From Roseibium suaedae (lineage in GTDB: Bacteria > Pseudomonadota > Alphaproteobacteria > Rhizobiales > Stappiaceae), in contig NZ_FRBW01000002.1 of NCBI RefSeq assembly GCF_900142725.1, positions 1,144,710 to 1,208,709 of the forward strand: 64,000 nucleotides of DNA. Reading direction: 5' to 3'. Positions 1-64,000 of this stretch are shown one piece after another. Both the position numbers and the translations under genes were made by a program. Each line of letters opens with the position of its first letter. Within the stretch, counting starts at the first letter, position 1. The notes below the pieces were generated by a model. The model ran no database searches, was not told the DNA's origin, and saw only the letters and a list, made by a program, of their open reading frames with translations.

Positions 1-1
1 A

Positions 2-436
2 GAGGGCATGTCCATCGGGCATTGCGGAGCCTCTTCGCTGACGCAAGCCGAGCTGAAGGCCGTGGCCGGACTGATGGCCAGCGTCGGTCAGTTCAACTGG
101 CTGGAAAGCGAAAGCCACTTCGACCTCGCCTCCGCCGTGTCCGGCGATGGTCCGGGCTTTGTCTTCTCCCTCGCAGAGCAGATGATCATGACGCTCTATA
201 CCGAGGGCATGCCATTGAGCCTTGCCGAGAGCCTTGTTCAGCAGACCCTGTTCGGCGCTTCCGCGATGCTGCGTCAGGACCCGCGCAGTCCGGCAGCTTT
301 GAAACAGGAAGCATCACTGACCGGGACCAGCCGGACCATCCTGGAACATCATGACGCCCTGCCCCGGCTGATCCCGGAGGCCATTTCGGAAGCCCATCAG
401 CGCTTCCAGGGATCTGCCCGGCCCTTACAGGCCTGA
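2..436 (+). CDS. proC: Pyrroline-5-carboxylate reductase, C-terminal part (5' end outside window)
   Basis: This would be the last enzyme of proline synthesis, reducing 1-pyrroline-5-carboxylate to proline with NAD(P)H in the cytoplasm. Only the C-terminal dimerisation domain is present. The frame is open to the window edge and begins EGMSIGHC, matching the family's EGM segment that follows the Rossmann domain, so the ATG at 8 is internal rather than a start. The segment VSGDGPGFVF is a variant of the family's SGSGPAY(V/F)F dimerisation motif, and PAALKQEASLTGTSRTI matches the PAxLxxxVxSPGGTT region, though less canonically than usual. The divergence from SPGGTT leaves room for a paralogue with another substrate, such as an ornithine cyclodeaminase-like or ketimine reductase role. 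A long hairpin follows the stop codon. Confidence 0.75.
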   Translation, partial: EGMSIGHCGASSLTQAELKAVAGLMASVGQFNWLESESHFDLASAVSGDGPGFVFSLAEQMIMTLYTEGMPLSLAESLVQQTLFGASAMLRQDPRSPAALKQEASLTGTSRTILEHHDALPRLIPEAISEAHQRFQGSARPLQA

Positions 437-446
437 GGAGACAGCC

Positions 447-485
447 TGAAAGGCCCCGGTCTATGTGCGCAACCGGGACCTTTCA
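447..485. terminator. Hairpin between convergent proC and dctM
   Basis: Arms at 447-460 and 472-485 (TGAAAGGCCCCGGT against ACCGGGACCTTTCA) pair over 14 positions with one mismatch and an 11-nt loop. It sits between two converging genes and ends 2 nt before the dctM stop codon. There is no T-run, so intrinsic termination is inferred from position and stem strength only. Confidence 0.5.
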
Positions 486-487
486 GA

Positions 488-1765
488 TCACTTGTAGATA
501 AGCGACGGCAGCCAGAGGGTCAGCTCCGGCACAAAGGTCAGCAGCAGCAGCACCGAGATCAGAGGGATCAGAAAAGGTGCCGTTGCCACCACGCAGCGCT
601 CGAACGGCACCGCCGAGACCTTTGACAGGACATAAAGCACCATCCCGACAGGCGGCGTCAGCAGTCCAATCATCAGGTTGAGGATCAGGATGATGCCGAA
701 ATGCACCGGATCCACGCCCACCGACAAGGCCACCGGCAAGAGCACCGGCGTCAGGATGGTGATGGCGGCAATCGTCTCCATGAAACAGCCGATCACAAGA
801 ACGATCAGCATCATCAGGAGCAGGATGGCCGTCTTGTTTTCCGTCAGATCCAAAAGGCCGGAGGCGAAGACTTCCGCGACCTGATTGGCTGTCAGGATCC
901 AGGCAAAGATCGTCGAGGTGGCAACGATCATCATTACCGAGGCTGTCGTCTCGACCGTGTCCATGGACACTCTGAGCACCCGTCGCCAATCAAGGGTCCG
1001 GTAGACGAACAACCCCAGGAACAGCGCATAGGCGACCGCGGCAATGGCCGATTCCGTCGGCGTGAAGATGCCGAACAGAATACCGCCCACGATGATGACC
1101 GGTGTCAGAAGCGGCAGGAGAGCAGCCCAGAGCGTGCGGAAAAAGACATCAAAGCGGAAACGGTCATCGCGCGGATATTTCCGGATCCGCGAGTAATAGG
1201 CGACCATGATCATCAGCGAGAAGGCCATCAACAGGCCCGGGATCAGCCCCGCTGCAAACAGGCGGCCGATAGACGTGTCAGCGATGACGCCATAGACCAC
1301 CAGAGGCAGGGATGGCGGAATGATCGGTCCGATCGTGGAAGACGCAGCCGTAATGCCGACGGAAAAGTCCGTGTCATATCCGGCTTCCCGCATGGCCTTG
1401 ATCTCGATGTTTCCGAGACCACCCGCATCCGCCACAGCCGCGCCGGACATACCGGCGAAGATGACACTGGCCCCGACATTCACATGGCCAAGCCCGCCAT
1501 GCATCCAGCCGACGGCCGCACGGGAAAAGGTGAAGATCTTGGTGGTGATGCCGGACGTGTTCATCAGGTGTCCGGCCATGATGAAGAAGGGCACGGCGAT
1601 CAGGGGAAAGCTGTCGATGCCGCCAACCATGCGGTGCAGCACCACCATGCTGGGAACCCCTTCGATCAGGGTATAGGTCAGCGACGCCACGCCGAGAGCG
1701 ACGGCGACCGGAGCCCCGGCGATCAGCAGCGCAAAGAGAATGATGAAGAGAAGCGCAAGAGCCAT
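488..1765 (-). CDS. dctM: TRAP transporter large permease (DctM/TRAP-M)
   Basis: This is the 425-aa inner-membrane subunit of a tripartite ATP-independent periplasmic transporter, which moves an organic acid using a cation gradient. The protein is a near-continuous series of hydrophobic segments. It carries family features such as the N-terminal LLIAGAPVAVALG helix, the AGHLMNTSGIT segment, AGMSGAAVADAGGLG near residue 110, and the IIPPSLPLVVYG loop. Length is typical for the family. The start lies 11 nt after the dctQ stop. It is third in the order dctP-dctQ-dctM. The substrate cannot be read from the sequence; proximity to GH105/GH28 and to a GntR/FCD regulator favours a uronate-like acid, which is inference. 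Confidence 0.93.
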   Translation of the reverse strand: MALALLFIILFALLIAGAPVAVALGVASLTYTLIEGVPSMVVLHRMVGGIDSFPLIAVPFFIMAGHLMNTSGITTKIFTFSRAAVGWMHGGLGHVNVGASVIFAGMSGAAVADAGGLGNIEIKAMREAGYDTDFSVGITAASSTIGPIIPPSLPLVVYGVIADTSIGRLFAAGLIPGLLMAFSLMIMVAYYSRIRKYPRDDRFRFDVFFRTLWAALLPLLTPVIIVGGILFGIFTPTESAIAAVAYALFLGLFVYRTLDWRRVLRVSMDTVETTASVMMIVATSTIFAWILTANQVAEVFASGLLDLTENKTAILLLMMLIVLVIGCFMETIAAITILTPVLLPVALSVGVDPVHFGIILILNLMIGLLTPPVGMVLYVLSKVSAVPFERCVVATAPFLIPLISVLLLLTFVPELTLWLPSLIYK

Positions 1766-1776
1766 GAGGGGTCCGC

Positions 1777-2358
1777 TCAGTCAGAGATCTCGGAAAGGGC
1801 CTGTTTTTCGATCTGTCTCACCAGATCCTCCGGCCGCTGCCGGATCTTTCTGACCAGCCAGATGGCCGAGTAGAGAGCCATGAAGGCCAGGGCGATGGCG
1901 GCGGCATAGAACAGCAGGTTCTTCGGCAGCTCGATCGAAGCCATCTTGGTGCGGGTCTTCTGGCCGAGCAGCACTGCCTGATAGGCCATGAAGCCCCAGA
2001 ACAGCATCGACACGGCTTCCATCGCCACGGCCGTCAGCTTGGCAATCCGGAGCGGCAGGTAGCGGTAGAAGAACTCCAGAAAAATATGCTGGCCCTTGCG
2101 CGATACGGACACCGCCCCGAAGAAGGCAACGACCACCATCACGTAACGGGCGAGTTCTTCGGTCCAGGCCAGACTGTCATTCAGCACATAGCGGGTGAAG
2201 AATTGCAGGAAGACGATCACGGTCAGAGCCCAGATGGCAATCAGTCCGGGAACATCCGTCACACGGAAGTCGGAGACATCAGCGGCCTGGCCGGCCTCAT
2301 CCGTCATCAGGTCCGGGTGCGCCGCCGGCGCACCCTCCCCATTTCGTTGGTTGATCAT
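1777..2358 (-). CDS. dctQ: TRAP transporter small permease (DctQ)
   Basis: This small integral membrane subunit (193 aa from the chosen start) pairs with DctM. After a hydrophilic N-terminus of about 40 residues there are four hydrophobic segments (near LIAIWALTVIVFLQFF, VMVVVAFFGAVSV, AVSMLFWGFMAYQ and FYAAAIALAFMALY). It has the family pattern FxxRYVLNDSLAWTEELARY at the end of helix 1. The ATG at 2358 has GGAG 8 nt upstream; an upstream TTG at 2385 that would overlap dctP is less likely. It is translationally close to both neighbours and expected to be in one operon with them. Confidence 0.9.
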   Translation of the reverse strand: MINQRNGEGAPAAHPDLMTDEAGQAADVSDFRVTDVPGLIAIWALTVIVFLQFFTRYVLNDSLAWTEELARYVMVVVAFFGAVSVSRKGQHIFLEFFYRYLPLRIAKLTAVAMEAVSMLFWGFMAYQAVLLGQKTRTKMASIELPKNLLFYAAAIALAFMALYSAIWLVRKIRQRPEDLVRQIEKQALSEISD

Positions 2359-2381
2359 GAAAACAGCTCCGTGTCCTGCCC

Positions 2382-3353
2382 TCAAAGGGCGCCGAGACGC
2401 TCGAACTGCTCCATGGTGTAGGGCACACCGTCACCGGTCAGGTATGGCAGGACCGCATCCTGGAACGGCTTGCGATCAACCTCATTGACCGTAACGCCCT
2501 GTTCACGGAACCAGGCAACCAGATCGTCTTCCTGCTTGCGGATCTCATCGGAAATGACCATCGCGGTCTTGTCCATGACTTCACGGACAATCGCAGCGTC
2601 CGCTTCCCCGATCCGGTTCAGCGCATCATCGGATGCGATAATCAGCAGGGAGTTCAGCAGGTGGCCAGTCAGGTTGATGTTGGACTGAACCTCATAGAAC
2701 TTCTTGAACTTGATGGTCGGCAGCGGATTTTCCTGGGCATCCACAACACCCTGCTGAAGCGCCAGATAGACCTCAGAGAAAGCCATCGGCGTCGGATTGG
2801 CGTCTACTGCCTTCGGGAACATGAGCATCAGCGGTGAATCCGGCACGCGGATCTTCAGGCCCTTCATGTCCTCAGGTTTCAGGATCGGTTTGTTGGACGT
2901 GACGTGACGCATGCCGTAATAGAGCAGGCTCAGCACCTGATTGCCGGTGGCATCGTGATAGCCCTCAGACAATTCCTTGAACAGATCCGACGTCCGATAG
3001 GTCTTCCAGTGGTCATAGCCACGCATGATGAAGGGATAGTCGGAAATCGCAATCGGACCGTAGTAGCGTTCCACGAAGCTCGGGCCGGTGTAGATGATGT
3101 CCACGGCGCCAATGCCGAGGCCCTCGTTGATCTCCACTTCCTTGCCAAGGGACGAGGCCGGGAACACCTTGATGTCTACGCGGCCTTCCGTGCGCTCCTT
3201 GATTTCGGCAGCGGCCACAAGCGCCTGCTGATGATAGGTCGAGCCGTCTTCATAGACATGGGCCCATTTCAATTCTTCGGCAGAATAACCAGTGGATGCA
3301 CCAGACAAAAGAATGCACCCGGCAGCAAGGGCTGCCTTGAACGACTTGATCAT
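2382..3353 (-). CDS. dctP: TRAP transporter substrate-binding protein (DctP family)
   Basis: This is the periplasmic binding protein of the TRAP system, 323 aa. A signal peptide covers roughly residues 1-25 (MIKSFKAALAAGCILLSGAS). The mature part starts EELKWAHVYEDGSTYHQ, a DctP-type first strand. The segment KGLKIRVPDSPLM near residue 166 carries the conserved arginine that clamps the ligand carboxylate in this family. The later segment FSEVYLALQQGVVDAQENP is also diagnostic. An AGGAGG ribosome-binding site precedes the ATG. It is first in the operon, and a short GCCCT-CAA-AGGGC hairpin straddles its stop codon (2378-2390). Ligand is unknown; a sugar acid is a reasonable guess from the neighbours. 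Confidence 0.93.
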   Translation of the reverse strand: MIKSFKAALAAGCILLSGASTGYSAEELKWAHVYEDGSTYHQQALVAAAEIKERTEGRVDIKVFPASSLGKEVEINEGLGIGAVDIIYTGPSFVERYYGPIAISDYPFIMRGYDHWKTYRTSDLFKELSEGYHDATGNQVLSLLYYGMRHVTSNKPILKPEDMKGLKIRVPDSPLMLMFPKAVDANPTPMAFSEVYLALQQGVVDAQENPLPTIKFKKFYEVQSNINLTGHLLNSLLIIASDDALNRIGEADAAIVREVMDKTAMVISDEIRKQEDDLVAWFREQGVTVNEVDRKPFQDAVLPYLTGDGVPYTMEQFERLGAL

Positions 3354-3369
3354 AGAAATCCTCCTCTAG

Positions 3370-3392
3370 AAAACCAGTCTCCCTCTGGTTTT
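3370..3392. promoter_or_regulatory. Perfect 8-bp inverted repeat in the dctP leader
   Basis: AAAACCAG at 3370-3377 and CTGGTTTT at 3385-3392 are exact inverted repeats with a 7-bp spacer, between the dctP ribosome-binding site and the divergent GntR gene. It could be the operator of the adjacent GntR/FCD regulator or an RNA hairpin in the dctP leader. A second, weaker pair (CTGCGA/TCGCAG) lies near 3452-3471. Confidence 0.45.
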
Positions 3393-3495
3393 TGCGGGCC
3401 CCGCTCTTTTCAGAACGGACAACCGCGCTATTAACTGGTATGCAAGATAAGCTGCGAAATCAAGCTCGCAGATATGACGCAGGGCAGCAATAAGT

Positions 3496-4311
3496 ATGAC
3501 GTCGGACGTCCCCTTAACCGAAACTCCCGAAGATCAGGCCTCTCCGCGCCCTCGAAAACGGCGGATCCGTGCGCCAAACACCGGTCCCAGCGGTCCGGCC
3601 CACTGGCTTGTGCGGTCTGGCAGTTCGATCGGCGAAAGGCTCTATCAAAAGATACGGACGTCCATCGTGGAGCTGGACCTCCTGCCGGGAACCCCCATTT
3701 CCGAAAATGCCATCGCGCATCTTGAAGGCGTCAGCCGCACACCCGTGCGGGAGGCAATCCTGCGCCTTGCGGAAGAGCAGCTGGTGGAAGTCGTTCCCCA
3801 GTCAGGATCCTATGTCGGCCGCATTCCGGTCTCCGCCCTGCCGGAAGCCATGCTGTCGAGACGGGCGCTTGAAATCATGCTGGTCAGGACGGCCACCTCC
3901 AGAGCCACACCCCAGGACTGGCAATTGTTGGATGCCCACCTCGCGCTGCAGGCAGACGTCGCCAGTTCCGAGGACGTCTCGAGGTTTCATCACCTTGATG
4001 ACGAATTCCACGAGCTGATCGGACACATTGCGGGACTTCCAAGAGTTTGGGAGCATGTGCAGGAGATCAAGGTGCAGATGGACCGGTTCCGCCGGCTCAC
4101 CTTCGCACAGGCCGGCCGTATGGGGCTGGTCGTGCGCGAACATTCGGCGATAGTCGAGGAGATCAAGGCGGGAAACCTGAACAAGGCGGCCAGTGAAATG
4201 GCGACTCACCTGACCGGCCTGCGCAGCTATATCGCCATGGGCGTTGCGCAGAACCCGCAATATTTCATCATCGACATCGACCCGGACAATCTTCCAGATA
4301 GCGCTGCCTGA
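3496..4311 (+). CDS. GntR-family regulator with FCD ligand domain
   Basis: This 271-aa DNA-binding regulator probably controls the divergent TRAP operon. After a basic, proline-rich N-terminal tail of about 40 residues comes the winged helix (GERLYQKIRTSIVELDLLPG, then ISENAIAHLEGVSRTPVREA), the standard GntR recognition region. The FCD helical domain follows, with RRALEIMLVRTA, FHHLDDEFHELIGHIAG and REHSAIVEEI supplying the acidic and histidine residues that usually bind a metal and carboxylate ligand. FCD regulators commonly respond to sugar acids or organic acids. Its stop codon lies inside the left arm of a 12-bp hairpin shared with the converging GH105 gene. Confidence 0.88.
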   Translation: MTSDVPLTETPEDQASPRPRKRRIRAPNTGPSGPAHWLVRSGSSIGERLYQKIRTSIVELDLLPGTPISENAIAHLEGVSRTPVREAILRLAEEQLVEVVPQSGSYVGRIPVSALPEAMLSRRALEIMLVRTATSRATPQDWQLLDAHLALQADVASSEDVSRFHHLDDEFHELIGHIAGLPRVWEHVQEIKVQMDRFRRLTFAQAGRMGLVVREHSAIVEEIKAGNLNKAASEMATHLTGLRSYIAMGVAQNPQYFIIDIDPDNLPDSAA

Positions 4312-4332
4312 GAAGCCGATCTTCTCAGGCAG
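4304..4332. terminator. Bidirectional hairpin containing both convergent stop codons
   Basis: CTGCCTGAGAAG at 4304-4315 and CTTCTCAGGCAG at 4321-4332 form a perfect 12-bp stem with a 5-nt loop. The GntR stop TGA (4309-4311) and the GH105 stop TGA (complement of 4325-4327) both lie in the stem, so the terminator-like structure is built from the coding ends of two genes. There is no clear T-run. Confidence 0.6.
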
Positions 4333-5446
4333 ACGCCCGGGCCCCGCCCTGTGCCCCATGGGCACTGCGGCTGGCCAGATCTTCCGAGACCGCCATCATC
4401 AGCGGACCGACACCCTTGGAATCGTCCGCAACAATGGTCTCGGTGATGTAATAGGCGGGCGAGCCGTCCCGGTAGGTGCCGGAAAAGCCGCCGAGGCCGG
4501 CCACATGGCAGATCTGCTGCAGGCCGGTTTCGCCATTTTCACCGGTCTTCAGGGCAGAGGTGATCACTGCCGCTAGAGCTTTCCGGCCTTCCGCCTCGCC
4601 CTTGGCCCAGAGCCCCGCTGTTCCCGCGCGCAGGAATGCATAGGCGAACATCGCGGATGCTGAGCTCTCGGAGTAATTGCCCGGAAGATCCGGCTGGTCG
4701 ATCACCTGAAGCCAAAGACCGTCCCCGGCCTTCAACGTCAAAAGCTTCTCGAACAAATCGCGGCTGCGTGCCTCGAGGCCTTTGGCCCGGAACACTTCCG
4801 AACCGGTCAGCGCGGCAACATCGGAAAGGGCCATGGCAAGCCAGCCCAGCGCCCGGCCCCAGCAGGCGGCAGAGTGACCGGTCACCGGATCCGCCCAAGC
4901 CTGCTTGCGGGCCTCGTCATACCCGTGAACATAGAGCCCATCGCCACGTCCGGTCAGTTCCAGCGCCCGGACGAGTTGATCGAGCGCGTCATTCACCAGC
5001 GCACCGGAACCAGTCCTCTGGCCATATTCGATCTGGAAGGGCAGCCCCATATAGAGCCCGTCCAGCCAGACCTGGCTTGGATAGATCCGCTTGTGCCAGA
5101 AATTGCCCGACTGCGTGCGCGGATGGGTCTGGAGCTGTCCGATCAGGCGGTCAGCGGCGGCCATGTAGCGCGGATCGCCGCTCACATCAGCGAGATAGAA
5201 CAGACACCGGCCTGACATCACATTGTCGATATTATATTCGGCCGGATCATAACCACGCAGAGTTCCGTCAGCCGCAATCTGGGCATTGGCCAGACGCAGC
5301 AGATGATCCAGGAACCGCTGGTCACCGGTTGCCTTGTGCAGCAGGGCAAGCCCGCGATAGATCAACCCATCTTCGTAGCACCAGCTGCCGCCCTTGTAGG
5401 GCTGGTAGCGCTCTGCATAGCGGTCGAAAAACTCAAGCGGGTTCAT
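4325..5446 (-). CDS. Glycoside hydrolase family 88/105 (unsaturated galacturonyl hydrolase type)
   Basis: Members of this family remove the unsaturated uronic acid left at the non-reducing end of rhamnogalacturonan or pectin oligomers by lyases. The 373-aa protein has the (alpha/alpha)6 barrel pattern, with GGSWCYEDGLIYRGLALL near the N-terminus, QVWLDGLYMGLPF, and the catalytic-region motif HGYDEARKQAWADP followed by SAACWGRALGWLAMAL, characteristic of YteR/GH105. No signal peptide is visible, so it should act in the cytoplasm. The ATG at 5446 overlaps the upstream GH28 stop by the ATGA arrangement and has GAGGGAG upstream; a longer start at 5464 is less likely. Specificity (rhamnogalacturonyl versus galacturonyl) is not decided by sequence reading. 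Confidence 0.87.
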   Translation of the reverse strand: MNPLEFFDRYAERYQPYKGGSWCYEDGLIYRGLALLHKATGDQRFLDHLLRLANAQIAADGTLRGYDPAEYNIDNVMSGRCLFYLADVSGDPRYMAAADRLIGQLQTHPRTQSGNFWHKRIYPSQVWLDGLYMGLPFQIEYGQRTGSGALVNDALDQLVRALELTGRGDGLYVHGYDEARKQAWADPVTGHSAACWGRALGWLAMALSDVAALTGSEVFRAKGLEARSRDLFEKLLTLKAGDGLWLQVIDQPDLPGNYSESSASAMFAYAFLRAGTAGLWAKGEAEGRKALAAVITSALKTGENGETGLQQICHVAGLGGFSGTYRDGSPAYYITETIVADDSKGVGPLMMAVSEDLASRSAHGAQGGARASA

Positions 5447-6966
5447 GACGACACTCCCTCGCATATCTCAAGCTGAGGGCCGGAGCCCGTTGTTTCACAA
5501 ATCAGTTCCGCATTCTCGATGACCAGAGGCATATGGCGCATGGAACGGACGCCGTCGGCCATGACCGGAACGCCGGCCTGCCCATCGGGCGCATAGGTCA
5601 CGGACATGTCCCTCACCCGGATCCCCGTGATCGGTGCTTCCGGCAGGCCCAGGAACGCCCCCGCTGCAACGCTGACATTCTTCAGCCGGACGTCTTCGAC
5701 CAAGATGTCCCGGATTTCGGGTGTGGTGACATCGACCAGAGCAGGCGCCCGGTCCTGAACCCAGGCATCGTGACCGTCCGGGTCGCAGAAATAGAATGCA
5801 TTGGCGGTCAGCGCGGCATGAACACCGTCCATATCGACCCGCCGGAAGGTGACACCACTGACCGTGCCGCCCCGTCCCCGCCTTGTCTTGATGCGCAGGC
5901 CCCGGTCGGTGTCGACCATTTCGCAGTCCTCGACCAGCACATCATGAATGCCGCCGCTCATCTCGCTGCCCAGAACGACACCGCCATGACCGCGCTCCAT
6001 GAGACAATGGCGCACCGTAACGCCGCGTGTCGGTGCAAGGTGACAGATCTGGGAGGCGGTGCGCTTGCCGGACTTGATTGCGATGCAATCGTCCCCGACC
6101 GAGAACCGGACGCCTTCGATCAGCACATCCGTGCAGCTCTCCGGATCAAGGCCATCCGTGTTGGGGCTGTCCGGTGGATTGGAAATATGAAGTCCGGCAG
6201 CAATCAGGCGGTTGCAGCCTTGCGGATGAACGGTCCAGGAGGGGGAGTTGCAGATCGTCACTCCGAGCAGAAGCACCTCCTCACAGCCGATCAGATGCAT
6301 CAGCCGTGGCCGCCTTGCGCCCTCACGAGTTTCCTTGGGCCAGGTCCACCAATCCCCCCGGTCACCGCCGCCGTCGATGACACCCTGTCCGGTGATCGAA
6401 AGCGCCTGCGCACCGACCGCATTCACGACACCCGCATAGCAGCGGGCAGGCAGGCCCTCCCAGGAGCCGAGCATCTTGCCATCGTCATCCTGAGCCTCGA
6501 GAACCGGCCAGCCTCCCCGCTCGCCAATTGCAGCAAGAACCGCCCCGTCTTCCAGATAAAGGGTCATGGCCGACTTGAGCTGAACAGGTCCGGTCTTCCA
6601 CGTACCACGGGGAACGATCAGCGTTCCGCCATGAAGAACAGCGGCAATCGCGCGGGCAAAGGCTTCACGGTTATCTTCCGCATCTTCCGAGGCACCGAAT
6701 TGATCAAGTCTGACCGCTCCGGCGCAAGGTTCGGTGCGGAACTCGAGCAGTTCCCCTTCCGCCTCGAACCGGTAGCGTGTTCCAGGTTCCAGATCATGCA
6801 GACAGACCATGACCGTGCGGGTCTCGCCAAGCTGCACGTTCCCACGCTGCGAGGACAGGCGCCAGTTCACCTGCCGGGGCAAATGATACCTGGCATCAGG
6901 CAAGGCAAGAACGATGGCCGCAGATCGGGAGCCGGCGGCGCAGAGGCGGAGGAATGTCTGGGGCAT
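5443..6966 (-). CDS. Glycoside hydrolase family 28 (polygalacturonase-like), cytoplasmic
   Basis: This is predicted to hydrolyse galacturonosyl linkages in imported pectin oligomers. A short N-terminal beta domain (to about residue 90, with DLEPGTRYRFEAEGE) precedes a right-handed beta-helix. The four GH28 signatures are all visible in order: NTDG (about residue 269), GDDCIAIKSG, ERGHGGVVLGS and GLRIKTRRGRGG, which supply the catalytic aspartates, histidine, arginine and lysine. No secretion signal is seen, unlike secreted pectinases. The start is uncertain: ATG 6966 fits the domain start better, ATG 7005 is possible, and neither has a strong ribosome-binding site. It overlaps GH105 by 4 nt and follows togB after a strong hairpin. 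Confidence 0.88.
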   Translation of the reverse strand: MPQTFLRLCAAGSRSAAIVLALPDARYHLPRQVNWRLSSQRGNVQLGETRTVMVCLHDLEPGTRYRFEAEGELLEFRTEPCAGAVRLDQFGASEDAEDNREAFARAIAAVLHGGTLIVPRGTWKTGPVQLKSAMTLYLEDGAVLAAIGERGGWPVLEAQDDDGKMLGSWEGLPARCYAGVVNAVGAQALSITGQGVIDGGGDRGDWWTWPKETREGARRPRLMHLIGCEEVLLLGVTICNSPSWTVHPQGCNRLIAAGLHISNPPDSPNTDGLDPESCTDVLIEGVRFSVGDDCIAIKSGKRTASQICHLAPTRGVTVRHCLMERGHGGVVLGSEMSGGIHDVLVEDCEMVDTDRGLRIKTRRGRGGTVSGVTFRRVDMDGVHAALTANAFYFCDPDGHDAWVQDRAPALVDVTTPEIRDILVEDVRLKNVSVAAGAFLGLPEAPITGIRVRDMSVTYAPDGQAGVPVMADGVRSMRHMPLVIENAELICETTGSGPQLEICEGVSS

Positions 6967-7010
6967 GAAACTTTTATCGGATCTCTGGCAAGACGAACCG
7001 CTCATATGAG

Positions 7011-7034
7011 GCCAGCCGCCCCGAGGCGGCTGGC
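7011..7034 (-). terminator. Perfect 10-bp hairpin after togB (attenuator or 3'-end stabiliser)
   Basis: GCCAGCCGCC and GGCGGCTGGC pair completely around a CCGA loop, 12 nt past the togB stop and just upstream of GH28. There is no T-run, so partial termination or protection of the togB mRNA end is more likely than full termination. Confidence 0.55.
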
Positions 7035-7046
7035 GGATTTCAGATG

Positions 7047-8315
7047 TCAGTTCAGTTCGGACAGGGTGTCGTTTGCATCCTCGATGATGCGCTCGGCCGC
7101 CTCATCCGCACTGATCGCGCCATAGGCGAACTCTTCCATCGTGTCCTTGAAGATGTCGCGGATCTGCGGATGCTCGTTGTAGGGCGACATGCTCGGACCT
7201 TCGCTGGCCATGACAATCTCGTTCGCCTTCAGCAGGATCGGGTTGACCTGGCCGGCTTCCGACAGCAGCGTGGCAGCCGCCTTGGAGGCGGGCAGGCCAC
7301 GGGTCGCTCCAAGGGCCGTGATACCCTCGGGTTCGTTCATCAGGCAGTTGACGATCTGGGCAGCAGCTTCCTTGTTCTTCGAGTTCTTGGAAATCGAAAA
7401 CAGCATGGACGGCTTGCGGTAGACGCCTTCGGTTACGGCACCGTCGACCTTCAGGATCTTGACCGGTTCGAGCACGCCGCCGCTGGCCTTCAGCGGATCG
7501 GAATATTTAAAATAGGTGGAGTCCCATTCATAGGAACCGCCGACCTCTCCGTTCGCCCAGCGCGGGTCTTCATGGAGCATGATGTTGCCGTCGGAGGCCG
7601 CTTCCTTCCAGCTCGGCACCACATGGGCATCGACCAGGGACTGATAGAAATTGATTGCCAGGACGAGTTGATCCTTGGTCCAGGACACCTTGCCGGTTTC
7701 CGGATCGACAAGATCCTTGCCGGAGAGCTGGGTCGCGATCTGGCTGATCAGCAGGACGGCATTTTCCTGGCTGGACTGGAACGGATAATAGTCAGCCCCG
7801 AGCTTTTCCTCGAACACCTTGCCCGCAGCAATCAGCTCGGCAAAGCTGGTCGGCACCGGAATGCCGGCTTTCTCGAATGTGGTCTTGTTGAACATGTAGA
7901 CCCGGCCAGTTGTGGAGACAGGCAGACCGTTCAGCTTGCCCTCGACCGTCGCGCTCTCGAGCTGCTCCTTGGTCCAGTTGTCCAGCTTGATCGTGCCGGA
8001 CAGCTCATTCAGATCGGCAAAGCCTTCGCCATGCGGCGAGAACAGCGGCAGCCAGGGCCAGTTCACCTGCATGATATCGGCCTCTGTGCCGCCAGCGATC
8101 TGGGTCGTCAGCTTCTCAAGGTGCCCCTTGAAGCCGGTGAACTCCGGGTTGATCGTGTGGCCATATTTGGCGCCGCAGGCCTTCAATGCCTCCTGGGTGG
8201 CGGTGTGACGGCTGTCTCCACCCCACCAGGACATGCGCAGGTCAGCGGCCTGCGCGGCGGCAGAGGTCACCACAAGAGCGGCAACCGCGGCACTCAGGAA
8301 AAGCGAGTTCTTCAT
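7047..8315 (-). CDS. togB: ABC transporter substrate-binding protein, oligogalacturonide type (TogB-like)
   Basis: This is the 422-aa periplasmic binding protein of a family-1 sugar importer. A signal peptide runs to about residue 23 (SAAVAALVVTSAAAQA), and the mature protein starts ADLRMSWWGGDSRHTATQEAL, closely resembling the TogB start of enterobacterial oligogalacturonide transporters. ADIMQVNWPWLPLFSPHGEGF and GRVYMFNKTTFEKAGIPVP are typical of the cluster. It is last in the order togM-togN-togA-togB, unlike the other transporters in this window where the binding protein comes first. The GH28 and GH105 genes lie directly downstream, which supports an uptake role for di- and trigalacturonides. 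The symbol is assigned by similarity and context. Confidence 0.85.
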   Translation of the reverse strand: MKNSLFLSAAVAALVVTSAAAQAADLRMSWWGGDSRHTATQEALKACGAKYGHTINPEFTGFKGHLEKLTTQIAGGTEADIMQVNWPWLPLFSPHGEGFADLNELSGTIKLDNWTKEQLESATVEGKLNGLPVSTTGRVYMFNKTTFEKAGIPVPTSFAELIAAGKVFEEKLGADYYPFQSSQENAVLLISQIATQLSGKDLVDPETGKVSWTKDQLVLAINFYQSLVDAHVVPSWKEAASDGNIMLHEDPRWANGEVGGSYEWDSTYFKYSDPLKASGGVLEPVKILKVDGAVTEGVYRKPSMLFSISKNSKNKEAAAQIVNCLMNEPEGITALGATRGLPASKAAATLLSEAGQVNPILLKANEIVMASEGPSMSPYNEHPQIRDIFKDTMEEFAYGAISADEAAERIIEDANDTLSELN

Positions 8316-8348
8316 CTTCCATTCCTCCCAATAGAACTTTCAGGCGCT

Positions 8349-9479
8349 TCACGCCGCCAGCCGGGACAGCGATATGTTTTCACCACTTGCCGTATCGAAA
8401 ACGTGAATCGACGCTGCGTTAGGACGTAGCCGCAGCTGGCCGGACGACCGGTCCAGCGCCTCGTATTCCGCAGCGCCAACAACAGCGACGACCCGGACGC
8501 CGCCCAGATCCACATGCAGATAGACCTCATGGCCCATGAATTCGACGTGAGAGATCCGGCCATTCAGGCCGCTATCCGTATCACCACGGACCACCTCGAA
8601 ATGCTGTGGGCGAACACCAACTGTCGCATCAGACGCAGACCCCAGGGTCAGCCGGGCCCCGAGTTCACGGCCAAGGGCCACGGCCTGTCCATCGATGCGG
8701 AAGACGGGATCGCTCACATCTTCCAGGCGGCCCTGCATCAGGTTCATTTCCGGAGATCCGATGAACCCGGCAACGAAGAGATTTGCCGGCCGGTTATAGA
8801 GCGCCTTCGGATCAGCGACCTGCATGATCCGGCCTTCTTTCATCACACAGATCCGGTCGCCCATGGTCATGGCCTCGGTCTGGTCATGGGTCACATAGAC
8901 CACGGTGGCCGGCTTGCCTTCCTGCTTCAGGCGCCGGTGCAAATCGATGATCCGGACCCGCATGGAAGCCCGCAGCTTGGCATCCAGATTGGAGAGAGGT
9001 TCGTCGAACAGGAAGACTTCCGGCTTCTTGATCAAGGCCCGGCCAAGCGCCACACGCTGGGCCTGGCCGCCGGACAATTGTTTCGGCAGCCGGTCGAGCA
9101 GTTCCTCGATCTCGAGGATCCGCGCGACTTCCTGGGTTGCCGCTTCCCGCTCCGCCTTTGGCATGTTCTGGATCCTGAGACCGAAGGACAGGTTCGAACG
9201 CACCTTCATATGCGGATAGAGCGCATAATTCTGGAACACCATGGCAATGCCACGCTTGCCAGGGGCCAGGTCGTTGACGACCCGGTCGCCGATCCGCACT
9301 TCACCGCCAGAGATGGTTTCAAGTCCGGCGATCATGCGCAGGGTGGTGGACTTGGCGCAGCCGGACGGTCCGACCAGCACCATGAACTCGCCCTCCTCGA
9401 CATCCAGGTTGATGCCATGCACCGCTTTGAACTGGTTGCCGTAGACTTTTTCGAGATTTCTGAGTTGCAAGCGCGCCAT
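8349..9479 (-). CDS. togA: ABC transporter ATP-binding protein (MalK/UgpC/TogA type)
   Basis: This 376-aa ATPase energises the tog importer. The Walker A region is GPSGCAKSTT (about residue 38), with alanine where most relatives have glycine. The signature is LSGGQAQRVALGRAL, Walker B is VFLFDEPLSNLD, and the switch histidine lies in VYVTHDQTEAMTMGDRI. A C-terminal MalK-like regulatory OB-fold domain follows from about residue 240 (GVRPQHFEVV). Proteins of this class can serve several family-1 importers in one cell. The start lies 2 nt after the togN stop, so it is co-translated with the permeases. Confidence 0.92.
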   Translation of the reverse strand: MARLQLRNLEKVYGNQFKAVHGINLDVEEGEFMVLVGPSGCAKSTTLRMIAGLETISGGEVRIGDRVVNDLAPGKRGIAMVFQNYALYPHMKVRSNLSFGLRIQNMPKAEREAATQEVARILEIEELLDRLPKQLSGGQAQRVALGRALIKKPEVFLFDEPLSNLDAKLRASMRVRIIDLHRRLKQEGKPATVVYVTHDQTEAMTMGDRICVMKEGRIMQVADPKALYNRPANLFVAGFIGSPEMNLMQGRLEDVSDPVFRIDGQAVALGRELGARLTLGSASDATVGVRPQHFEVVRGDTDSGLNGRISHVEFMGHEVYLHVDLGGVRVVAVVGAAEYEALDRSSGQLRLRPNAASIHVFDTASGENISLSRLAA

Positions 9480-9481
9480 GG

Positions 9482-10414
9482 TTATCCCTTCACCCCACCG
9501 GTGGAGATGCCTTCAATGAAGTATTTCTGTGCCAGGAAGAACACGATCAGTGCCGGGGCCAGTGCCAGGACGGACATGGCCAGGATACGGTTCCACTCAA
9601 AGGCTTCCGTTGTGTCGATCGACAGTTTCAGCGCCAGGCTGACCGGATATTTGTCAACCGAGGAGATGTAGATCAGCGGCCCCAGGAAGTCGTTCATGGT
9701 CCACATGAACTGGAACAGGCAGACCGAGATCAGCGCCGGGGCCAGCATGGGCACGACAATGAACAGCAGCGTCTGGAAGCTGTTGGCGCCATCGACACGG
9801 GCTGCCTCTTCCATGTCACGCGGGATGGCCCGGAGAAACTGCACCAGCATGAAAACGAAGAACGCGTCACCGGCCAGGGCAGAGGGCACCCACAGGGGCA
9901 TGAAGCTGTCCAGCCAACCAAGATCCCGGAACAGGAGATACTGAGGAATGCGGGTGACCACATTTGGCAGCAGAAGCGTCGCGATCAGTGAGGCAAACAG
10001 GATCTTCTTGCCCGGAAAGTCGAACCGGGCAAATCCGTAAGCCACAGCCGTGCAGGAGATCGCGGTCCCGAGCGTCTTCGGAAAGATGATCAGGAACGTA
10101 TTCCAGAAGAAATGGGCGAAGGTATAGGGCGTGGACGTCTGCCAGCCCTTCACATAGCCATCGAAGGTCGGGCTATCCGGAATGAAGCCCGGGTTCGCGA
10201 AGATCTCCGAATTGGTCTTCAGGGATGCCCCGATCAGCCAGATCAGCGGATAGAGCATCACGAAACCGACTGCGGTCAGCAACGCATAGCGTATGATAGC
10301 CGAAATCCGTTCGTTGCGCAGCTGCCGTGCGGCCATGGCCCGGGACGCTGCCAGCATTTCCTGCGTATCGTCGTCTCTGAACAGGGGATCAGAGGGAGTT
10401 GTCCGTGCATCCAT
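9482..10414 (-). CDS. togN: Sugar ABC transporter permease (MalG/TogN type)
   Basis: This inner-membrane permease has 310 aa and about six transmembrane segments (first near YALLTAVGFVMLYPLIWLIG). The EAA loop EEAARVDGANSFQTLLFIVVP, which contacts the ATPase, and the C-terminal QKYFIEGISTGGVKG are characteristic of the second permease in family-1 sugar systems. Four nt separate it from togM, so the two are likely translationally coupled. A cytoplasmic N-terminal tail of about 40 residues is longer than in E. coli MalG. Confidence 0.9.
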   Translation of the reverse strand: MDARTTPSDPLFRDDDTQEMLAASRAMAARQLRNERISAIIRYALLTAVGFVMLYPLIWLIGASLKTNSEIFANPGFIPDSPTFDGYVKGWQTSTPYTFAHFFWNTFLIIFPKTLGTAISCTAVAYGFARFDFPGKKILFASLIATLLLPNVVTRIPQYLLFRDLGWLDSFMPLWVPSALAGDAFFVFMLVQFLRAIPRDMEEAARVDGANSFQTLLFIVVPMLAPALISVCLFQFMWTMNDFLGPLIYISSVDKYPVSLALKLSIDTTEAFEWNRILAMSVLALAPALIVFFLAQKYFIEGISTGGVKG

Positions 10415-10418
10415 TGGA

Positions 10419-11300
10419 TCAGCTCCTCTTGTCGCCAGCGTAATAGACCCACTTCCGGGAAGACCAGAAGGCGATAACTGTCAGAACCATGATGATTGCA
10501 AAGAGCACCCAGGCGAGCGCCGAGGCATAGCCCATGTCGAAGCGCTTGAAGGCCTCGTCATAGATGTAGAGCGGCAGCAGATAGGTGGACTTGAGCGGAC
10601 CACCCTGGGTGATGATGTAGGGGCCGTTGAACTCCTGGAACGCCTGAACCATCTGCATGATCAGGTTGAAGAAGATCACCGGCGTGATCAGCGGCAGGGT
10701 GATGAAGAAGAACGTCCGCACCTTGCCCGCACCGTCGATCGCTGCCGCTTCATAGAGCGACTTGTCGATGGACTGGAGCGCCGCCAGGAAGATCACCATC
10801 GCGGAACCGAACTGCCACATGCGCAGAAGCGTGATGGTGAAGAGGGCGTTGGCCGGATCGCCGAACCAGTTGACCGCCTCGAAGCCAAGCGAGGTCAGGA
10901 ACATGTTCACCAGACCAGCATCGGCAAAGATATAGCGCCAAAGGACCGCAATCGCGATCGATCCGCCCAGGATCGAGGGCACATAATAGGCGGTGCGGAA
11001 GAAATTGATGAAGGCCAGCCGGTAGTTCAGGATGTAGGCAATGAACAGGGCAAAGGCCAGCTTCAACGGCACCGTCGTGAAGACATAGATCAGCGTGACC
11101 CACAGCGACTTCTTGAAGGTCCGGTCGCGGGTGAACATGTCGATGTAATTGTCGAGCCCCGCCCACTTCGGCGCGCTGATCAGGTTGTAATCGGTGAAGC
11201 TCAGATAGAGCGATGCGATGAAGGGGATGGCCGTGAAGGCGAACAGCCCGATCAAGTATGGCGCCAGATAGGCAAGCCCGAGAAACCGGTTATTGCCCAT
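10419..11300 (-). CDS. togM: Sugar ABC transporter permease (MalF/TogM type)
   Basis: This is the first gene of the tog operon: a 293-aa permease with about six membrane segments. Its EAA loop is YEAAAIDGAGKVRTFFFITLP. ATG 11300 (MGNNRFLGLAYLAPYLIG) is chosen because GGGAGG lies 7 nt upstream; the longer frame to 11345 has no such site. The N-terminal GLAYLAPYLIGLFAF is the standard first helix of these permeases. It is divergent from an AraC-type regulator, and a 12-bp palindrome lies in the shared upstream region. Confidence 0.9.
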   Translation of the reverse strand: MGNNRFLGLAYLAPYLIGLFAFTAIPFIASLYLSFTDYNLISAPKWAGLDNYIDMFTRDRTFKKSLWVTLIYVFTTVPLKLAFALFIAYILNYRLAFINFFRTAYYVPSILGGSIAIAVLWRYIFADAGLVNMFLTSLGFEAVNWFGDPANALFTITLLRMWQFGSAMVIFLAALQSIDKSLYEAAAIDGAGKVRTFFFITLPLITPVIFFNLIMQMVQAFQEFNGPYIITQGGPLKSTYLLPLYIYDEAFKRFDMGYASALAWVLFAIIMVLTVIAFWSSRKWVYYAGDKRS

Positions 11301-11368
11301 GGCACGCCTCCCGGCCGCAGCACAAAGCGCAGGCCTGCGTATCAAGTTCGATTTCGTGCATTATTTGG

Positions 11369-11380
11369 CTGTTGCAACAG
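11369..11380. promoter_or_regulatory. Perfect palindrome CTGTTGCAACAG between togM and araC-type gene
   Basis: A 12-bp perfect palindrome lies about 70 bp upstream of the togM start and 114 bp upstream of the divergent regulator. It is a candidate operator for pectin-responsive control of the tog operon. A TTGACA -35-like hexamer for the regulator is at 11436-11441 with no convincing -10. Confidence 0.4.
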
Positions 11381-11493
11381 GCGATCAGACTTTCAGACAC
11401 AAGGCCCGAAAGGCAACGCCGGCCGCCTCCTCCCGTTGACAGCTAGGGTATTCGCTCTCGTCTTGCCCTGTTTATGACCTTGAATTACCCTTC

Positions 11494-12441
11494 ATGAAAT
11501 TGACATTTCCGGACAAAAAGATGGACGAAATCGAAGGTAGCATTCTTGCCGAAATTCCGCCGCAGGCGCTCTCGCTCACCCTGACGCGGTCAACCATCCC
11601 CATGCAGCATTCGCCCTCCTGGTACATCGACAAGACCAATGTGGTGGAGGATCTGATCATCGGGCTGGAGGGGGAAGGCCGGTATCTGATCGAGGGGGAA
11701 GAGATTTCAATCGCTCCCGGCGATGCGCTGCTCATTCCCCGCGGTGTCCGCTTCCGTGGCTGGAATCCGGGCACGGAAACCTATCTCGGCATCGCCCAGC
11801 ATTTCACCTTGAAGATCTTCAACCAGCACGACTTCACCGACCAGATGAAGCTGCACCGGAAAGTCCATCTGTCCAAGTGGCCCCTGCTGGAGCCGCTCGC
11901 CCGCCACTACCGGCAATCCGCTCCGGCGAGCTCGACCACGCTGGCCCAGCACCACATGTTCATGTTCCTGCTGACCAGCTTCATCGATGATGCCTTCATC
12001 GCCTGGCAGCATCAGGAAGAGGGACTAATGGCAACCGGCGATTCCCTTGCGCTGGCAATCATGTTTGCCGCGACTCAGATCAGCGCCGATCCCCTCAATC
12101 CTGACATTGCCGACAGGGTGGTCGAGGCAGCGCCCTATAATCCGGATTACTTTCACCGGGAGTTCCGCAAGCGCATCGGCTCCACGCCCCGCAAGTTCCA
12201 GGAATTCAAGCGCATGGAGCGGGCAATGCATTTCCTCGGCTCAGGCCATAGCGTCGGCCAATCCGCTGCCCAGGTTGGCTATCAGGACGTCTATTATTTC
12301 TCGCGCATGTTCAAACGCCACATCGGCACCAGTCCGCGCGGCTATGTCCAGAACCTGCAACAACACCGCGACGGTGCCTTTCCCAAGGGCGAGGAAGATG
12401 GCCTGATTCACTACCCTCAGCGTCAGGCGCAGCCTGCTTAA
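11494..12441 (+). CDS. AraC-family regulator with N-terminal cupin domain
   Basis: This is the probable activator of the divergent tog/GH28/GH105 operon. Residues about 25-110 form a cupin-like sensor (EDLIIGLEGEGRYLIEGEE, then APGDALLIPRGVRF). The C-terminal 100 residues are the double helix-turn-helix, with FHREFRKRIGSTPRKFQEFK and the signature around GYQDVYYFSRMFKRHIGTSP. At 315 aa it has the common size of sugar-responsive AraC proteins. No clear ribosome-binding site precedes ATG 11494; an ATG at 11521 is an alternative. Its stop codon overlaps the converging phnN stop on a shared TTAA. Confidence 0.85.
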   Translation: MKLTFPDKKMDEIEGSILAEIPPQALSLTLTRSTIPMQHSPSWYIDKTNVVEDLIIGLEGEGRYLIEGEEISIAPGDALLIPRGVRFRGWNPGTETYLGIAQHFTLKIFNQHDFTDQMKLHRKVHLSKWPLLEPLARHYRQSAPASSTTLAQHHMFMFLLTSFIDDAFIAWQHQEEGLMATGDSLALAIMFAATQISADPLNPDIADRVVEAAPYNPDYFHREFRKRIGSTPRKFQEFKRMERAMHFLGSGHSVGQSAAQVGYQDVYYFSRMFKRHIGTSPRGYVQNLQQHRDGAFPKGEEDGLIHYPQRQAQPA

Positions 12442-13028
12442 GGCTCGGACCCATAAGCAAGATCCCTCAGCAGGGCGGCAAGCTGTTCCCCGGCTTCCGC
12501 CAGCGTGCCCGCATTTTCGATCCGGGTCACATTCTGCCCGGCGACCGGCACGACAGTTCGATTGAGCCGTGCCTCGACAGCGGCCGCACTTTCCCGCCCC
12601 CGCGAAGCGAGACGCTGGGCGCGGATCTCTGCAGGTGCCGTGATCTCGACGATCTGAAGGCGGTCAAAGATTTTCCGGGCGGCCTCAAGCATCTTCCGGG
12701 ACAGATTGGCCGTGACGACCTTTCCCGCCGCAAGATCGCCGAGAATTGACGCGGGCAGGCCATAGCGCAGGCCATGGGCTTCCCAGGTCATCGCGAACCG
12801 GCCCTGCGCTTCCTGCCGTTCAAACTCGTCAAGTGACAGGCTGTCATGATCCTCCAGCTCCGCATGAGCCGTCCGTGTGACAGTCCGGCGGGTGAAGACA
12901 AACCGGGGATCTGTGTCCAGTTCCTTGCGGGCATAGGCAATCAGACTGTCCTTGCCGACACCGCTGGAGCCGACGACCGCGAAGAAGACACCGGACGTGC
13001 CATTGAGAGAAAAGCCGGCCTCGCTCAC
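12438..13028 (-). CDS. phnN: Ribose 1,5-bisphosphokinase (PhnN)
   Basis: This enzyme phosphorylates alpha-D-ribose 1,5-bisphosphate to PRPP, the salvage step after carbon-phosphorus lyase. The guanylate-kinase-like fold shows a P-loop variant FFAVVGSSGVGKDS (residues about 14-27) and the FTRRTVTR substrate segment. Its 196 aa is the usual length. The start overlaps the phnM stop by ATGA. The C-P lyase core genes phnGHIJKL are absent from the window, so this is the tail of a split locus. Confidence 0.9.
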   Translation of the reverse strand: MSEAGFSLNGTSGVFFAVVGSSGVGKDSLIAYARKELDTDPRFVFTRRTVTRTAHAELEDHDSLSLDEFERQEAQGRFAMTWEAHGLRYGLPASILGDLAAGKVVTANLSRKMLEAARKIFDRLQIVEITAPAEIRAQRLASRGRESAAAVEARLNRTVVPVAGQNVTRIENAGTLAEAGEQLAALLRDLAYGSEP

Positions 13029-14176
13029 GATACCCGCTGCCCCTCCCGCCAGACAGACCGGACAAGAGGCACGTCCCCCTCGAGATGAACCCGCACCACA
13101 TCGCCCCGGCGGCCGACCTCGATCGCCCCGCGGTCCGTCAGGCCAACAGCTTCCGCCGGTGACTTCGTGACCATGTTGATGGCCTGGTTCACGGAGAGAC
13201 CTTCAATGCTCTCGGTCAGCTGGAAGGCTGCCTGCAACAGGCTGAAGGGAATGTAATCGGACGACAGGATGTCAAGAACACCTTCAGCCGCAAGATCCCG
13301 CGCCGAGACATTGCCCGAGTGAGACCCGCCCCGCACCACATTGGGCGCCCCCATCAGCACCTTCATCCCAGCATCATGGGAGGCTCTGGCCGCCTCCAGC
13401 GTTGTCGGGAATTCGGCCACCAGCGTGTTGAACCCAATCGCTTCACTCACATGTTCAAGGGTCGCATCGTCATGGCTTGCCAGAACGATGCCACGTTCCT
13501 TGCAAAGCGCAGCAATCGCCTTGCGGTTCATGTCCGACCATTGCGCAGCCTGGGCTTGGCGCTTGGAAGCATAGATGTTGAACTCTTCATCGGACATGCC
13601 GGTCTTGCCCTGATAGTAGAGCTTGTAGGCGGCAAGGCTGACGAATTGGCGCTGCCCCGGCGTATGATCCATCAAAGACGCCAGACGGAACCGCGGATCG
13701 GTCTCGAACAGGCGCACGCCTGACATAATGTCACCACCCGAGACTTCGCACCGCAGGTGAATGAAGTGATCAGCCCTGAGCCGTCCGCGGGACTGGCCCT
13801 CCTCGATCGCATCCGCCAGCAGCCGCATGTCCGCTGCCGTGATCCTGGCATCTTCATCCATGCCGACCCGCAAGGCGTCGAACACAGTCGTGATGCCGGA
13901 GGCAGTGATCTGGGCATCATGAGCCTGAACGGCTGCAAGCGGATTCCACCTCACGCCCGGGCGCGGTGCATAATGAACCTCGAGATGATCCGTGTGCAGT
14001 TCCACCAGACCCGGGATCAACCAGTCTCCGTCACAGTCCACCCCATCCACCTCGGTGCTGCCGGCTGTGATGTCGGCAATCAAGCCATCGCGCACCAGAA
14101 GCGCGCCGTGGATCACGGTATCAGGCAGGACCAGGCGGGCATTCTTGAAGACGATGTCTTTTGACCGCTCAGGCAT
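13025..14176 (-). CDS. phnM: Alpha-D-ribose 1-methylphosphonate 5-triphosphate diphosphatase (PhnM)
   Basis: This amidohydrolase-superfamily enzyme releases pyrophosphate from the ribosyl-triphosphate phosphonate intermediate. Visible features are the N-terminal beta segment (KNARLVLPDTVIHGALLVRD), the metal-binding LVELHTDHLEVHYAPRPGV, a central RCEVSG, and HDDATLEHV. At 383 aa it matches PhnM. It overlaps the DUF1045 gene upstream by 8 nt and phnN downstream by 4 nt, indicating a tight operon. Confidence 0.93.
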   Translation of the reverse strand: MPERSKDIVFKNARLVLPDTVIHGALLVRDGLIADITAGSTEVDGVDCDGDWLIPGLVELHTDHLEVHYAPRPGVRWNPLAAVQAHDAQITASGITTVFDALRVGMDEDARITAADMRLLADAIEEGQSRGRLRADHFIHLRCEVSGGDIMSGVRLFETDPRFRLASLMDHTPGQRQFVSLAAYKLYYQGKTGMSDEEFNIYASKRQAQAAQWSDMNRKAIAALCKERGIVLASHDDATLEHVSEAIGFNTLVAEFPTTLEAARASHDAGMKVLMGAPNVVRGGSHSGNVSARDLAAEGVLDILSSDYIPFSLLQAAFQLTESIEGLSVNQAINMVTKSPAEAVGLTDRGAIEVGRRGDVVRVHLEGDVPLVRSVWREGQRVS

Positions 14177-14861
14177 GTGTTTCCTCGATTTCGGCAGGGA
14201 TCAAGAGAGGACGGGATTGAACCTGGAACGGCGCCCCCGGTTCCGGCTCGGAAAAAACCGCCAGGGCATCCACCTCAAGCGGCTTGCCGATGAACGCGGC
14301 AAAACGGGACTTGAGCACCACTTCCACCTCATCCAGCTGATCGGCCGGCACTGATCCGGTGAGGGTCATGTGAAAGCGGAATTCTTCAAAGACGTAAGGA
14401 TAACCCCATTCGCACATAAGGGCATCCTGGCGCGGGGAAAGGGCCGACTTGCGCCGCCGTTCGAGATCCTTTTCCGTCAAGGGAGCACGGAAGGGTTCGA
14501 AATGGCGGACCACATTGGCCGCAAATTCAGTGAGGGCAGCACAAGGCATTGCTGGAACGAGCGCGAAGAACGACCCGAGCCGCCCCAGTGCCAGCTCCGG
14601 CACACGAAAGCCCCGATGCTCCGCACAAAAAGCCTGAACTTCCCTCTCCAGCCCCGCCAGATCATAGCCTTCTGCCAAGGCAAAGGGCGCCTTCAGCGTG
14701 CCATGAAATCCGTAACGCCGGGGAGCGGCCACGAGATCATCTGCGGCAGAAGAAGGTGACCGGATCTCCTCTCCGTTGAACGGATTGCGCCCCAGCCAAT
14801 CGGCAGCGGCAAGGGTTAAATCAGAATCGGCAGAGGGCGTAAAATAAAGGGCGGCGCGCAT
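14169..14861 (-). CDS. DUF1045 phosphonate-metabolism protein (2H phosphoesterase-like)
   Basis: This protein of 230 aa belongs to a family regularly found next to phnM in alphaproteobacteria. The start MRAALYFTPSADSDLT and the segments RRYGFHGTLKAPF (near residue 55) and EEFRFHMTLTGSV (near residue 160) give two H-x-T/S motifs, as in 2H phosphoesterases related to cyclic phosphodiesterases. A role on a cyclic ribose phosphate formed by C-P lyase (as for PhnP) is an inference. ATG 14861 is chosen because the family begins there; the frame extends to 14963 without a better start. Confidence 0.8.
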   Translation of the reverse strand: MRAALYFTPSADSDLTLAAADWLGRNPFNGEEIRSPSSAADDLVAAPRRYGFHGTLKAPFALAEGYDLAGLEREVQAFCAEHRGFRVPELALGRLGSFFALVPAMPCAALTEFAANVVRHFEPFRAPLTEKDLERRRKSALSPRQDALMCEWGYPYVFEEFRFHMTLTGSVPADQLDEVEVVLKSRFAAFIGKPLEVDALAVFSEPEPGAPFQVQSRPLLIPAEIEETHA

Positions 14862-14983
14862 GAAATCCGGTCTTCGGCAGGTGAGTTTGCCCGAGGGTGC
14901 ATGGAGAATGCGACGCGGGCACGACGAATGGCAGGCACCTGAAAGATAGCCGCCCTGACACAAAAGAGAAGCCCGGAAAGGCG

Positions 14984-15403
14984 CTATTTTCCCGCAGCAG
15001 CCAGCTGGGCATAGCGCTTCAGACGTTCATCCAGCGTTCCGGTGTGAAGCTCAAACAGATGATTGTCATGATCGTGGAAATAGATCGAGCGCCCCTCGCC
15101 CTCCACGCGCGGACGCGGCGGGCGCATATCCAGTCCCAACTCGGAGATCTTGCGCACACAATCGTCATAGTCCTCCTCGGAAATCTGGAAGGCGACATGA
15201 TTGTAGGTCCGCTCAGTCAGGGGGGCGCCTTTCATGATCGCAACCCAGACATCTCCCACGAGAAAGAACTTCTCCTGGGAGATGGAAAACATGTCCTCGC
15301 CACTGGAGTAGACCTCCCGCGCGCCCAGCACCGAGGTCAGAACAAGGCTCATCCGCTCCAGGTCGGAGACGATGAAGGTGATATGAGACAAACCGGTGGC
15401 CAA
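14984..15403 (-). CDS. fosX: FosX-type epoxide hydrolase / glyoxalase-fold protein
   Basis: This is a metal-dependent enzyme of the vicinal oxygen chelate fold. In Listeria, FosX opens the epoxide of fosfomycin with water. Alignment by eye to FosX is strong throughout: GLSHITFIVSDL, VYSSGEDMFSIS, EKFFLVGDVWVAIMKG, TYNHVAFQIS, EGEGRSIYFHDHDNHLFELH. Both histidine ligands and the glutamate ligand are present, as is the glutamate of EKFFL that serves as the FosX catalytic base. The best start is TTG 15403 with GGAGG 5 nt upstream; a TTG at 15415 is also open. It lies 122 nt upstream of the DUF1045-phnM-phnN genes on the same strand. A related FosX in a Mesorhizobium loti phn operon was described as catalytically promiscuous with weak resistance activity, so a phosphonate-metabolism role is plausible. 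Confidence 0.85.
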   Translation of the reverse strand: MATGLSHITFIVSDLERMSLVLTSVLGAREVYSSGEDMFSISQEKFFLVGDVWVAIMKGAPLTERTYNHVAFQISEEDYDDCVRKISELGLDMRPPRPRVEGEGRSIYFHDHDNHLFELHTGTLDERLKRYAQLAAAGK

Positions 15404-15472
15404 GCGAACCTCCAAGATCCAAGCCCGGCACTTGTGCCCGTGAATTCAGGCAGGCCCGTGGCCACGCGGGCT

Positions 15473-16588
15473 TTACTGCGGATCGGATTCAGGCGGGCGG
15501 GCCACTTCGAAGGTTTCCCGCCAGCGGCTGATGAAATGCGAGCGCTTCTGCCGGTCCAGAGCCACAAGCAAGGTGGGAGACAGGCTAATCGACCGCAGGG
15601 CAGTCTCGCTGATCGTCTCACCTTCTGCGCCGACTTCACCTATGAGCGGCATGATCAGACGCGCCCGCTGGAGCTCGGTCTGACCGGCTGAGGACAGAAG
15701 ATACTCAAGAAAGGCCTGCGCTTCGACCGGATGATGCGCCTGCTTCGGGATCATCACCGCCCGGGAGAGAACCAGCGTGTAATCCTCGGGAAGGACCACG
15801 CCCAGGCGGTCATCGCCATAGGCAAGCTCCATGGCGTAGGAGCCGATCACATTGTAGGCGATCAGGTAAGTTCCGTCCGCAACGCCGGAAATCAGCTCGG
15901 CAGAACAACAGGTTGCCACCGCATCCGTGCGGCCGAAGGATTCCAGCAAGGCGCCGAACGTCGTCGCTTCACGGGAATCGGCAAAGGCAAAGAGATATCC
16001 CACACCTGATTGCTCGATGTCATAGGTCGCAACCTTGCCTGCATAGCGGGACAGGGACGGACGCAGCAGGTCGAGCAGGTCAAAGCGGGTATGCGGGATT
16101 TCGGAGGGCGGCACGAGACGGCGGTTATAGACCATCACGACCGGCTCCCGCGTCACGCCCCAAAGCTCGTCCCGCCAGCGCAAGGCTGAGGGAAGATTAG
16201 CCGTTGCAGGCGACCGGTAGCTGAGCGCGCAGGCATCATTCACCAGCCTGACCATCTGATGGACGCCTGAGCTCATGACCATGTCGGCAGGATCATCCCC
16301 GCCATGGCAACCCTCGACGCTGTCCTGATAAAGATCGTTGGAGCCCCATTGCTGGTAGACGATCTGCAGATCCGGACGGGTTTCGAGATAGGCATCGACG
16401 ACCTGCCCGAAGATCCGCAGATCAATCGTGGACCGGATCACCAGACGGCCCGGCGCATCTGCAGCTCCAAAGGTCTCGACGATCTCGGGCTCCCCGGCGC
16501 GAACGAGCCCGGAAGGGGCGAGGAGCGCCAGGCAGAAAATGGAGAGACGGAAAACCCGGCTCAGATAAAGCGGCACAAAGGACCTCAT
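15473..16588 (-). CDS. Orphan periplasmic solute-binding protein linked to TctDE
   Basis: This is a 371-aa predicted periplasmic protein. A signal peptide covers about residues 1-31 (IFCLALLAPSGLVRA). The fold resembles iron/thiamine-type ABC solute-binding proteins: RLVIRSTIDLRIFGQVVDAY, ADMVMSSGVHQMVRLVNDA, ELWGVTREPVVMVYNRRL and AFLEYLLSSAGQTELQ. No ABC permease or ATPase gene is nearby. The ATG overlaps the stop of the tctE kinase gene by ATGA, so it is co-translated with the two-component system. It may present a ligand to the kinase rather than support transport; that is inference. A GC-rich hairpin directly follows the stop (about 15450-15470). Confidence 0.78.
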   Translation of the reverse strand: MRSFVPLYLSRVFRLSIFCLALLAPSGLVRAGEPEIVETFGAADAPGRLVIRSTIDLRIFGQVVDAYLETRPDLQIVYQQWGSNDLYQDSVEGCHGGDDPADMVMSSGVHQMVRLVNDACALSYRSPATANLPSALRWRDELWGVTREPVVMVYNRRLVPPSEIPHTRFDLLDLLRPSLSRYAGKVATYDIEQSGVGYLFAFADSREATTFGALLESFGRTDAVATCCSAELISGVADGTYLIAYNVIGSYAMELAYGDDRLGVVLPEDYTLVLSRAVMIPKQAHHPVEAQAFLEYLLSSAGQTELQRARLIMPLIGEVGAEGETISETALRSISLSPTLLVALDRQKRSHFISRWRETFEVARPPESDPQ

Positions 16589-17982
16589 TTGCTGTCCTCC
16601 TTGAGCGGCAGCATAACGGCCACGCGGAAGCCTCCGGTCTCTGGACGCGTGAAGGAGAGACGCCCGTCGAATGCCTCGGCAACAGCCAGCGCAATGGCCA
16701 GCCCAAGGCCGGAACTGTCGCCACGGGACACGGCAGAGCGCAGGAAACGTTCTCCCAGCGCCTCTTCGACAGAAGGCGGCAAGCCACCACCCGCATCGCG
16801 CACCCAGATGCAGCCTTCGCCGTTATCCGCGCTCACGCCGATTTCCACCGGCGCCTTTCCGTGCTTGATCGCATTGGTCACGAGGTTCTTGACCGCCTCT
16901 TGCAGGGACGGGGCATCTGCCAGCACGGCAACGGGCTCCTCACCGATGGCAAGGCGCACGCCCGCATCAGGGGCAAGAATGTTGAAATCCCCGCTTTCAA
17001 AGACATCAAGCGCCACGTCCCTGAGATCCAGGACCTCGCGCCGGGCGCTGTCGCCGCGGTGCATGACGAGGGCCCGGCTCAGGAGCTGATCGAGCAACCG
17101 GCCAAGACTGACCGAACGGGCATGGATGCGCGCAACAACAGCCCTGCGGCGCTCATCATCCTCGACTTCCGCCGCAAGATCCGCTTGGGCCCGAAGCGCA
17201 GCGACGGGTGTGCGCAACTGGTGGGCCGTGTCCGAGATCAGATTGCGCATGGTGCTCATCTGGCGATCCAGACGCGCCATGAAGCCATTGAGCGCACCGA
17301 TCAGAACGGCTGCTTCCCGCGGCACGTGGGGGTCGACTGGCGTCAGGTCATGGGGATCGCGGCCGGCAATGGTCTGGGCGATCCGTTCAAGGGGCTTCAA
17401 GGCCGAGCGAACGACAAAGACCGCGAGCAGCAGCATCGCGATGCCCGAGACCACAGCCGCCAGCAGTGCCTTGCGGGTAATGTCCAGCGCCAGGGCATTG
17501 CGGGCCAGCATCGTGTGGCCCACGATCACCTGAATGGTGCCGTTGAGGCTGCGTTCCGCGATACGCCGCAGCACCACCACATAGCGCGCCTGTTCACCCG
17601 TGAAGGTTCCATCAAAGAACCGGGAGCCGCCGCTTCCATCGGCACCTGGGGGCACAATCAGTTCGTCATATCCGGTCAGGGTCTGGCCATCGACCCCGAT
17701 CACCCGGTAAGCGACCCGGTCATCGGGCGCGAGGGCAAGCAACTGAAACGCGGAGGCAGACAGATCAACGACCGCTTCGCCATTCACCACCGAAATCGAT
17801 CCGGCAATATCATTGGCCGCCCCGAGCAGCAGCCGGTCATAGGCCTCCTGGGCCGCCTGCCGGCCATAGGCAAAGGCCGCGATCGACACGAGAACTCCGC
17901 CGATCACCAGAAGCGACGTGACCGCCAGGGCCACACGCATGGTGAGCGAGCTGGACCCGAGGGAGAACAGCTTCCTAGCCAT
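16585..17982 (-). CDS. tctE: Sensor histidine kinase (TctE type)
   Basis: This is a 465-aa membrane kinase predicted to sense a carboxylate or the bound binding protein. Transmembrane segments lie near residues 15-35 (ALAVTSLLVIGGVLVSIAAF) and 170-192. The region between is a periplasmic sensor domain of the two-component kinase N-terminal type. A HAMP-like linker follows, then the H-box ISDTAHQLRTPVAAL (His near residue 252), the N-box NLVTNAIKHG, and the G-boxes DAGGGLP and SGLGLAIALA. It overlaps tctD by 8 nt and the downstream binding-protein gene by 4 nt. The adjacent tctCBA genes suggest the target. Confidence 0.9.
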   Translation of the reverse strand: MARKLFSLGSSSLTMRVALAVTSLLVIGGVLVSIAAFAYGRQAAQEAYDRLLLGAANDIAGSISVVNGEAVVDLSASAFQLLALAPDDRVAYRVIGVDGQTLTGYDELIVPPGADGSGGSRFFDGTFTGEQARYVVVLRRIAERSLNGTIQVIVGHTMLARNALALDITRKALLAAVVSGIAMLLLAVFVVRSALKPLERIAQTIAGRDPHDLTPVDPHVPREAAVLIGALNGFMARLDRQMSTMRNLISDTAHQLRTPVAALRAQADLAAEVEDDERRRAVVARIHARSVSLGRLLDQLLSRALVMHRGDSARREVLDLRDVALDVFESGDFNILAPDAGVRLAIGEEPVAVLADAPSLQEAVKNLVTNAIKHGKAPVEIGVSADNGEGCIWVRDAGGGLPPSVEEALGERFLRSAVSRGDSSGLGLAIALAVAEAFDGRLSFTRPETGGFRVAVMLPLKEDSK

Positions 17983-18646
17983 CTACATCCAGCTTGTAAC
18001 CCAAACCCCTCTGGGTCTCGATATGGACGGAACTGCCGCTAAGCTTCTTGCGCAGCCGCGCGATATAAAGCTCGATGGCGTTCAGGCCGACATCCGTATC
18101 GGAAAAGGAGAACAACCCCTCGAACAGGCGCTCCTTGTTCATCACCTTGCCCCGATTGCGCACCAGCATCTCGAGAAGCGTGAATTCACGCCGGGTCAGT
18201 GTGATCGGCACATCGTCCTTGCGCAGAACCTTGGCAGATGGATTGAAGGTCAGGTTTCCAAGGCGGATCTCATGGCGCTTGTCGCCCTGTTCGCGCCGGT
18301 AGAGAGCGCGGATCCGGGCCTCCAGCTCCCGCTGGTCAAAGGGCTTGATGAGATAATCGTCAGCTCCGAGGTTCAGCGAAGAGATCCTGTCATCGACTGA
18401 AAACTGCGCGGTCAGCATCAGGACCGGTGTCCGGTCCCCCATGGAGCGGCGTTCCTGCAAGAGGTCTGTGCCCAGTCCGTCGGGAAGGTTGATATCCAGG
18501 ACGACCACGTCATAGCGCTGCACATCCAAAAAAGCCCTGGCTTCATCGAGGCAATGGGCAACGTCACAGGCCATGCCCTCCTGCCCCAGCCTGATGGAAA
18601 TGGCCTCGGCCATATCCAGCGTATCTTCCACCAGCAACAATCGCAC
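17975..18646 (-). CDS. tctD: Response regulator, OmpR/PhoB family (TctD)
   Basis: This 223-aa regulator has a receiver domain with acidic residues D8, D51 (VVVLDINLPDG) and a conserved lysine in LIKPFDQRELEARI. Its C-terminal winged helix contains ITLTRREFTLLEMLVRNRG and IELYIARLRKKL. It is predicted to activate the divergent tctCBA transporter. The 199-bp spacer contains tandem 11-bp repeats of the sort bound by this class of regulator. Confidence 0.93.
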   Translation of the reverse strand: MRLLLVEDTLDMAEAISIRLGQEGMACDVAHCLDEARAFLDVQRYDVVVLDINLPDGLGTDLLQERRSMGDRTPVLMLTAQFSVDDRISSLNLGADDYLIKPFDQRELEARIRALYRREQGDKRHEIRLGNLTFNPSAKVLRKDDVPITLTRREFTLLEMLVRNRGKVMNKERLFEGLFSFSDTDVGLNAIELYIARLRKKLSGSSVHIETQRGLGYKLDVDG

Positions 18647-18712
18647 GCCCGCGTCTCCTTATGCCGGTTCTGCCTCAAGGCGAAGATCCGCGCAACAGCT
18701 CACTGAGCCTGT

Positions 18713-18734
18713 GACAGGTTCACGACAGTTTCAA
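18713..18734. promoter_or_regulatory. Tandem 11-bp direct repeats, candidate TctD operator
   Basis: GACAGGTTCAC (18713-18723) is followed immediately by GACAGTTTCAA (18724-18734), matching at nine of eleven positions. Head-to-tail half-sites with 11-bp periodicity are typical of OmpR/PhoB-family binding. A palindrome CCTGTGACAGG overlaps at 18708-18718. The site lies 111 bp before tctC and 66 bp before tctD. Confidence 0.5.
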
Positions 18735-18845
18735 GAGCTAACACAGATTGGCCGTTCCGCAGGAGCTGTCCTGCCTCGGGCCTAGCCGGACGGTGGAGGA
18801 GAGCAGCCAGGAGGAACGGCTGCTATGACTGGAGGAAACATTACA

Positions 18846-19835
18846 ATGGCTTTCAAATCGACCCGCCTGTTTCTGGCGGCTGCCGTCCTTGGCGTGTCTG
18901 CCCTGAGCGCGAACGCTGCTGACTTCATGCCGGAAAACCCGGAATGCGTTGCACCGGCAAACCCGGGCGGTGGCTGGGACTTCACGTGCCGCCAGGTTGG
19001 CAAGACGCTTCAGGACCTCAAGCTGATCGACAAGACCATGCAGGTATCCAACCTGGCTGGTGGTGGTGGCGGCGCAGCCTACGCCTATGTCGTTTCCAAG
19101 CGCGACAGCGACAATGACCTCATCGTTGCTGCTTCTTCGGCAACCTCGACCCGCCTCGCACAGGGCGCCTATCCGGGCAACACCCAGGACCAGGTCCGCT
19201 GGGTTGCTTCCGTTGGCGCTGACTATGGCGTGATCGCCGTGGCTGCAAAGAGCCCGATCCAGACGCTCCCGGAGCTGCTGGAAAAGATGAAGAATGACCC
19301 GAACTCCGTCTCCGTTGCTGGCGGTTCTGCTGTTGGCGGCTGGGATCACCTCAAGGTTCTCATCGCTGCCAAGGCTGCAGGCGTGGAAGACGTCCGCAAG
19401 GTCAAGTACATCGCGTTCGATGGCGGCGGGGAAGCCGTGACCCAGCTTCTGGCAGGTTCCGTTGATGCCTTCACCGGTGACATTTCCGAAGCCAAGGGCT
19501 TCGTGGACGCTGGCGACATCCGCGTGATCGCAGTTCTGGCTCCCGAGCGTCTGGAAGGCGAATTCGCCAAGTTCCCGACCGCACGTGAACAGGGCATCGA
19601 GGCCATCGGCGCAAACTGGCGCGGTTTCTACGCTCCGGGCAAAATGTCCGATGAAGCCTACAACGGCTGGGTTTCCAAGATCGGCACGCTCTATGCCAGC
19701 GATGAATGGAAGCAGACCATGGCTGCAAACGGCATGGCTCCGCTCGACCTGCAGGGCGCGGAATTCCAGAAGTTCGTTGCAGACTCCGTGCAGCAGATCC
19801 AGGACATCTCCCGCGAGATCGGCATCATCAAGTAA
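18846..19835 (+). CDS. tctC: Tripartite tricarboxylate transporter binding protein (TctC)
   Basis: This is a 329-aa periplasmic binding protein of the TTT family. A signal peptide ends near residue 25 (LGVSALSANAA). The mature part has the family's PGGGWDFTCRQVGK ligand-loop region (usually PGGGxD) and VSNLAGGGGGAAYAYV. The start ATG 18846 has GGAGG upstream; an in-frame upstream codon at 18825 is less likely. TTT proteins bind citrate, other carboxylates or aromatic acids; ligand unknown here. Codon use looks highly adapted, consistent with strong expression. Two hairpins follow the stop. Confidence 0.92.
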   Translation: MAFKSTRLFLAAAVLGVSALSANAADFMPENPECVAPANPGGGWDFTCRQVGKTLQDLKLIDKTMQVSNLAGGGGGAAYAYVVSKRDSDNDLIVAASSATSTRLAQGAYPGNTQDQVRWVASVGADYGVIAVAAKSPIQTLPELLEKMKNDPNSVSVAGGSAVGGWDHLKVLIAAKAAGVEDVRKVKYIAFDGGGEAVTQLLAGSVDAFTGDISEAKGFVDAGDIRVIAVLAPERLEGEFAKFPTAREQGIEAIGANWRGFYAPGKMSDEAYNGWVSKIGTLYASDEWKQTMAANGMAPLDLQGAEFQKFVADSVQQIQDISREIGIIK

Positions 19836-19888
19836 GCGGTTTCAACCGCCCCTTTCGAGGGTTCTGGAGCGGCGTAAGCGCCGCTCCA
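19836..19888 (+). terminator. Two hairpins between tctC and tctB
   Basis: GCGGTT/AACCGC (19836-19849) follows directly on the tctC stop, and TGGAGCGGCG/CGCCGCTCCA (19865-19888) forms a perfect 10-bp stem with a TAAG loop. There is no T-run. Probable role: stabilising the tctC message or partially terminating before the membrane genes. Confidence 0.55.
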
Positions 19889-19959
19889 CTGCGTTATCCG
19901 ACATATGACGGGTGGCGGCTGTTCCGGCCGTGAAGAACCACCTGCACGAGGAGATCCCA

Positions 19960-20391
19960 ATGAGCGACCGCATCTTCGGCATCATCGGCCTCGCCCTTTC
20001 GATCGGCTATGCCTGGGCAGCCATGAATATCGAAGAAAGTTTCTTGTCCGACGCCGTCGGGCCGAAAGCTTTCCCCCTGATCATTGCCGCCGTTCTTGGC
20101 CTGGCTTCGATCACCGTTATCCTGAAGCCGGATCCGGATCCGCATTGGCCGAACCCGGTTCGCCTGCTCGAGATCGCTGCCGCTGTCGTGATCCTGCTTC
20201 TCTATTCCATGATGCTGCCGGTCGTCGGCTTCGTGATCGGAACGGCTTTAGCCGGCGCCTACCTGACCTGGCGCCTTGGCTCCAAGCCGCTCGGATCCGT
20301 CATCACCGGTGCCACCACGTCTGTCGGTATCTACGTCATTTTCCACCTGATCCTCGGCCTTTCCCTGGCCAAGGGTCCTCTGGGCTTTTGA
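19960..20391 (+). CDS. tctB: Tripartite tricarboxylate transporter small permease (TctB)
   Basis: This 143-aa membrane protein has four hydrophobic segments (IFGIIGLALSIGYAWAAM, AFPLIIAAVLGLASITVIL, AAAVVILLLYSMMLPVVGFV, SVGIYVIFHLILGLSLA). The DAVGPKAFPLIIA segment is typical of TctB. ATG 19960 is preceded by GAGGAG 6 nt upstream, so an in-frame upstream start is not favoured. It is 12 nt from tctA. Confidence 0.9.
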   Translation: MSDRIFGIIGLALSIGYAWAAMNIEESFLSDAVGPKAFPLIIAAVLGLASITVILKPDPDPHWPNPVRLLEIAAAVVILLLYSMMLPVVGFVIGTALAGAYLTWRLGSKPLGSVITGATTSVGIYVIFHLILGLSLAKGPLGF

Positions 20392-20403
20392 TGGAGCTGG
20401 TCC

Positions 20404-21945
20404 ATGGAGACGCTTTCTTCCCTTGCCGATGGCTTCATCATCGCGCTGACCTGGCAGAACCTGCTGCTGGCTCTGCTCGGCTGTTTCCTCGGAACGATCA
20501 TCGGCGCATTGCCCGGTCTTGGACCGTCTAACGGCGTTGCGATCCTGATTCCGCTGGCCTTTTCGCTTGGCCTCGGCCCGACCCCGGCCCTGATCCTGCT
20601 GACCTCGGTCTATTACGGCGCCATGTATGGCGGCCGCATCTCATCGATCCTCTTGAACATTCCGGGCGACGAGCCTGCCATGATGACCTGTCTCGACGGG
20701 TATCCGATGGCAAAGGCAGGCCGAGCCGGTGAAGCGCTCGCCCTTTCAGGCATCGCCAGCTTCATTGGCTCGTTCTTCGCCACCTGGGGCCTGATCCTTC
20801 TGGCTCCCCAGCTGGTCAAGATCGCCCTGCTGTTCGGTCCGGCGGAATATTTCGCCCTCTTCACCCTCGCCTTTGCGACCCTTGGCGGCGTGTCCTCGAC
20901 CAACCAGTCCAAGACCGCAATCGCAACGGCCCTGGGCCTTGGCCTGGCCATGGTCGGCGTCGACACCCAGACCGGTGTTCCCCGCTTCACCTTCGGCGAA
21001 GTGCACCTTTATGACGGGATCGACTTCCTGGTCGCCATCGTCGGCCTCTTCGCCCTGTCCGAAGTCTTCGTCTTCCTGGAGCACCGTCATGGTTCCTCCG
21101 ACGCGGAAGGCCGCAAGATGGCAATCGGCCGGATGATGCCGAGCTGGGCGGTTCTGAAGTCCTGTCTGCCGACCATGTTCCGCACCAGCTTCCTCGGCTT
21201 CCTCGCCGGTGTCCTGCCGGGTGCAGGCGCTTCGCTGGGCTCCTTCATTTCCTATTCCATGGAAAAGAAGCTGGTCGACCGTGAAGGCACCTTCGGCAAG
21301 GGCGACCCGCGCGGTGTTGCCGCTCCGGAAGCGGGCAACAACGCGGCCGCAGGGGGTGCTCTGGTTCCCATGCTCGCGCTTGGCGTTCCGGGCTCCGGAA
21401 CCACCGCCGTGCTGCTCGCCGTGCTTCTGGCCCTCAACATCACCCCGGGTCCGCTGCTTTTCTCGCAGAAGCCTGATGTTGTCTGGGGCCTGATCGCAGC
21501 GCTCTTCATCGCCAACTTCATGCTGCTGGCGCTGAACATTCCGATGGTCGGGATCTTCACCCGCTTGCTGCTCGTGCCGCCGCGCATCCTGATGCCGATC
21601 GTTGCGATGGTCAGCTTTGTCGGGATCTACGGCATCTCCGGCTCCACCTTCGACCTCTATGTCATGGTTGGCTTCGGCGTGATGGGCTGGGTTCTGCGCA
21701 AGCTGGATGTCCCGCTCGTGCCCGTGATCCTCGGCACGCTGCTTGGCAATGCGATGGAAAGCAACATGCGCCGTGCGATCACCATCGACAACGGCAACTG
21801 GTGGACCCTGATCGACAGCCCGCTGTCGGCCTCGCTCTGGGCTCTCGCCATCATCGGCTTCGTCCTGCCCATGATCTTCGGCAAGGTCATGAAGGCACGC
21901 ATGAAGCGGATGGCCAAGGATGAAGAAGGCGCGCTCACAGACTAA
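20404..21945 (+). CDS. tctA: Tripartite tricarboxylate transporter large permease (TctA)
   Basis: This is a 513-aa inner-membrane permease with about 11-12 hydrophobic segments. Family landmarks are GTIIGALPGLGPSNGVAILIP near the N-terminus, YYGAMYGGRISSILLNIPGDEPA (about residues 73-95), the APEAGNNAAAGGALVPMLALGVPGSGTTAVLL region at about 300-330, and conserved glycine-rich helices. It forms the transport unit with TctB and receives substrate from TctC using a cation gradient. It ends 26 nt before a strong intrinsic terminator. Confidence 0.94.
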   Translation: METLSSLADGFIIALTWQNLLLALLGCFLGTIIGALPGLGPSNGVAILIPLAFSLGLGPTPALILLTSVYYGAMYGGRISSILLNIPGDEPAMMTCLDGYPMAKAGRAGEALALSGIASFIGSFFATWGLILLAPQLVKIALLFGPAEYFALFTLAFATLGGVSSTNQSKTAIATALGLGLAMVGVDTQTGVPRFTFGEVHLYDGIDFLVAIVGLFALSEVFVFLEHRHGSSDAEGRKMAIGRMMPSWAVLKSCLPTMFRTSFLGFLAGVLPGAGASLGSFISYSMEKKLVDREGTFGKGDPRGVAAPEAGNNAAAGGALVPMLALGVPGSGTTAVLLAVLLALNITPGPLLFSQKPDVVWGLIAALFIANFMLLALNIPMVGIFTRLLLVPPRILMPIVAMVSFVGIYGISGSTFDLYVMVGFGVMGWVLRKLDVPLVPVILGTLLGNAMESNMRRAITIDNGNWWTLIDSPLSASLWALAIIGFVLPMIFGKVMKARMKRMAKDEEGALTD

Positions 21946-21970
21946 CGCGCCCAAATCCCTAAAACCTGCG

Positions 21971-22004
21971 CCCGCTGCATCCTGGATGCAGCGGGTGTTT
22001 TTTT
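21971..22004 (+). terminator. Intrinsic terminator after tctA
   Basis: CCCGCTGCATCC pairs with GGATGCAGCGGG around a minimal loop, followed by GTTTTTTT. It ends 5 nt before the converging rhaK stop, so it separates the tct and rha operons. Confidence 0.88.
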
Positions 22005-22008
22005 GCCT

Positions 22009-23382
22009 TCAGTTGACTGCCGATCGCCAGGCCCGCGCATAGTCGATCAACACTGGATCGGCCAGAACTTGAGCTGCCACTACAGTTGCGTCGCCCGAGA
22101 CCTGGCCCAGAGCCAGCATGGCCGCACCAATGCTGGTCCCGGTCGCAGAGCTGCCCTCGGCAATCACCGGCCGGCCAGCCGCAGCCTCCAGCATCGACCT
22201 GTAAAGCTCATTGCGGGCAAAGGGTCCTTCGACAATCACCGGCCCATCCGCACCGATCATACGGAGGCACTCTGCCGTCATCAGCGCCAGATAGAACGAG
22301 ACTGCGGCTTTTCGCATACCAGGCGTCAACTGATCTTCCGGCACGCTCCAGCCGCCCTTGCGCCCCTGAAACGGGCCAGAGCGCTGCTCGATAGCGGGAA
22401 GCAGGAAGACTTTCTCCCGCAGCACCTGATCCCAGTCGGCATCTGTCAGCTCACCCTCAAGACCGCCGCAAACAAGCTCGAACTCACGCCCGCCCATGAA
22501 TCTTGCAGAGGGAACCGGGTACCCCAGCGCATTGACGTTGATGAGCGTGTCCCGCTCCGGGTCGAGGGTAACCGGCTTGCCGCCAATGGACAGGGCAATC
22601 ACCCAGGTGCCCGTGGAGACGACGGAAAAAGGCGCCTCTCGCCGGCGCAGATGCGGATAGAGCGAAGCATTGGAATCGTGAATGCCGCAATAGACCGGCG
22701 TATCGGCAGCAAGTCCTGTTGCCTTCCTCACGGCCTCCGTCACCGGCCCCAGACAATCGCCAGCCAGACGCACGGGCGCCATCTTGCCCGCAAGACCCAG
22801 ACTTTCGACCAACGTGGAATAGCGACCGGCATTCGGATCCCACAGGTCCGTATGGCATCCAAGCGAGGTCACTTCATTGGCCGCAACGCCTGAAAGCCGG
22901 AAGGACCAGTATTGCGGATAGGTGAGAACCTGCCGCACCCGGTCTTTCAAACCGGCATCCCGGTCCAGCTGCCAGAAAATCTGCGCGCCCGCATTCAGCC
23001 CCATGCCAAGCCGCGGCGAGCCTGTTTCCGCAAAGGCGGGTCGGATCGCATCATAGGCTGCCGTCAGACTGTCGGGGCCATCGTGCTCGTAATCCAGAAC
23101 GGGGGCTGCCAGCCCGCCCTCTCCATCGAGCAGAACCACGCAGGCCCCGTGGGTCGTGACGGACAAGGCATCAAGGCCCACTTCTTCATTCAGGTCGCGA
23201 AGGCTCTGCAGGATGAAAGCCCAATGCCCATCAATGCCATAATGGGGATAAGGCCCCTCCCGCAAAACGGTGTTCGGCCGGGTGCGCACGGCGACTTCCT
23301 TCAGAAGCCGGGCATCGACAGCCGCCACCTTCGCGTTGGTCTTGCCAATGTCAATGACACCGACCGTATGGATTTCCTTCAT
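22009..23382 (-). CDS. rhaK: L-rhamnose kinase, FGGY family (RhaK)
   Basis: This 457-aa sugar kinase is last in the rhaRSTPQUK operon. Its FGGY features include the phosphate-binding start VGVIDIGKTNAKVAAVD, the substrate segment YPHYGIDGHW, and the C-terminal nucleotide region DGPVIVEGPFARNELYRSML. In Rhizobium leguminosarum the orthologous RhaK is needed both for growth on rhamnose and, unusually, for activity of the RhaSTPQ importer; the same gene order here suggests the same coupling. The start lies 6 nt after the rhaU stop. Confidence 0.9.
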   Translation of the reverse strand: MKEIHTVGVIDIGKTNAKVAAVDARLLKEVAVRTRPNTVLREGPYPHYGIDGHWAFILQSLRDLNEEVGLDALSVTTHGACVVLLDGEGGLAAPVLDYEHDGPDSLTAAYDAIRPAFAETGSPRLGMGLNAGAQIFWQLDRDAGLKDRVRQVLTYPQYWSFRLSGVAANEVTSLGCHTDLWDPNAGRYSTLVESLGLAGKMAPVRLAGDCLGPVTEAVRKATGLAADTPVYCGIHDSNASLYPHLRRREAPFSVVSTGTWVIALSIGGKPVTLDPERDTLINVNALGYPVPSARFMGGREFELVCGGLEGELTDADWDQVLREKVFLLPAIEQRSGPFQGRKGGWSVPEDQLTPGMRKAAVSFYLALMTAECLRMIGADGPVIVEGPFARNELYRSMLEAAAGRPVIAEGSSATGTSIGAAMLALGQVSGDATVVAAQVLADPVLIDYARAWRSAVN

Positions 23383-23388
23383 GACCGC

Positions 23389-23703
23389 TCAATCCATATG
23401 GAAGACGGTTTCGAGCGGCACCGCTACCGGTTCATTGTCCGGATGGGTCAGCATGATGTCAGCCATATAGGCCCACCACTTCTTCATGACCGGCTGCAGC
23501 GGAAGCTGATCCATGGTGTGATCATCGTCCCGCCAGAGAACGCCAAAAAGAGCATGGGTCTCACGGTCCAGATGAATCGAATAATCCGAGACCCCGGCAT
23601 CCTTCAGGAGCTGCGACAGCTCCGGCCAGATCTCGTCATGGCGCTTCTTGTACTCCGCCTCGCATCCGGGCTTCAGCGTCATGCGGAACGCGTATTTTTC
23701 CAT
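23389..23703 (-). CDS. rhaU: L-rhamnose mutarotase (RhaU/RhaM)
   Basis: This enzyme interconverts the alpha and beta anomers of L-rhamnose. The 104-aa length equals that of known mutarotases. It begins [20 protein letters not shown], continues with [20 protein letters not shown], and has the conserved tryptophan pair in [12 protein letters not shown]. The ATG at 23703 has GAGAGG upstream; the upstream open frame is not coding-like. It lies between rhaQ and rhaK in the rhizobial order. Confidence 0.93.
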
Positions 23704-23716
23704 ACTTGAAGACCTC

Positions 23717-24748
23717 TCAACTGGCTGCGCGGCGCGGGAAGAACCGGCGGGCAAGCCTCGGCAAGGCAATCACTGCGATCAGCAGGATGCCGATAAAGAT
23801 GGACATAACGATGCCCGGAACATTGAGCAGTCCGAAACCGAAAGTCACAAGCCCCATGACCAGAGCCGCGATCACGACGCCTGCGATGGAACCGGAGCCG
23901 CCGAGAATATTGACCCCGCCAAGAACCACCATGGTCACCACTTCCAGCTCCATGCCCGACGCGATGGAAGGCCGGGTCGCGCCGAGGCGCGAGGTGAGGC
24001 AGACAGCGGCAAGACCCGACATCAGACCCGTCAGCAGGAACAGGCCGAACTTGATGCGGGGCACACGGATGCCGGAAAAGAGCGCCGCCACATCATTGTT
24101 GCCGATAGCATATACCGAGCGTCCGAAGGCCGTTGCATGAAGCAGTATGCCGAAGGCCACCGCCAGCAGACAGAACAGAACCAGCTCAAAGGAGAACACC
24201 CACCAGACATAGCCCTGGCCGAACCAGGAGAAACTGTCCGGATAGCCGGTGAAGGCCTTATCCCCGAGGACGATATAGGAAATGCCGCGGAAGAGGCTCA
24301 TGGTGCCGATGGTCACCACAATGGACGGCAGGCCGAGGCCGGTGATCAGGGCACCGTTCACCGCGCCGCAGAGCAAGCCAGTGAGAAGGCCGATCCCGAC
24401 CAGGGCAGGCGTGTCCGCCCCCATCTGCACCGCAAGTCCCATGGCCGTGGACGCCAGCGCGATGATCGAAGCCACCGACAGGTCAATTTCCCCCGAGATG
24501 ATCAGCAACGCCATGGCGAAGGCGATCATCGCCTTTTCCGTGAAGTTGAAGGTCGCGTCCGAGAGGTTCCAGGGATCGAGGAAATAGGGCGAGGCGAAGG
24601 AATTGATACAGAAGACCAGCGCGAAGACCACCAGCAGCAGGGTTTCCCAGCTGGCAAGGGCCCGCTGCATCGGTGTGCGCAGCCGGTCGGGGATCTGCCG
24701 CCCCTGAGGGATCTGATCGGAGGCTTGGGTCTGGGCCACAGATGTCAT
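23717..24748 (-). CDS. rhaQ: Rhamnose ABC transporter permease (RhaQ)
   Basis: This is a 343-aa permease of the ribose/RbsC class. It has multiple membrane helices, the signature segment [20 protein letters not shown], and the late [25 protein letters not shown] 24748 overlaps the rhaP stop by ATGA and is preferred over the longer open frame. It has a hydrophilic N-terminal tail of about 30 residues. It forms a heterodimer with RhaP in the inner membrane. Confidence 0.92.
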
Positions 24749-25728
24749 ACCGCGTGCTCCGCTTTCTTCAGGATCACCCTGCCCTTGGGCCGGTTCTGCG
24801 TCACGTTGACAGCGACCGCGATCAGGATCGCCGAGCCGGAAATCGCCAGCTGCCAGAAAGGGGAAATATTGATGACCGGCAGGGCATTCTTGATGATGCC
24901 CAGGAACAGCGCGCCCAGAACAGCCCCGGCAACCGACCCAGCACCGCCGGCAATCGAGATGCCGCCAATGACGCAGGCAGCCACCACGTCCAGCTCGAAC
25001 CCGCCTGCGATATCGACATAGGCGACCGCATAGCGAGCGACCCAGAGATACCCTGTCAGACCGGCCAGTGCGCCGGACAGAACGAAGGCGGCGCATTGGG
25101 TGAAGCCGGAGTTGATACCGGCATATTGCGCAGCATTCGGGTTGCCACCAACGGCATAGAAGGCACGGCCAAGAGGCGTCCGGGTGATCAGAATGAAGAT
25201 CGCGATGACAGCGAGGATCCCGATCCAGGACAGGACCGGCAACCCGAGCAGAACCTGACGCGGGAAGGCCTTGAAGCTGTCACTCATCTGATGCGCATTG
25301 ATCCAGCGCCCATCGGAAATCAGGAAAATGATCCCCCGGTAGATGGTCATGGTGCCGAGCGTCACGACAATCGGCGGGATCGACAGGCGCCAGACCAAGA
25401 GACCATTGACGAGACCCATGGCCACGCCAAGGCTGACCGCCACCAGCAGGATCAGCGGGATCGGCAGATCCGGCATGGCCGTGTTGATCATGGCCGCAAC
25501 CATACCGGTCAGGGCCAGATTGGCAGCAACGGACAGATCGATACACCGGGTCAGGATGACCGCCATCTGGCCGAGAGCCAGAATGATCAGCGGCGCCGTG
25601 TCATTGAAGACATTCGCCAGATTGCCCGGTTCCACGAAAGCTGGAAACCGCGTTGCGATCAGCCCGAGCAGGACCAGCATGGCACCGCCCAGAACGACTT
25701 CACGGCTGATATGAATACGCCCGCTCAT
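24745..25728 (-). CDS. rhaP: Rhamnose ABC transporter permease (RhaP)
   Basis: This is the second RbsC-type permease, 327 aa. The conserved stretch VILTRCIDLSVAANLALTGM replaces the usual GGIDLSVGS, and the later segment AACVIGGISIAGGAGSVAGA is standard. About nine hydrophobic segments are visible. It overlaps rhaT upstream and rhaQ downstream by 4 nt each (ATGA), indicating strict co-translation of the membrane complex. Confidence 0.92.
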   Translation of the reverse strand: MSGRIHISREVVLGGAMLVLLGLIATRFPAFVEPGNLANVFNDTAPLIILALGQMAVILTRCIDLSVAANLALTGMVAAMINTAMPDLPIPLILLVAVSLGVAMGLVNGLLVWRLSIPPIVVTLGTMTIYRGIIFLISDGRWINAHQMSDSFKAFPRQVLLGLPVLSWIGILAVIAIFILITRTPLGRAFYAVGGNPNAAQYAGINSGFTQCAAFVLSGALAGLTGYLWVARYAVAYVDIAGGFELDVVAACVIGGISIAGGAGSVAGAVLGALFLGIIKNALPVINISPFWQLAISGSAILIAVAVNVTQNRPKGRVILKKAEHAV

Positions 25729-27296
25729 GGCCGTGCCTCCTCGATGCCGGCTGCGGCCCGGACCAGATTTTCAGGGGTCAGCCCCTCGCCCTCGAACTCG
25801 GCGGCAATCCGGCCTTCCCGCATCACGATGACCCGGTCGGACATGCCGAGGACTTCCGGAATTTCGGAGGAGACGAGAATGACCGCGAGTCCTTCCCCGG
25901 CCAGTTCCGCCATGAAGTCATGGACAGCGGCCTTCGATCCGATGTCGATGCCCTTGGTCGGCTCATCGAGAATGATCACCCGGGGCTTGGTCGCCAGCCA
26001 TTTGGCGATGATCACCTTCTGCTGGTTGCCGCCGGACAATTCGCCGATATCCTGATCAAGCGCGGCAGCTCTGAGATCCAGCCGCTGGGTATAGTCCCGC
26101 GCCAGCTTGAACTCCTCTGCCATCTTGAGAAAGCCTCTGGAGGATACCTGACCGAGCGACGGCAGGGTCACGTTCTGGAAGATCGGCAAGCCCTTGACCG
26201 CGCCCTGCTTGCCGCGGTCCTCCGGCACATAGACGATGCCCTTGCCAATTGCCTCATTCGGCGTTCGGATCACCGCGATTTCGCCGTCGATGCGGATCGC
26301 CCCCTTGGAGGGTTTGGTGATGCCGAAGAGCGCCTGCATGAACTCGCTGCGCCCTGCGCCGACGAGCCCGTAAAAACCAAGGATCTCCCCGGACCGGAGG
26401 CTGAAATTGATATCCTCGAATTCGGAGGGATGCGCGTAACCCGCAACCTTCAAAACCTCGTCTCCGAGATTTGGAGTGCGCTTTGGAAAGACCTGATCGA
26501 CCGGACGGCCCACCATGAGCTTGACCAGCTGACCTTCGTCCACGCCCTGCATCAGGCCGGAGCCGACAAGCTCCCCGTCCCGGAAGACGGTGTAGCGGTC
26601 GGCAACGCGGAAGATCTCATCGAACTTGTGGCTGATGAAAAGGATGGCCTTGCCCTCGGCCTTGAGCCTGTCCACCAGCTCATAGGTCTCTTCGATCTCC
26701 TTGTGGGAGAGAGAGGCTGTCGGCTCGTCCATGATCACCACGCGGGCGTCGATGGACAGAGCCCTGGCGATTGCGACCAGGTGCCGGTTGGCGATGCCCA
26801 GATCCTTGAGCGGAACGGAAGGATCAATCTTTGCGCCGATACGCTCCAGAAGACTGCGGGCACTGCGCAGCATCTGCTTGCGGTCGATCAGCCCGAACCG
26901 GGTTTTCGGCGCATGGCCGATGAAGATATTTTCAGCAACGGTCAGCTCTTCAAAGAGCACCGTTTCCTGATGGATTGCAGTCACGCCATATCGGGCGGCC
27001 GCCTCTGCCGTGGGAAACTGGACGGTCTCGCCATCAACCCGGATTTCACCCTCGTCCGGCTGATAGATGCCGGTCAGGATCTTCACGATGGTCGACTTCC
27101 CGGCGCCATTTTCACCGATCAGCGCCGTGACCTGACCTGGATAGAGATCAAGGGCAACGCCGGACAGGGCTTTCACACCCGGAAAAGACTTCGTGATCCC
27201 GGCAAGGGAAAGAACAGCACGGGTCTCAAGCGCAGCATCCGCGCGCACCCCACCTGCTGCCGGTTCTTTTTCCGGGCTTTTGGCAAGCATGACCAT
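25725..27296 (-). CDS. rhaT: Rhamnose ABC transporter ATPase, two-domain (RhaT)
   Basis: This is an RbsA-type ATPase with two nucleotide-binding domains in one chain (about 523 aa). Domain 1 has GENGAGKST and VVIMDEPTASLS. Domain 2 has FYGLVGAGRSEFMQALFG, then [15 protein letters not shown] and VIILDEPTKGIDIGSK. As in the family, the second Walker A is degenerate (GAGRSE). ATG 27296 is chosen; a GTG at 27308 and an ATG at 27290 are in frame and none has a strong ribosome-binding site. A perfect 11-bp hairpin separates it from rhaS. Confidence 0.92.
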   Translation of the reverse strand: MVMLAKSPEKEPAAGGVRADAALETRAVLSLAGITKSFPGVKALSGVALDLYPGQVTALIGENGAGKSTIVKILTGIYQPDEGEIRVDGETVQFPTAEAAARYGVTAIHQETVLFEELTVAENIFIGHAPKTRFGLIDRKQMLRSARSLLERIGAKIDPSVPLKDLGIANRHLVAIARALSIDARVVIMDEPTASLSHKEIEETYELVDRLKAEGKAILFISHKFDEIFRVADRYTVFRDGELVGSGLMQGVDEGQLVKLMVGRPVDQVFPKRTPNLGDEVLKVAGYAHPSEFEDINFSLRSGEILGFYGLVGAGRSEFMQALFGITKPSKGAIRIDGEIAVIRTPNEAIGKGIVYVPEDRGKQGAVKGLPIFQNVTLPSLGQVSSRGFLKMAEEFKLARDYTQRLDLRAAALDQDIGELSGGNQQKVIIAKWLATKPRVIILDEPTKGIDIGSKAAVHDFMAELAGEGLAVILVSSEIPEVLGMSDRVIVMREGRIAAEFEGEGLTPENLVRAAAGIEEARP

Positions 27297-27331
27297 GTCC
27301 CAAGACACTCGAGAATTTCAAAGGAGAATGA

Positions 27332-27357
27332 AGCGGTCCGGCAAACGCCGGACCGCT
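27332..27357 (-). terminator. Perfect 11-bp hairpin between rhaS and rhaT
   Basis: AGCGGTCCGGC and GCCGGACCGCT pair fully around an AAAC loop, about 20 nt past the rhaS stop. No T-run follows. It resembles the hairpins after the other binding-protein genes in this window and would favour rhaS message over the membrane genes. Confidence 0.55.
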
Positions 27358-27377
27358 GAGAACTGTTCCAAGGGATC

Positions 27378-28370
27378 TCAGAAGATGTCCTTGAACTGGT
27401 CGATGTTGGAGCTGTCATAGACGAACGGATCGGCCATGGCGCCGGAGTTGGTGTCGTCCAGGGTCAGCGTGCCCATGCGGCCCATCGGGATCTGAGCACC
27501 CGGCTTGGCTTCCGCCTTGCCGGTGGCAAGGTTGTAGGACAGCACGGTTGCTGCATAGCCGAGGTCAATCGGGTTCCAGATCGCAAAGGACTTGGAAGCG
27601 CCGGACTTGATGTGGCCAGCCATTTCGGACGGCAGGCCAAGACCGGTTACGTTGACCTGGCCGACCTTGCCCGCATCCGTCACGGCCTGGGCAGCGGCCA
27701 CGATGCCGACCGAAGTCGGAGCGATGATCGCCTTGAGATCTGGATAGGTCTGCATCAGGCCCTGGGCTTCGCGGTAAGACTTGTCGGCAAGGTCGTCGCC
27801 ATAGACGGTGCCGACAACATTGATGCCCGGGTAGTTGCCCTTGACCTTGTTCATCTCCTCGATCCAGATGTTCTGGTTCGTGGCGGTCGCGGAAGCAGAG
27901 AGAACCGCCACATCGCCGCCCTCAGGCAGATTGTCCGCAGCCAGCTTGATGATCATGTTGCCGATCAGCGGATTGGACGAGGGGTTGAGGTGCAGCTGGC
28001 GGCCTTCCGGTGCGACGCCGGAATCCCAGGACACAACCGTGATGCCGCGCTGCATGGCCTTCTTCAGGGCCGGAACAAGCGCATCCTGGTCGTTCGCGGA
28101 AATGGCGATCGCATCAACCTTCTGGGCGATCAGGGCGTTGATCACCTCGATCTGGCCTTCGGCGGTCGTATCGGTCGGGCCGGTGTAGATGATCTCCACA
28201 TCGCCCAGTTCTTTGGCAGCTTCTTCCGCGCCCTTGGCGGCAGCTTCAAAGAAGCCGATGCCCAGCGCCTTGACGACAAGCGCAATACGCTTGGTTTCAG
28301 CGTGAGCCGGCGCGGTGAAAGCAATTGCGGCGACGGCGGTCGCAGCAAGCAAAGTCTTGAACAATTTCAT
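27378..28370 (-). CDS. rhaS: Rhamnose ABC transporter binding protein (RhaS)
   Basis: This is a 330-aa periplasmic protein of the ribose-binding (peripla_BP_4) family. A signal peptide ends near residue 24 (VAAIAFTAPAHA). The mature part begins ETKRIALVVKALGIGFFEAAAKG and includes the hinge-side segments DAIAISANDQDALVPALKKA and VVSWDSGVAPEGRQLHLNPS. It is the second gene after rhaR in the conserved order and is expected to be the most abundant product. Confidence 0.92.
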   Translation of the reverse strand: MKLFKTLLAATAVAAIAFTAPAHAETKRIALVVKALGIGFFEAAAKGAEEAAKELGDVEIIYTGPTDTTAEGQIEVINALIAQKVDAIAISANDQDALVPALKKAMQRGITVVSWDSGVAPEGRQLHLNPSSNPLIGNMIIKLAADNLPEGGDVAVLSASATATNQNIWIEEMNKVKGNYPGINVVGTVYGDDLADKSYREAQGLMQTYPDLKAIIAPTSVGIVAAAQAVTDAGKVGQVNVTGLGLPSEMAGHIKSGASKSFAIWNPIDLGYAATVLSYNLATGKAEAKPGAQIPMGRMGTLTLDDTNSGAMADPFVYDSSNIDQFKDIF

Positions 28371-28424
28371 AGTCTTCCTCCCAAACTTCCGCCGGCATTT
28401 CCTCCTCGCCGGCTGGAAACCAAA

Positions 28425-29231
28425 TCAGCCACTGGCCGTGGCAGCCTCCTGCGCCGCACCTGCGGCGGCGACAATCACCCGGATGCCCGCATGCTCCAGC
28501 ATCTGGGCCGCATGGTCCGGAATTCCCTCATCGGTGACCACTGTCGCCACGCGCTCCAGCGGACACAGGATCAGACTGGAGCGGCTCGAGAACTTGGATG
28601 AATCCGCCAGGACCACCAGTTCGTCCGCCTGCCCGATCAGCTTCTGCTCGGCCTGGATCAGCAGCGGATCCGCCTCCATCAGCCCCAGCGGCCCCAGGCC
28701 CTGAGCCCCCATGAACATGCGCTTGGCGTAGAAATTCCGCGTCACGTCATTGTCGAAGGGGCTGAGGATGATGTTCTGCTCCCGGTAGATGACGCCACCG
28801 GACAGGATGATGGTATTCTTCGAATGCTTGAGCAGATGCTCGGCGATCGGAAACGAATTGGTGAAGATCTGCATCCGCTTGCTTGCCAGCGGATGGACCA
28901 TCTGGAATGTCGTCGTGCCGCCGTTGATGATGATCGGATCGCCGTCATCACAAAGCTCGACCGCCGCCCGCGCAATCGCCCGCTTCTGCAGCCCATGCAG
29001 CGCCTCGTTGACGCTGAAAGGCCGGCCGGCAAGTCCCACAAACTGCGGCGGCGTGATGGACTCGGCGCCACCCCGAACCCGACGCAGCTTCTTCTGAACA
29101 TGCAGCGAGGCAATATCCCGGCGGATCGTCGCTTCGGAGGAATCCGTCAGCGTCACAAGCTCGGCCACGGTCACGACCGGACGGTCCTGGACGGCCGACA
29201 ATATGATCCTGTGACGCTCTTTCTCGTGCAT
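28425..29231 (-). CDS. rhaR: DeoR-family repressor of rhamnose genes (RhaR)
   Basis: This is a 268-aa regulator. The N-terminal helix-turn-helix is RHRIILSAVQDRPVVTVAELVTLTDSSEATIRRDIASL, given here as two parts of the DeoR pattern (residues 5-42), followed by RRVRGGAE. The C-terminal sugar-phosphate sensor domain has IINGGTTTFQMV and FMGAQGLGPLGLMEADP. The start ATG 29231 has GGAGG 5 nt upstream; the longer frame does not. It is divergent from rhaD across a spacer with several repeats suited to operator function. Confidence 0.9.
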   Translation of the reverse strand: MHEKERHRIILSAVQDRPVVTVAELVTLTDSSEATIRRDIASLHVQKKLRRVRGGAESITPPQFVGLAGRPFSVNEALHGLQKRAIARAAVELCDDGDPIIINGGTTTFQMVHPLASKRMQIFTNSFPIAEHLLKHSKNTIILSGGVIYREQNIILSPFDNDVTRNFYAKRMFMGAQGLGPLGLMEADPLLIQAEQKLIGQADELVVLADSSKFSSRSSLILCPLERVATVVTDEGIPDHAAQMLEHAGIRVIVAAAGAAQEAATASG

Positions 29232-29275
29232 GAAGTCCTCCTGATGCAACCAAGGCTTCCATCTAATCCAAGCAG

Positions 29276-29348
29276 TGTCAATCAAAATTCGTCATATTGC
29301 TGCAATGCAGCGCGTATTTTGATCATTTTTGATCGAAACTGATTGACA
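29276..29348. promoter_or_regulatory. Rhamnose control region with inverted and direct repeats
   Basis: TGTCAATCA (29276-29284) and TGATTGACA (29340-29348) are exact inverted repeats 55 bp apart; the match extends outward through an ATCCA element. Between them lie the odd palindrome GCTGCAATGCAGC (29299-29311) and tandem TTTTGATCA / TTTTTGATCG (29317-29334). This sits between rhaR and rhaD, so binding by the DeoR-type RhaR, possibly with looping, is a reasonable inference. Confidence 0.55.
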
Positions 29349-29417
29349 TTGGATCTGCCAAAAGCAAGTCTTCGGGCAAATTCCTGGTGATTGCCAGACA
29401 CCCCTTGGGAGGAAAAT

Positions 29418-31520
29418 ATGCAGAATTCCGCCACCGGATCCCGGCTCGCGAACCTTTGGGACGACGCAAAAGCGTCGGCCATGAGCCAATCCGAGCTGCT
29501 GCTCTACCGCTCGAACCTGCTCGGTTCTGACAAGCGCATTACAAATTATGGTGGTGGCAACACCTCGGCCAAGGCGATGGAAAAGGATCCGCTGACCGGC
29601 CAAATGGCGGAAGTGCTTTGGGTCAAGGGCTCCGGCGGCGATGTCGGCACCATCAAGATGGACGGCTTTGCCACCCTCTACATGGACAAGCTCAGAACCC
29701 TCAAGGACCTCTACCGGGGCGTCGAGTTTGAAGACGAGATGGTCGGCTATTTGCCCCATTGCACCTTCAACCTGAACCCGCGCGCGGCCTCCATCGACAC
29801 CCCGCTGCATGCCTATGTGCCGCGAAAGCATGTGGACCACATGCACCCGGACGCGATCATCGCTATTGCTGCTTCTGAAAACAGCAAGGACCTGACCGCA
29901 GAGATCTTCGGAGCCGATATTGGCTGGCTGCCCTGGAAGCGCCCCGGCTACGAATTGGGTCTGTGGCTGGAGAAATTCTGCCTGGAAAACCCGAGCGCGC
30001 GCGGCGTCGTTCTGGAAAGCCACGGTCTCTTCACCTGGGCCGATGATGCCAAGGAATGCTACGAGACCACCGTCGAGATCATCAACAAGGCCATCGGCTG
30101 GTTTGAAGGCAAGCTTGCCGGCAAGGCAGCCTTTGGCGGCCAGAAGGTTCAGTCTCTCGCCGCTGAAGACCGTCGCGCTATTGCCGCCCAACTGATGCCC
30201 GCCATCCGCGGCATGGTCAGCGGCCAGCAGCACATGGCCGGTCACTTCGATGACAGTGATGCTGTTCTGGAATTCGTCTGCGCCAGGGACATGGAAGCGC
30301 TTGCCGCTCTCGGCACCAGCTGCCCGGACCATTTCCTGCGCACCAAGATCCGTCCGCTGGTGGTCGATTTCGATCCGCAGAACCCGGATGTGGCGGCGAC
30401 CCTCGCCGGGCTGCCGGATGCCGTGGACGCCTACCGCCGCGACTACACTGCCTATTACGAGCGCTGCAAGCACGCCAACAGCCCTGCCCTGCGCGACCCC
30501 AACGCTGTTGTCTATCTGGTTCCCGGCGTTGGCATGATCACCTTTGCAAAGGACAAGGCAACCGCCCGCATCTCCGGCGAATTCTACACCAACGCCATCA
30601 ACGTGATGCGCGGCGCTTCCGGTGTGTCCACCTATTGCGGCCTGCCGGAACAGGAAGCCTTCGACATCGAATACTGGCTGCTGGAAGAAGCAAAGCTTCA
30701 ACGCATGCCCAAGCCGAAGAGCCTGGCGGGCCGGGTGGCTTTCGTCACCGGCGGCGCGGGCGGCATCGGTTCGGCAACGGCAGAACGCTTCCTCAAGGAA
30801 GGCGCCTGCGTGGTTCTCGCTGATATCGATGCAACTGCTCTCGCCCAGACGGCCGAGCAGCTGTCCAACCGCTACACCTCGGACGTTGTGCAAACCGTCA
30901 CCATGGACGTGACCAGCGAAGCGGCTGTGGACGCGGCCTATGCCAATGCCTGTGTGGCTTTCGGCGGCATCGACATTCTGGTCTCCAACGCCGGCATCGC
31001 CTCCTCCGCACCGATTGAGGAAACCAGCCTCGACCTCTGGAACAAGAACATGTCGATCCTGTCGACTGGCTACTTCCTGGTTTCTCGGGCAGCATTCAAG
31101 GTGATGAAGGCCCAGAAGGTCGGCGGATCGATCATCTTCATTGCCTCGAAGAACGGTCTTGCCGCTTCCCCGGGCGCCAGCGCCTATTGCACGGCCAAGG
31201 CTTCGGAAATCCATCTGGCCCGCTGCCTGGCGCTGGAAGGTGCACCCGATGGCATTCGCGTCAATGTGGTCAACCCGGATGCGGTTCTGCGCGGCTCGAA
31301 GATCTGGTCGGGCGACTGGCTCAAGGAACGGGCTCAGGCCTATGGCAAGGACACCGCCGATCTTGAAGAGCACTACCGCCAGCGCTCGCTTCTCAAGCGC
31401 TCGGTTCTGCCGGAAGACATCGCCGAAGCCTCCTATTTCTTCGCTTCGGAAAACTCCGCCAAGTCGACCGGCAACATCATCAATGTGGACGCAGGCAACG
31501 TCCAATCCTTCACGCGCTAG
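29418..31520 (+). CDS. rhaD: Bifunctional rhamnulose-1-phosphate aldolase / short-chain dehydrogenase (RhaD)
   Basis: This 700-aa fusion cleaves rhamnulose 1-phosphate to dihydroxyacetone phosphate and lactaldehyde and probably oxidises the lactaldehyde. The N-terminal class II aldolase half (to about residue 410) has ITNYGGGNTSAKAM, the zinc histidines in RKHVDHMHPDAII, and VLESHGLFTW. The C-terminal half is a short-chain dehydrogenase with VTGGAGGIGSATAERF, NAG, and the catalytic YCTAKASE. ATG 29418 has GGAGG upstream. It is divergent from rhaR and followed by rhaI. Confidence 0.94.
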   Translation: MQNSATGSRLANLWDDAKASAMSQSELLLYRSNLLGSDKRITNYGGGNTSAKAMEKDPLTGQMAEVLWVKGSGGDVGTIKMDGFATLYMDKLRTLKDLYRGVEFEDEMVGYLPHCTFNLNPRAASIDTPLHAYVPRKHVDHMHPDAIIAIAASENSKDLTAEIFGADIGWLPWKRPGYELGLWLEKFCLENPSARGVVLESHGLFTWADDAKECYETTVEIINKAIGWFEGKLAGKAAFGGQKVQSLAAEDRRAIAAQLMPAIRGMVSGQQHMAGHFDDSDAVLEFVCARDMEALAALGTSCPDHFLRTKIRPLVVDFDPQNPDVAATLAGLPDAVDAYRRDYTAYYERCKHANSPALRDPNAVVYLVPGVGMITFAKDKATARISGEFYTNAINVMRGASGVSTYCGLPEQEAFDIEYWLLEEAKLQRMPKPKSLAGRVAFVTGGAGGIGSATAERFLKEGACVVLADIDATALAQTAEQLSNRYTSDVVQTVTMDVTSEAAVDAAYANACVAFGGIDILVSNAGIASSAPIEETSLDLWNKNMSILSTGYFLVSRAAFKVMKAQKVGGSIIFIASKNGLAASPGASAYCTAKASEIHLARCLALEGAPDGIRVNVVNPDAVLRGSKIWSGDWLKERAQAYGKDTADLEEHYRQRSLLKRSVLPEDIAEASYFFASENSAKSTGNIINVDAGNVQSFTR

Positions 31521-31540
31521 GGACACGCTGCTCACCAGCC

Positions 31541-31647
31541 TTCCTCATCCTGAGGAGGGCCCATGGCCCATCTCGAAGGATGGGCCACAAGCACGGAACA
31601 CACCGCCCATCCTTCGAGACAGCGCTGCGCGCTTCCTCAGGATGAAG
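31541..31647. repeat. Nested inverted repeat between rhaD and rhaI
   Basis: The outer pair CATCCTGAGGA (31546-31556) and TCCTCAGGATG (31634-31644) encloses an inner pair, CTCGAAGGATGGGC (31572-31585) and GCCCATCCTTCGAG (31605-31618). The inner left arm also lies in its own palindrome, GGCCCAT...ATGGGCC. The composition resembles a dispersed intergenic repeat often seen in Rhizobiales genomes, recalled rather than searched. It would form a long RNA hairpin between rhaD and rhaI. Confidence 0.7.
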
Positions 31648-31673
31648 TGGGAGTAGAATGGAAAGGTCTGTCC

Positions 31674-32960
31674 ATGACCATGATCGGCAAAGACGTCCTG
31701 GAGAAGGACAATTCCGCCCGCGAAAGCGCGCTGCGGCAGGACTATGACAACCTCGGCGGCCATCTCGCCCGCCGGGGGATCGACATCGACGACGTGAAGG
31801 CCAAGGTCTCGGCCTATGGCGTTGCCGTTCCCTCCTGGGGTGTGGGCACCGGCGGCACGCGCTTTGCCCGCTTCCCCGGGGCTGGCGAGCCGCGGCATAT
31901 TTTCGACAAGCTGGAAGACTGCGGCGTCATTCAGCAGCTGACCCGCGCGACGCCGGCCGTGTCCCTGCATATTCCGTGGGACAAGGAAGACCCGAAAGCG
32001 CTTCTCGCCAAGGCCGAAGAATTGGGCCTGACCTTCGACGCCATGAACTCGAACACCTTCCAGGATCAGGTCGGTCAGGAGAAGTCCTACAAGTTCGGCT
32101 CGCTCTCCCATACGGATGCGGCAACCCGCGCTCAGGCCGTCGAGCACAATCTCGAATGTATCGAGATCGGCAAGGCCATCGGCTCCAAGGCCCTGACCAT
32201 CTGGATCGGCGATGGCTCCAACTTCCCGGGCCAGGCCAATTTCACCCGCCAGTTCGAACGCTATCTGGGCGCGGCGAAAGACATCTACGCGGCTCTTCCG
32301 GCCGACTGGCGTCTCTTCACCGAGCACAAGATGTATGAACCGGCGTTCTATTCGACCGTCGTGCAGGACTGGGGCACCAACTACATGATTGCCAAGGAGC
32401 TCGGCGATCAGGCCTATTGCCTCGTCGATCTTGGCCACCATGCGCCGAACGTCAACATCGAGATGATCGTTGCCCGCCTCATCCAGTTCGGCAAGCTGGG
32501 CGGCTTCCATTTCAACGACAGCAAATACGGCGACGATGATCTGGACACCGGTTCCATCGATCCCTACCGGCTGTTCCTTGTCTTCAACGAGCTGGTGGAT
32601 GCGGAAACCCGCAAGGCACCTGGCTTCAACCCGGCCCACATGCTGGACCAGTCACACAATGTGACCGATCCGATCGAAAGCCTGATGGTCAGCGCCATGG
32701 AAGTTCAGCGGGCCTATGCCCAGGCTCTGCTGGTGGACCGCAAGGCTCTGGACGGTTTCCAGGAAACCAACGACGCCCTGATGGCGACCGGCACCCTGAA
32801 GACCGCCTTCCGCACGGACGTGGAACCCATCCTCGCCATGGCCAGACTGGATCAGGGCGGTGCCATCGATCCGGTCGGCACTTACCGGGCAGCAGGATAC
32901 CGGGCAAAGGTCGCTGGCATCCGTCCGGCGGTTTCCGGCGCTGGCGGCGGCATCGTCTAG
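31674..32960 (+). CDS. rhaI: L-rhamnose isomerase, rhizobial type (RhaI)
   Basis: This 428-aa xylose-isomerase-like TIM-barrel enzyme converts L-rhamnose to L-rhamnulose. Metal- and substrate-binding regions are visible as LTIWIGDGSNFPGQ, FTEHKMYEPAFYST, VDLGHHAPNVNIE and GGFHFNDSKYGDDDLDTG. Its length fits the rhizobial catabolism isomerase rather than E. coli RhaA. The start at 31674 has GGAAAGG upstream; the open frame begins earlier, but that part lies in the repeat. A bidirectional terminator follows. Confidence 0.92.
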   Translation: MTMIGKDVLEKDNSARESALRQDYDNLGGHLARRGIDIDDVKAKVSAYGVAVPSWGVGTGGTRFARFPGAGEPRHIFDKLEDCGVIQQLTRATPAVSLHIPWDKEDPKALLAKAEELGLTFDAMNSNTFQDQVGQEKSYKFGSLSHTDAATRAQAVEHNLECIEIGKAIGSKALTIWIGDGSNFPGQANFTRQFERYLGAAKDIYAALPADWRLFTEHKMYEPAFYSTVVQDWGTNYMIAKELGDQAYCLVDLGHHAPNVNIEMIVARLIQFGKLGGFHFNDSKYGDDDLDTGSIDPYRLFLVFNELVDAETRKAPGFNPAHMLDQSHNVTDPIESLMVSAMEVQRAYAQALLVDRKALDGFQETNDALMATGTLKTAFRTDVEPILAMARLDQGGAIDPVGTYRAAGYRAKVAGIRPAVSGAGGGIV

Positions 32961-32976
32961 GCTGGGATATCAACTT

Positions 32977-33022
32977 AAAAGCCACGGCAGGAGCTTTCGC
33001 GAGCCTCTGCCGTGGCTTTTTC
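32977..33022. terminator. Bidirectional intrinsic terminator, rhaI / macB
   Basis: GCCACGGCAG (32981-32990) pairs with CTGCCGTGGC (33007-33016); an A-run precedes the left arm and a T-run follows the right arm. It serves both the rhaI end and the converging macB end. Confidence 0.85.
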
Positions 33023-33023
33023 C

Positions 33024-34994
33024 TTAACGCGTTCCGGAGAGCGCGGCGACGGGATCCAGCCTCGCAGCGTTGCGGGCTGGTAGATAGCCGAAAACGACAC
33101 CGATCAGGCTCGACACCGCAAAGGCTGCGGCCATTGATTGCGTCGAATAGACCAGCTTGAAATCGGTGCTGAGCAAGCTGAAGGCATAACCGAACGCCAG
33201 CGCGACCCCGATACCGAGTATGCCGCCGATCAAACAGACCAGCACGGCCTCGATCAGAAACTGCTGCAGAATATCGCCCTGCCGCGCCCCGACAGCCATG
33301 CGCACACCGATCTCCGAAATCCGTTCGGACACCGTGACCAGCATGATGTTCATCACCCCGATGCCGCCGACGATCAGCGCGATCACCGCAATGGCGGAAA
33401 TCAGCAGGGCCAGAGTCTGGGTCGTGCTGGTAATGGTTTTCCGGATGTCATCCGTGTTGAGGATGAAGAAGTCCTTGGTGCCGTGCCGCCGTGTCAGAAA
33501 GTCGGTCACGGCCTGCTCGGCAAGGCTCATGTCCACCTGATCGGACACACGCACCGTGATGCTTCTGAGACTTGTGCTGCCAAGAAGGCGGGTCTGGACC
33601 GTGGTGTAAGGCAAATAGACCGACAAGTTCTGGCTGTCGCCGAAGCCCTGCTGCTTGGCGACGACGCCAACCACCCGCACGGGCACATTGTCCGCCAGGA
33701 TCACCTGTCCGATCACGCTGCCTATATGATCCGCGAAGAGTGACTTGCGGGTGTTTTCGTCAATCACCCCGTCCGGCTGGCGGCTGGTGACGCTGGAACC
33801 GTCGAAGAAGCGCCCCTCTTGAAGGGTCAGCCCCTTGGCAACGAAATAACCCTCGCCCACACCGCTGATCTGGCCTGTCGCTTCCACGTTGCCATGGCGC
33901 AGGGTGGCGCTGGTCGAGACCGTTGGCGTGACAGCAGACACATAGGGCTGACGTGCCAGCTGATCCGCATCCCCAACGACCAGCGTGGTGATCTTGCCGG
34001 AGCGCATGTCGCCGAAGTCCTTGCCGGGAAAGATCTCGAGCGTGTTGGTACCCAGACTGCTGATGTTGGCCAGAACCTTCTGTTGGGAACCGGTACCAAG
34101 CGCCACGACGCAGACCACGGAGGCAATGCCGATAATGATCCCGAGCATGGTCAAAAGCGCACGGACCTTGCGGGCCAACATGGACCGGACCGCCATGCGC
34201 AGGGCCTCTCCAGCCCGGTCGATGCGGGAGCGGAACCAGTTCATCTGGCTCCCAGCCCTTCCAGACGGGCCCGCTGAGGTTTGTGCCTCTTCGCTTGGTC
34301 CGCCCTGACCACCATCTACCAGGTTGGCGCTGTCCGAGATGATCAGGCCATCGCGGATCTCGATGATCCGCTCTGCCGTCGCCGCAATGTCCGTATCATG
34401 AGTGACCAGGATGATGGTCTTGCCGCTCCTGTGCAATTCCTTCAGCTCGGCCAGAACATCCGCACCGCTCTGACTGTCCAGCGCTCCGGTCGGCTCATCG
34501 GCCAGGATGACATCGGCACCGTTCATCAGGGCGCGGGCAATGGAGACGCGCTGCTGCTGACCGCCAGACAACTGACCGGGCCGGTGCGTGGTCCTGTCGC
34601 CAAGCCCCAGACGTTCCAATAGGGAAACCGCCCGCTCCCTGCGGTGGCTGGCATCCAGCCCGGCATAGATAGCGGGAATTTCTACATTGCCGATGGCATT
34701 CAGCTCCGGCAGCAAGTGATAGCGCTGGAAGATGAAGCCGAAATGCTCCCGCCGCAGACGGGACAGATCATCCGGCTCGAGCATGGAAATCTCGACACCA
34801 TTGACCTCATAGCTGCCGCTCGAAGGCCGGTCGAGGCACCCGAGGATGTTCATAAGCGTCGACTTGCCAGACCCGGACTGGCCGACGATAGCGACGAACT
34901 CACCCCGGCCGATGTCCAGATCGACGCCCTTCAGAACCTCGACTTCTCCATCACCCGACGGATAGGCCCGGCCGACACCGCGCAATTTCAGCAT
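33024..34994 (-). CDS. macB: MacB-type ABC exporter (ATPase-permease fusion)
   Basis: This is a 656-aa inner-membrane component of a tripartite efflux pump. The N-terminal ATPase has Walker A GQSGSGKSTLMNILG, signature LSGGQQQRVSIARAL and Walker B VILADEPTGALD. After a linker come the first helix (about residue 280), a large periplasmic domain, and three more helices near the C-terminus with ISEIGVRMAVGARQGDILQQFL. This is the MacB topology of four helices. It follows macA by 11 nt. No outer-membrane TolC gene is in the window. Substrates may be macrolides, peptides or lipids; not decidable here. Confidence 0.92.
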   Translation of the reverse strand: MLKLRGVGRAYPSGDGEVEVLKGVDLDIGRGEFVAIVGQSGSGKSTLMNILGCLDRPSSGSYEVNGVEISMLEPDDLSRLRREHFGFIFQRYHLLPELNAIGNVEIPAIYAGLDASHRRERAVSLLERLGLGDRTTHRPGQLSGGQQQRVSIARALMNGADVILADEPTGALDSQSGADVLAELKELHRSGKTIILVTHDTDIAATAERIIEIRDGLIISDSANLVDGGQGGPSEEAQTSAGPSGRAGSQMNWFRSRIDRAGEALRMAVRSMLARKVRALLTMLGIIIGIASVVCVVALGTGSQQKVLANISSLGTNTLEIFPGKDFGDMRSGKITTLVVGDADQLARQPYVSAVTPTVSTSATLRHGNVEATGQISGVGEGYFVAKGLTLQEGRFFDGSSVTSRQPDGVIDENTRKSLFADHIGSVIGQVILADNVPVRVVGVVAKQQGFGDSQNLSVYLPYTTVQTRLLGSTSLRSITVRVSDQVDMSLAEQAVTDFLTRRHGTKDFFILNTDDIRKTITSTTQTLALLISAIAVIALIVGGIGVMNIMLVTVSERISEIGVRMAVGARQGDILQQFLIEAVLVCLIGGILGIGVALAFGYAFSLLSTDFKLVYSTQSMAAAFAVSSLIGVVFGYLPARNAARLDPVAALSGTR

Positions 34995-35005
34995 GACGCA
35001 GCTCC

Positions 35006-36232
35006 TTAAAGGCCCATTGGCGGCGGACCGCCACGCGTAGAGGTCTGCGAAGCCGTGCCGGCCGCCTTTTGCCCGGAGATCACCCGATCGCCTTCATCAA
35101 GTCCCGAGCGCACTTCCGCCGTGATCTTGTCGTTGAGACCGATCTCGACCTTGCGCTGCTCAATGGCGCCGTCGGTTGTTGCGACCAGCACCGTGTAGCG
35201 CCCGTCAGCATCGCGGCTTTGCAAGGCAGCAGAGGGCACTGTCAGCACGTTTTCTGCCAGGCCAAGCTGAATACGGACATCCGCCGTCATATAGGTTCTG
35301 AGTTTGCCCTCCGGGTTCGGCACATGGAAGACACCGATATAATAGATCGCGGAGGTCGAGGTCGTGGAGGAAGAAGAAGAGTCCGGCAGGCTGCTGTCGT
35401 CAACAATGCTTTCGGGTGCCGGCTCGATGGTCTCCAGCTTGGCGGAATAAGTCACATCCGGAGCCCCGAGAACGGAGAAAGTCACCGGCAGACCAGCCTG
35501 GATCCTGACGATGTCGGCTTCGGAAATCTCGGTGCGGACAGCCATGGTGTTGAGATCACCCAGGACGATGATCGTGGGGGCCGACTGGACCGCGTTCACC
35601 GTCTGGCCTTCCTGGCTCACGATGGCAAGGACCGTCCCATCCGAAGGCGCCTTGATCTTTGTATAGCCAAGATCGACCTCGGCAGCGGCAACTGCAACTT
35701 CCGCTGACTTGATCTGTGCCCGGAGTGAATCCATCTGGGCGAGAATGGTTTTTTCGCCTGCAACAGCGCTATCCAGATCGGAGGTTGCGGAGATCTTCAT
35801 GTTCGCAAGGCTCTGCTCGCGCTTGAGGGTCTGCCGCGCCAGAACCAGCTCGGCTTCCTTTTCCACCAGTTCGGCTTCGGTCTTGGCCTTGGCAGCCTCC
35901 GCTTCCAGCAAGGCATTCTGCTGGCTGACAGAATCTATCTCGGCGACAAGATCGCCTGCCTTGATCGTCTGACCAAGGGACACGTGCAGAGCCGTGATGC
36001 GGCCTGAAGCCTGGGCCCCAACCGCCACGAGATTTTGAGGCTTTACAATACCGGTCGCCAGGACAGTCTCTTCAACCGTCCCCTTTGAAACTGTCGAGAC
36101 CAGATACGCAGACAGTGGATCCTGTTCATCCAGACGCCCTGTCGCATAGGCCCAAGTCAGGCCTCCAGCCACGATGAGCGCGAGAAAAGCCAGCAGCTTG
36201 ATGGTGGCCCTGAGAGCCGAATTTCGCTTCAT
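35006..36232 (-). CDS. macA: MacA-type periplasmic adaptor (membrane fusion protein)
   Basis: This is a 408-aa adaptor linking MacB to an outer-membrane channel. An N-terminal signal anchor (LLAFLALIVAGGLTWAYATG) is followed by a lipoyl half-motif (VGAQASGRITALHVSLGQTI), a coiled-coil of about 80 residues rich in Ala/Glu/Lys, the second half-lipoyl (LGYTKIKAPSDGTVLAI), and beta-barrel domains. An odd low-complexity insert, SLPDSSSSSTTSTSA, lies near residue 295 in a beta-barrel loop. First gene of the macAB operon. Confidence 0.9.
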   Translation of the reverse strand: MKRNSALRATIKLLAFLALIVAGGLTWAYATGRLDEQDPLSAYLVSTVSKGTVEETVLATGIVKPQNLVAVGAQASGRITALHVSLGQTIKAGDLVAEIDSVSQQNALLEAEAAKAKTEAELVEKEAELVLARQTLKREQSLANMKISATSDLDSAVAGEKTILAQMDSLRAQIKSAEVAVAAAEVDLGYTKIKAPSDGTVLAIVSQEGQTVNAVQSAPTIIVLGDLNTMAVRTEISEADIVRIQAGLPVTFSVLGAPDVTYSAKLETIEPAPESIVDDSSLPDSSSSSTTSTSAIYYIGVFHVPNPEGKLRTYMTADVRIQLGLAENVLTVPSAALQSRDADGRYTVLVATTDGAIEQRKVEIGLNDKITAEVRSGLDEGDRVISGQKAAGTASQTSTRGGPPPMGL

Positions 36233-36869
36233 AAATCATCTTCCGCACAGAACGCATCCAGCGCGCATGTCGCCGGACTTCTATCTGCGCTGCGGAAAAG
36301 CGCGGGGATCACCGAAGGGAACTCCCGCATTGCGCCAGCACAGCCCACCATCTGCTGCGCACCCGTCCGCAAGGCGCTGCACAGGCATATAGAGCTGTCC
36401 CGCAAAGCTCAAGACAGAACAATGTAACGTAAAGTCCAAACAGAAATCAGGAGAAACAAAACGACAAGTAAGGAAACCAAAAGAATGGATGAAACAAATA
36501 AATGAATCTTGCGAAAAAATACAAAAAAATGGAATACAAATTTTCTTAGGAAAGCATGAAAAATAGAGGAAAAACCCCAAAAGGAAGAGCATTTTACATT
36601 TAGTTAATGAAGACAAATTCTCTTTAAAACTGCCAGCTGCTTCGCTCCATGTCCTCCACCGCTCTTCTTGCGCCCTTGCTTGCTTGCCCACACGGCGGGT
36701 CCCACCTCCTATTGACTGGGCAAATCCTGCCGGGCAGTAGGAAGATTTTTCCTATAAAAAACAACGATTTAAGTGAATTTTTAGCGCCTGATTTCGCACC
36801 AGCCCCCGTTCAAGAACCATGAGTGGATCAGCGGAGCTCCATTCTTCAGGGACGACAGGGGCAGAGAAG
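36233..36869. other. Long intergenic region with an AT-rich, A-biased block
   Basis: This 637-bp gap separates macA from the ECF sigma gene. From about 36410 to 36620 the + strand is strikingly A-rich and poor in G+C compared with the rest of the window. It contains no convincing gene: the minus-strand frame 36281-36691 gives a Phe/Cys-rich product typical of translated AT-rich non-coding DNA. A second AT-rich stretch at 36735-36782 precedes the motif CGCCTGAT at 36785. The block is a likely regulatory or acquired segment. Confidence 0.6.
36785..36792 (+). promoter_or_regulatory. CGCCTGAT motif, copy 1 (upstream of ECF sigma gene)
   Basis: CGCCTGAT follows an A/T-rich run (gaatttttag) and lies 77 nt before ATG 36870. 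The same octamer precedes the flagellin gene and the flgD gene, so it may be a promoter element shared across this island. Confidence 0.4.
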
Positions 36870-37538
36870 ATGGGCTTGCCATCAATGAAAAAGGATCTCG
36901 ACGCAGATGAGGCGCAGAAGGCTGCTGACGCCCGCAAGGCCGAGATCGTAAAGGCGAAAAGCCTGAACCTGTCCACGTTACCCGATGAAGACCTGCTCGA
37001 ACTGATCCGCCAGGACAACGAGACCGCTTTTCGCACCCTTGTCGACCGACACGTGGATCGCGGATACGCGGTGGCTTACCGAATCCTGCGCAACGCATCC
37101 GATGCGGAGGATGTGGTCCAGGATGCCTTCCTGCAGGTCTGGACCAGACGGGCCGTCTGGCAAGCAGGCCGCGCCCGATTTTCGACCTGGCTTTACCGGG
37201 TCATTTCCAACCGCTGCATCGATCTTCTGCGCCGCCCCCGGATCGAGACCATGGAAACCTTGCCGGAGCTGGAGGATGACCGGAGCGACCAGATGCAGTC
37301 GCTTGCCCGGCAGGAAGCCAGCGACCTGCTGCAGGAAGCCATGGGAAAGCTCCCGGATCAACAACGGATCGCGCTCGTTTTTTCCTATACGGAGAATCTC
37401 AGCAACGGAGAAATTGCGGAGATCATGGAAACCTCCATCTCCGCCGTCGAAGCTCTGCTGAAGCGCGGAAGGCAGAAACTCCGCCATTTGCTACGAAATA
37501 CAGGCGGCGAGATCTTATCTACATTTACGAAGTATTAA
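36870..37538 (+). CDS. ECF-type RNA polymerase sigma factor
   Basis: This 222-aa sigma-70 family regulator heads the flagellar island. A charged N-terminal extension of about 35 residues precedes region 2 (FRTLVDRHVDRGYAVAYRIL, then DAEDVVQDAFLQVW, with ARFSTWLYRVISNRCIDLLR). Region 4 is LQEAMGKLPDQQRIALVFSY followed by LSNGEIAEIMETSISAVEALLKR, a helix-turn-helix for the -35 element. No region 3 is present, as in ECF factors. ATG 36870 is preferred because a purine-rich GGGGCAGAGAAG precedes it; ATG 36819 is in frame. No membrane anti-sigma gene is adjacent. A private role in transcribing the downstream filament genes is inferred from position. Confidence 0.88.
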   Translation: MGLPSMKKDLDADEAQKAADARKAEIVKAKSLNLSTLPDEDLLELIRQDNETAFRTLVDRHVDRGYAVAYRILRNASDAEDVVQDAFLQVWTRRAVWQAGRARFSTWLYRVISNRCIDLLRRPRIETMETLPELEDDRSDQMQSLARQEASDLLQEAMGKLPDQQRIALVFSYTENLSNGEIAEIMETSISAVEALLKRGRQKLRHLLRNTGGEILSTFTKY

Positions 37539-37568
37539 CTATTCGGAACGGGTCAGAGCATTTTATTT

Positions 37569-37576
37569 CGCCTGAT
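37569..37576 (+). promoter_or_regulatory. CGCCTGAT motif, copy 2 (upstream of flagellin)
   Basis: It follows a T-rich stretch (cattttattt) and lies 99 nt before the flagellin ATG. A GGAAC sequence at 37545-37549, of the kind used as an ECF -35 element, lies 19 nt upstream of it. Confidence 0.4.
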
Positions 37577-37675
37577 TACGGACTCTACTTCCGTTGAAGG
37601 GTCAGGCGCGCGTTTTCAGCGCCAAGACCGCGCCTGAGAAATGGGGCGTGGCCCCAATGTCATCAGGAGTTGAAG

Positions 37676-39232
37676 ATGCCCGTTATCTCGACCAACACTG
37701 CCGCGAACACCGCTGTTCGCTACTTGAATGCCAACTCGGAGAGCCAGTCCGACTCCCTCGCCAAGCTGGCAAGTGGCTCGCGCATCACCCGCGCATCTGA
37801 CGATGCAGCCGGTCTCGCGATCTCCACCAAGATTTCTTCCGACGTGACCGCTCTGGAGCAGGCTTCCACCAACGCCTCCCACGGTATCTCCATCCTTCAG
37901 ACCGCCGATGGCGGCGCTGCCAACGTCAGCGACATTCTGGAACGTATGAAGACGCTGGCCTCCCAGTCTGCTTCCGGTACGGTGACCGACACGGAACGCG
38001 CTTATATCCAGGCAGAATTCGAAGAGCTGCAGGACGAAATTGACGCCATCTCGACGTCGACCCGTTACAACGGCCAGAGCCTTCTGGATGGCACCAGCGA
38101 CTTCGCCGACGACACGGTAGAGACCGCCGCGACCGCGACAGGCGCTCTGTCTGACGTCACCGCCTCCGACGCCAGCCTGTCCGGAACCACCGCTCTCGCA
38201 GACCTCAGCCTCGCGGCAGGTGAAACCGCAAGTTTCACGCTGACAATCGACGGCACGGAGACGACCGTCACGCTTGGTGACGACACCTCCGTATCCGCAC
38301 AGACCATTACTGCTGCGCAGATCGTCAGTGCCATCAACACCGCAACCGGGGCCACCAACGCCAGCCTGGACACTGACGGCAACCTCGTCCTGACCGATAC
38401 GGGCGCCCTCGAAATTTCCGTTTCCGACTTCTCGGCAAGTGGCGCCTCGTCCTTCGACGCTTCCAGCCTCGGCCTGACCGAAACGAGCGCGGTGGGTTCC
38501 ACCGAGGGGTCCGTTACCATTGCAGCGGGCGAAACAGCCTCCTTCAAGATCGGAACAGTCGAAGTCACGCTTGGCGATGCAGACAGCACCTCCACCCAGA
38601 CCCTGTCCGCACAGGATGTGGCAGACGCGATCAACAGCGCCTTGGCTGATGCCAACGACTACAGCGCCACCGCATCCGTGGATGACGACGGCAACCTCAC
38701 CATTTCGACCAGAGAAGAAGGCAGCGATGCCTCTCTGACCCTGAGCGACTTCACTGGCATTGATGCTAGCGACCTCGGGCTGACGGAAACTTCCACCGGC
38801 GTCGTAGCAGCCACGGGTACGACCACGGAATCCGCGAGCACGGGTGCAGATGTCGTCGTCGGGTCTGACTACACCGACACCATTACCCTGACGCTGACGA
38901 CGCTGACGACCGAGTCCCTTGGCATCAAGGAACTGGATGTCTCGACCCAGGAAGGCGCAGCTGAAGCCCTGGCCGTTCTCGACATGGCAATCGACGACGT
39001 CTCCAAGGCACGTGCAGAAATGGGTGCGACCATGTCGCGCTTCGAGTTCCGCTCGACCCAGCTCGAAACCAGCATCGAGAACTTGGAAGCAGCAGAATCT
39101 GCCATCGCCGACGTGGATATCGCGACGGAACAGGCAAAGCTGTCTGCAGCCAGCGTGAAGGTTCAGGCAGCTGTCGCAGCTGCTTCCCAGGCCAACGAAA
39201 TGCCTGAGAACCTCCTAAAGCTGCTGCAGTAA
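37676..39232 (+). CDS. fliC: Flagellin (filament protein)
   Basis: This is the major filament subunit, 518 aa, exported through a flagellar channel. The N-terminal D0/D1 domain is canonical (VISTNTAANTAVRYLNANSE, then KLASGSRITRASDDAAGLAI and GISILQTADGGAANVSDILE). The C-terminal D0/D1 ends with ATEQAKLSAASVKVQAAVAA and QANEMPENLLKLLQ. The central region contains two related repeats of about 90 residues (about 175-270 and 278-370), each starting AAGETASF and ending SLGLTETS or DLGLTETS, like flagellin IN domains. The protein lacks cysteine and is acidic. ATG 37676 has GGAG 6 nt upstream. The N-terminus looks more like Rhodospirillales flagellins than the rhizobial MTSIL type. Confidence 0.93.
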   Translation: MPVISTNTAANTAVRYLNANSESQSDSLAKLASGSRITRASDDAAGLAISTKISSDVTALEQASTNASHGISILQTADGGAANVSDILERMKTLASQSASGTVTDTERAYIQAEFEELQDEIDAISTSTRYNGQSLLDGTSDFADDTVETAATATGALSDVTASDASLSGTTALADLSLAAGETASFTLTIDGTETTVTLGDDTSVSAQTITAAQIVSAINTATGATNASLDTDGNLVLTDTGALEISVSDFSASGASSFDASSLGLTETSAVGSTEGSVTIAAGETASFKIGTVEVTLGDADSTSTQTLSAQDVADAINSALADANDYSATASVDDDGNLTISTREEGSDASLTLSDFTGIDASDLGLTETSTGVVAATGTTTESASTGADVVVGSDYTDTITLTLTTLTTESLGIKELDVSTQEGAAEALAVLDMAIDDVSKARAEMGATMSRFEFRSTQLETSIENLEAAESAIADVDIATEQAKLSAASVKVQAAVAAASQANEMPENLLKLLQ

Positions 39233-39246
39233 TCCGCTGCGGAATT

Positions 39247-39303
39247 CCGGGCTGCGGGTTAACCCCGCAATGAGGCATCCGCCTTTCCCTACCCGCAGCC
39301 CGG
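39247..39303 (+). promoter_or_regulatory. Alternative hairpins between flagellin and fliD
   Basis: CCGGGCTGCGGGT (39247-39259) pairs perfectly with ACCCGCAGCCCGG (39291-39303) across a 31-nt loop. The same left arm can instead form a local hairpin, TGCGGG (39253-39258) with CCCGCA (39264-39269). The two folds are mutually exclusive. It may protect the flagellin message or attenuate read-through into fliD. Confidence 0.5.
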
Positions 39304-39366
39304 GACCTTATCGCCTGCGCCAGGCACTCCGCCCGTCTGGCCTCCGGATTTACAGGATCGTCCTCC

Positions 39367-41052
39367 ATGACAACAACGACATCGACGACGTCATCAACGA
39401 CGACCACCTCCACCAGTTACAGCTATTCCACCAGTTCATCCGACACGGACTGGGACGCCCTCATCGAAGTTGCAGTCGCCGCGAAGGAAACGCGCGCGGA
39501 CTCCATCGATGTCAAGATCGCAGACAATGAAGCGACAATCGCCGCATACGAGGAAATGCAGTCCCTGCTGCAGGACATCGTCAGCGCAGCGGAAACCATT
39601 CGCGGCACCGCAGACAGCTTGACCGCCAATGACGATATCTTCTCCACCCGCGCAGCCTATCTGACCGCCGTAGGAGATGTGGACGCCGAGAGCGCCGTCG
39701 TTGTCACCGCCGAGGCCGATGCAACGATCACCACCTATGACCTGCAGATCCTCCAGCTCGCGTCGGCACAGAAGATTGCCGGCACAGCCGTCGAGGACAA
39801 GACAGCCGAACTCGGGCTCAGCGGCACTTTCAGCCTTCAGCTTGAGAACATGGAAGCCGTCGAGATCGAGATTTCCGAGGATATGACCCTGATGGAGATC
39901 GCCGAGGCGATCAACGCCAACTCGGACACTTCCGGCGTCTCTGCAACGGTGCTCGAAGTCTCGGAAGGCAGCTACCGGCTCATTCTCAGCGCGGACGAAA
40001 CCGGTCAGGAAATCGTTCTGACCGACGTTTCCGGAGATGATGTTTCAGGCTCACTTGGCCTGACCAACGAGGACGGCAGCTTCACCAGCGAGCTGCAGGA
40101 AGCCCAATCGGCCATCATCAAGATCGATGGGATCGAGGTGACCCGCACAACCAACACCATCGACGATCTGGTCGATGGCGTGACTTTCAATCTCTATCAG
40201 GAGACAGGAGAGGAAGACTCCATCTCGGTGGAGATTTCCAACGACCTCACCTCGATCAAGTCGGCGATCACCGCACTCGTGGATGCCTACAACCTCTATC
40301 GCGAATGGGCGGTCACCCAGCAAGCGACCTCGTCTGCAGGCGGGGCATCCGATGATGCCGTGCTCTTTGGGGACAGCACGCTGCGCGCCGTCAACACGGC
40401 GATCGCGGACGCGCTGTCCACTGTCATCGATACAGATTCCATGGCCCTGCTCGGGCTGTCCTATGACGAAAGCAACTATCTCGTTCTGGATGAGACCACA
40501 TTGAACGAAGCCCTCCTGGCAGACGTGGACGCCATCGAGGACCTGCTCGCTTTCCAGATGACATCCACTTCCACGGATATTGCTCTGCTCAACCGCTCCT
40601 CCAACATGCCGGAAAGCCTCAGCCTCGACATCGAAGTCGATAGCGATGGCAATATCAGCAGTGTTTCCGTCGACGGTGACAGCAGCCTCTTCACCATCAG
40701 CGGCTCCCGTATCAAGGGCGCCGAGGGATCGATCTATGAAGGCATCACCTTCGTCTTCACTGGCGATGAAAGCCAGTCGGTAGATCTCACCTTCTCCAGC
40801 GGGATTGTCGAAAAGCTTTATTCGGCCATCGAGTCCTATTCCAATTCCGATGACGGCATCCTGGAAGACATGATGGTCAGTCTCACCGAAACCAACGAAG
40901 ACCTGCAGGAAGATGCCGATGATATCCGCAGCCGTGCGGAAACCTATCGGGACACGCTTGCAGCCCGCTATGCGGCCTACCAGGTGGCCATCGAGGAAGC
41001 CGAATCCACCCTGGACTATCTAGAAGCCCTTCTTAACTCGGGAAATGATTGA
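39367..41052 (+). CDS. fliD: Flagellar filament cap protein (FliD, hook-associated protein 2)
   Basis: This is a 561-aa protein of the FliD family, forming the cap under which flagellin assembles. It opens with a 28-residue Ser/Thr-rich tract (MTTTTSTTSSTTTTSTSYSY...), then WDALIEVAVAAKETRADSID, the usual N-terminal FliD helix. The repeated pattern TYDLQILQLASAQKIAG and the domain around LMEIAEAINANSDTSGVSATV and YRLILSADETGQEIVLTD are characteristic. The C-terminal coiled region ends RYAAYQVAIEEAESTLDYLE. The protein is strongly acidic. Many alphaproteobacteria lack FliD, so its presence here is notable. fliS follows directly. Confidence 0.88.
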   Translation: MTTTTSTTSSTTTTSTSYSYSTSSSDTDWDALIEVAVAAKETRADSIDVKIADNEATIAAYEEMQSLLQDIVSAAETIRGTADSLTANDDIFSTRAAYLTAVGDVDAESAVVVTAEADATITTYDLQILQLASAQKIAGTAVEDKTAELGLSGTFSLQLENMEAVEIEISEDMTLMEIAEAINANSDTSGVSATVLEVSEGSYRLILSADETGQEIVLTDVSGDDVSGSLGLTNEDGSFTSELQEAQSAIIKIDGIEVTRTTNTIDDLVDGVTFNLYQETGEEDSISVEISNDLTSIKSAITALVDAYNLYREWAVTQQATSSAGGASDDAVLFGDSTLRAVNTAIADALSTVIDTDSMALLGLSYDESNYLVLDETTLNEALLADVDAIEDLLAFQMTSTSTDIALLNRSSNMPESLSLDIEVDSDGNISSVSVDGDSSLFTISGSRIKGAEGSIYEGITFVFTGDESQSVDLTFSSGIVEKLYSAIESYSNSDDGILEDMMVSLTETNEDLQEDADDIRSRAETYRDTLAARYAAYQVAIEEAESTLDYLEALLNSGND

Positions 41053-41054
41053 TC

Positions 41055-41498
41055 ATGAGCTATGCCATGAACCGCGCAATCGGCGCCTATCGTCAGGCTG
41101 CTGTCGCCGTGCCCCCTCTGGCCGCAGTGACCTTGCTTTTCGACGAAGTGCTCAACGCATTGATTCTAACATCGAGGCACCTGATGGACCGGGAGTATGA
41201 ACAGGCGCATCTGCGTTCCCAGCGTGCGGTCGGCATTCTGCAGGGGCTCCGCCAGAACCTGGATCTGAAGACCGGAGGGCCGGTGGCCAAGCAGCTCCTC
41301 GACACCTACACGCGCAACATTTCCGCCATCAATTCGGTGATCGGCAAGCCCGATGCAAACCGTCGGCTTCAACAGCTTGCAAGCGGCCTTCTCGAACTGC
41401 GCAATGCCTGGGCCGAGATGACCAGCCTGTCGCAAAGATCACTGGAACCACTTATGCGGGAATTCGAGATAAAACATGATATTGTCAGAAATGCCTAG
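41055..41498 (+). CDS. fliS: Flagellin export chaperone (FliS)
   Basis: This 147-aa helical protein binds the flagellin C-terminus and prevents premature assembly. The start AMNRAIGAYRQAAVAVPPLA and TLLFDEVLNALILTSRHLMD match the family's first helices (YxxxxVxTxxPxxLxxLLYDGxLxxL), with a variant PPLAAVTLLFDE. Later segments (RAVGILQGLRQNLDLKTGGP, LDTYTRNISAINSVIG) also fit. The ATG lies 2 nt after the fliD stop. The C-terminal tail of about 25 residues (SLEPLMREFEIKHDIVRNA) extends past the usual end. Confidence 0.85.
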   Translation: MSYAMNRAIGAYRQAAVAVPPLAAVTLLFDEVLNALILTSRHLMDREYEQAHLRSQRAVGILQGLRQNLDLKTGGPVAKQLLDTYTRNISAINSVIGKPDANRRLQQLASGLLELRNAWAEMTSLSQRSLEPLMREFEIKHDIVRNA

Positions 41499-41561
41499 GA
41501 CATAGACAGACACATTCCGGACATGTACGATTTGGGAAATTGACCCAACGTCGGATTCGGA

Positions 41562-41942
41562 ATGACCGCGCACAAAGCTGGCATGTCGCTTGAGATCTTC
41601 GAGGATCACCTGGACCGTTTCGGCGGCACAGTTGGTTCCTGGCCCGAGCGCATCCGCCAACACGCAGAAACACTTCTGAGCACGTCCGAGGAGGCTCGCG
41701 AGCTTCTCGCCGAGGTCAATACGATGGAAACTTACATCACACGCGCTGCGCCACTCCGCGCGCCGGCAGGTCTGGCAGACCGTATTGCCAACCGCGCCTT
41801 CCAACAGCGGCAGCAAAACGAACTGCATCCAACTCATCCTGCCTATGGTCTGGCCGAGCAGATCAGCGAAAGCTTCTCCAGCGCCAATTCCACATCTGCA
41901 GATACGGCAACGACGGGCAGCAAGACGGATATCATCGCCTGA
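41562..41942 (+). CDS. Uncharacterised 126-aa protein in the flagellar island
   Basis: Function is not recognised with confidence. The N-terminal half has the pattern FEDHLDRFGGTVGSWPERIR followed by HAETLLSTSEEARELLAEVN. A similar 'GG...WP...A..LL..S..AR.LL' segment occurs in small alphaproteobacterial proteins often encoded beside ECF sigma genes (recalled, not searched). The C-terminal third is Gln/Ser/Thr-rich and probably disordered. No membrane segment or signal peptide is visible, so a classical membrane anti-sigma is excluded. It is the last gene before a terminator, 64 nt after fliS. A cytoplasmic partner of the island's sigma factor, or a filament-associated factor, are both open possibilities. 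Confidence 0.7.
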   Translation: MTAHKAGMSLEIFEDHLDRFGGTVGSWPERIRQHAETLLSTSEEARELLAEVNTMETYITRAAPLRAPAGLADRIANRAFQQRQQNELHPTHPAYGLAEQISESFSSANSTSADTATTGSKTDIIA

Positions 41943-41984
41943 CACTGCCTGCTCTGCCCTAGTGCACGACCCAGACATTTCAAA

Positions 41985-42010
41985 GCCCGGCCCAAGCGCC
42001 GGGTTTTTTT
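41985..42010 (+). terminator. Intrinsic terminator after the 126-aa gene
   Basis: GCCCGGC pairs with GCCGGG across CCAAGC and is followed by seven T residues. It closes the fliC-fliD-fliS-126-aa unit before the separate flgD unit. Confidence 0.85.
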
Positions 42011-42060
42011 AATGCCCAGGCACGGTTAACTTCACAAAACAGCCCCACTCCACAAGAGCA

Positions 42061-42160
42061 CTATTTACCCGGCAGGTATTTCCTACCGGCACATTGTATT
42101 GGGCAGTAATTTCCCAGTAAATAAAAGAAAATTCTTCGCCTGATCTTTGGCCCTGGTCCG
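42061..42160 (+). promoter_or_regulatory. AT-rich leader of the flgD operon with CGCCTGAT motif (copy 3)
   Basis: The 305-bp gap between the 126-aa gene and flgD holds the terminator above and an AT-rich upstream region. It includes CGCCTGAT at 42137-42144, 103 nt before the flgD start, an imperfect palindrome around GGTATTTCCTACC (42075-42087), and GGGCAGTA (42101-42108), an octamer also found upstream of the sigma gene (36732-36739). No gene is seen in the gap. Confidence 0.45.
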
Positions 42161-42247
42161 TTTTAAAAACAAAAGGGATCGTAGAGCAGGAAAAATTGGC
42201 TCACCAGCGTCCCTTGCAGTGTTTTCATATTGCACGGAGACAAAACG

Positions 42248-42928
42248 TTGAGCATTTCTTCCGTCAATTACTATACATCGACGAGCAGCACGAGCACGTC
42301 AACGTCTTCCACAAGCTCCAGCTCCTCCACGCTAGGTATCACCAGCTCGGATTTCTTGCAGCTGATGGTCGAACAACTTCAGAACCAAAGCCCGCTCGAT
42401 CCGGCCGATACGGATTCCTATCTGGACAAGCTGGTCGCCTATGCGAGCTATGACACCCAGACAGCTATTTCAGACAATCTGGAAAGCATCACCTCGACGC
42501 TTTCCAGCACCCTGTCGTCCAGCGGACTCGGCTACATCGGTCAGACCGTTGAAGTCACAGGCAGCACCACGAGCCTCGAAGACAGCTCGGCTGAGTGGAC
42601 CTACACGCTCGATTCCAATGCAGCCTCCACGACCATCAATATCCTGGATGAAAACGGCGATGTGGTCTGGACCGGCAGCGGTGAAACCGATGCGGGCACC
42701 CACTCCTTCTCCTGGGACGGCACGACCACAGACGGCACACAGCTCGAAGATGGCGGCACCTACACCCTGAGCATCGAGGCCACCGATTCCGATGGGGACT
42801 CCATCGATGGGTCGACCACCGTGATCGGCAAGGTCACCGGCCTCGACGTCTCCGACGACGACAGTCTCCTGAAGATCGGCGATGCGTCGTTCTCGGTCGA
42901 GAACGTCCTTCAAATCCTGGCAAGCTAA
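42248..42928 (+). CDS. flgD: Hook-cap scaffolding protein (FlgD)
   Basis: This is a 226-aa protein that caps the growing hook. The conserved N-terminal segment ITSSDFLQLMVEQLQNQSPL (usual D/EFL.LL..QLQNQDPL) is clear. The C-terminal part has the two beta domains of FlgD, including TTINILDENGDVVWTG and HSFSWDGTTTDGTQLEDGG. Before the conserved segment is a 25-residue Ser/Thr run (YYTSTSSTSTSTSSTS...), resembling that of the island's FliD. The frame has no usable ATG: TTG 42248 with GGAG 7 nt upstream is the best start. It is first of a six-gene unit ending with flgL. Confidence 0.88.
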   Translation: MSISSVNYYTSTSSTSTSTSSTSSSSSTLGITSSDFLQLMVEQLQNQSPLDPADTDSYLDKLVAYASYDTQTAISDNLESITSTLSSTLSSSGLGYIGQTVEVTGSTTSLEDSSAEWTYTLDSNAASTTINILDENGDVVWTGSGETDAGTHSFSWDGTTTDGTQLEDGGTYTLSIEATDSDGDSIDGSTTVIGKVTGLDVSDDDSLLKIGDASFSVENVLQILAS

Positions 42929-42940
42929 GGAGTTCCAGAC

Positions 42941-44197
42941 ATGAGCTTGATGGGCGCCATCAATTCCGCGATCTCCGCGCTTTACGCACAGAGCCAGGCC
43001 CTCTCCAATATTTCGGACAACCTCGCGAACTCCGAAACCACGGCTTACAAATCCACCAACACCAGCTTCTCCAGCCTCGTTGCCGGCAGCGGCAGTTCGA
43101 GCAGCGGCGGCGTGACTGCCACCACCCGTTCGAACATCACCGAACAGGGCCTGCTTGTCGCCTCCAGCAGCTCTACCGACCTTGCAATCGAAGGCGACGG
43201 CTTTTTCGTTGTCTCCAACGACACGGACGGCGGCCAGACCTATTACACCCGTAACGGTGAGTTTGAAGTCGACGAGGAAGGCTATCTCGTCAACGACGGC
43301 TACTACCTAATGGGTTGGGCTACCGACGCGGATGGGGATGTGATTGGCGGAACAAGCGAAAGCTCGCTTGTGGCCATCGACATCGACAGCGTGAAGAGCT
43401 CGGTCGATGCGACGTCAGAAGTCAGCTTCCAGGCGAACCTGCCCGCAGACGCCGCAGTCGGAGACAGCTTCGAGACCACGTTCGAAGTCTATGATTCCCT
43501 TGGCACGAGCAGCACCGTCTCCGTCACCTGGACGAAGACGGCTGAAAACACCTGGTCGATGGAAGTCGGAGACCCTGAACTCTCCAGCTCGGGCGAAACC
43601 ATCGGCACCTCTTCGACCAGTGCCATCGAGATCGTCTTCAATGATGACGGCACCCTGGCCTCGACCGATCCGAGCCCTGCCGAGTTCACCATCTCCGGCT
43701 GGACCACCGGTGCGGCAGACAGCACTATTTCCCTCGATCTGGGCACGGTTGGCAGTGCCGATGGCCTGTCTCAGTACGCTTCTGACGACACCGATCCCGA
43801 CATCGAGATCCAGCAGATCACCCAAGATGGTCTGGCCTATGGCTCGCTGACCTCCATCGAGATCTCTGATGATGGCTCCGTGACGGCTTTCTTCGACAAT
43901 GGCGAAGAGCGCGTCATCTACAAGATTCCCGTCGCGACCTTTGCCAATGCCAACGGTCTGACCGAACTCAGCGACGGCGTCTATGCGAGAAGCTCCGCCT
44001 CCGGCAACAGCACGCTGCATGAGGCAGGGGAAGGTGGTGCCGGCACAATCAATGGCGGATGGCTGGAAGCCAGTACGACGGACACCAGCGAGGAATTCTC
44101 CAGCATGCTGAGTGCTCAGCAGGCTTATTCCGCCTCCTCCCAGATCATGTCCACCGCAAGTGACATGTTCGACACGCTGCTTGATGCCGTCAGATGA
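42941..44197 (+). CDS. flgE: Flagellar hook protein (FlgE)
   Basis: This 418-aa protein polymerises into the hook. The N-terminus MSLMGAINSAISALYAQSQA and LSNISDNLANSETTAYKSTN is the axial-family signature. DLAIEGDGFFVVSNDTDGGQ, YYTRNGEFEVDEEGYLVNDG and GWATDADGDVIGG form the standard hook domain. The C-terminus (SEEFSSMLSAQQAYSASSQI) closes the axial helix. Length is typical. Its stop overlaps the start of the 88-aa gene by ATGA. Confidence 0.92.
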   Translation: MSLMGAINSAISALYAQSQALSNISDNLANSETTAYKSTNTSFSSLVAGSGSSSSGGVTATTRSNITEQGLLVASSSSTDLAIEGDGFFVVSNDTDGGQTYYTRNGEFEVDEEGYLVNDGYYLMGWATDADGDVIGGTSESSLVAIDIDSVKSSVDATSEVSFQANLPADAAVGDSFETTFEVYDSLGTSSTVSVTWTKTAENTWSMEVGDPELSSSGETIGTSSTSAIEIVFNDDGTLASTDPSPAEFTISGWTTGAADSTISLDLGTVGSADGLSQYASDDTDPDIEIQQITQDGLAYGSLTSIEISDDGSVTAFFDNGEERVIYKIPVATFANANGLTELSDGVYARSSASGNSTLHEAGEGGAGTINGGWLEASTTDTSEEFSSMLSAQQAYSASSQIMSTASDMFDTLLDAVR

Positions 44198-44460
44198 CAG
44201 ATCTCCCGGGCAAGCTTGAGGAAAATCTGGTTCGGCTTCGCCGGCTTTCTTCGGAAATCCGGCGGCTTGCACGGAATCTGGACACTCCGGCTGCCCGGCT
44301 GAACCTTTTGCTGCTGAAGCACGATCTGCAGGACCTCCTGCGGGAAATGCGCGCCGGGAAAGCCGAGGTGTCCAGCACCCAGTCCCGAGCCCATTCCGCA
44401 AGCCGGGTCGCAGGCGCCTACGCGGTTCAGGCCCAGCGCATCAAGACCAAGACCCCCTGA
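44194..44460 (+). CDS. Small helical protein of unknown function (88 aa)
   Basis: Not recognised. It is translationally coupled to flgE (ATGA overlap) and lies 26 nt before the flgN-like gene, so it is a genuine operon member. Residues 5-55 (KLEENLVRLRRLSSEIRRLA, then LNLLLLKHDLQDLLREMRAG) are strongly helical with leucine heptads and many arginines, suggesting a coiled coil. The C-terminal 30 residues are Ser/Ala/Arg-rich. Size and place suggest a flagellar chaperone or hook-length/assembly factor, which is inference. Confidence 0.65.
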   Translation: MTDLPGKLEENLVRLRRLSSEIRRLARNLDTPAARLNLLLLKHDLQDLLREMRAGKAEVSSTQSRAHSASRVAGAYAVQAQRIKTKTP

Positions 44461-44486
44461 CTTTCACAAGAAGAGGCCTTCCTCCC

Positions 44487-44948
44487 ATGCAGATCTCTCT
44501 GTCTTCGGCCACCATCGCCAAGATCGACAGCTCCATCCTGCACATGATCAGCGTCGCGGATGAGCTGATCTCGGTGACCAGCGAGGAATCCCGGCGCCTT
44601 CAGGAAGAAGCCCAGCCCGCGATCGACGACCTTCTGGCCCGCAAGCGCGAGCTGATCCACGACTATGAGAACTGGATCAAGCTGTTTCGCACCCAGAAGA
44701 ACGTTTTGCTGCAAGCATCGCCGATGCTGTTTGAGGAGCTTTTGGAGCGCAACCGCGAGCTTTCCGTCTGCCTGGCAGAAAACAACAAGCATCTTGAAAA
44801 GGCCATGACCAGCAACCGCCGGCGCGTGGACACGATCATGCAGGTGATCCGTGAAGAGCGGAAGCCACCGGCGGTCTATGGCGGCAACGGACAATACAAG
44901 GACCGCCCTGCGGCCCCTGTCTCCCTACGGCCTGTACGAGAGGCCTAG
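44487..44948 (+). CDS. flgN: FlgN-like chaperone for hook-junction proteins
   Basis: This is a 153-aa mostly helical protein directly upstream of flgK and flgL, where FlgN, their export chaperone, is usually found. Segments such as SVADELISVTSEESRRLQEE, LLARKRELIHDYENWIKLFR and LLERNRELSVCLAENNKHLE show the FlgN-type long helices, and a basic Pro-rich tail follows. Assignment rests on fold pattern and position; sequence motifs in this family are weak. Confidence 0.7.
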   Translation: MQISLSSATIAKIDSSILHMISVADELISVTSEESRRLQEEAQPAIDDLLARKRELIHDYENWIKLFRTQKNVLLQASPMLFEELLERNRELSVCLAENNKHLEKAMTSNRRRVDTIMQVIREERKPPAVYGGNGQYKDRPAAPVSLRPVREA

Positions 44949-44986
44949 AACCCGGCCATCAACCCCGAGACCAGAAGGTTTCTACC

Positions 44987-46372
44987 ATGACGTCCTTGTC
45001 TGCAGCTGCGAAAATCGCCTCCAGCTCGCTTGCCGCGACGCAGGTGCAGATGTCTGTCACCGCGTCCAACATCGCGAACGCGGACACGGAAGGCTACACC
45101 AAGAAAAGCGCCACGACCTCAGCGCTCACCAGTGCCGGAACCGGCAGTGGTGTTTCCATCGGCGACATCAGCTCAGGTGTCAGCACCTTGCTTATGAAGC
45201 AGCTGACATCAGCCACCTCGGAGACCGCCGCTGCGGAGAAGACTGCCGATTATCTGGACCAGCTCCAGTCTGCGATGGGGTCGACTACGAGCTCAGACGA
45301 TACCGGCACGTCGCTTGCGAATATGCTGGCGAATGTCGAAACCGCCGTTTCAGACCTCGCCGGAACCCCGGAAAGCACCAGTCTTGCCTATTCAACGCTC
45401 AGCGCGCTGGAAACGCTGACGACCGAACTCAACGACCTGTCCTCGACCATTCAGGACCTGCGCTCAAACGCAGATTCCGACATCGCCACCAGTGTCGATG
45501 CGGCGAATGCTGCCATTGAGGCCATCGACGCCTTGAACGACCAGATCGTGGCGGCAAAGGCCAGCGGAGCAAGCACGGGAGATCTCGAGGATCAGCGCAA
45601 TACCGCCCTTGCGGAGTTGTCCCAGTATCTGGGCGTGACCAGCTTCCTTGGAAGCGACGGGAGCATGAAGGTCTACACCACCTCCGGACAGGTACTGGTG
45701 GACTCCACGGCCCATACCCTGTCATTCGACGAGACAGCCACAATCACCGCCAGCCAGAGCTATGACGGCACGTCTTCAGGGCTCTCGGGCATCACTGTCG
45801 ACGGCAACGACATCACCGACAGCATCAGCACGGGCACGATCGGCAGCCTCCTGGAGCTTCGCGATGAGACGCTGCCTGCTGCCCAGGACATGCTCGACGA
45901 ACTGTCGGATGCGCTGATCACGACCCTGAATGCGGTCATTCCAGATCTCCTGACCGGAACATCAGCAAGTGATATCGCCGTCAATCAGGACATGCTGTCG
46001 GACCCCTCCACGCTCCTCAGCGGCAGCAGCGGCACCGCAGCGGAGACTGCGGAAGCCTTGCTCGATGCGCTTCAGGGCGAAACATCCTTCGACAAGGCCG
46101 GATCACTGAGCGCCAGACAGGAGGACTTTGCCTCCTATGCGACCGACATCCTGTCACTTATCGTCTCCCAGTCGAACGCGGCCGACAAGGCCCTTGAACT
46201 GGCCCAGACAGAGCTGACAACGGTCACCGACACCATCTCCTCCACCTATGGCGTCAACGTTGATGAAGAGACGGTCCGGTTGACCGAACTCGAGCAACTC
46301 TATTCCGTGTCTTCCCAGATCCTGAGCATCCTGAAGGAGATGTTCGAGGACCTGCTGGCCGCAGTACAGTAA
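44987..46372 (+). CDS. flgK: Hook-filament junction protein 1 (FlgK)
   Basis: This is a 461-aa axial protein between hook and filament. The N-terminal QVQMSVTASNIANADTEGYT is the flagellar rod/hook signature. VDAANAAIEAIDALNDQIVA, followed by GDLEDQRNTALAELSQYLGV, is diagnostic of FlgK. It ends with TYGVNVDEETVRLTELEQLY, also FlgK-specific. It is at the short end of the family and is acidic. The gene is 38 nt after flgN and 12 nt before flgL. Confidence 0.92.
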   Translation: MTSLSAAAKIASSSLAATQVQMSVTASNIANADTEGYTKKSATTSALTSAGTGSGVSIGDISSGVSTLLMKQLTSATSETAAAEKTADYLDQLQSAMGSTTSSDDTGTSLANMLANVETAVSDLAGTPESTSLAYSTLSALETLTTELNDLSSTIQDLRSNADSDIATSVDAANAAIEAIDALNDQIVAAKASGASTGDLEDQRNTALAELSQYLGVTSFLGSDGSMKVYTTSGQVLVDSTAHTLSFDETATITASQSYDGTSSGLSGITVDGNDITDSISTGTIGSLLELRDETLPAAQDMLDELSDALITTLNAVIPDLLTGTSASDIAVNQDMLSDPSTLLSGSSGTAAETAEALLDALQGETSFDKAGSLSARQEDFASYATDILSLIVSQSNAADKALELAQTELTTVTDTISSTYGVNVDEETVRLTELEQLYSVSSQILSILKEMFEDLLAAVQ

Positions 46373-46384
46373 GGAGCGTTGACC

Positions 46385-47278
46385 ATGAGCATGCGCGTTG
46401 CAACTTTCGGCCAGACCTCCACCGTTCTTCAAAATGCAATGAAGACCCAGGCCCGGCTCGCGGAAAAGCAGATTCAGGAATCCACCGGACTGATATCAAC
46501 CGACTACGGCGGACTGGGCAGTTCTGCTGGCGCAGTCGCCAGCCTGGAAGTCTCCGCCGCCCGTACGGAGGCCTCCATCTCGACAGCGGAACAGGCTCTC
46601 TCCCGCATCGAGATGATCTACGACGCCCTCGGCTCCATGAGCGACCTCATGACCGACTTGCGCGCCCAGCTCTCAGCAGCTTCCGTCAACACGGACGACA
46701 CACTTCAGGCGACCGCCGAAGCCATGCTTGAAGAACTGACCTCGCTGCTCAACACCCAGTATGAGGGCCGCTACCTTTTTGCAGGCGGAGAGACCGAAAC
46801 CAAGCCAGTTGATCTATCGGGCCTCACCACGACCGGTCTGACGACGGAAGACACGAACTACTATCAGGGCGACGACTATGTGCAGTCGGTCCGCCTCAGC
46901 AGCGACCGATCCCTCGATTACGGCATTACGGCCGACAACACAGCCTTCGAAACAGCTATCCGGACCCTGTCCTATCTGGCAAGCGCAACAGATCTGACCT
47001 CGGAAGACCTTGCAGCTGCCTCCGAATTGCTGGTGGACGCGCAGGATCAGATCCTGGCCCTGCAGAGCGTCGCTGGCATCAAGGCGTCAACCCTGGAAAC
47101 CTATATCAGCGACCAGGAAGACTATCTGGCAACCGTGACTGACCTGGCCACCACTCTAGCTTCGGTCGACATCGCTGTCGTTGCCGTCGAAGCCGCGAAC
47201 TACAAGACCCAGCTTGAGGCCAGCTACTCGGCCCTCGGCACGATGACCAGCCTCAGCGTGCTCGACTATCTGAGATAG
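46385..47278 (+). CDS. flgL: Hook-filament junction protein 3 (FlgL)
   Basis: This is a 297-aa flagellin-like junction protein. N-terminal KTQARLAEKQIQESTGLIST and C-terminal AVVAVEAANYKTQLEASYSA with LGTMTSLSVLDYLR give the flagellin-type terminal helices. LNTQYEGRYLFAGGETETKP is the FlgL hallmark (usually GxYLFaG). ATG 46385 is chosen with GGAG upstream; an in-frame TTG at 46379 is too close to it. It is the last gene of the island; no terminator is evident in the 217-bp gap after it. Confidence 0.9.
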   Translation: MSMRVATFGQTSTVLQNAMKTQARLAEKQIQESTGLISTDYGGLGSSAGAVASLEVSAARTEASISTAEQALSRIEMIYDALGSMSDLMTDLRAQLSAASVNTDDTLQATAEAMLEELTSLLNTQYEGRYLFAGGETETKPVDLSGLTTTGLTTEDTNYYQGDDYVQSVRLSSDRSLDYGITADNTAFETAIRTLSYLASATDLTSEDLAAASELLVDAQDQILALQSVAGIKASTLETYISDQEDYLATVTDLATTLASVDIAVVAVEAANYKTQLEASYSALGTMTSLSVLDYLR

Positions 47279-47421
47279 TTCTCCGGCTCGCGCCTGCGGC
47301 TCTCTTGCCTCATCCCTGTCTGGAAGCGCTCGCAGAAAGTCCTCCCTTTCCGGCATTCTGCGCTTCTTGCCCCTCCCGCACTGCAACCTGCGTGCGAGAT
47401 CTGAGAGGTGACTCTCTTTCA

Positions 47422-47436
47422 TACTTTACAAAAGTA
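47422..47436. promoter_or_regulatory. Inverted repeat upstream of ytfQ
   Basis: TACTTT-ACA-AAAGTA forms a perfect 6-bp inverted repeat in an AT-rich patch 60 bp before ytfQ. It is a candidate operator or promoter element for the sugar importer; the rest of the 217-bp gap is pyrimidine-rich and shows nothing else. Confidence 0.35.
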
Positions 47437-47495
47437 ATACTATATGATTTTTAAAGATCAGGCTTAGGCCTCATTTGTTGTTCTGGGAGGAACCA

Positions 47496-48458
47496 ATGAC
47501 TTTCAAGACTGCTCTGGCGGGAGCCACGCTCCTCGCAACCCTTTCGCTCGCCTCGACTTCCGCTTTCGCCCTGACCGTCGGCTTTTCGCAGATCGGATCT
47601 GAGTCCGGCTGGCGCGCCGCTGAAACGACCCTGACAAAGCAGCAGGCGGAACAGCGCGGCGTTGACCTCAAGTTTGCCGATGCCCAGCAGAAGCAGGAAA
47701 ACCAGATCAAGGCCCTGCGCTCATTCATTGCCCAGGGTGTGGATGCTATCCTGATCGCACCAGTGGTTGCAACGGGCTGGGATGCCGTCTTGAAGGAAGC
47801 CAAGGAAGCTGAAATCCCTGTGGTGCTTCTCGACCGCATGGTGGACAGCGACAAGGACCTCTATCTGACCGCCGTCGGCTCCGATCTGGTTCATGAAGGC
47901 AAGGTGGCTGGCGACTGGCTGGTGGCTGAAGTCAAGGACAAGTCCTGCAACGTCGTCGAGCTTCAGGGCACCACCGGTTCCTCTCCGGCGATCGACCGCA
48001 AGAACGGCTTCGAGCAGGCACTTGCCGGCCACGACAACCTCAAGATCATCCGCAGCCAGACCGGCGACTTCACCCGCACCAAGGGCAAGGAAGTCATGGA
48101 AAGCTTCCTGAAGGCGGAAGATGGCGGCAAGAACATCTGCGCCCTCTATGCTCACAACGATGACATGGCTGTCGGCGCAATCCAGGCCATCAAGGAAGCA
48201 GGCTTGCAGCCGGGCAAGGACATTCTCGTCGTCTCCATTGACGCCGTTCCGGATATTTTCCTCGCTCTGGCAGCAGGCGAAGCCAATGCGACGGTGGAAC
48301 TGACGCCGAACATGGCAGGCCCGGCTTTCGACGCCCTTGATGCCTTCTTCAAGGACGGCACCCAGCCGGCAAAGTTCATCCAGACCGAGTCCAAGCTCTA
48401 CACCCAGGCTGACGACCCGAAGAAGATCTACGAAGAAAAGAAGGGCCTCGGCTACTAA
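47496..48458 (+). CDS. ytfQ: Sugar ABC transporter binding protein (YtfQ-like)
   Basis: This is a 320-aa periplasmic protein. A signal peptide ends near residue 25 (TLSLASTSAFA). The mature start LTVGFSQIGSESGWRAAETT is the YtfQ-type signature, distinguishing galactofuranose-type binding proteins from ribose ones. VDAILIAPVVATGWDAVLKE and IPVVLLDRMVDSDKDLY follow. In E. coli, YtfQ prefers furanose forms of galactose and also binds arabinose. ATG 47496 has GGAGG upstream. A 12-bp perfect hairpin follows before ytfR. Confidence 0.87.
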   Translation: MTFKTALAGATLLATLSLASTSAFALTVGFSQIGSESGWRAAETTLTKQQAEQRGVDLKFADAQQKQENQIKALRSFIAQGVDAILIAPVVATGWDAVLKEAKEAEIPVVLLDRMVDSDKDLYLTAVGSDLVHEGKVAGDWLVAEVKDKSCNVVELQGTTGSSPAIDRKNGFEQALAGHDNLKIIRSQTGDFTRTKGKEVMESFLKAEDGGKNICALYAHNDDMAVGAIQAIKEAGLQPGKDILVVSIDAVPDIFLALAAGEANATVELTPNMAGPAFDALDAFFKDGTQPAKFIQTESKLYTQADDPKKIYEEKKGLGY

Positions 48459-48470
48459 GCCGGACCTTAA

Positions 48471-48500
48471 GGACCAGACAGGATGCAGCCTGTCTGGTCC
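48471..48500 (+). terminator. Perfect 12-bp hairpin between ytfQ and ytfR
   Basis: GGACCAGACAGG and CCTGTCTGGTCC pair completely around ATGCAG, followed by the T-rich ATTTCTCTTT. It probably acts as a partial terminator that makes binding protein more abundant than membrane components. Confidence 0.7.
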
Positions 48501-48536
48501 ATTTCTCTTTGACCGATTGCTTTTATCTGGAGCTGG

Positions 48537-50096
48537 ATGGTGCAGACCCCCACTCACCGCGCTCAAAGCCTTGAAGCCAGTGCGCCCTTGCTGCACGGCC
48601 TGGGCATCACGAAGGCCTTTCCGGGAGCCTTGGCCCTCGACAACGTGGATTTCGTGCTCAAGGCCGGCGAGGTTCATGCCCTCCTCGGCGAAAACGGCGC
48701 AGGCAAGTCCACCCTGATCAAATGCCTCACCGGCGTTCACCGGCTGGATGGCGGCTCGATCCTGCTCGACGGCAGCGCGATCGCCCCGCGCAGCACGCAG
48801 GATGCCCAGGATCACGGCATCGGCACTGTCTATCAGGAGGTCAATCTCCTGCCGAACCTGACGGTTGCGGAGAACCTCTATCTCGGCCGCCAGCCGACGC
48901 GTTTCGGCGTGGTCGACAGCCGCAAGATGAACCGGGACGCCTCAGCGCTTCTCGCCCAATATGATCTTCATATCGATGTGACCGAGGATCTTGGCAGCTA
49001 TTCCGTAGCCATCCAGCAGATCATCGCCATTGCCCGCGCTGTCGATCTGTCTGGCAAGGTCCTGATCCTCGACGAGCCCACTGCCAGTCTTGATGCGCAT
49101 GAGGTCCGGCTGCTGTTCGACGTGGTCCGCCGCCTCAAAGCACGCGGACTGGGCATCGTCTTCATTTCCCATTTCCTCGATCAGGTGTTCGAGATCAGTG
49201 ACACCATCACCGTTCTGCGCAATGGCCAGAAGGTTGGAACCTGTCCCACCGAAGGTCTCGGACGCCTGGAACTGGTCGCCATGATGCTGGGCCGGGAACT
49301 TGAGGAAGAAACCCGCGAACACGGCAAGGTTCACGCCAATACCGGCCCCGTGCAGTTCTCCTTCAAGGGTTTTGGCCGCAAGGGGCGGATCGAGCCTTTC
49401 GATCTGGAAATCCGCAAGGGTGAGGCCATCGGCATTGCCGGCCTGCTTGGGTCCGGCCGCACGGAAACTGCCGAGACCCTGTTCGGCATCCATGCCGCCG
49501 ACAGCGGCAAGGCCATGATCGGCACAACGGAAGTTTCCCTGCCCACACCGCGCTCCGCCGTGCTGGAGGGTTTCGGCTTCTGTCCCGAAGACCGGAAGGT
49601 GGACGGGATCATTGCCGACCTTTCGATCCGCGAAAACATCATCCTTGCCCTTCAGGCCCTGCGCGGCTGGACCAAGCCGATCCCGCGCAAGGAACAGAAC
49701 GCCATCGCCGACAAGTACATCAAGGCGCTCGACATCCGCACGACCGACCGGGAAAAGCCCATCGGACAGCTGTCCGGTGGCAACCAGCAAAAGGCCATTC
49801 TGGCCCGGTGGCTGGCCACCCATCCCCGGTTCCTCATTCTGGACGAGCCAACACGCGGCATCGACGTGGGCGCCCACGCGGAAATCATCCGACTGATCGA
49901 AGAACTGTGCGACCAGGGTATGTCGCTTCTGGTCATTTCGTCCGAACTGGAGGAGCTGACAGTCTATAGCCACCGCATCATCGTCGTGCGGGACCGCAAG
50001 CACGTGGCCGAGCTGACAGGCAAGGAAATCACCACCGCAGCCGTTGTCGATGCCATTGCAGGCAATCAACCGGCGGCACAGGAGCGCGCGCAATGA
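48537..50096 (+). CDS. ytfR: Sugar ABC transporter ATPase, two-domain (YtfR-like)
   Basis: This 519-aa double ATPase is of the RbsA/MglA class. Domain 1 has [16 protein letters not shown] and [12 protein letters not shown]. Domain 2 has [32 protein letters not shown] and [16 protein letters not shown]. The second P-loop is degenerate, as is normal for this class. It follows a short GGAG ribosome-binding site and overlaps the ytfT start by 4 nt. Confidence 0.9.
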   Translation: MVQTPTHRAQSLEASAPLLHGLGITKAFPGALALDNVDFVLKAGEVHALLGENGAGKSTLIKCLTGVHRLDGGSILLDGSAIAPRSTQDAQDHGIGTVYQEVNLLPNLTVAENLYLGRQPTRFGVVDSRKMNRDASALLAQYDLHIDVTEDLGSYSVAIQQIIAIARAVDLSGKVLILDEPTASLDAHEVRLLFDVVRRLKARGLGIVFISHFLDQVFEISDTITVLRNGQKVGTCPTEGLGRLELVAMMLGRELEEETREHGKVHANTGPVQFSFKGFGRKGRIEPFDLEIRKGEAIGIAGLLGSGRTETAETLFGIHAADSGKAMIGTTEVSLPTPRSAVLEGFGFCPEDRKVDGIIADLSIRENIILALQALRGWTKPIPRKEQNAIADKYIKALDIRTTDREKPIGQLSGGNQQKAILARWLATHPRFLILDEPTRGIDVGAHAEIIRLIEELCDQGMSLLVISSELEELTVYSHRIIVVRDRKHVAELTGKEITTAAVVDAIAGNQPAAQERAQ

Positions 50097-51118
50097 CACG
50101 CCAGACGTCCCTTCCCGGCCTTCGTTACGCGCCTCAGATCCTCACGCTCCTGGTCGTGCTCGGCCTTTCTGCCAGCCTGTTCCCGGGCTTCCTCAATGTG
50201 GAGATCGCCAATGGCCGCCTTTATGGCAGCCTGATCGACATCCTGAACCGGGGAGCCCCGGTTGCCCTTCTCGCCATTGGCATGACCCTTGTGATTGCCA
50301 CCAAGGGGATCGACCTTTCGGTCGGTGCCGTCATGGCAATCTGCGGTGCCGTTGCAGCAGCAACGGTGACCACCACCGGCAGCGCGTTGCAGGCAGTTGC
50401 ACTGGCACTTGCCGTCGGTCTTGCCTGCGGCCTGTGGAACGGCGTTCTGGTGGCTGTCGCCGGCATTCAACCGATCATCGCCACCTTGATCCTCATGGTC
50501 GCAGGCCGGGGCATTGCCCAGCTGATCACGGAAGGCACAATCCTTACCTTCACCAACGAGAGCCTGGTGTTTCTCGGCAGTGGCGCGCTTCTTTCCATGC
50601 CGACCCCGATCCTGATCTGGATTACGGCAGCAGCTCTTGCCATGCTGCTGGTCAGGCGCACCGCGCTCGGCATGTTGATCGAGGCCATCGGCATCAACCG
50701 GCGGGCCAGCACCCTGTCCGGGGTCAACAGCGGCATTCTTCTTGTCTGCGTCTACATGATCGCCGGTCTCTGCGCGGCCGTTGCAGGCACCATTGCGGCT
50801 GCAGACATCAAGGGCGCGGATGCGAACAACGCAGGTCTGTGGCTGGAACTTGATGCCATCCTGGCAGTCGTGATCGGCGGCACATCGCTTCTCGGCGGCC
50901 GGTTTACGCTGCTTGGCTCCATGCTGGGAGCAATGATCATCCAGTCGGTGAACACCAGCATCCTGATCTCCGGCTTTCCGCCGGAATTCAATCTCGTGAT
51001 CAAGGCCCTGATCATCATCCTCATCCTTCTGATCCAGTCTCCCGCCTTAAGGGCCAGGCTGAAGCCTGTCCGCCGCAAACAGGGACAGGGCGAAACGAGC
51101 ATCCTGGTGAAGCCATGA
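50093..51118 (+). CDS. ytfT: Sugar ABC transporter permease (YtfT-like)
   Basis: This is a 341-aa permease with about eight to ten hydrophobic segments. VIATKGIDLSVGAVMAICGA is the RbsC-class signature and AILAVVIGGTSLLGGRFTLL its later partner. Two different permeases (ytfT and yjfF) occur in tandem, which is the arrangement of the furanose transporter and differs from single-permease ribose systems. The frame overlaps both neighbours by ATGA. Confidence 0.89.
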   Translation: MTRQTSLPGLRYAPQILTLLVVLGLSASLFPGFLNVEIANGRLYGSLIDILNRGAPVALLAIGMTLVIATKGIDLSVGAVMAICGAVAAATVTTTGSALQAVALALAVGLACGLWNGVLVAVAGIQPIIATLILMVAGRGIAQLITEGTILTFTNESLVFLGSGALLSMPTPILIWITAAALAMLLVRRTALGMLIEAIGINRRASTLSGVNSGILLVCVYMIAGLCAAVAGTIAAADIKGADANNAGLWLELDAILAVVIGGTSLLGGRFTLLGSMLGAMIIQSVNTSILISGFPPEFNLVIKALIIILILLIQSPALRARLKPVRRKQGQGETSILVKP

Positions 51119-52095
51119 AGACCCGCCACCTGCCCTTTGCTGCCACTCTGGTCATTTTCATTCTGGCCTATGGCCTGTGCTACACCCAGTTTCCGGCGAT
51201 GCTGTCGACCCGCGTGATCGGCAACCTTCTGACCGACAATGCTTTCCTCGGCATCGCTGCTGTCGGCATGACCTTCGTCATCATCTCGGGAGGCATCGAC
51301 CTGTCGATCGGCTCGGTGATCGCCTTCACAGGCGTGTTCATCGCGGTGATGCTGAAGACGACCGGCCTTCATCCGCTGACTGTCTTTGCCCTGGTCCTGG
51401 CGGTCACCTGCCTCTTTGGCGCGGCCATGGGCGCGGTCATTCACTTCCTGGAAATGCCGCCCTTCATCGTGACCCTGGCAGGCATGTTCCTGGCGCGCGG
51501 CCTTGCCTTTGTGCTCTCGACAGATTCCGTGCCGATTTCCCACGAGTTCTACGGCACGCTCCAGGACATCTTCTGGCGCATGCCGGGCAAGGGACGGCTG
51601 ACGCTGATTGGTGGCATCATGCTGGTCACTGTGGGTCTGGGCATGCTGATTGCCCATCGCACCCGCTTCGGCGCCAATGTCTATGCCCTTGGGGGCGGTC
51701 AGGCGACTGCCCGGCTGATGGGCGTTCCGATCGCTGCCACGACCGTCGGCATCTACGCCCTGTCTGGATTTCTCGCAGGGCTTTCCGGGATCGTCTTTTC
51801 CCTTTACACCTCAGCAGGCTATTCGCTGTCTGCCGTCGGCGTGGAGCTTGACGCCATTGCCGCAGTTGTGATTGGCGGCACCTTGCTGACGGGCGGAAGC
51901 GGCTATATTGCAGGCACCTTGTTCGGTGTCTTCATCATGGGACTCATTCAGACCTACATCATTTTCGATGGAAGTCTCTCGAGCTGGTGGACCAAAATCG
52001 TGATTGGCCTGCTTCTGCTCTTGTTCATTCTGCTCCAGAAGGGGCTAACATGGGCCTCCTCCAGAGGATTTGGCCCCGCACACAGGACTGCTTAG
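51115..52095 (+). CDS. yjfF: Sugar ABC transporter permease (YjfF-like)
   Basis: This is the second permease of the system, 326 aa. FVIISGGIDLSIGSVIAFTG and AIAAVVIGGTLLTGGSGYIA give the RbsC-class pattern. The C-terminal helix LLLLLFILLQKGLTW is typical for YjfF. The end of the gene overlaps by 26 nt the longest frame of the following GntR regulator. Confidence 0.89.
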   Translation: MKTRHLPFAATLVIFILAYGLCYTQFPAMLSTRVIGNLLTDNAFLGIAAVGMTFVIISGGIDLSIGSVIAFTGVFIAVMLKTTGLHPLTVFALVLAVTCLFGAAMGAVIHFLEMPPFIVTLAGMFLARGLAFVLSTDSVPISHEFYGTLQDIFWRMPGKGRLTLIGGIMLVTVGLGMLIAHRTRFGANVYALGGGQATARLMGVPIAATTVGIYALSGFLAGLSGIVFSLYTSAGYSLSAVGVELDAIAAVVIGGTLLTGGSGYIAGTLFGVFIMGLIQTYIIFDGSLSSWWTKIVIGLLLLLFILLQKGLTWASSRGFGPAHRTA

Positions 52096-52825
52096 ACCCT
52101 TGTTTGAACTTCTTTCTCCAGACCAGACCAGCCGGAAACCCCGGACGAACCACGCCCATGTGGTGGCTGAACTTGGAGGAGAGATCGTGGCGGGCGTCTT
52201 CCCGATCGGGTCGACCCTGCCGGGGGATGCGGAGCTGGAGCAGCGGTTTCAGGTCTCCCGCACGGTTCTGCGCGAGGCAATGAAGACACTGGCGGCGAAG
52301 GGGCTGGTCGAAGCCCGGGCCCGCATAGGCACCCGCGTGACAGACCGCAAGCGCTGGAACCTCTTCGACAGCGACGTGCTGTCCTGGCATTTCAAGTATT
52401 CCTCCAACGAGGACCTGTTCAAGCATCTGGTCGACGTCCGTCTCACGCTCGAGCCTGCCGCTGCAGCGATGGCAGCCCTTCACGCAAGCGAAGAGGATAT
52501 CGCCGAACTCTACAAACATGCCGACGACATGGCGACGGCCGAGAGCAGCACGGACTTCGTCCGCGCCGACCTTCAGCTGCATCTTGCCATTCTGGGCATG
52601 TCCAAGAACCCGTTCATGTGGTCCGTCGGCTCACTGATCGGCGCCGCCCTGAACCGGATCTTCCACCGCAGTTCCCCAGCCTCCAATCCCGAAGACATTG
52701 CCCGCAATGCCGGCAATCACCGTGCAATCGTCGACGCCATCGCCGCCCGGGATCAGGACGCTGCCTCTGCAGCCATGCGCAAGGTCATCATCGTCGGTGC
52801 CGAGCGCGTTGCCGGCAAGGCCTGA
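52070..52825 (+). CDS. GntR-family regulator with FCD domain (sugar-responsive)
   Basis: This is a regulator of up to 251 aa encoded directly behind the ytf genes and likely controlling them. The DNA-binding domain is AHVVAELGGEIVAGVFPIGS with LEQRFQVSRTVLREAMKTLA and GLVEARARIGTRV. The FCD part has RLTLEPAAAAMAALHASEED, DLQLHLAILGMSKNPF and NHRAIVDAIAARDQDAA. The start is unclear: TTG 52070 has AGAGGA close upstream but overlaps yjfF; TTG 52100 is another option; no ATG precedes the domain in frame. Confidence 0.85.
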   Translation: MAPHTGLLRPLFELLSPDQTSRKPRTNHAHVVAELGGEIVAGVFPIGSTLPGDAELEQRFQVSRTVLREAMKTLAAKGLVEARARIGTRVTDRKRWNLFDSDVLSWHFKYSSNEDLFKHLVDVRLTLEPAAAAMAALHASEEDIAELYKHADDMATAESSTDFVRADLQLHLAILGMSKNPFMWSVGSLIGAALNRIFHRSSPASNPEDIARNAGNHRAIVDAIAARDQDAASAAMRKVIIVGAERVAGKA

Positions 52826-52831
52826 GCGGCC

Positions 52832-53824
52832 TCACTCCAGCACCGAAGCCCGTGACAGAATGAGATCGTGGAAGTTCTGCGCCACGGGCGCGAGCTTCCG
52901 GCTCGCCAGCTTGATCAGCGAATAGGGCTGGATCGGCACGTCGCCGGCGATATCCAAACTTGCAATGCGCCCGCCCCCCTCTCCCCCAAGCGTAAAGAAG
53001 TCAGCCACGGGCCGGGCAACGACCGTGATCGCATTGGTTTGGCTGATAACCATCAAGGTCAGAAGGATAGAGCTCGTATTCAGAACCTTCGTGGGATAGG
53101 GGATACCTTTATTTCTCATGTAGGCTTCAACCGCGACCCGCAGCATCGCCCCATCCGGCTGCAAGACCCAGTCATAAGGCACGCAGTCCTGGAGTGTAAC
53201 ACCGCTCAGTCTCGTGAGGGGGTGTTCTGCCCTGACGATCACTCTCAATGGCTCATGATCTAGGAAACGTGCTTCGTAGGATCTCGGATCCAATGCCGCC
53301 GGCACGCGCCCGATGAAGAAATCGATCCGGCCGTCATCCAGCGCTGCGGTGAGGACATCGCTGGTGTTGACCTCAACGCTGACGTTCACAAGCGGATGGG
53401 TCACGCGGGTCTGGCGGATCGCAGGCAGCACATATTCCACTGCAGCGCCTGTAACAGCCCCGACGGAAACGGAACCGGCAAGTCCGCTCTTCAGGTTCTC
53501 CAGTTCCCGGTCGGCCTCATCCAGCTCCCGCAAGACCAGCCGGGCCCGGGCAGCCAGCCGCTCGCCATAAAGGGTCAAGGTCATGCCCCTCCCCTGACGC
53601 TCGGCCAGTTTCACACCCGTGATCTGTTCCATTTCGGTCAAAAGACGGGAGGCAGCAGGCTGGGACGTTGCCAGGAGTTCCGCAGCACGGCTGAGATGGC
53701 CCGTCCGCTCCAGCGCCAGAATGAGCCGGAGATGCCCAAGCCTCAGACCTTTTTTCAGAAACCGGTCACTGGTTCCGCCTTCCGCTGACTGAAGCAACGG
53801 ATCCAACCCTTTGGGCCCAGGCAT
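52832..53824 (-). CDS. gbpR: LysR-family regulator (GbpR-like)
   Basis: This 330-aa regulator is divergent from chvE. In Agrobacterium, GbpR in this position controls chvE in response to sugars. The helix-turn-helix (HLRLILALERTGHLSRAAEL, SQPAASRLLTEMEQITG) follows an unusually long N-terminal tail of about 33 residues. The effector domain includes GSVSVGAVTGAAVEYVLPAI and IDFFIGRVPAALDPRSYE. ATG 53824 is chosen with GGGGAG upstream; earlier in-frame starts are at 53842 (ATG) and 53857 (TTG). The stop lies 6 nt from the converging GntR stop. Confidence 0.85.
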   Translation of the reverse strand: MPGPKGLDPLLQSAEGGTSDRFLKKGLRLGHLRLILALERTGHLSRAAELLATSQPAASRLLTEMEQITGVKLAERQGRGMTLTLYGERLAARARLVLRELDEADRELENLKSGLAGSVSVGAVTGAAVEYVLPAIRQTRVTHPLVNVSVEVNTSDVLTAALDDGRIDFFIGRVPAALDPRSYEARFLDHEPLRVIVRAEHPLTRLSGVTLQDCVPYDWVLQPDGAMLRVAVEAYMRNKGIPYPTKVLNTSSILLTLMVISQTNAITVVARPVADFFTLGGEGGGRIASLDIAGDVPIQPYSLIKLASRKLAPVAQNFHDLILSRASVLE

Positions 53825-53884
53825 GATGTCGAAACTCCCCATTGTCCGATGGTGCAAAGCACAAAATTTTCATAACATTATCGA

Positions 53885-53920
53885 TATAACAAAATCACGA
53901 ATACTGATTTGTTTGATATA
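53885..53920. promoter_or_regulatory. Imperfect inverted repeat between gbpR and chvE
   Basis: ATATAACAAAATCA and TGATTTGTTTGATAT face each other across CGAATAC in an AT-rich stretch of the 250-bp divergent spacer. The T-N11-A-type symmetry suits a LysR-family operator, so it is a candidate GbpR site. Confidence 0.45.
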
Positions 53921-54074
53921 GTCTCTCGCACTAACGTCCCCCCGTCTATGGCAGGCCGTGACCGATTGATGTGACAGAGCCCGGAGACCGCAGTGATGCG
54001 CTCCCGGTATGCCACTCAACCGCAAGGGCCGGAGGATCCGGCAAACGGCCCAGCCATTTCGATGGGAGGACATC

Positions 54075-55133
54075 ATGAAATTTCTGAAAGCGGCTGCGGC
54101 TGCGCTCGCTCTATCTGTATCCATGTCTGCGGTGCCGGCCCTCGCCGATGGTCTCGTGGGCATCTCCATGCCGACCAAGTCGTCCGCACGCTGGATTTCC
54201 GACGGCAACTCCATGGTCGAGCAGTTCCAGGCCGCCGGTTACACCACCGACCTGCAATACGCGGAAGACGACATTCCGAACCAGCTCGCCCAGATCGAGA
54301 ACATGATCACCAAGGGCGTCGACGTCCTGGTCATCGCCGCCATTGACGGAACCACCCTGTCAAACGCGCTGGAAAACGCCGCGGCTGCCGGCATCAAGGT
54401 CATTGCCTATGACCGCCTGATCCGCGAAAGCGGCAATGTCGACTATTACGCCACGTTCGACAACTTCAAGGTCGGTGTGCAGCAGGCTTCGTCCCTGGTT
54501 GCCGGCCTGAAGGAACGCTTCGGTGACGGCCCGTACAACGTCGAACTCTTCGGCGGTTCCCCGGACGATAACAACGCCTATTTCTTCTACAATGGCGCCA
54601 TGTCCGTCCTGCAGCCGCTGATCGACGCTGGCACCGTCAACATTGTCTCCGGCCAGATGGGCATGGACAAGGTCGGCACCCTGCGCTGGGACGGTGCTGT
54701 CGCTCAGGCCCGCATGGACAACCTTCTGTCCGCTCACTACACCGACAAGCAGGTCAACGGCGTTCTGTCCCCGTATGACGGCCTGTCCATCGGCATCCTG
54801 TCGTCCCTCAAGGGCGTTGGCTACGGCTCTGGCGATCTGAAAATGCCGATCGTGTCCGGTCAGGACGCGGAAGTTCAGTCGGTCAAGTCCATTCTGGCTG
54901 GCGAACAATACTCCACCGTCTTCAAGGACACCCGTGAACTGGCCCGCGTGACGGTCGGCATGGTCAATGCGGTTCTCGGCGGTACCGAGCCGGAAATCAA
55001 CGACACCACCACCTATGACAACGGCGTCAAGGTCGTTCCGTCCTACCTGCTGGAGCCAGTCTCCGTCGATGCTTCCAACTGGAAGGAAATCCTGATCGGC
55101 AGCGGCTACTACACCGAAGATCAGGTGAAGTAA
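54075..55133 (+). CDS. chvE: Multiple sugar-binding periplasmic protein (ChvE)
   Basis: This is a 352-aa binding protein for aldoses such as galactose, arabinose and xylose. A signal peptide ends near residue 25 ([11 protein letters not shown]). The mature part begins [20 protein letters not shown], matching Chv[21 protein letters not shown] and [20 protein letters not shown] are also family-typical. In Agrobacterium, ChvE additionally serves chemotaxis and VirA sensing; no vir gene is present here, so uptake is the supported role. GGGAGGA precedes the ATG. Confidence 0.93.
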
Positions 55134-55151
55134 GCGGTTGAATGCAACAGA

Positions 55152-55184
55152 CCGGTCCGCCTGCCCTTGAGCCGGGCGGGCCGG
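55152..55184 (+). terminator. GC-rich hairpin between chvE and gguA
   Basis: CCGGTCCGCCTG (55152-55163) pairs with CGGGCGGGCCGG (55173-55184) over 12 positions including two G-U pairs. There is no T-run. Same position relative to a binding-protein gene as in the tct, rha and ytf operons. Confidence 0.55.
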
Positions 55185-55211
55185 CCCTTTGCCAGCGGGT
55201 GCGCAGGTGTC

Positions 55212-56732
55212 ATGTCGACCCTTTTGAAAATGCAGAATATCACCAAGACCTTTCCGGGCGTGAAGGCCCTGGACAGCGTCAATCTTGAGGTGAATGCAGG
55301 CGAAATTCATGCCGTCGTCGGTGAAAACGGCGCGGGCAAGTCAACCCTGATGAAAGTGCTGTCAGGCGTTTACCCTCACGGGGAATACGAAGGCGAGATC
55401 CTGTTCGAAGGATCCGAGGCCCGGTTCTCCGGCATCGCCGACAGCGAAAAGCAGGGCATCATCATCATCCACCAGGAACTGGCACTCGTGCCGCTTCTGT
55501 CGATTGCGGAAAATCTCTTCCTGGGCAACGAAGTGTCCAGCCGCGGTGTCATCAATTGGCCCGAGACCTTCCGCAAGACAGAGACCCTGTTGCGCAAGGT
55601 GGGCCTGCGCGAAGCCCCAACGACCCTGGTCGACAAGCTGGGTGTGGGCAAGCAGCAGCTCGTCGAAATCGCCAAGGCTCTGGCCAAGGAAGTCAAGCTG
55701 CTGATCCTGGACGAACCGACAGCCGCCCTGTCGGAATCCGACAGCCAGGCCCTTCTCGATCTTCTGCTGGAGCTGAAATCCCAGGGCATCACGTCGATTC
55801 TGATCAGCCACAAGCTGAATGAAGTGGAACGGGTCGCCGACCGGATCACCGTGATCCGCGACGGCACCACCGTATCGACGCTTCAGGCAGCCCGCGCAGA
55901 GATCAACGAAGAGCGCATCATCCGGGACATGGTCGGACGCGACATGGCGCACCGCTATCCCGAACGCGTTCGCAACATCGGGGACGTCCTGTTCGAGGTG
56001 AAAGACTGGAACGTCTATCATCCGGATCATGCGGAACGGCAAGTCATCCGGAAGGCGAATTTCCACGTCCGCAAGGGCGAGATCGTCGGTATCGCCGGCC
56101 TCATGGGCGCGGGACGGACAGAATTGGCCATGAGCCTCTTCGGCCGCAGCTACGGCCAGAACATTTCCGGTGAGGCCCGTCTTCATGGCAAGCCCATCGA
56201 CACCTCCACCGTGTCGTCGGCCATTGCTTCGGGTCTTGCCTATGTGACCGAGGACCGCAAGGCGCTCGGTCTCGTCCTGGACGAAACCATCCAGAAGAAC
56301 ATCAGCCTTGCCAATCTGGAAGGCATCTCGCGCGCTGGCGTGCTGAACGAAGCCCATGAGCAGACCGTGGCCGAAGGCTACCGGAAGGCCATGAACATCC
56401 GCACGCCCGGCGTCTACCAGAAGGTCGTCAACCTGTCCGGCGGAAACCAGCAAAAGGTCGTCCTGTCCAAGTGGCTCTTCACCGAGCCGCAGGTTCTGAT
56501 CCTGGACGAGCCGACCCGGGGCATCGACGTCGGGGCGAAGTTCGAGATCTACGGCATCATGAACCAGCTGGCAGACGAAGGCCGCGGCGTCCTGATGATT
56601 TCTTCCGAAATGCCCGAACTCTTGGGCATGTGCGACCGCATTTACGTGATGAACGAAGGCGCTCTGGTTGGAGAGCTGGCTGCGAAAGACGCAAGCCAGG
56701 AGCGCATCATGTCGTTCATCGTGAGGAGTTGA
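55212..56732 (+). CDS. gguA: Sugar ABC transporter ATPase (GguA)
   Basis: This is a 506-aa two-domain ATPase of the multiple-sugar importer. Domain 1 has [16 protein letters not shown] and [14 protein letters not shown]. Domain 2 has [33 protein letters not shown] and [19 protein letters not shown] 55212 ([20 protein letters not shown]) is preferred over an upstream in-frame codon. It is followed after 2 nt by gguB. Confidence 0.92.
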
Positions 56733-56734
56733 GA

Positions 56735-57952
56735 ATGAGCACGGACCTCGCTGAAAAGACGCCTGCGGGCGCTTCCGTCGGCAGCTATCTGAAAAGCCAC
56801 CTGCGCGACTACGGCATGCTTCTGGCGCTGATCGCCATCATGGCATTCTTCCAGGTCATCACGGACGGCACTCTGCTGAAGCCGGTCAACATCACCAACC
56901 TGTTCCTACAGAACAGTTACATCATCATCATGGCTCTCGGCATGCTGCTGGTCATCGTGGCCGGGCATATTGATCTGTCCGTCGGCTCCGTTGTCGGCTT
57001 TGTCGGCGCACTTGCCGCCGTGATGATGGTGGAATGGCACTGGTCGGTCTATGCCACCATTCCTGCCTGTCTTCTGGTCGGCATTGCCATTGGCGCAGCC
57101 CAGGGCTACTGGGTGGCATTCTGGCGCATCCCGTCCTTCATCGTGACCCTCGCGGGCATGCTCGTGTTCCGCGGCGCCTCGCTGTGGCTCCTGGAAGGCC
57201 AGTCTGTCGGTCCCTTCCCGCGTGAATTCCAGGCGCTGTCCACCGGCTTCATTCCGGATCTTCTGCCCTTCGTGAAGTCCATCTTCGGCGTTGAGCGGAT
57301 GAATGGTCTCGCGGTCTTTGCCGGTGCCGCCATCGCAGCCCTGCTGGTCTGGCTCGGCATGCGTACCCGCACCCGCAACCAGGCCTATGGCATCGAGGGG
57401 GAGCCTTTCAGCTTCTTCGTCATGCGCAACGTGCTGGTCTCGGGCGCGATCATCTTCGTGTCCTACAAGCTGTCCACCTTCCGCGGCCTGCCGAATGTGC
57501 TGATCACCATGGGCATCCTGACGGTGATATACGCTTTCCTGACCGAGAGCACCGTTCTCGGGCGGCGGATCTATGCGCTCGGCGGCAACCAGAAAGCAGC
57601 CAAGCTTTCTGGCATCAAGACCGAACGGCTGATCTTCCTGACCTTCATCAACATGGGCATGCTGGCGGCCCTCGCTGGCCTCATCTTCGCGGCGCGCCTC
57701 AATACGGCAACGCCCAAGGCAGGCGTGTCCTTCGAACTGGATGTGATCGCGGCCGTGTTCATCGGCGGGGCATCCATGTCTGGCGGTGTCGGCAAGATCG
57801 TTGGCGCGGTGGTCGGCGCCTTCATCATGGGTGTCATGAACAACGGCATGTCCATCATGGGCATCGGCATCGACTATCAGCAGATGATCAAGGGCCTCGT
57901 CCTGCTCGCTGCCGTGATCTTCGATGTCTACAACAAGAACAAGTCCGCGTGA
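56735..57952 (+). CDS. gguB: Sugar ABC transporter permease (GguB)
   Basis: This is a 405-aa permease of the XylH/GguB class, longer than RbsC. About ten hydrophobic segments are visible. VIVAGHIDLSVGSVVGFVGA is the signature and AAVFIGGASMSGGVGKIVGA the late motif. ATG 56735 has AGGAG just upstream; the open frame extends back into gguA but that part is not permease-like. Confidence 0.92.
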   Translation: MSTDLAEKTPAGASVGSYLKSHLRDYGMLLALIAIMAFFQVITDGTLLKPVNITNLFLQNSYIIIMALGMLLVIVAGHIDLSVGSVVGFVGALAAVMMVEWHWSVYATIPACLLVGIAIGAAQGYWVAFWRIPSFIVTLAGMLVFRGASLWLLEGQSVGPFPREFQALSTGFIPDLLPFVKSIFGVERMNGLAVFAGAAIAALLVWLGMRTRTRNQAYGIEGEPFSFFVMRNVLVSGAIIFVSYKLSTFRGLPNVLITMGILTVIYAFLTESTVLGRRIYALGGNQKAAKLSGIKTERLIFLTFINMGMLAALAGLIFAARLNTATPKAGVSFELDVIAAVFIGGASMSGGVGKIVGAVVGAFIMGVMNNGMSIMGIGIDYQQMIKGLVLLAAVIFDVYNKNKSA

Positions 57953-57969
57953 GCGGTGGAGAGGTTCAA

Positions 57970-58971
57970 ATGCTTCTGTCACAAATCCAGATGCCGGACG
58001 GCGCAACCGCTGTCGTCGCGCGTGAGGGCACCGAAGCCTATGTGGTGAAGGGTGTTGCCTCGATCTATGACCTGGCGCTTGATTGCATCCGCTCCGGTCA
58101 GACCATCGCCGCCAGGGTCGCCAGCCTTGGCGTCGGCGAGGCTGTCGATCTGCATCGTGCGGCCGAAGAAGGCCGCCTGCTGCTGCCGATCCTGCCGCCG
58201 GACCCGGCCCATCTGCACCTGACCGGCACCGGCCTCACTCATCTGGGATCTGCCTCGGCACGCAACGCCATGCACCAGAAGCTGGCGGGTCAAGAGGAAG
58301 AGCTGACCGATTCCATGAAGATGTTCCGGATGGGCCTCGAAGGCGGCAGGCCTGAAGGCGGCAAGCCCGGCGTTCAGCCCGAATGGTTCTACAAGGGCAA
58401 CGGCTATTGCGCCGTGCCATCGGGAGCGGACCTCAGCGCCCCGGACTTCGCGCTGGATGGCGGCGAAGAACCGGAAATCGCCGGGATCTACATCATCGGC
58501 GACGACGGCACCCCCTACCGCATCGGATTTGCCCTCGCCAACGAGTTCTCCGATCATGTGATGGAGCAGATCAACTATCTGTATCTTGCTCATTCCAAGC
58601 TGCGCCCAGCCTCCTTCGGACCGGAAATCCTGCTCGGCGACTTGCCCCAGAACATTGAGGGCACCTCGAAGCTGATCCGCGACGGCCAAACCTTCTGGGA
58701 AAAGCCCTTCGTCTCCGGTGAGGCGAACATGTCCTACTCGCTGGCGAACCTGGAACATCACCACTTCAAATATGATGTCTTCCGCAAGCCCGGAGACGTT
58801 CACGTTCACATGTTCGGCACGGCCACCCTGTCCTTCTCCGACAAGATCCGCACCCAGGATGGCGACGTGTTTGAAATCTCTGCCTCCCCCTTCGGCCTGC
58901 CCCTGCGCAATCCGCTGAAGATGACCGGCGAAGGCGAAGCTGCAGCCATGACGAAGGTCACCGCTCTTTAA
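57970..58971 (+). CDS. gguC: GguC / AraD1 family protein (fumarylacetoacetate hydrolase-like fold)
   Basis: This is a 333-aa cytoplasmic protein of the GguC group, encoded after gguAB in many alphaproteobacteria. The C-terminal half has an FAH-like metal site pattern (YIIGDDGTPYRIGFALANEF, LYLAHSKLRPASFGPEILLG, VHVHMFGTATLSFSDKIRTQ). The biochemical role is not firmly known to me. Because it lies between the importer and genes for L-arabinonate formation and dehydration, action on a 2-keto-3-deoxy sugar acid is a plausible inference. ATG 57970 with GGAGAGG upstream is chosen over GTG 57949, which overlaps the gguB stop. Confidence 0.8.
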   Translation: MLLSQIQMPDGATAVVAREGTEAYVVKGVASIYDLALDCIRSGQTIAARVASLGVGEAVDLHRAAEEGRLLLPILPPDPAHLHLTGTGLTHLGSASARNAMHQKLAGQEEELTDSMKMFRMGLEGGRPEGGKPGVQPEWFYKGNGYCAVPSGADLSAPDFALDGGEEPEIAGIYIIGDDGTPYRIGFALANEFSDHVMEQINYLYLAHSKLRPASFGPEILLGDLPQNIEGTSKLIRDGQTFWEKPFVSGEANMSYSLANLEHHHFKYDVFRKPGDVHVHMFGTATLSFSDKIRTQDGDVFEISASPFGLPLRNPLKMTGEGEAAAMTKVTAL

Positions 58972-58982
58972 AACGCCTCCCA

Positions 58983-59010
58983 TCAGCCGGGCGAAACGAC
59001 GTCCGGCTGA
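58983..59010 (+). terminator. Short hairpin between gguC and the dehydratase
   Basis: TCAGCCGG and CCGGCTGA pair over 8 bp with a 12-nt loop, 11 nt after the gguC stop. No T-run; weak attenuator at most. Confidence 0.35.
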
Positions 59011-59056
59011 ACAGATGGAGCAACAGGCTCCAAAACCCCGAATGGACACGAAAGAA

Positions 59057-60796
59057 ATGCGCAAGCTGCCCCAATGGCCCAGACGTCTGCGTTCGCAGGA
59101 ATGGTTTGAAGGCACGGAAAAAGACCAGATCTATCACCGTTCCTGGATGCGCAACCAGGGCCTGCCCGCGGACCTTTTCGATGGCCGTCCGGTCATCGGC
59201 ATCTGCAACACCTGGTCCGAACTGACGCCCTGCAACGCGCATCTGCGCGACCTGGCACAGCGGGTGAAGCACGGCATCTATGAGGCAGGCGGCCTGCCGC
59301 TGGAGTTCCCGGTATTCTCTCCGGGGGAAAGCTCGCTGCGCCCAACGGCGATGATGTTCCGCAATCTCTGTGCCATGGGCGTAGAGGAAGCCCTGCGCGG
59401 CAATCCACTCGATGGCGTCGTGCTGATGGTCGGCTGCGACAAGACCACTCCGGCCCTGCTCATGGGCGCTGCGAGCGTCGACATTCCGGCCATCGTCGTG
59501 ACCGGTGGGCCGATGCTGAACGGCAAGTGGCGCAATCAGGACATCGGCTCCGGCACCGCACTCTGGCAATTCTCGGAAATGGTGAAGTCCGGCGAACTGA
59601 CGACAGATGATTTCGTCGAAGCGGAACAGGCCATGTCCCGCTCCCCCGGCTCCTGCAACACCATGGGCACGGCGTCTTCCATGGCCTGCATGGCCGAAGC
59701 CCTCGGCATGGCCCTGTCCGGCAATGCTGCCATTCCTGCCGTCGACAGCCGCCGCCGGGTGATGGCGCATCTGACCGGCCGCCGCATCGTGGACATGGTC
59801 AAGGAGGACCTGAAGCCTTCCGACATCATGACCCGCAAGGCGTTCGAAAACGCGATCCGTACCAATGCGGCCATCGGCGGCTCTACCAATGCGGTGGTGC
59901 ATCTACTGGCGATCGCTGGCCGTCTTGGCCTCGACCTGACCCTCAATGATTGGGACAAGTTCGGCCGGGACATCCCGACCATCGTCAACCTGATGCCCTC
60001 CGGCAAATATCTGATGGAAGAATTCTTCTATGCCGGCGGCCTGCCGGTGGTGCTGAAGTCGCTTCTTGAGGGCAAACATCTTCACGGTGAGAGCCTGACC
60101 GTCTCCGGCCGGACCATGGCCGAGGAAATCGCCCCGGCCCGCAACTGGAACGATGATGTCATCCGCCCGGTCGACAAAGCGCTCACGGCGTCTGGCGGCA
60201 TCGCGATCCTGCGCGGCAATCTTGCCCCCAAGGGCGCTGTGCTGAAGCCGTCCGCCGCCTCCGAGCACCTGATGCAGCACCGCGGCCGCGCCGTCGTCTT
60301 TGAAGATATCGACGACTACAAGGCCCGCATCAATGATGAGGATCTCGACATCGACGAGAGCTGCATCATGGTGATGAAGAACTGCGGTCCGCGCGGTTAT
60401 CCGGGCATGGCCGAGGTCGGCAACATGGGCCTGCCGCCCAAGGTGCTGCGCAAGGGCATCAAGGACATGATCCGGATTTCCGACGCCCGCATGTCCGGCA
60501 CGGCCTATGGCACGGTGATCCTTCACACCTCCCCGGAAGCGGCTGTCGGCGGACCGCTGGCCATTGTACAGAGTGGAGACTGGATCGAAGTGGACGTGCC
60601 AGCCCGCCGCCTGCATCTCGATATTTCTCAGGAGGAAATCGACCGGCGCCTTGCTGCGTGGACCCCGCCTGTCGCGGCTCCGCAAAGCGGCTATGCCAGC
60701 CTCTACCATCAGCATGTGATGGGCGCGGACGAGGGCGCCGATTTCGACTTCCTACGCGGTGGCCGTGGCAATGCAGTGGCCCGCGAGGCTCACTAG
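59057..60796 (+). CDS. L-arabinonate dehydratase (IlvD/Edd family, [2Fe-2S])
   Basis: This enzyme dehydrates L-arabinonate to 2-keto-3-deoxy-L-arabinonate. Counting from ATG 59057 gives 579 aa with cysteines at 59, 127 and 200 (TPC, LMVGCDKTTP, SRSPGSCNTMG). As I recall, this reproduces the length and cluster-ligand numbering of the Rhizobium leguminosarum arabinonate dehydratase, which supports that start over ATG 59015 or 59042. The magnesium-site DKT follows C127, and the catalytic-serine segment ISDARMSGTAYG is present near the C-terminus. The neighbouring galactose/arabinose dehydrogenase supplies the preceding oxidation. Related dehydratases act on other sugar acids, so D-fuconate or D-galactonate activity is possible. 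Confidence 0.92.
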   Translation: MRKLPQWPRRLRSQEWFEGTEKDQIYHRSWMRNQGLPADLFDGRPVIGICNTWSELTPCNAHLRDLAQRVKHGIYEAGGLPLEFPVFSPGESSLRPTAMMFRNLCAMGVEEALRGNPLDGVVLMVGCDKTTPALLMGAASVDIPAIVVTGGPMLNGKWRNQDIGSGTALWQFSEMVKSGELTTDDFVEAEQAMSRSPGSCNTMGTASSMACMAEALGMALSGNAAIPAVDSRRRVMAHLTGRRIVDMVKEDLKPSDIMTRKAFENAIRTNAAIGGSTNAVVHLLAIAGRLGLDLTLNDWDKFGRDIPTIVNLMPSGKYLMEEFFYAGGLPVVLKSLLEGKHLHGESLTVSGRTMAEEIAPARNWNDDVIRPVDKALTASGGIAILRGNLAPKGAVLKPSAASEHLMQHRGRAVVFEDIDDYKARINDEDLDIDESCIMVMKNCGPRGYPGMAEVGNMGLPPKVLRKGIKDMIRISDARMSGTAYGTVILHTSPEAAVGGPLAIVQSGDWIEVDVPARRLHLDISQEEIDRRLAAWTPPVAAPQSGYASLYHQHVMGADEGADFDFLRGGRGNAVAREAH

Positions 60797-60809
60797 ACCT
60801 GATCGCTGG

Positions 60810-60848
60810 CGGAGCAGGACAAGGTTTTCGCAAACCGGTCCTGCTCCG
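60810..60848 (+). terminator. Long hairpin between dehydratase and dehydrogenase genes
   Basis: CGGAGCAGGAC (60810-60820) pairs with GTCCTGCTCCG (60838-60848), and inside it GGTTT pairs with AAACC around TCGC, giving a nearly continuous 16-bp stem. No T-run follows. It splits the operon before the 1-dehydrogenase gene. Confidence 0.6.
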
Positions 60849-60936
60849 CTCGGGACCATTCGCCATCCCGTGCTTGAGCCTGTAATGCTCTGGCCACTTA
60901 CCTCTTCATGATTCCTTTCAGGACACGACACAGGTC

Positions 60937-61878
60937 ATGACCCAAAAGCCCCCTCACAAGGTCGCTCTCGTCGGCCTCGGCAAGATCGCGAAGGACCAGC
61001 ACGTTCCCTCGATCACCAAGTCCGCAGCGTTTGAAGTTGGCGCAATCGTCAGCCGCAGCGCCACCGGTCAGGATGTGCCGGTATATGAAACCCTCGATGC
61101 GATGCTGACCGGCGAGCCGGACATCAAGGTCGTCTCACTCTGCGTGCCGCCTCAGGTCCGGTTCGACATGGCAAGGCAGGCACTGTCCCACAAGCGGGAT
61201 GTGCTTCTGGAAAAGCCGCCGGGAGCCAGCGTTGCCGAGGTCCATGCGCTCGAACGGCTCGCCAGGGAAAATGGCTGCGTGCTCTATGCGACATGGCATT
61301 CCCGCCACGCCATGGGCGTTGCCGGGGCGAAGGCCTGGCTGGCAAGCCGCAAGCCGGTGTCTGCCCGCATCACCTGGCGCGAAGACGTGCGCCATTGGCA
61401 TCCGGGTCAGGCGTGGATCTGGGAGGCTGGTGGTCTCGGTGTCTTCGATCCGGGCATCAACGCCTTGTCGATCATGACCGAAATCCTGCCGGCTCCGGTT
61501 CATGTCTCATCTGCGGACCTGACCTTCCCGGAAAACCGCGACACGCCGATTGCCGCCGCCATCCGTTTCAGCGGTGCGGACGGCCTGACGGTCGACGCGG
61601 ATTTCGACTGGCGCCAGACCGGTACCCAGACCTGGGAGATCGAAGTCGTCACGGATCAGGGAACCATCCTGCTGTCAGGCGGCGGCGCGACGGTCACCAT
61701 CGAAGGCAAGGAAGTGTCCTCCGACGAAGCCCTCGCCTCGGAATATGACGGCATCTATGCCCATTTCGCCGACCTGCTGGCATCCCGCACCAGTGACGTC
61801 GACCTGACGCCTCTGGTTCATGTCGCCGACGCCTTCATGCTCGGCAAGCGTCTCCAGACGGAAGCCTTCTTCGACTGA
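60937..61878 (+). CDS. D-galactose / L-arabinose 1-dehydrogenase (Gfo/Idh/MocA family)
   Basis: This is a 313-aa oxidoreductase that would oxidise an aldose at C1 to its lactone with NAD(P). The Rossmann start is HKVALVGLGKIAKDQHVPSI, followed by the family EKP motif in VLLEKPPGASVAEV. The segment WIWEAGGLGVFDPGINALSI contains the catalytic-region aspartate and asparagine of this subgroup. Close relatives are annotated as galactose 1-dehydrogenase, and Azospirillum L-arabinose 1-dehydrogenase belongs to the same family. A lactonase and the later steps are not in this window. Confidence 0.87.
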   Translation: MTQKPPHKVALVGLGKIAKDQHVPSITKSAAFEVGAIVSRSATGQDVPVYETLDAMLTGEPDIKVVSLCVPPQVRFDMARQALSHKRDVLLEKPPGASVAEVHALERLARENGCVLYATWHSRHAMGVAGAKAWLASRKPVSARITWREDVRHWHPGQAWIWEAGGLGVFDPGINALSIMTEILPAPVHVSSADLTFPENRDTPIAAAIRFSGADGLTVDADFDWRQTGTQTWEIEVVTDQGTILLSGGGATVTIEGKEVSSDEALASEYDGIYAHFADLLASRTSDVDLTPLVHVADAFMLGKRLQTEAFFD

Positions 61879-61916
61879 AGAATGTACCGCTCGGACTGAA
61901 GCAAACTGTCAAGTTA

Positions 61917-61952
61917 CACCCCGCCTGGTTCAGCACCCGGCGGGGTGTTTTT
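61917..61952 (+). terminator. Intrinsic terminator after the chvE operon
   Basis: CACCCCGCC pairs with GGCGGGGTG across a 13-nt loop, followed by TTTTT. It closes the chvE operon 17 nt before the converging thiolase stop. Confidence 0.85.
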
Positions 61953-61969
61953 CATTTGACGAGCGGCAA

Positions 61970-63151
61970 TCACATCCGCTCGATTATGACGGCAATGCCC
62001 TGACCGCCGCCGATGCACATGGTGGCAAGACCATAGCGGCCACCGGTGCGCTGCAGCTCATAGGCCAGCTTCACCAGAATGATCGTACCCGATGCGCCGA
62101 CCGGATGACCGAGAGCGACCGCGCCGCCATTCGGATTGACCTTGGCCGGATCAAGCCCGAGGTCCTGGGTCACGGCACAGGCCTGCGCGGCAAATGCCTC
62201 GTTGGATTCGACCACATCCAGATCGGCGACGGTCAGACCGGCACGTTCCAGAGCCTGACGCGAGGCAGGCACCGGTCCAAGGCCCATCACTTCCGGGGCA
62301 ACACCGCCAAGTCCATAGGCGACGATCCGGGCCAGAGGCTTTACCCCACGCGCTGCCGCGACTTCTTCGGCCATCAGCACCACGGCTGCTGCCCCATCGT
62401 TGATGCCGCTGGCATTGCCGGCGGTCACAGTCCCTTCCTTGCGAAACGCTGGACGGAGCTTTGCCATGTCCTCAAGCGTGACGCCCGGCCGCACATGCTC
62501 ATCCGTGTCGAAGATTACTTCCGTGCGGCCCTTCTTTACGCCCATCGGCAGGATCTGGTCCTTGAAATAACCGGCTTCAATCGCCTGTGCCGCCCGTCGA
62601 TGAGATTCAACGGCAAAAGCGTCTTGAGCCGCCCGATCGATCTTGCCCCGCTCAGCGACGTTCTCAGCCGTGATGCCCATATGGCCATTGCCGAAAGGGT
62701 CATTGAGAGCGCCCAGCATCATGTCGACCGCAACCGCATCGCCCATCTTCTGGCCGCTGCGGGCCTGTGTCAGGAGGTGGCCTGCACGGCTCATGCTTTC
62801 CGTGCCGCCAGCCAGAACGATATCCGCATTGCCGAGCAGTACCTGCTCTGCCGCCGTCACCACGGCCTGAAGCCCGGATCCGCACAGGCGGTTGAGCGTC
62901 AGAGCCGGGGAAGTTTCCGGAATACCGGCCCGCATGGCGGCAACGCGACTGACATACATGTCCTCCGGTGCCGTGTGGATCACACTGCCGAAAACCGACT
63001 GCTGGATATCCTTGCCTTCGCAGCCCGCCCGGGCAATGGCCTCACGGGCGACAGCCGCTCCCATGTCGCAGGGGGAAATGCTGGCGAGCGATCCGCCAAA
63101 ATCTCCGATGGCCGTGCGGACGCCGGATGCAATGACAACAGAACGGGACAT
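61970..63151 (-). CDS. Acetyl-CoA C-acyltransferase / beta-ketothiolase
   Basis: This is a 393-aa thiolase that condenses or cleaves acyl-CoA units. The nucleophilic cysteine lies in LNRLCGSGLQAVV (about residue 87), the catalytic histidine in NPNGGAVALGHPVGASG, and the second cysteine in ATMCIGGGQGIAV. The start ATG 63151 has GGAGGAG upstream; earlier in-frame codons are rejected. No phaB or fatty-acid gene is adjacent, so a biosynthetic (polyhydroxybutyrate) or degradative role cannot be chosen from context. Close similarity to BktB-type enzymes is suggested by VASGVRTAIGDFGGSLA. Confidence 0.9.
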   Translation of the reverse strand: MSRSVVIASGVRTAIGDFGGSLASISPCDMGAAVAREAIARAGCEGKDIQQSVFGSVIHTAPEDMYVSRVAAMRAGIPETSPALTLNRLCGSGLQAVVTAAEQVLLGNADIVLAGGTESMSRAGHLLTQARSGQKMGDAVAVDMMLGALNDPFGNGHMGITAENVAERGKIDRAAQDAFAVESHRRAAQAIEAGYFKDQILPMGVKKGRTEVIFDTDEHVRPGVTLEDMAKLRPAFRKEGTVTAGNASGINDGAAAVVLMAEEVAAARGVKPLARIVAYGLGGVAPEVMGLGPVPASRQALERAGLTVADLDVVESNEAFAAQACAVTQDLGLDPAKVNPNGGAVALGHPVGASGTIILVKLAYELQRTGGRYGLATMCIGGGQGIAVIIERM

Positions 63152-63348
63152 GACGTTTCTCCTCCTGGCCAATGCGGCCGTGATGGTGCCGGGTTCAAAT
63201 CACAGCACCTTCTTTCATTGACGCGCACGGTACCTCCCTCAGGAGAACTGTGCCAGCCGCAACCTAAGGGAAGCTCGCCAAAAGAATGAGGAGGATCGCT
63301 TTCGTCTGACGGCAGTCAGGCTTCCGCCATGCCACCATCACGCGACCA

Positions 63349-64000
63349 TCAGGCCGAGCAATGCGCAATCAGGCGGTTGAGAAAGGCGTCGCAGGCAGCC
63401 AGTTCGTTGATCTCGATGAACTCATCCGGCGTATGGGCTTGGGCGATGTCTCCCGGGCCAACGACAACGGTAGGAATGCCCGCCATCTCGCGGAACAGTC
63501 CGGCTTCCGTGCCATAGGCGACCTTGGAGAAGCCATTGCGGCCCGCCAGATGCTTGGCCAGCGCCACGATCTCTTCATCAGCCTCTGTCGCAAGTCCCGG
63601 AATGCTGGAGATCAGATGAAAATCGATGCCGCAATCGGGGTCGACCGCTTTCATCCGTGGCTCAAGCACATCACGGGCATAGACAAAGACCTCCTCGTTC
63701 AGAGCCTCCGCATCTTCCTCCGGCAGGGAACGGAATTCGAAGTCGAAGCTGCACAGTTCCGGCACGATGTTGAGCTGCGTTCCGCCCCGGATCACCCCCA
63801 CATGGCTGGTCGTTACCGGCATATCATAGAGCTCATCATGCCGGCCCTTGGCCAGCCGCTCGCCGATTTCGCGGATCTTCATGATCAGCGCCGCCGCATA
63901 TTCAATGGCATTGACGAATTGGGGAGCAAGCGAGGAATGGCCGGACTTGCCGGTCACTGTCACCCGGAAGCTGTGCTTGGCCTTGTGGCCGGTGATCACA
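63349..64000 (-). CDS. argE: Acetylornithine deacetylase / M20 peptidase, C-terminal part (N-terminus outside window)
   Basis: The gene runs off the right edge, and 216 aa of the C-terminal part are seen. The lid/dimerisation domain of M20 enzymes is recognisable: KHSFRVTVTGKSGHSSLAPQ, then GVIRGGTQLNIVPELCSFDF and FEFRSLPEED. The C-terminal metal-site histidine lies in PGDIAQAHTPDEFIEI. The segment VAYGTEAGLFREMAGIPTVV is typical of ArgE. It would release ornithine from N-acetylornithine, though relatives with other acylated substrates exist. A weak CTGAC/GTCAG hairpin (63306-63319) lies past the stop. Confidence 0.85.
   Translation of the reverse strand, partial: VITGHKAKHSFRVTVTGKSGHSSLAPQFVNAIEYAAALIMKIREIGERLAKGRHDELYDMPVTTSHVGVIRGGTQLNIVPELCSFDFEFRSLPEEDAEALNEEVFVYARDVLEPRMKAVDPDCGIDFHLISSIPGLATEADEEIVALAKHLAGRNGFSKVAYGTEAGLFREMAGIPTVVVGPGDIAQAHTPDEFIEINELAACDAFLNRLIAHCSA

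Follow-up and report, generated by a model that had tools for sequence, protein, structure and literature searches.

A gene cluster of Roseibium suaedae that encodes an ECF sigma factor together with the exported parts of a flagellar tail is read here, with moderate confidence, as a self-contained kit for an alternative hook and filament, switched by its own sigma factor and used on a basal body shared with the ordinary flagellum. The gene cluster itself is not new, having already been described in Azospirillum, and it is widespread. Relative to the available part of the published account (PMC12826043), the present analysis adds its apparent all-or-none occurrence, the absence of basal-body genes, a separate FlgE clade, an excess of FlgE over FlhA and a putative promoter motif 5' of flgD.

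Gene content and predicted control of the island

The window, a stretch of 64,000 nucleotides (C6:1144710-1208709 of a 5.14 Mb genome that is 99.96% complete), carries the island at positions 36870-47278 (+). It contains 11 intact genes in three predicted transcription units, namely the ECF sigma gene alone, then fliC, fliD, fliS and an anti-sigma-like gene, and finally flgD, flgE, a small gene of no assigned family, a flgN-like gene, flgK and flgL. A previous sequence-only reading had the coordinates and gene content of the island right, as Pfam and NCBIfam confirm, but miscounted its genes as ten while itself naming eleven. The features are as follows.

36785..36810, +, predicted ECF-type promoter 5' of the sigma-factor gene (CGCCTG, 16-base spacer, CGTT)
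36870..37538, +, ECF sigma factor, RpoE6-type (Pfam Sigma70_r2 5.8e-20, Sigma70_r4_2 1.5e-15)
37569..37595, +, predicted ECF-type promoter 5' of fliC (17-base spacer)
37676..39232, +, kit flagellin FliC (Pfam Flagellin_N 2.7e-37, Flagellin_C 1e-19)
39367..41052, +, filament cap FliD (Pfam FliD_C 2.3e-38)
41055..41498, +, flagellin chaperone FliS (Pfam FliS 4.4e-16)
41562..41942, +, Asf6-type anti-sigma homologue (cross-matches with Azospirillum Asf6-position proteins)
42137..42162, +, predicted ECF-type promoter 5' of flgD (16-base spacer)
42248..42928, +, hook cap FlgD, TTG start assumed (Pfam FlgD 5.5e-13, FlgD_ig 5.5e-17)
42941..44197, +, kit hook protein FlgE (Pfam FlgE_D2 5.9e-15; NCBIfam NF004242 549.7 bits, cut-off 365; trees)
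44194..44460, +, small helical protein conserved in many kits (no Pfam or NCBIfam family)
44487..44948, +, FlgN-like junction-protein chaperone (weak: PF05130 E 4.4e-5, below gathering score; position 5' of flgK)
44987..46372, +, hook-filament junction protein FlgK (Pfam FlgK_D1 4.2e-39)
46385..47278, +, hook-filament junction protein FlgL (NCBIfam NF006489 259.5 bits, cut-off 217, a model whose printed name is 'flagellin'; TIGR02550, the model for FlgL, stays under its cut-off at 79.4 bits)

Of the two proteins that had been left without a function, the one at 44194..44460 still belongs to no family and gave only chance coiled-coil matches to solved structures, while the one at 41562-41942 is an Asf6-type anti-sigma homologue. 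Comparison of the window with a related kit locus (L070) gave dN/dS values of 0.025-0.081 for ten kit genes, indicating purifying selection, with the values being rough for several 5' kit genes whose dS is near or past saturation; the small gene at 44194..44460 gave 0.22. These low ratios across the kit genes argue that the kit is not decaying. The island is flanked by MacB- and HlyD/MacA-like genes upstream and by a periplasmic-binding-protein ABC importer downstream, in agreement with the macAB and importer boundaries proposed earlier. Flanks vary among Roseibium kits, but at L072/L198, and at L143 of Pannonibacter, MacA/MacB-like genes again adjoin the kit. One scan of viral contigs found no viral relative of FliD.

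The sigma factor of the window is 50% identical to the kit sigma factor of A. lipoferum and 46% identical to that of A. brasilense, and pairwise identities to Azospirillum and UR115 kit sigma factors lie at 46-51%. Sigma-factor distances track FlgE distances (0.76 over 61 loci), and on the basis of this correlation and of the identities the sigma factor is orthologous to RpoE6. It is not of the sigma-28 type, as Pfam recognises only ECF-type regions 2 and 4 and the best NCBIfam matches are ECF models. In addition, HMMs of the window-type and Azospirillum-type Asf6 proteins match each other's members, and seven positions are invariant in an alignment of 28 family members, nine of which match an NCBIfam anti-sigma model, though far short of its cut-off (best E 2.5e-4). 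By homology, an Asf6-type anti-sigma gene is thus present, and its product may act as an anti-sigma factor here.

The pattern CGCCTGA-N13-16-CCGTT occurs three times in the window, 5' of the sigma gene, fliC and flgD, against 0.05 expected, and none of 100 shuffles gave three; these sites are exactly the three operon heads. Genome-wide, nine matches were found, against two for the reversed control. The six matches outside the kit were set aside as chance, since each falls within an open reading frame of 90 aa or more. The kit motif, CGCCTG-N16/17-CGTT, resembles the mapped A. brasilense promoter, CGCCAG-N16-CGTGAG, and the form found 5' of fliC (CGCCTG-N17-CGTT) is accordingly of the RpoE6 type (PMC12826043).

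Because the motif was derived from kit loci and then counted in overlapping loci, its enrichment is partly circular, the mapped Azospirillum promoter being the independent part; among the loci listed, the joint motif lies upstream of fliC in 64/78, flgD in 52/77 and the sigma gene in 41/70, and upstream of flgK in 12/77, fliD in 4/69, flgE in 1/79, fliS in 0/68 and flgL in 0/76, with shuffled upstream regions giving 0.9-2.1 each. A stricter motif retains 43/78, 34/77 and 15/70 for fliC, flgD and the sigma gene, respectively, and among the Azospirillum loci listed the joint motif is found 5' of fliC in 8/8 and 5' of flgD in 8/10. Given the position of the motif 5' of fliC, flgD and the sigma gene, a single ECF factor probably controls both hook and filament genes. 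Set against joint control is the available overexpression table for RpoE6, in which FliC2, FliD, FliS, FlgL and FliE are raised and FlgD, FlgE and FlgK are not listed (PMC12826043).

Distribution of the kit and of basal-body genes

A profile scan of genome contigs with the kit FlgE alignment returned at least 80 kit loci. Those listed come from Roseibium/Labrenzia, Breoghania, Pannonibacter, Cohaesibacter, Bradyrhizobium, Rhodopseudomonas, Tardiphaga, Blastochloris, Magnetospirillum, Novispirillum, Thalassospira, Azospirillum and others; 27 of the 80 are titled Bradyrhizobium and are therefore not independent, and 17 are shorter than 21 kb. The closest named FlgE relative among the matches listed belongs to Roseibium litorale (98%); named Roseibium kit loci include L138 (R. 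litorale) and L198 (R. aestuarii). When plasmids were searched by tblastn with FlgE, Azospirillum loci emerged that carry the same genes between unrelated flanks. The window places an ECF sigma gene beside fliC, fliD, fliS, flgD, flgE, flgK and flgL, and all eight of these core genes are found in 59 of the 63 full-length loci listed, accompanied by the anti-sigma gene in 58. The recurrence of this arrangement in many loci indicates that the kit is not a chance assembly.

Among related genomes, FliD is as uncommon as had been supposed, being found in this genome and 13 of 60 relatives (10/36 same-genus, 3/24 same-order). The kit FlgE is present in 13 of the 14 FliD genomes, with scores of 349 bits or more, and in none of the remaining 47, which score 246 bits or less, so that the kit is all-or-none in 60 of 61 genomes; the exception, G428, is a contig-edge case with FliD and FliS on a 3.4 kb contig. 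Furthermore, across the 61 loci that hold nine kit genes, the correlation of FlgE distances with the distances for each of the eight other kit genes is 0.62-0.84, values to which shared ancestry of the hosts contributes; 200 permutations per gene gave 0.33 at most. Of 387 genomes sampled from the class, 23 hold a kit-like FlgE at E <= 1e-100, of which nine are kit genomes including this one, nine have hooks beside FliF of complete flagella and five are weaker.

No basal-body gene was matched in the 80 kit loci listed by 16 main-set queries (the names FlhB, FliQ, FliG, FlgB, FlgI and FlaF were assigned by eye), the only hits being FlgF/FlgG cross-matches to kit genes. With the same queries, none of 24 kit loci from genomes and plasmids gave a rod, ring or export match. 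As a positive control, such a match beyond FlgG was obtained in 17 of 19 non-kit flagellar loci, the exceptions being L083 and L088. Queries for FlaF and FlbT likewise matched none of the 80 kit loci listed. The kit thus differs from a complete second flagellum, which carries its own basal body and export apparatus beside the hook and filament genes, and from FlaF/FlbT-type loci, in which flaF and flbT lie beside the flagellins; in both respects the earlier description of the island holds.

That description also called for a genome-wide search, which revealed another hook and filament set with a single FlhA (C6:996753-998735). Flagellin_N is found at six places, namely the kit FliC, the kit FlgL and four flagellins at C6:542-548 kb. 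Besides the kit FlgE there is one other FlgE (C6:553 kb), with FlgF/FlgG at 535-536 kb and FlbT at C6:549 kb. The main regions contain FliR, FlgC, FliM, FlgH, FlbT, FlgK, FliN and FliF by Pfam, as well as an FlgL that was found with the kit model; kit models for FliD, FliS, the ECF factor and FlgD gave no match in these main-set stretches. The ordinary export apparatus and basal body are encoded on the same contig, approximately 180 and 630 kb from the kit. With another hook and filament set and a single FlhA in the genome, the island adds a further hook-filament set but no further export apparatus. A split standard locus, in which the island would be the only such set, was rejected on the same evidence.

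FlhA is present in 22/22 kit genomes and in 26/26 kit-free genus mates, so the co-occurrence of kit and basal body does not discriminate. The number of FlgE equals that of FlhA plus one in 18 of 22 kit genomes by PF07559 (nine 2/1, nine 3/2), the count of G357 taking in one place under the family cut-off. The misfits in FlgE/FlhA are G382 (3/1), G397 (3/3), G032 (1/1) and the fragmentary G428 (0/1); by TIGR03506, G032 becomes 3/1 and G428 has one FlgE. Many Roseibium relatives possess a second FlhA lineage, and these second flagella have their own FlgE near their own FlhA, outside the kit clade.

In the tree comparison that had been suggested, kit FlgE forms one clade apart from host hooks, with 23 rows at 97/94 and, in a second tree, 33 rows at 99/97; the second tree dropped G382_second, G179_second and G041_main for their long branches and, as close copies, the kit rows of G412, G408, G419 and G397. 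The nearest outsiders are hooks of complete flagella, 9/9 with FliF close by, although this deeper join reaches only 81/72. Together, the clade and its nearest outsiders fit one old separation of a hook and filament set from a complete system, as far as the FlgE sequences indicate.

Relation to the Azospirillum cluster and to other flagellar systems

A literature search, with most subscription journals outside it, found one paper on this cluster, which describes the RpoE6/Asf6/FliC2 cluster of Azospirillum brasilense Sp7 (J Bacteriol, December 2025; PMC12826043). The available part of that paper states the gene order of the window for Rhodopseudomonas palustris BisA53, Bradyrhizobium and Magnetospirillum MSR-1. 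In A. brasilense, fliC2 is driven by RpoE6, and Asf6 interacts with RpoE6 and opposes it. The kit flagellin is described as a minor flagellin of the polar flagellum, FliC2 being present in extracellular protein; filaments of an asf6 mutant are thinner and probably consist almost wholly of FliC2, and the mutant lacks the 100-kDa polar flagellin band, while deletion of rpoE6 or fliC2 leaves swimming on plates normal (PMC12826043). Neither a second hook nor a flgD promoter is discussed in the part of the paper available.

The window shares with this cluster the same genes, an Asf6-type gene, a kit FlgE in one clade and a predicted promoter of the same form. However, in the window the sigma gene stands first rather than last, the anti-sigma gene follows fliS, the flagellin has 518 aa rather than about 275, and the motif is also found 5' of the sigma gene. 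As in the FliA/FlgM system, a sigma factor with a small, soluble-looking antagonist governs filament genes, but the kit sigma factor is of the ECF type (regions 2 and 4 only), not sigma-28, and it seems to control the kit hook genes as well. Complete second (lateral-type) flagella also give a cell two hook and filament sets, whereas the kit is without every basal-body and export gene searched for, and the second flagella of the genus bring their own FlhA and FlgE. Flagellin, FlgE, FlgK and FlgL are common to the kit and to the FlaF/FlbT-type alphaproteobacterial flagellar set (the main set here); unlike the latter, the kit has FliD and FliS, is without FlaF/FlbT and has an FlgE in a separate clade.

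Competing explanations and significance

In the proposed mechanism, the ECF factor would be released from its Asf6-like partner and, acting at three near-identical promoters, would transcribe its own gene, fliC-fliD-fliS(-asf) and flgD-flgE-hp-flgN-flgK-flgL. As no private rod or export gate was found, kit products should leave via the cell's single export apparatus and basal body, those of the ordinary flagellum. There they would form a hook, junction, cap and filament of a different kind, replacing or mixed with the flbT-type tail. The sequence-only reading had offered the same idea, an alternative hook and filament on a shared basal body under a dedicated sigma factor. The second set, the single FlhA and the promoter motifs support it; that the kit hook is assembled, that it docks on this basal body and that it takes the place of the ordinary hook are inferred.

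What has been published on Azospirillum speaks for a minor-flagellin role at the least. It is possible, though doubtful, that the kit does no more than this, its flagellin, cap and chaperone joining the ordinary filament and altering its thickness or surface, with the kit hook rarely or never built. The presence of FliC2 in extracellular extracts, the thinner filaments and missing 100-kDa band after asf6 deletion, the lack of a swim-plate defect in fliC2 and rpoE6 deletions and the absence of FlgD and FlgE from the raised proteins agree with such a role (PMC12826043). However, flgD, flgE and flgK accompany the other core genes in 59/63 full-length loci listed and are strongly constrained in the window, which argues against a one-flagellin module, as it would not need them, and flgD has the same ECF-type promoter motif as fliC.

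It seems improbable that the kit makes a fibre that leaves via the flagellar export apparatus and serves in attachment or some other function at the surface, not as a propeller. The kit is dispensable for flagella, 26 of 36 same-genus relatives having FlhA and no kit, and the Azospirillum mutants swim normally (PMC12826043). Yet all ordinary tail parts, including hook cap and junctions, are conserved together, and Pfam and NCBIfam recognised no adhesin gene in the kit; this earlier suggestion is unsupported, the Azospirillum kit flagellin having been reported in the polar flagellum (PMC12826043). Least credible, at very low probability, is a split standard locus or a remnant of a lost second flagellum. 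The second FlhA lineage of many Roseibium relatives, and the complete flagella to which the nearest non-kit relatives of kit FlgE belong, would suit a remnant, but a separate hook, junctions and four flagellins belong to the ordinary set, the second flagella have an FlgE outside the kit clade, and the kit genes are intact, constrained and recur as a basal-body-free unit across many families.

The alternative hook and filament on a shared basal body is the preferred reading of the Roseibium island. For the Alphaproteobacteria as a whole, it is about an even chance that the kit is an old, all-or-none, basal-body-free unit in which one ECF switch exchanges the hook along with the filament on a basal body from a different lineage, giving one motor two genetically separate propellers. 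Flagellin switching is well known. If the hook is switched too, on a rod and export gate whose evolution was tied to another hook, rod-hook docking and export specificity would have to tolerate deep divergence, and hook-rod compatibility, competition between two tails and hook length in a system with no recognised private length-control gene would become testable in culturable bacteria. The published RpoE6 story would then widen from one minor flagellin to a whole tail.

Divergence, neighbours and gene content of the kit

Along the hook-and-filament kit of the window (36870-47278, forward strand), silent divergence from the related locus L070 is uneven, with dS values of 0.8-2.7 from the sigma gene through the anti-sigma gene; the small gene, flgN and flgK have values of 0.2-0.25. 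Because of this unevenness, the sequence comparison suggests that part of the kit has been exchanged between species. MacA/MacB-like genes adjoin the kit in the window (33024-36232), as they do in Roseibium aestuarii (L072/L198), and they adjoin that of Pannonibacter indicus (L143) in part.

Among the matches listed, some kits carry two or three copies of fliC (L144, L145 and L198), and there are Magnetospirillum-like loci with two kit-type ECF genes each (L185, L186 and L210). In Azospirillum agricola (L207), flgD, flgE and the small gene are all that a full-length stretch holds of the kit, so the kit of this species is either incomplete or split.

Other flagellar genes in kit-bearing genomes

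Many genus mates possess a second lineage of FlhA, with a separate FlgE and flagellin close by (for example, at 396-412 kb of contig C7 in genome G395), and the presence of this lineage varies independently of the kit among Roseibium relatives. At least two FlhA matches occur in eight of the 11 kit genomes of the genus, with one each in the R. suaedae genome (G000), G401 and G415. In G415, presumed to be R. litorale, flhA lies about 14 kb from the kit end (contig C29), compared with about 180 kb in R. suaedae. In a further genome, G032, comparison of contigs C1 and C2 placed FlhA and FlgF/FlgG on a chromosome-sized contig, and three FlgE-type proteins, including that of the kit, together with most flagellins, on a 0.8-Mb replicon.

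With the kit FlgD model, the FlgD of the ordinary flagellum was not found at 500-575 kb or 985-1005 kb of the R. suaedae contig (C6); it may be located elsewhere, or be too divergent for this model.

A repeated element upstream of kit promoters

Upstream of the flgD ECF-type promoter, the window contains two copies of a 15-base element, GGCA-N5-TTCC(C/T)A:

42071-42085, first copy
42102-42116, second copy

In Roseibium kits, one or two copies precede the ECF-type promoters of the sigma gene or flgD, as seen in L070, L072, L073 and L075-L081 besides the window, and the element is absent upstream of the fliC promoter. This element could be a candidate binding site for an activator feeding the ECF switch.
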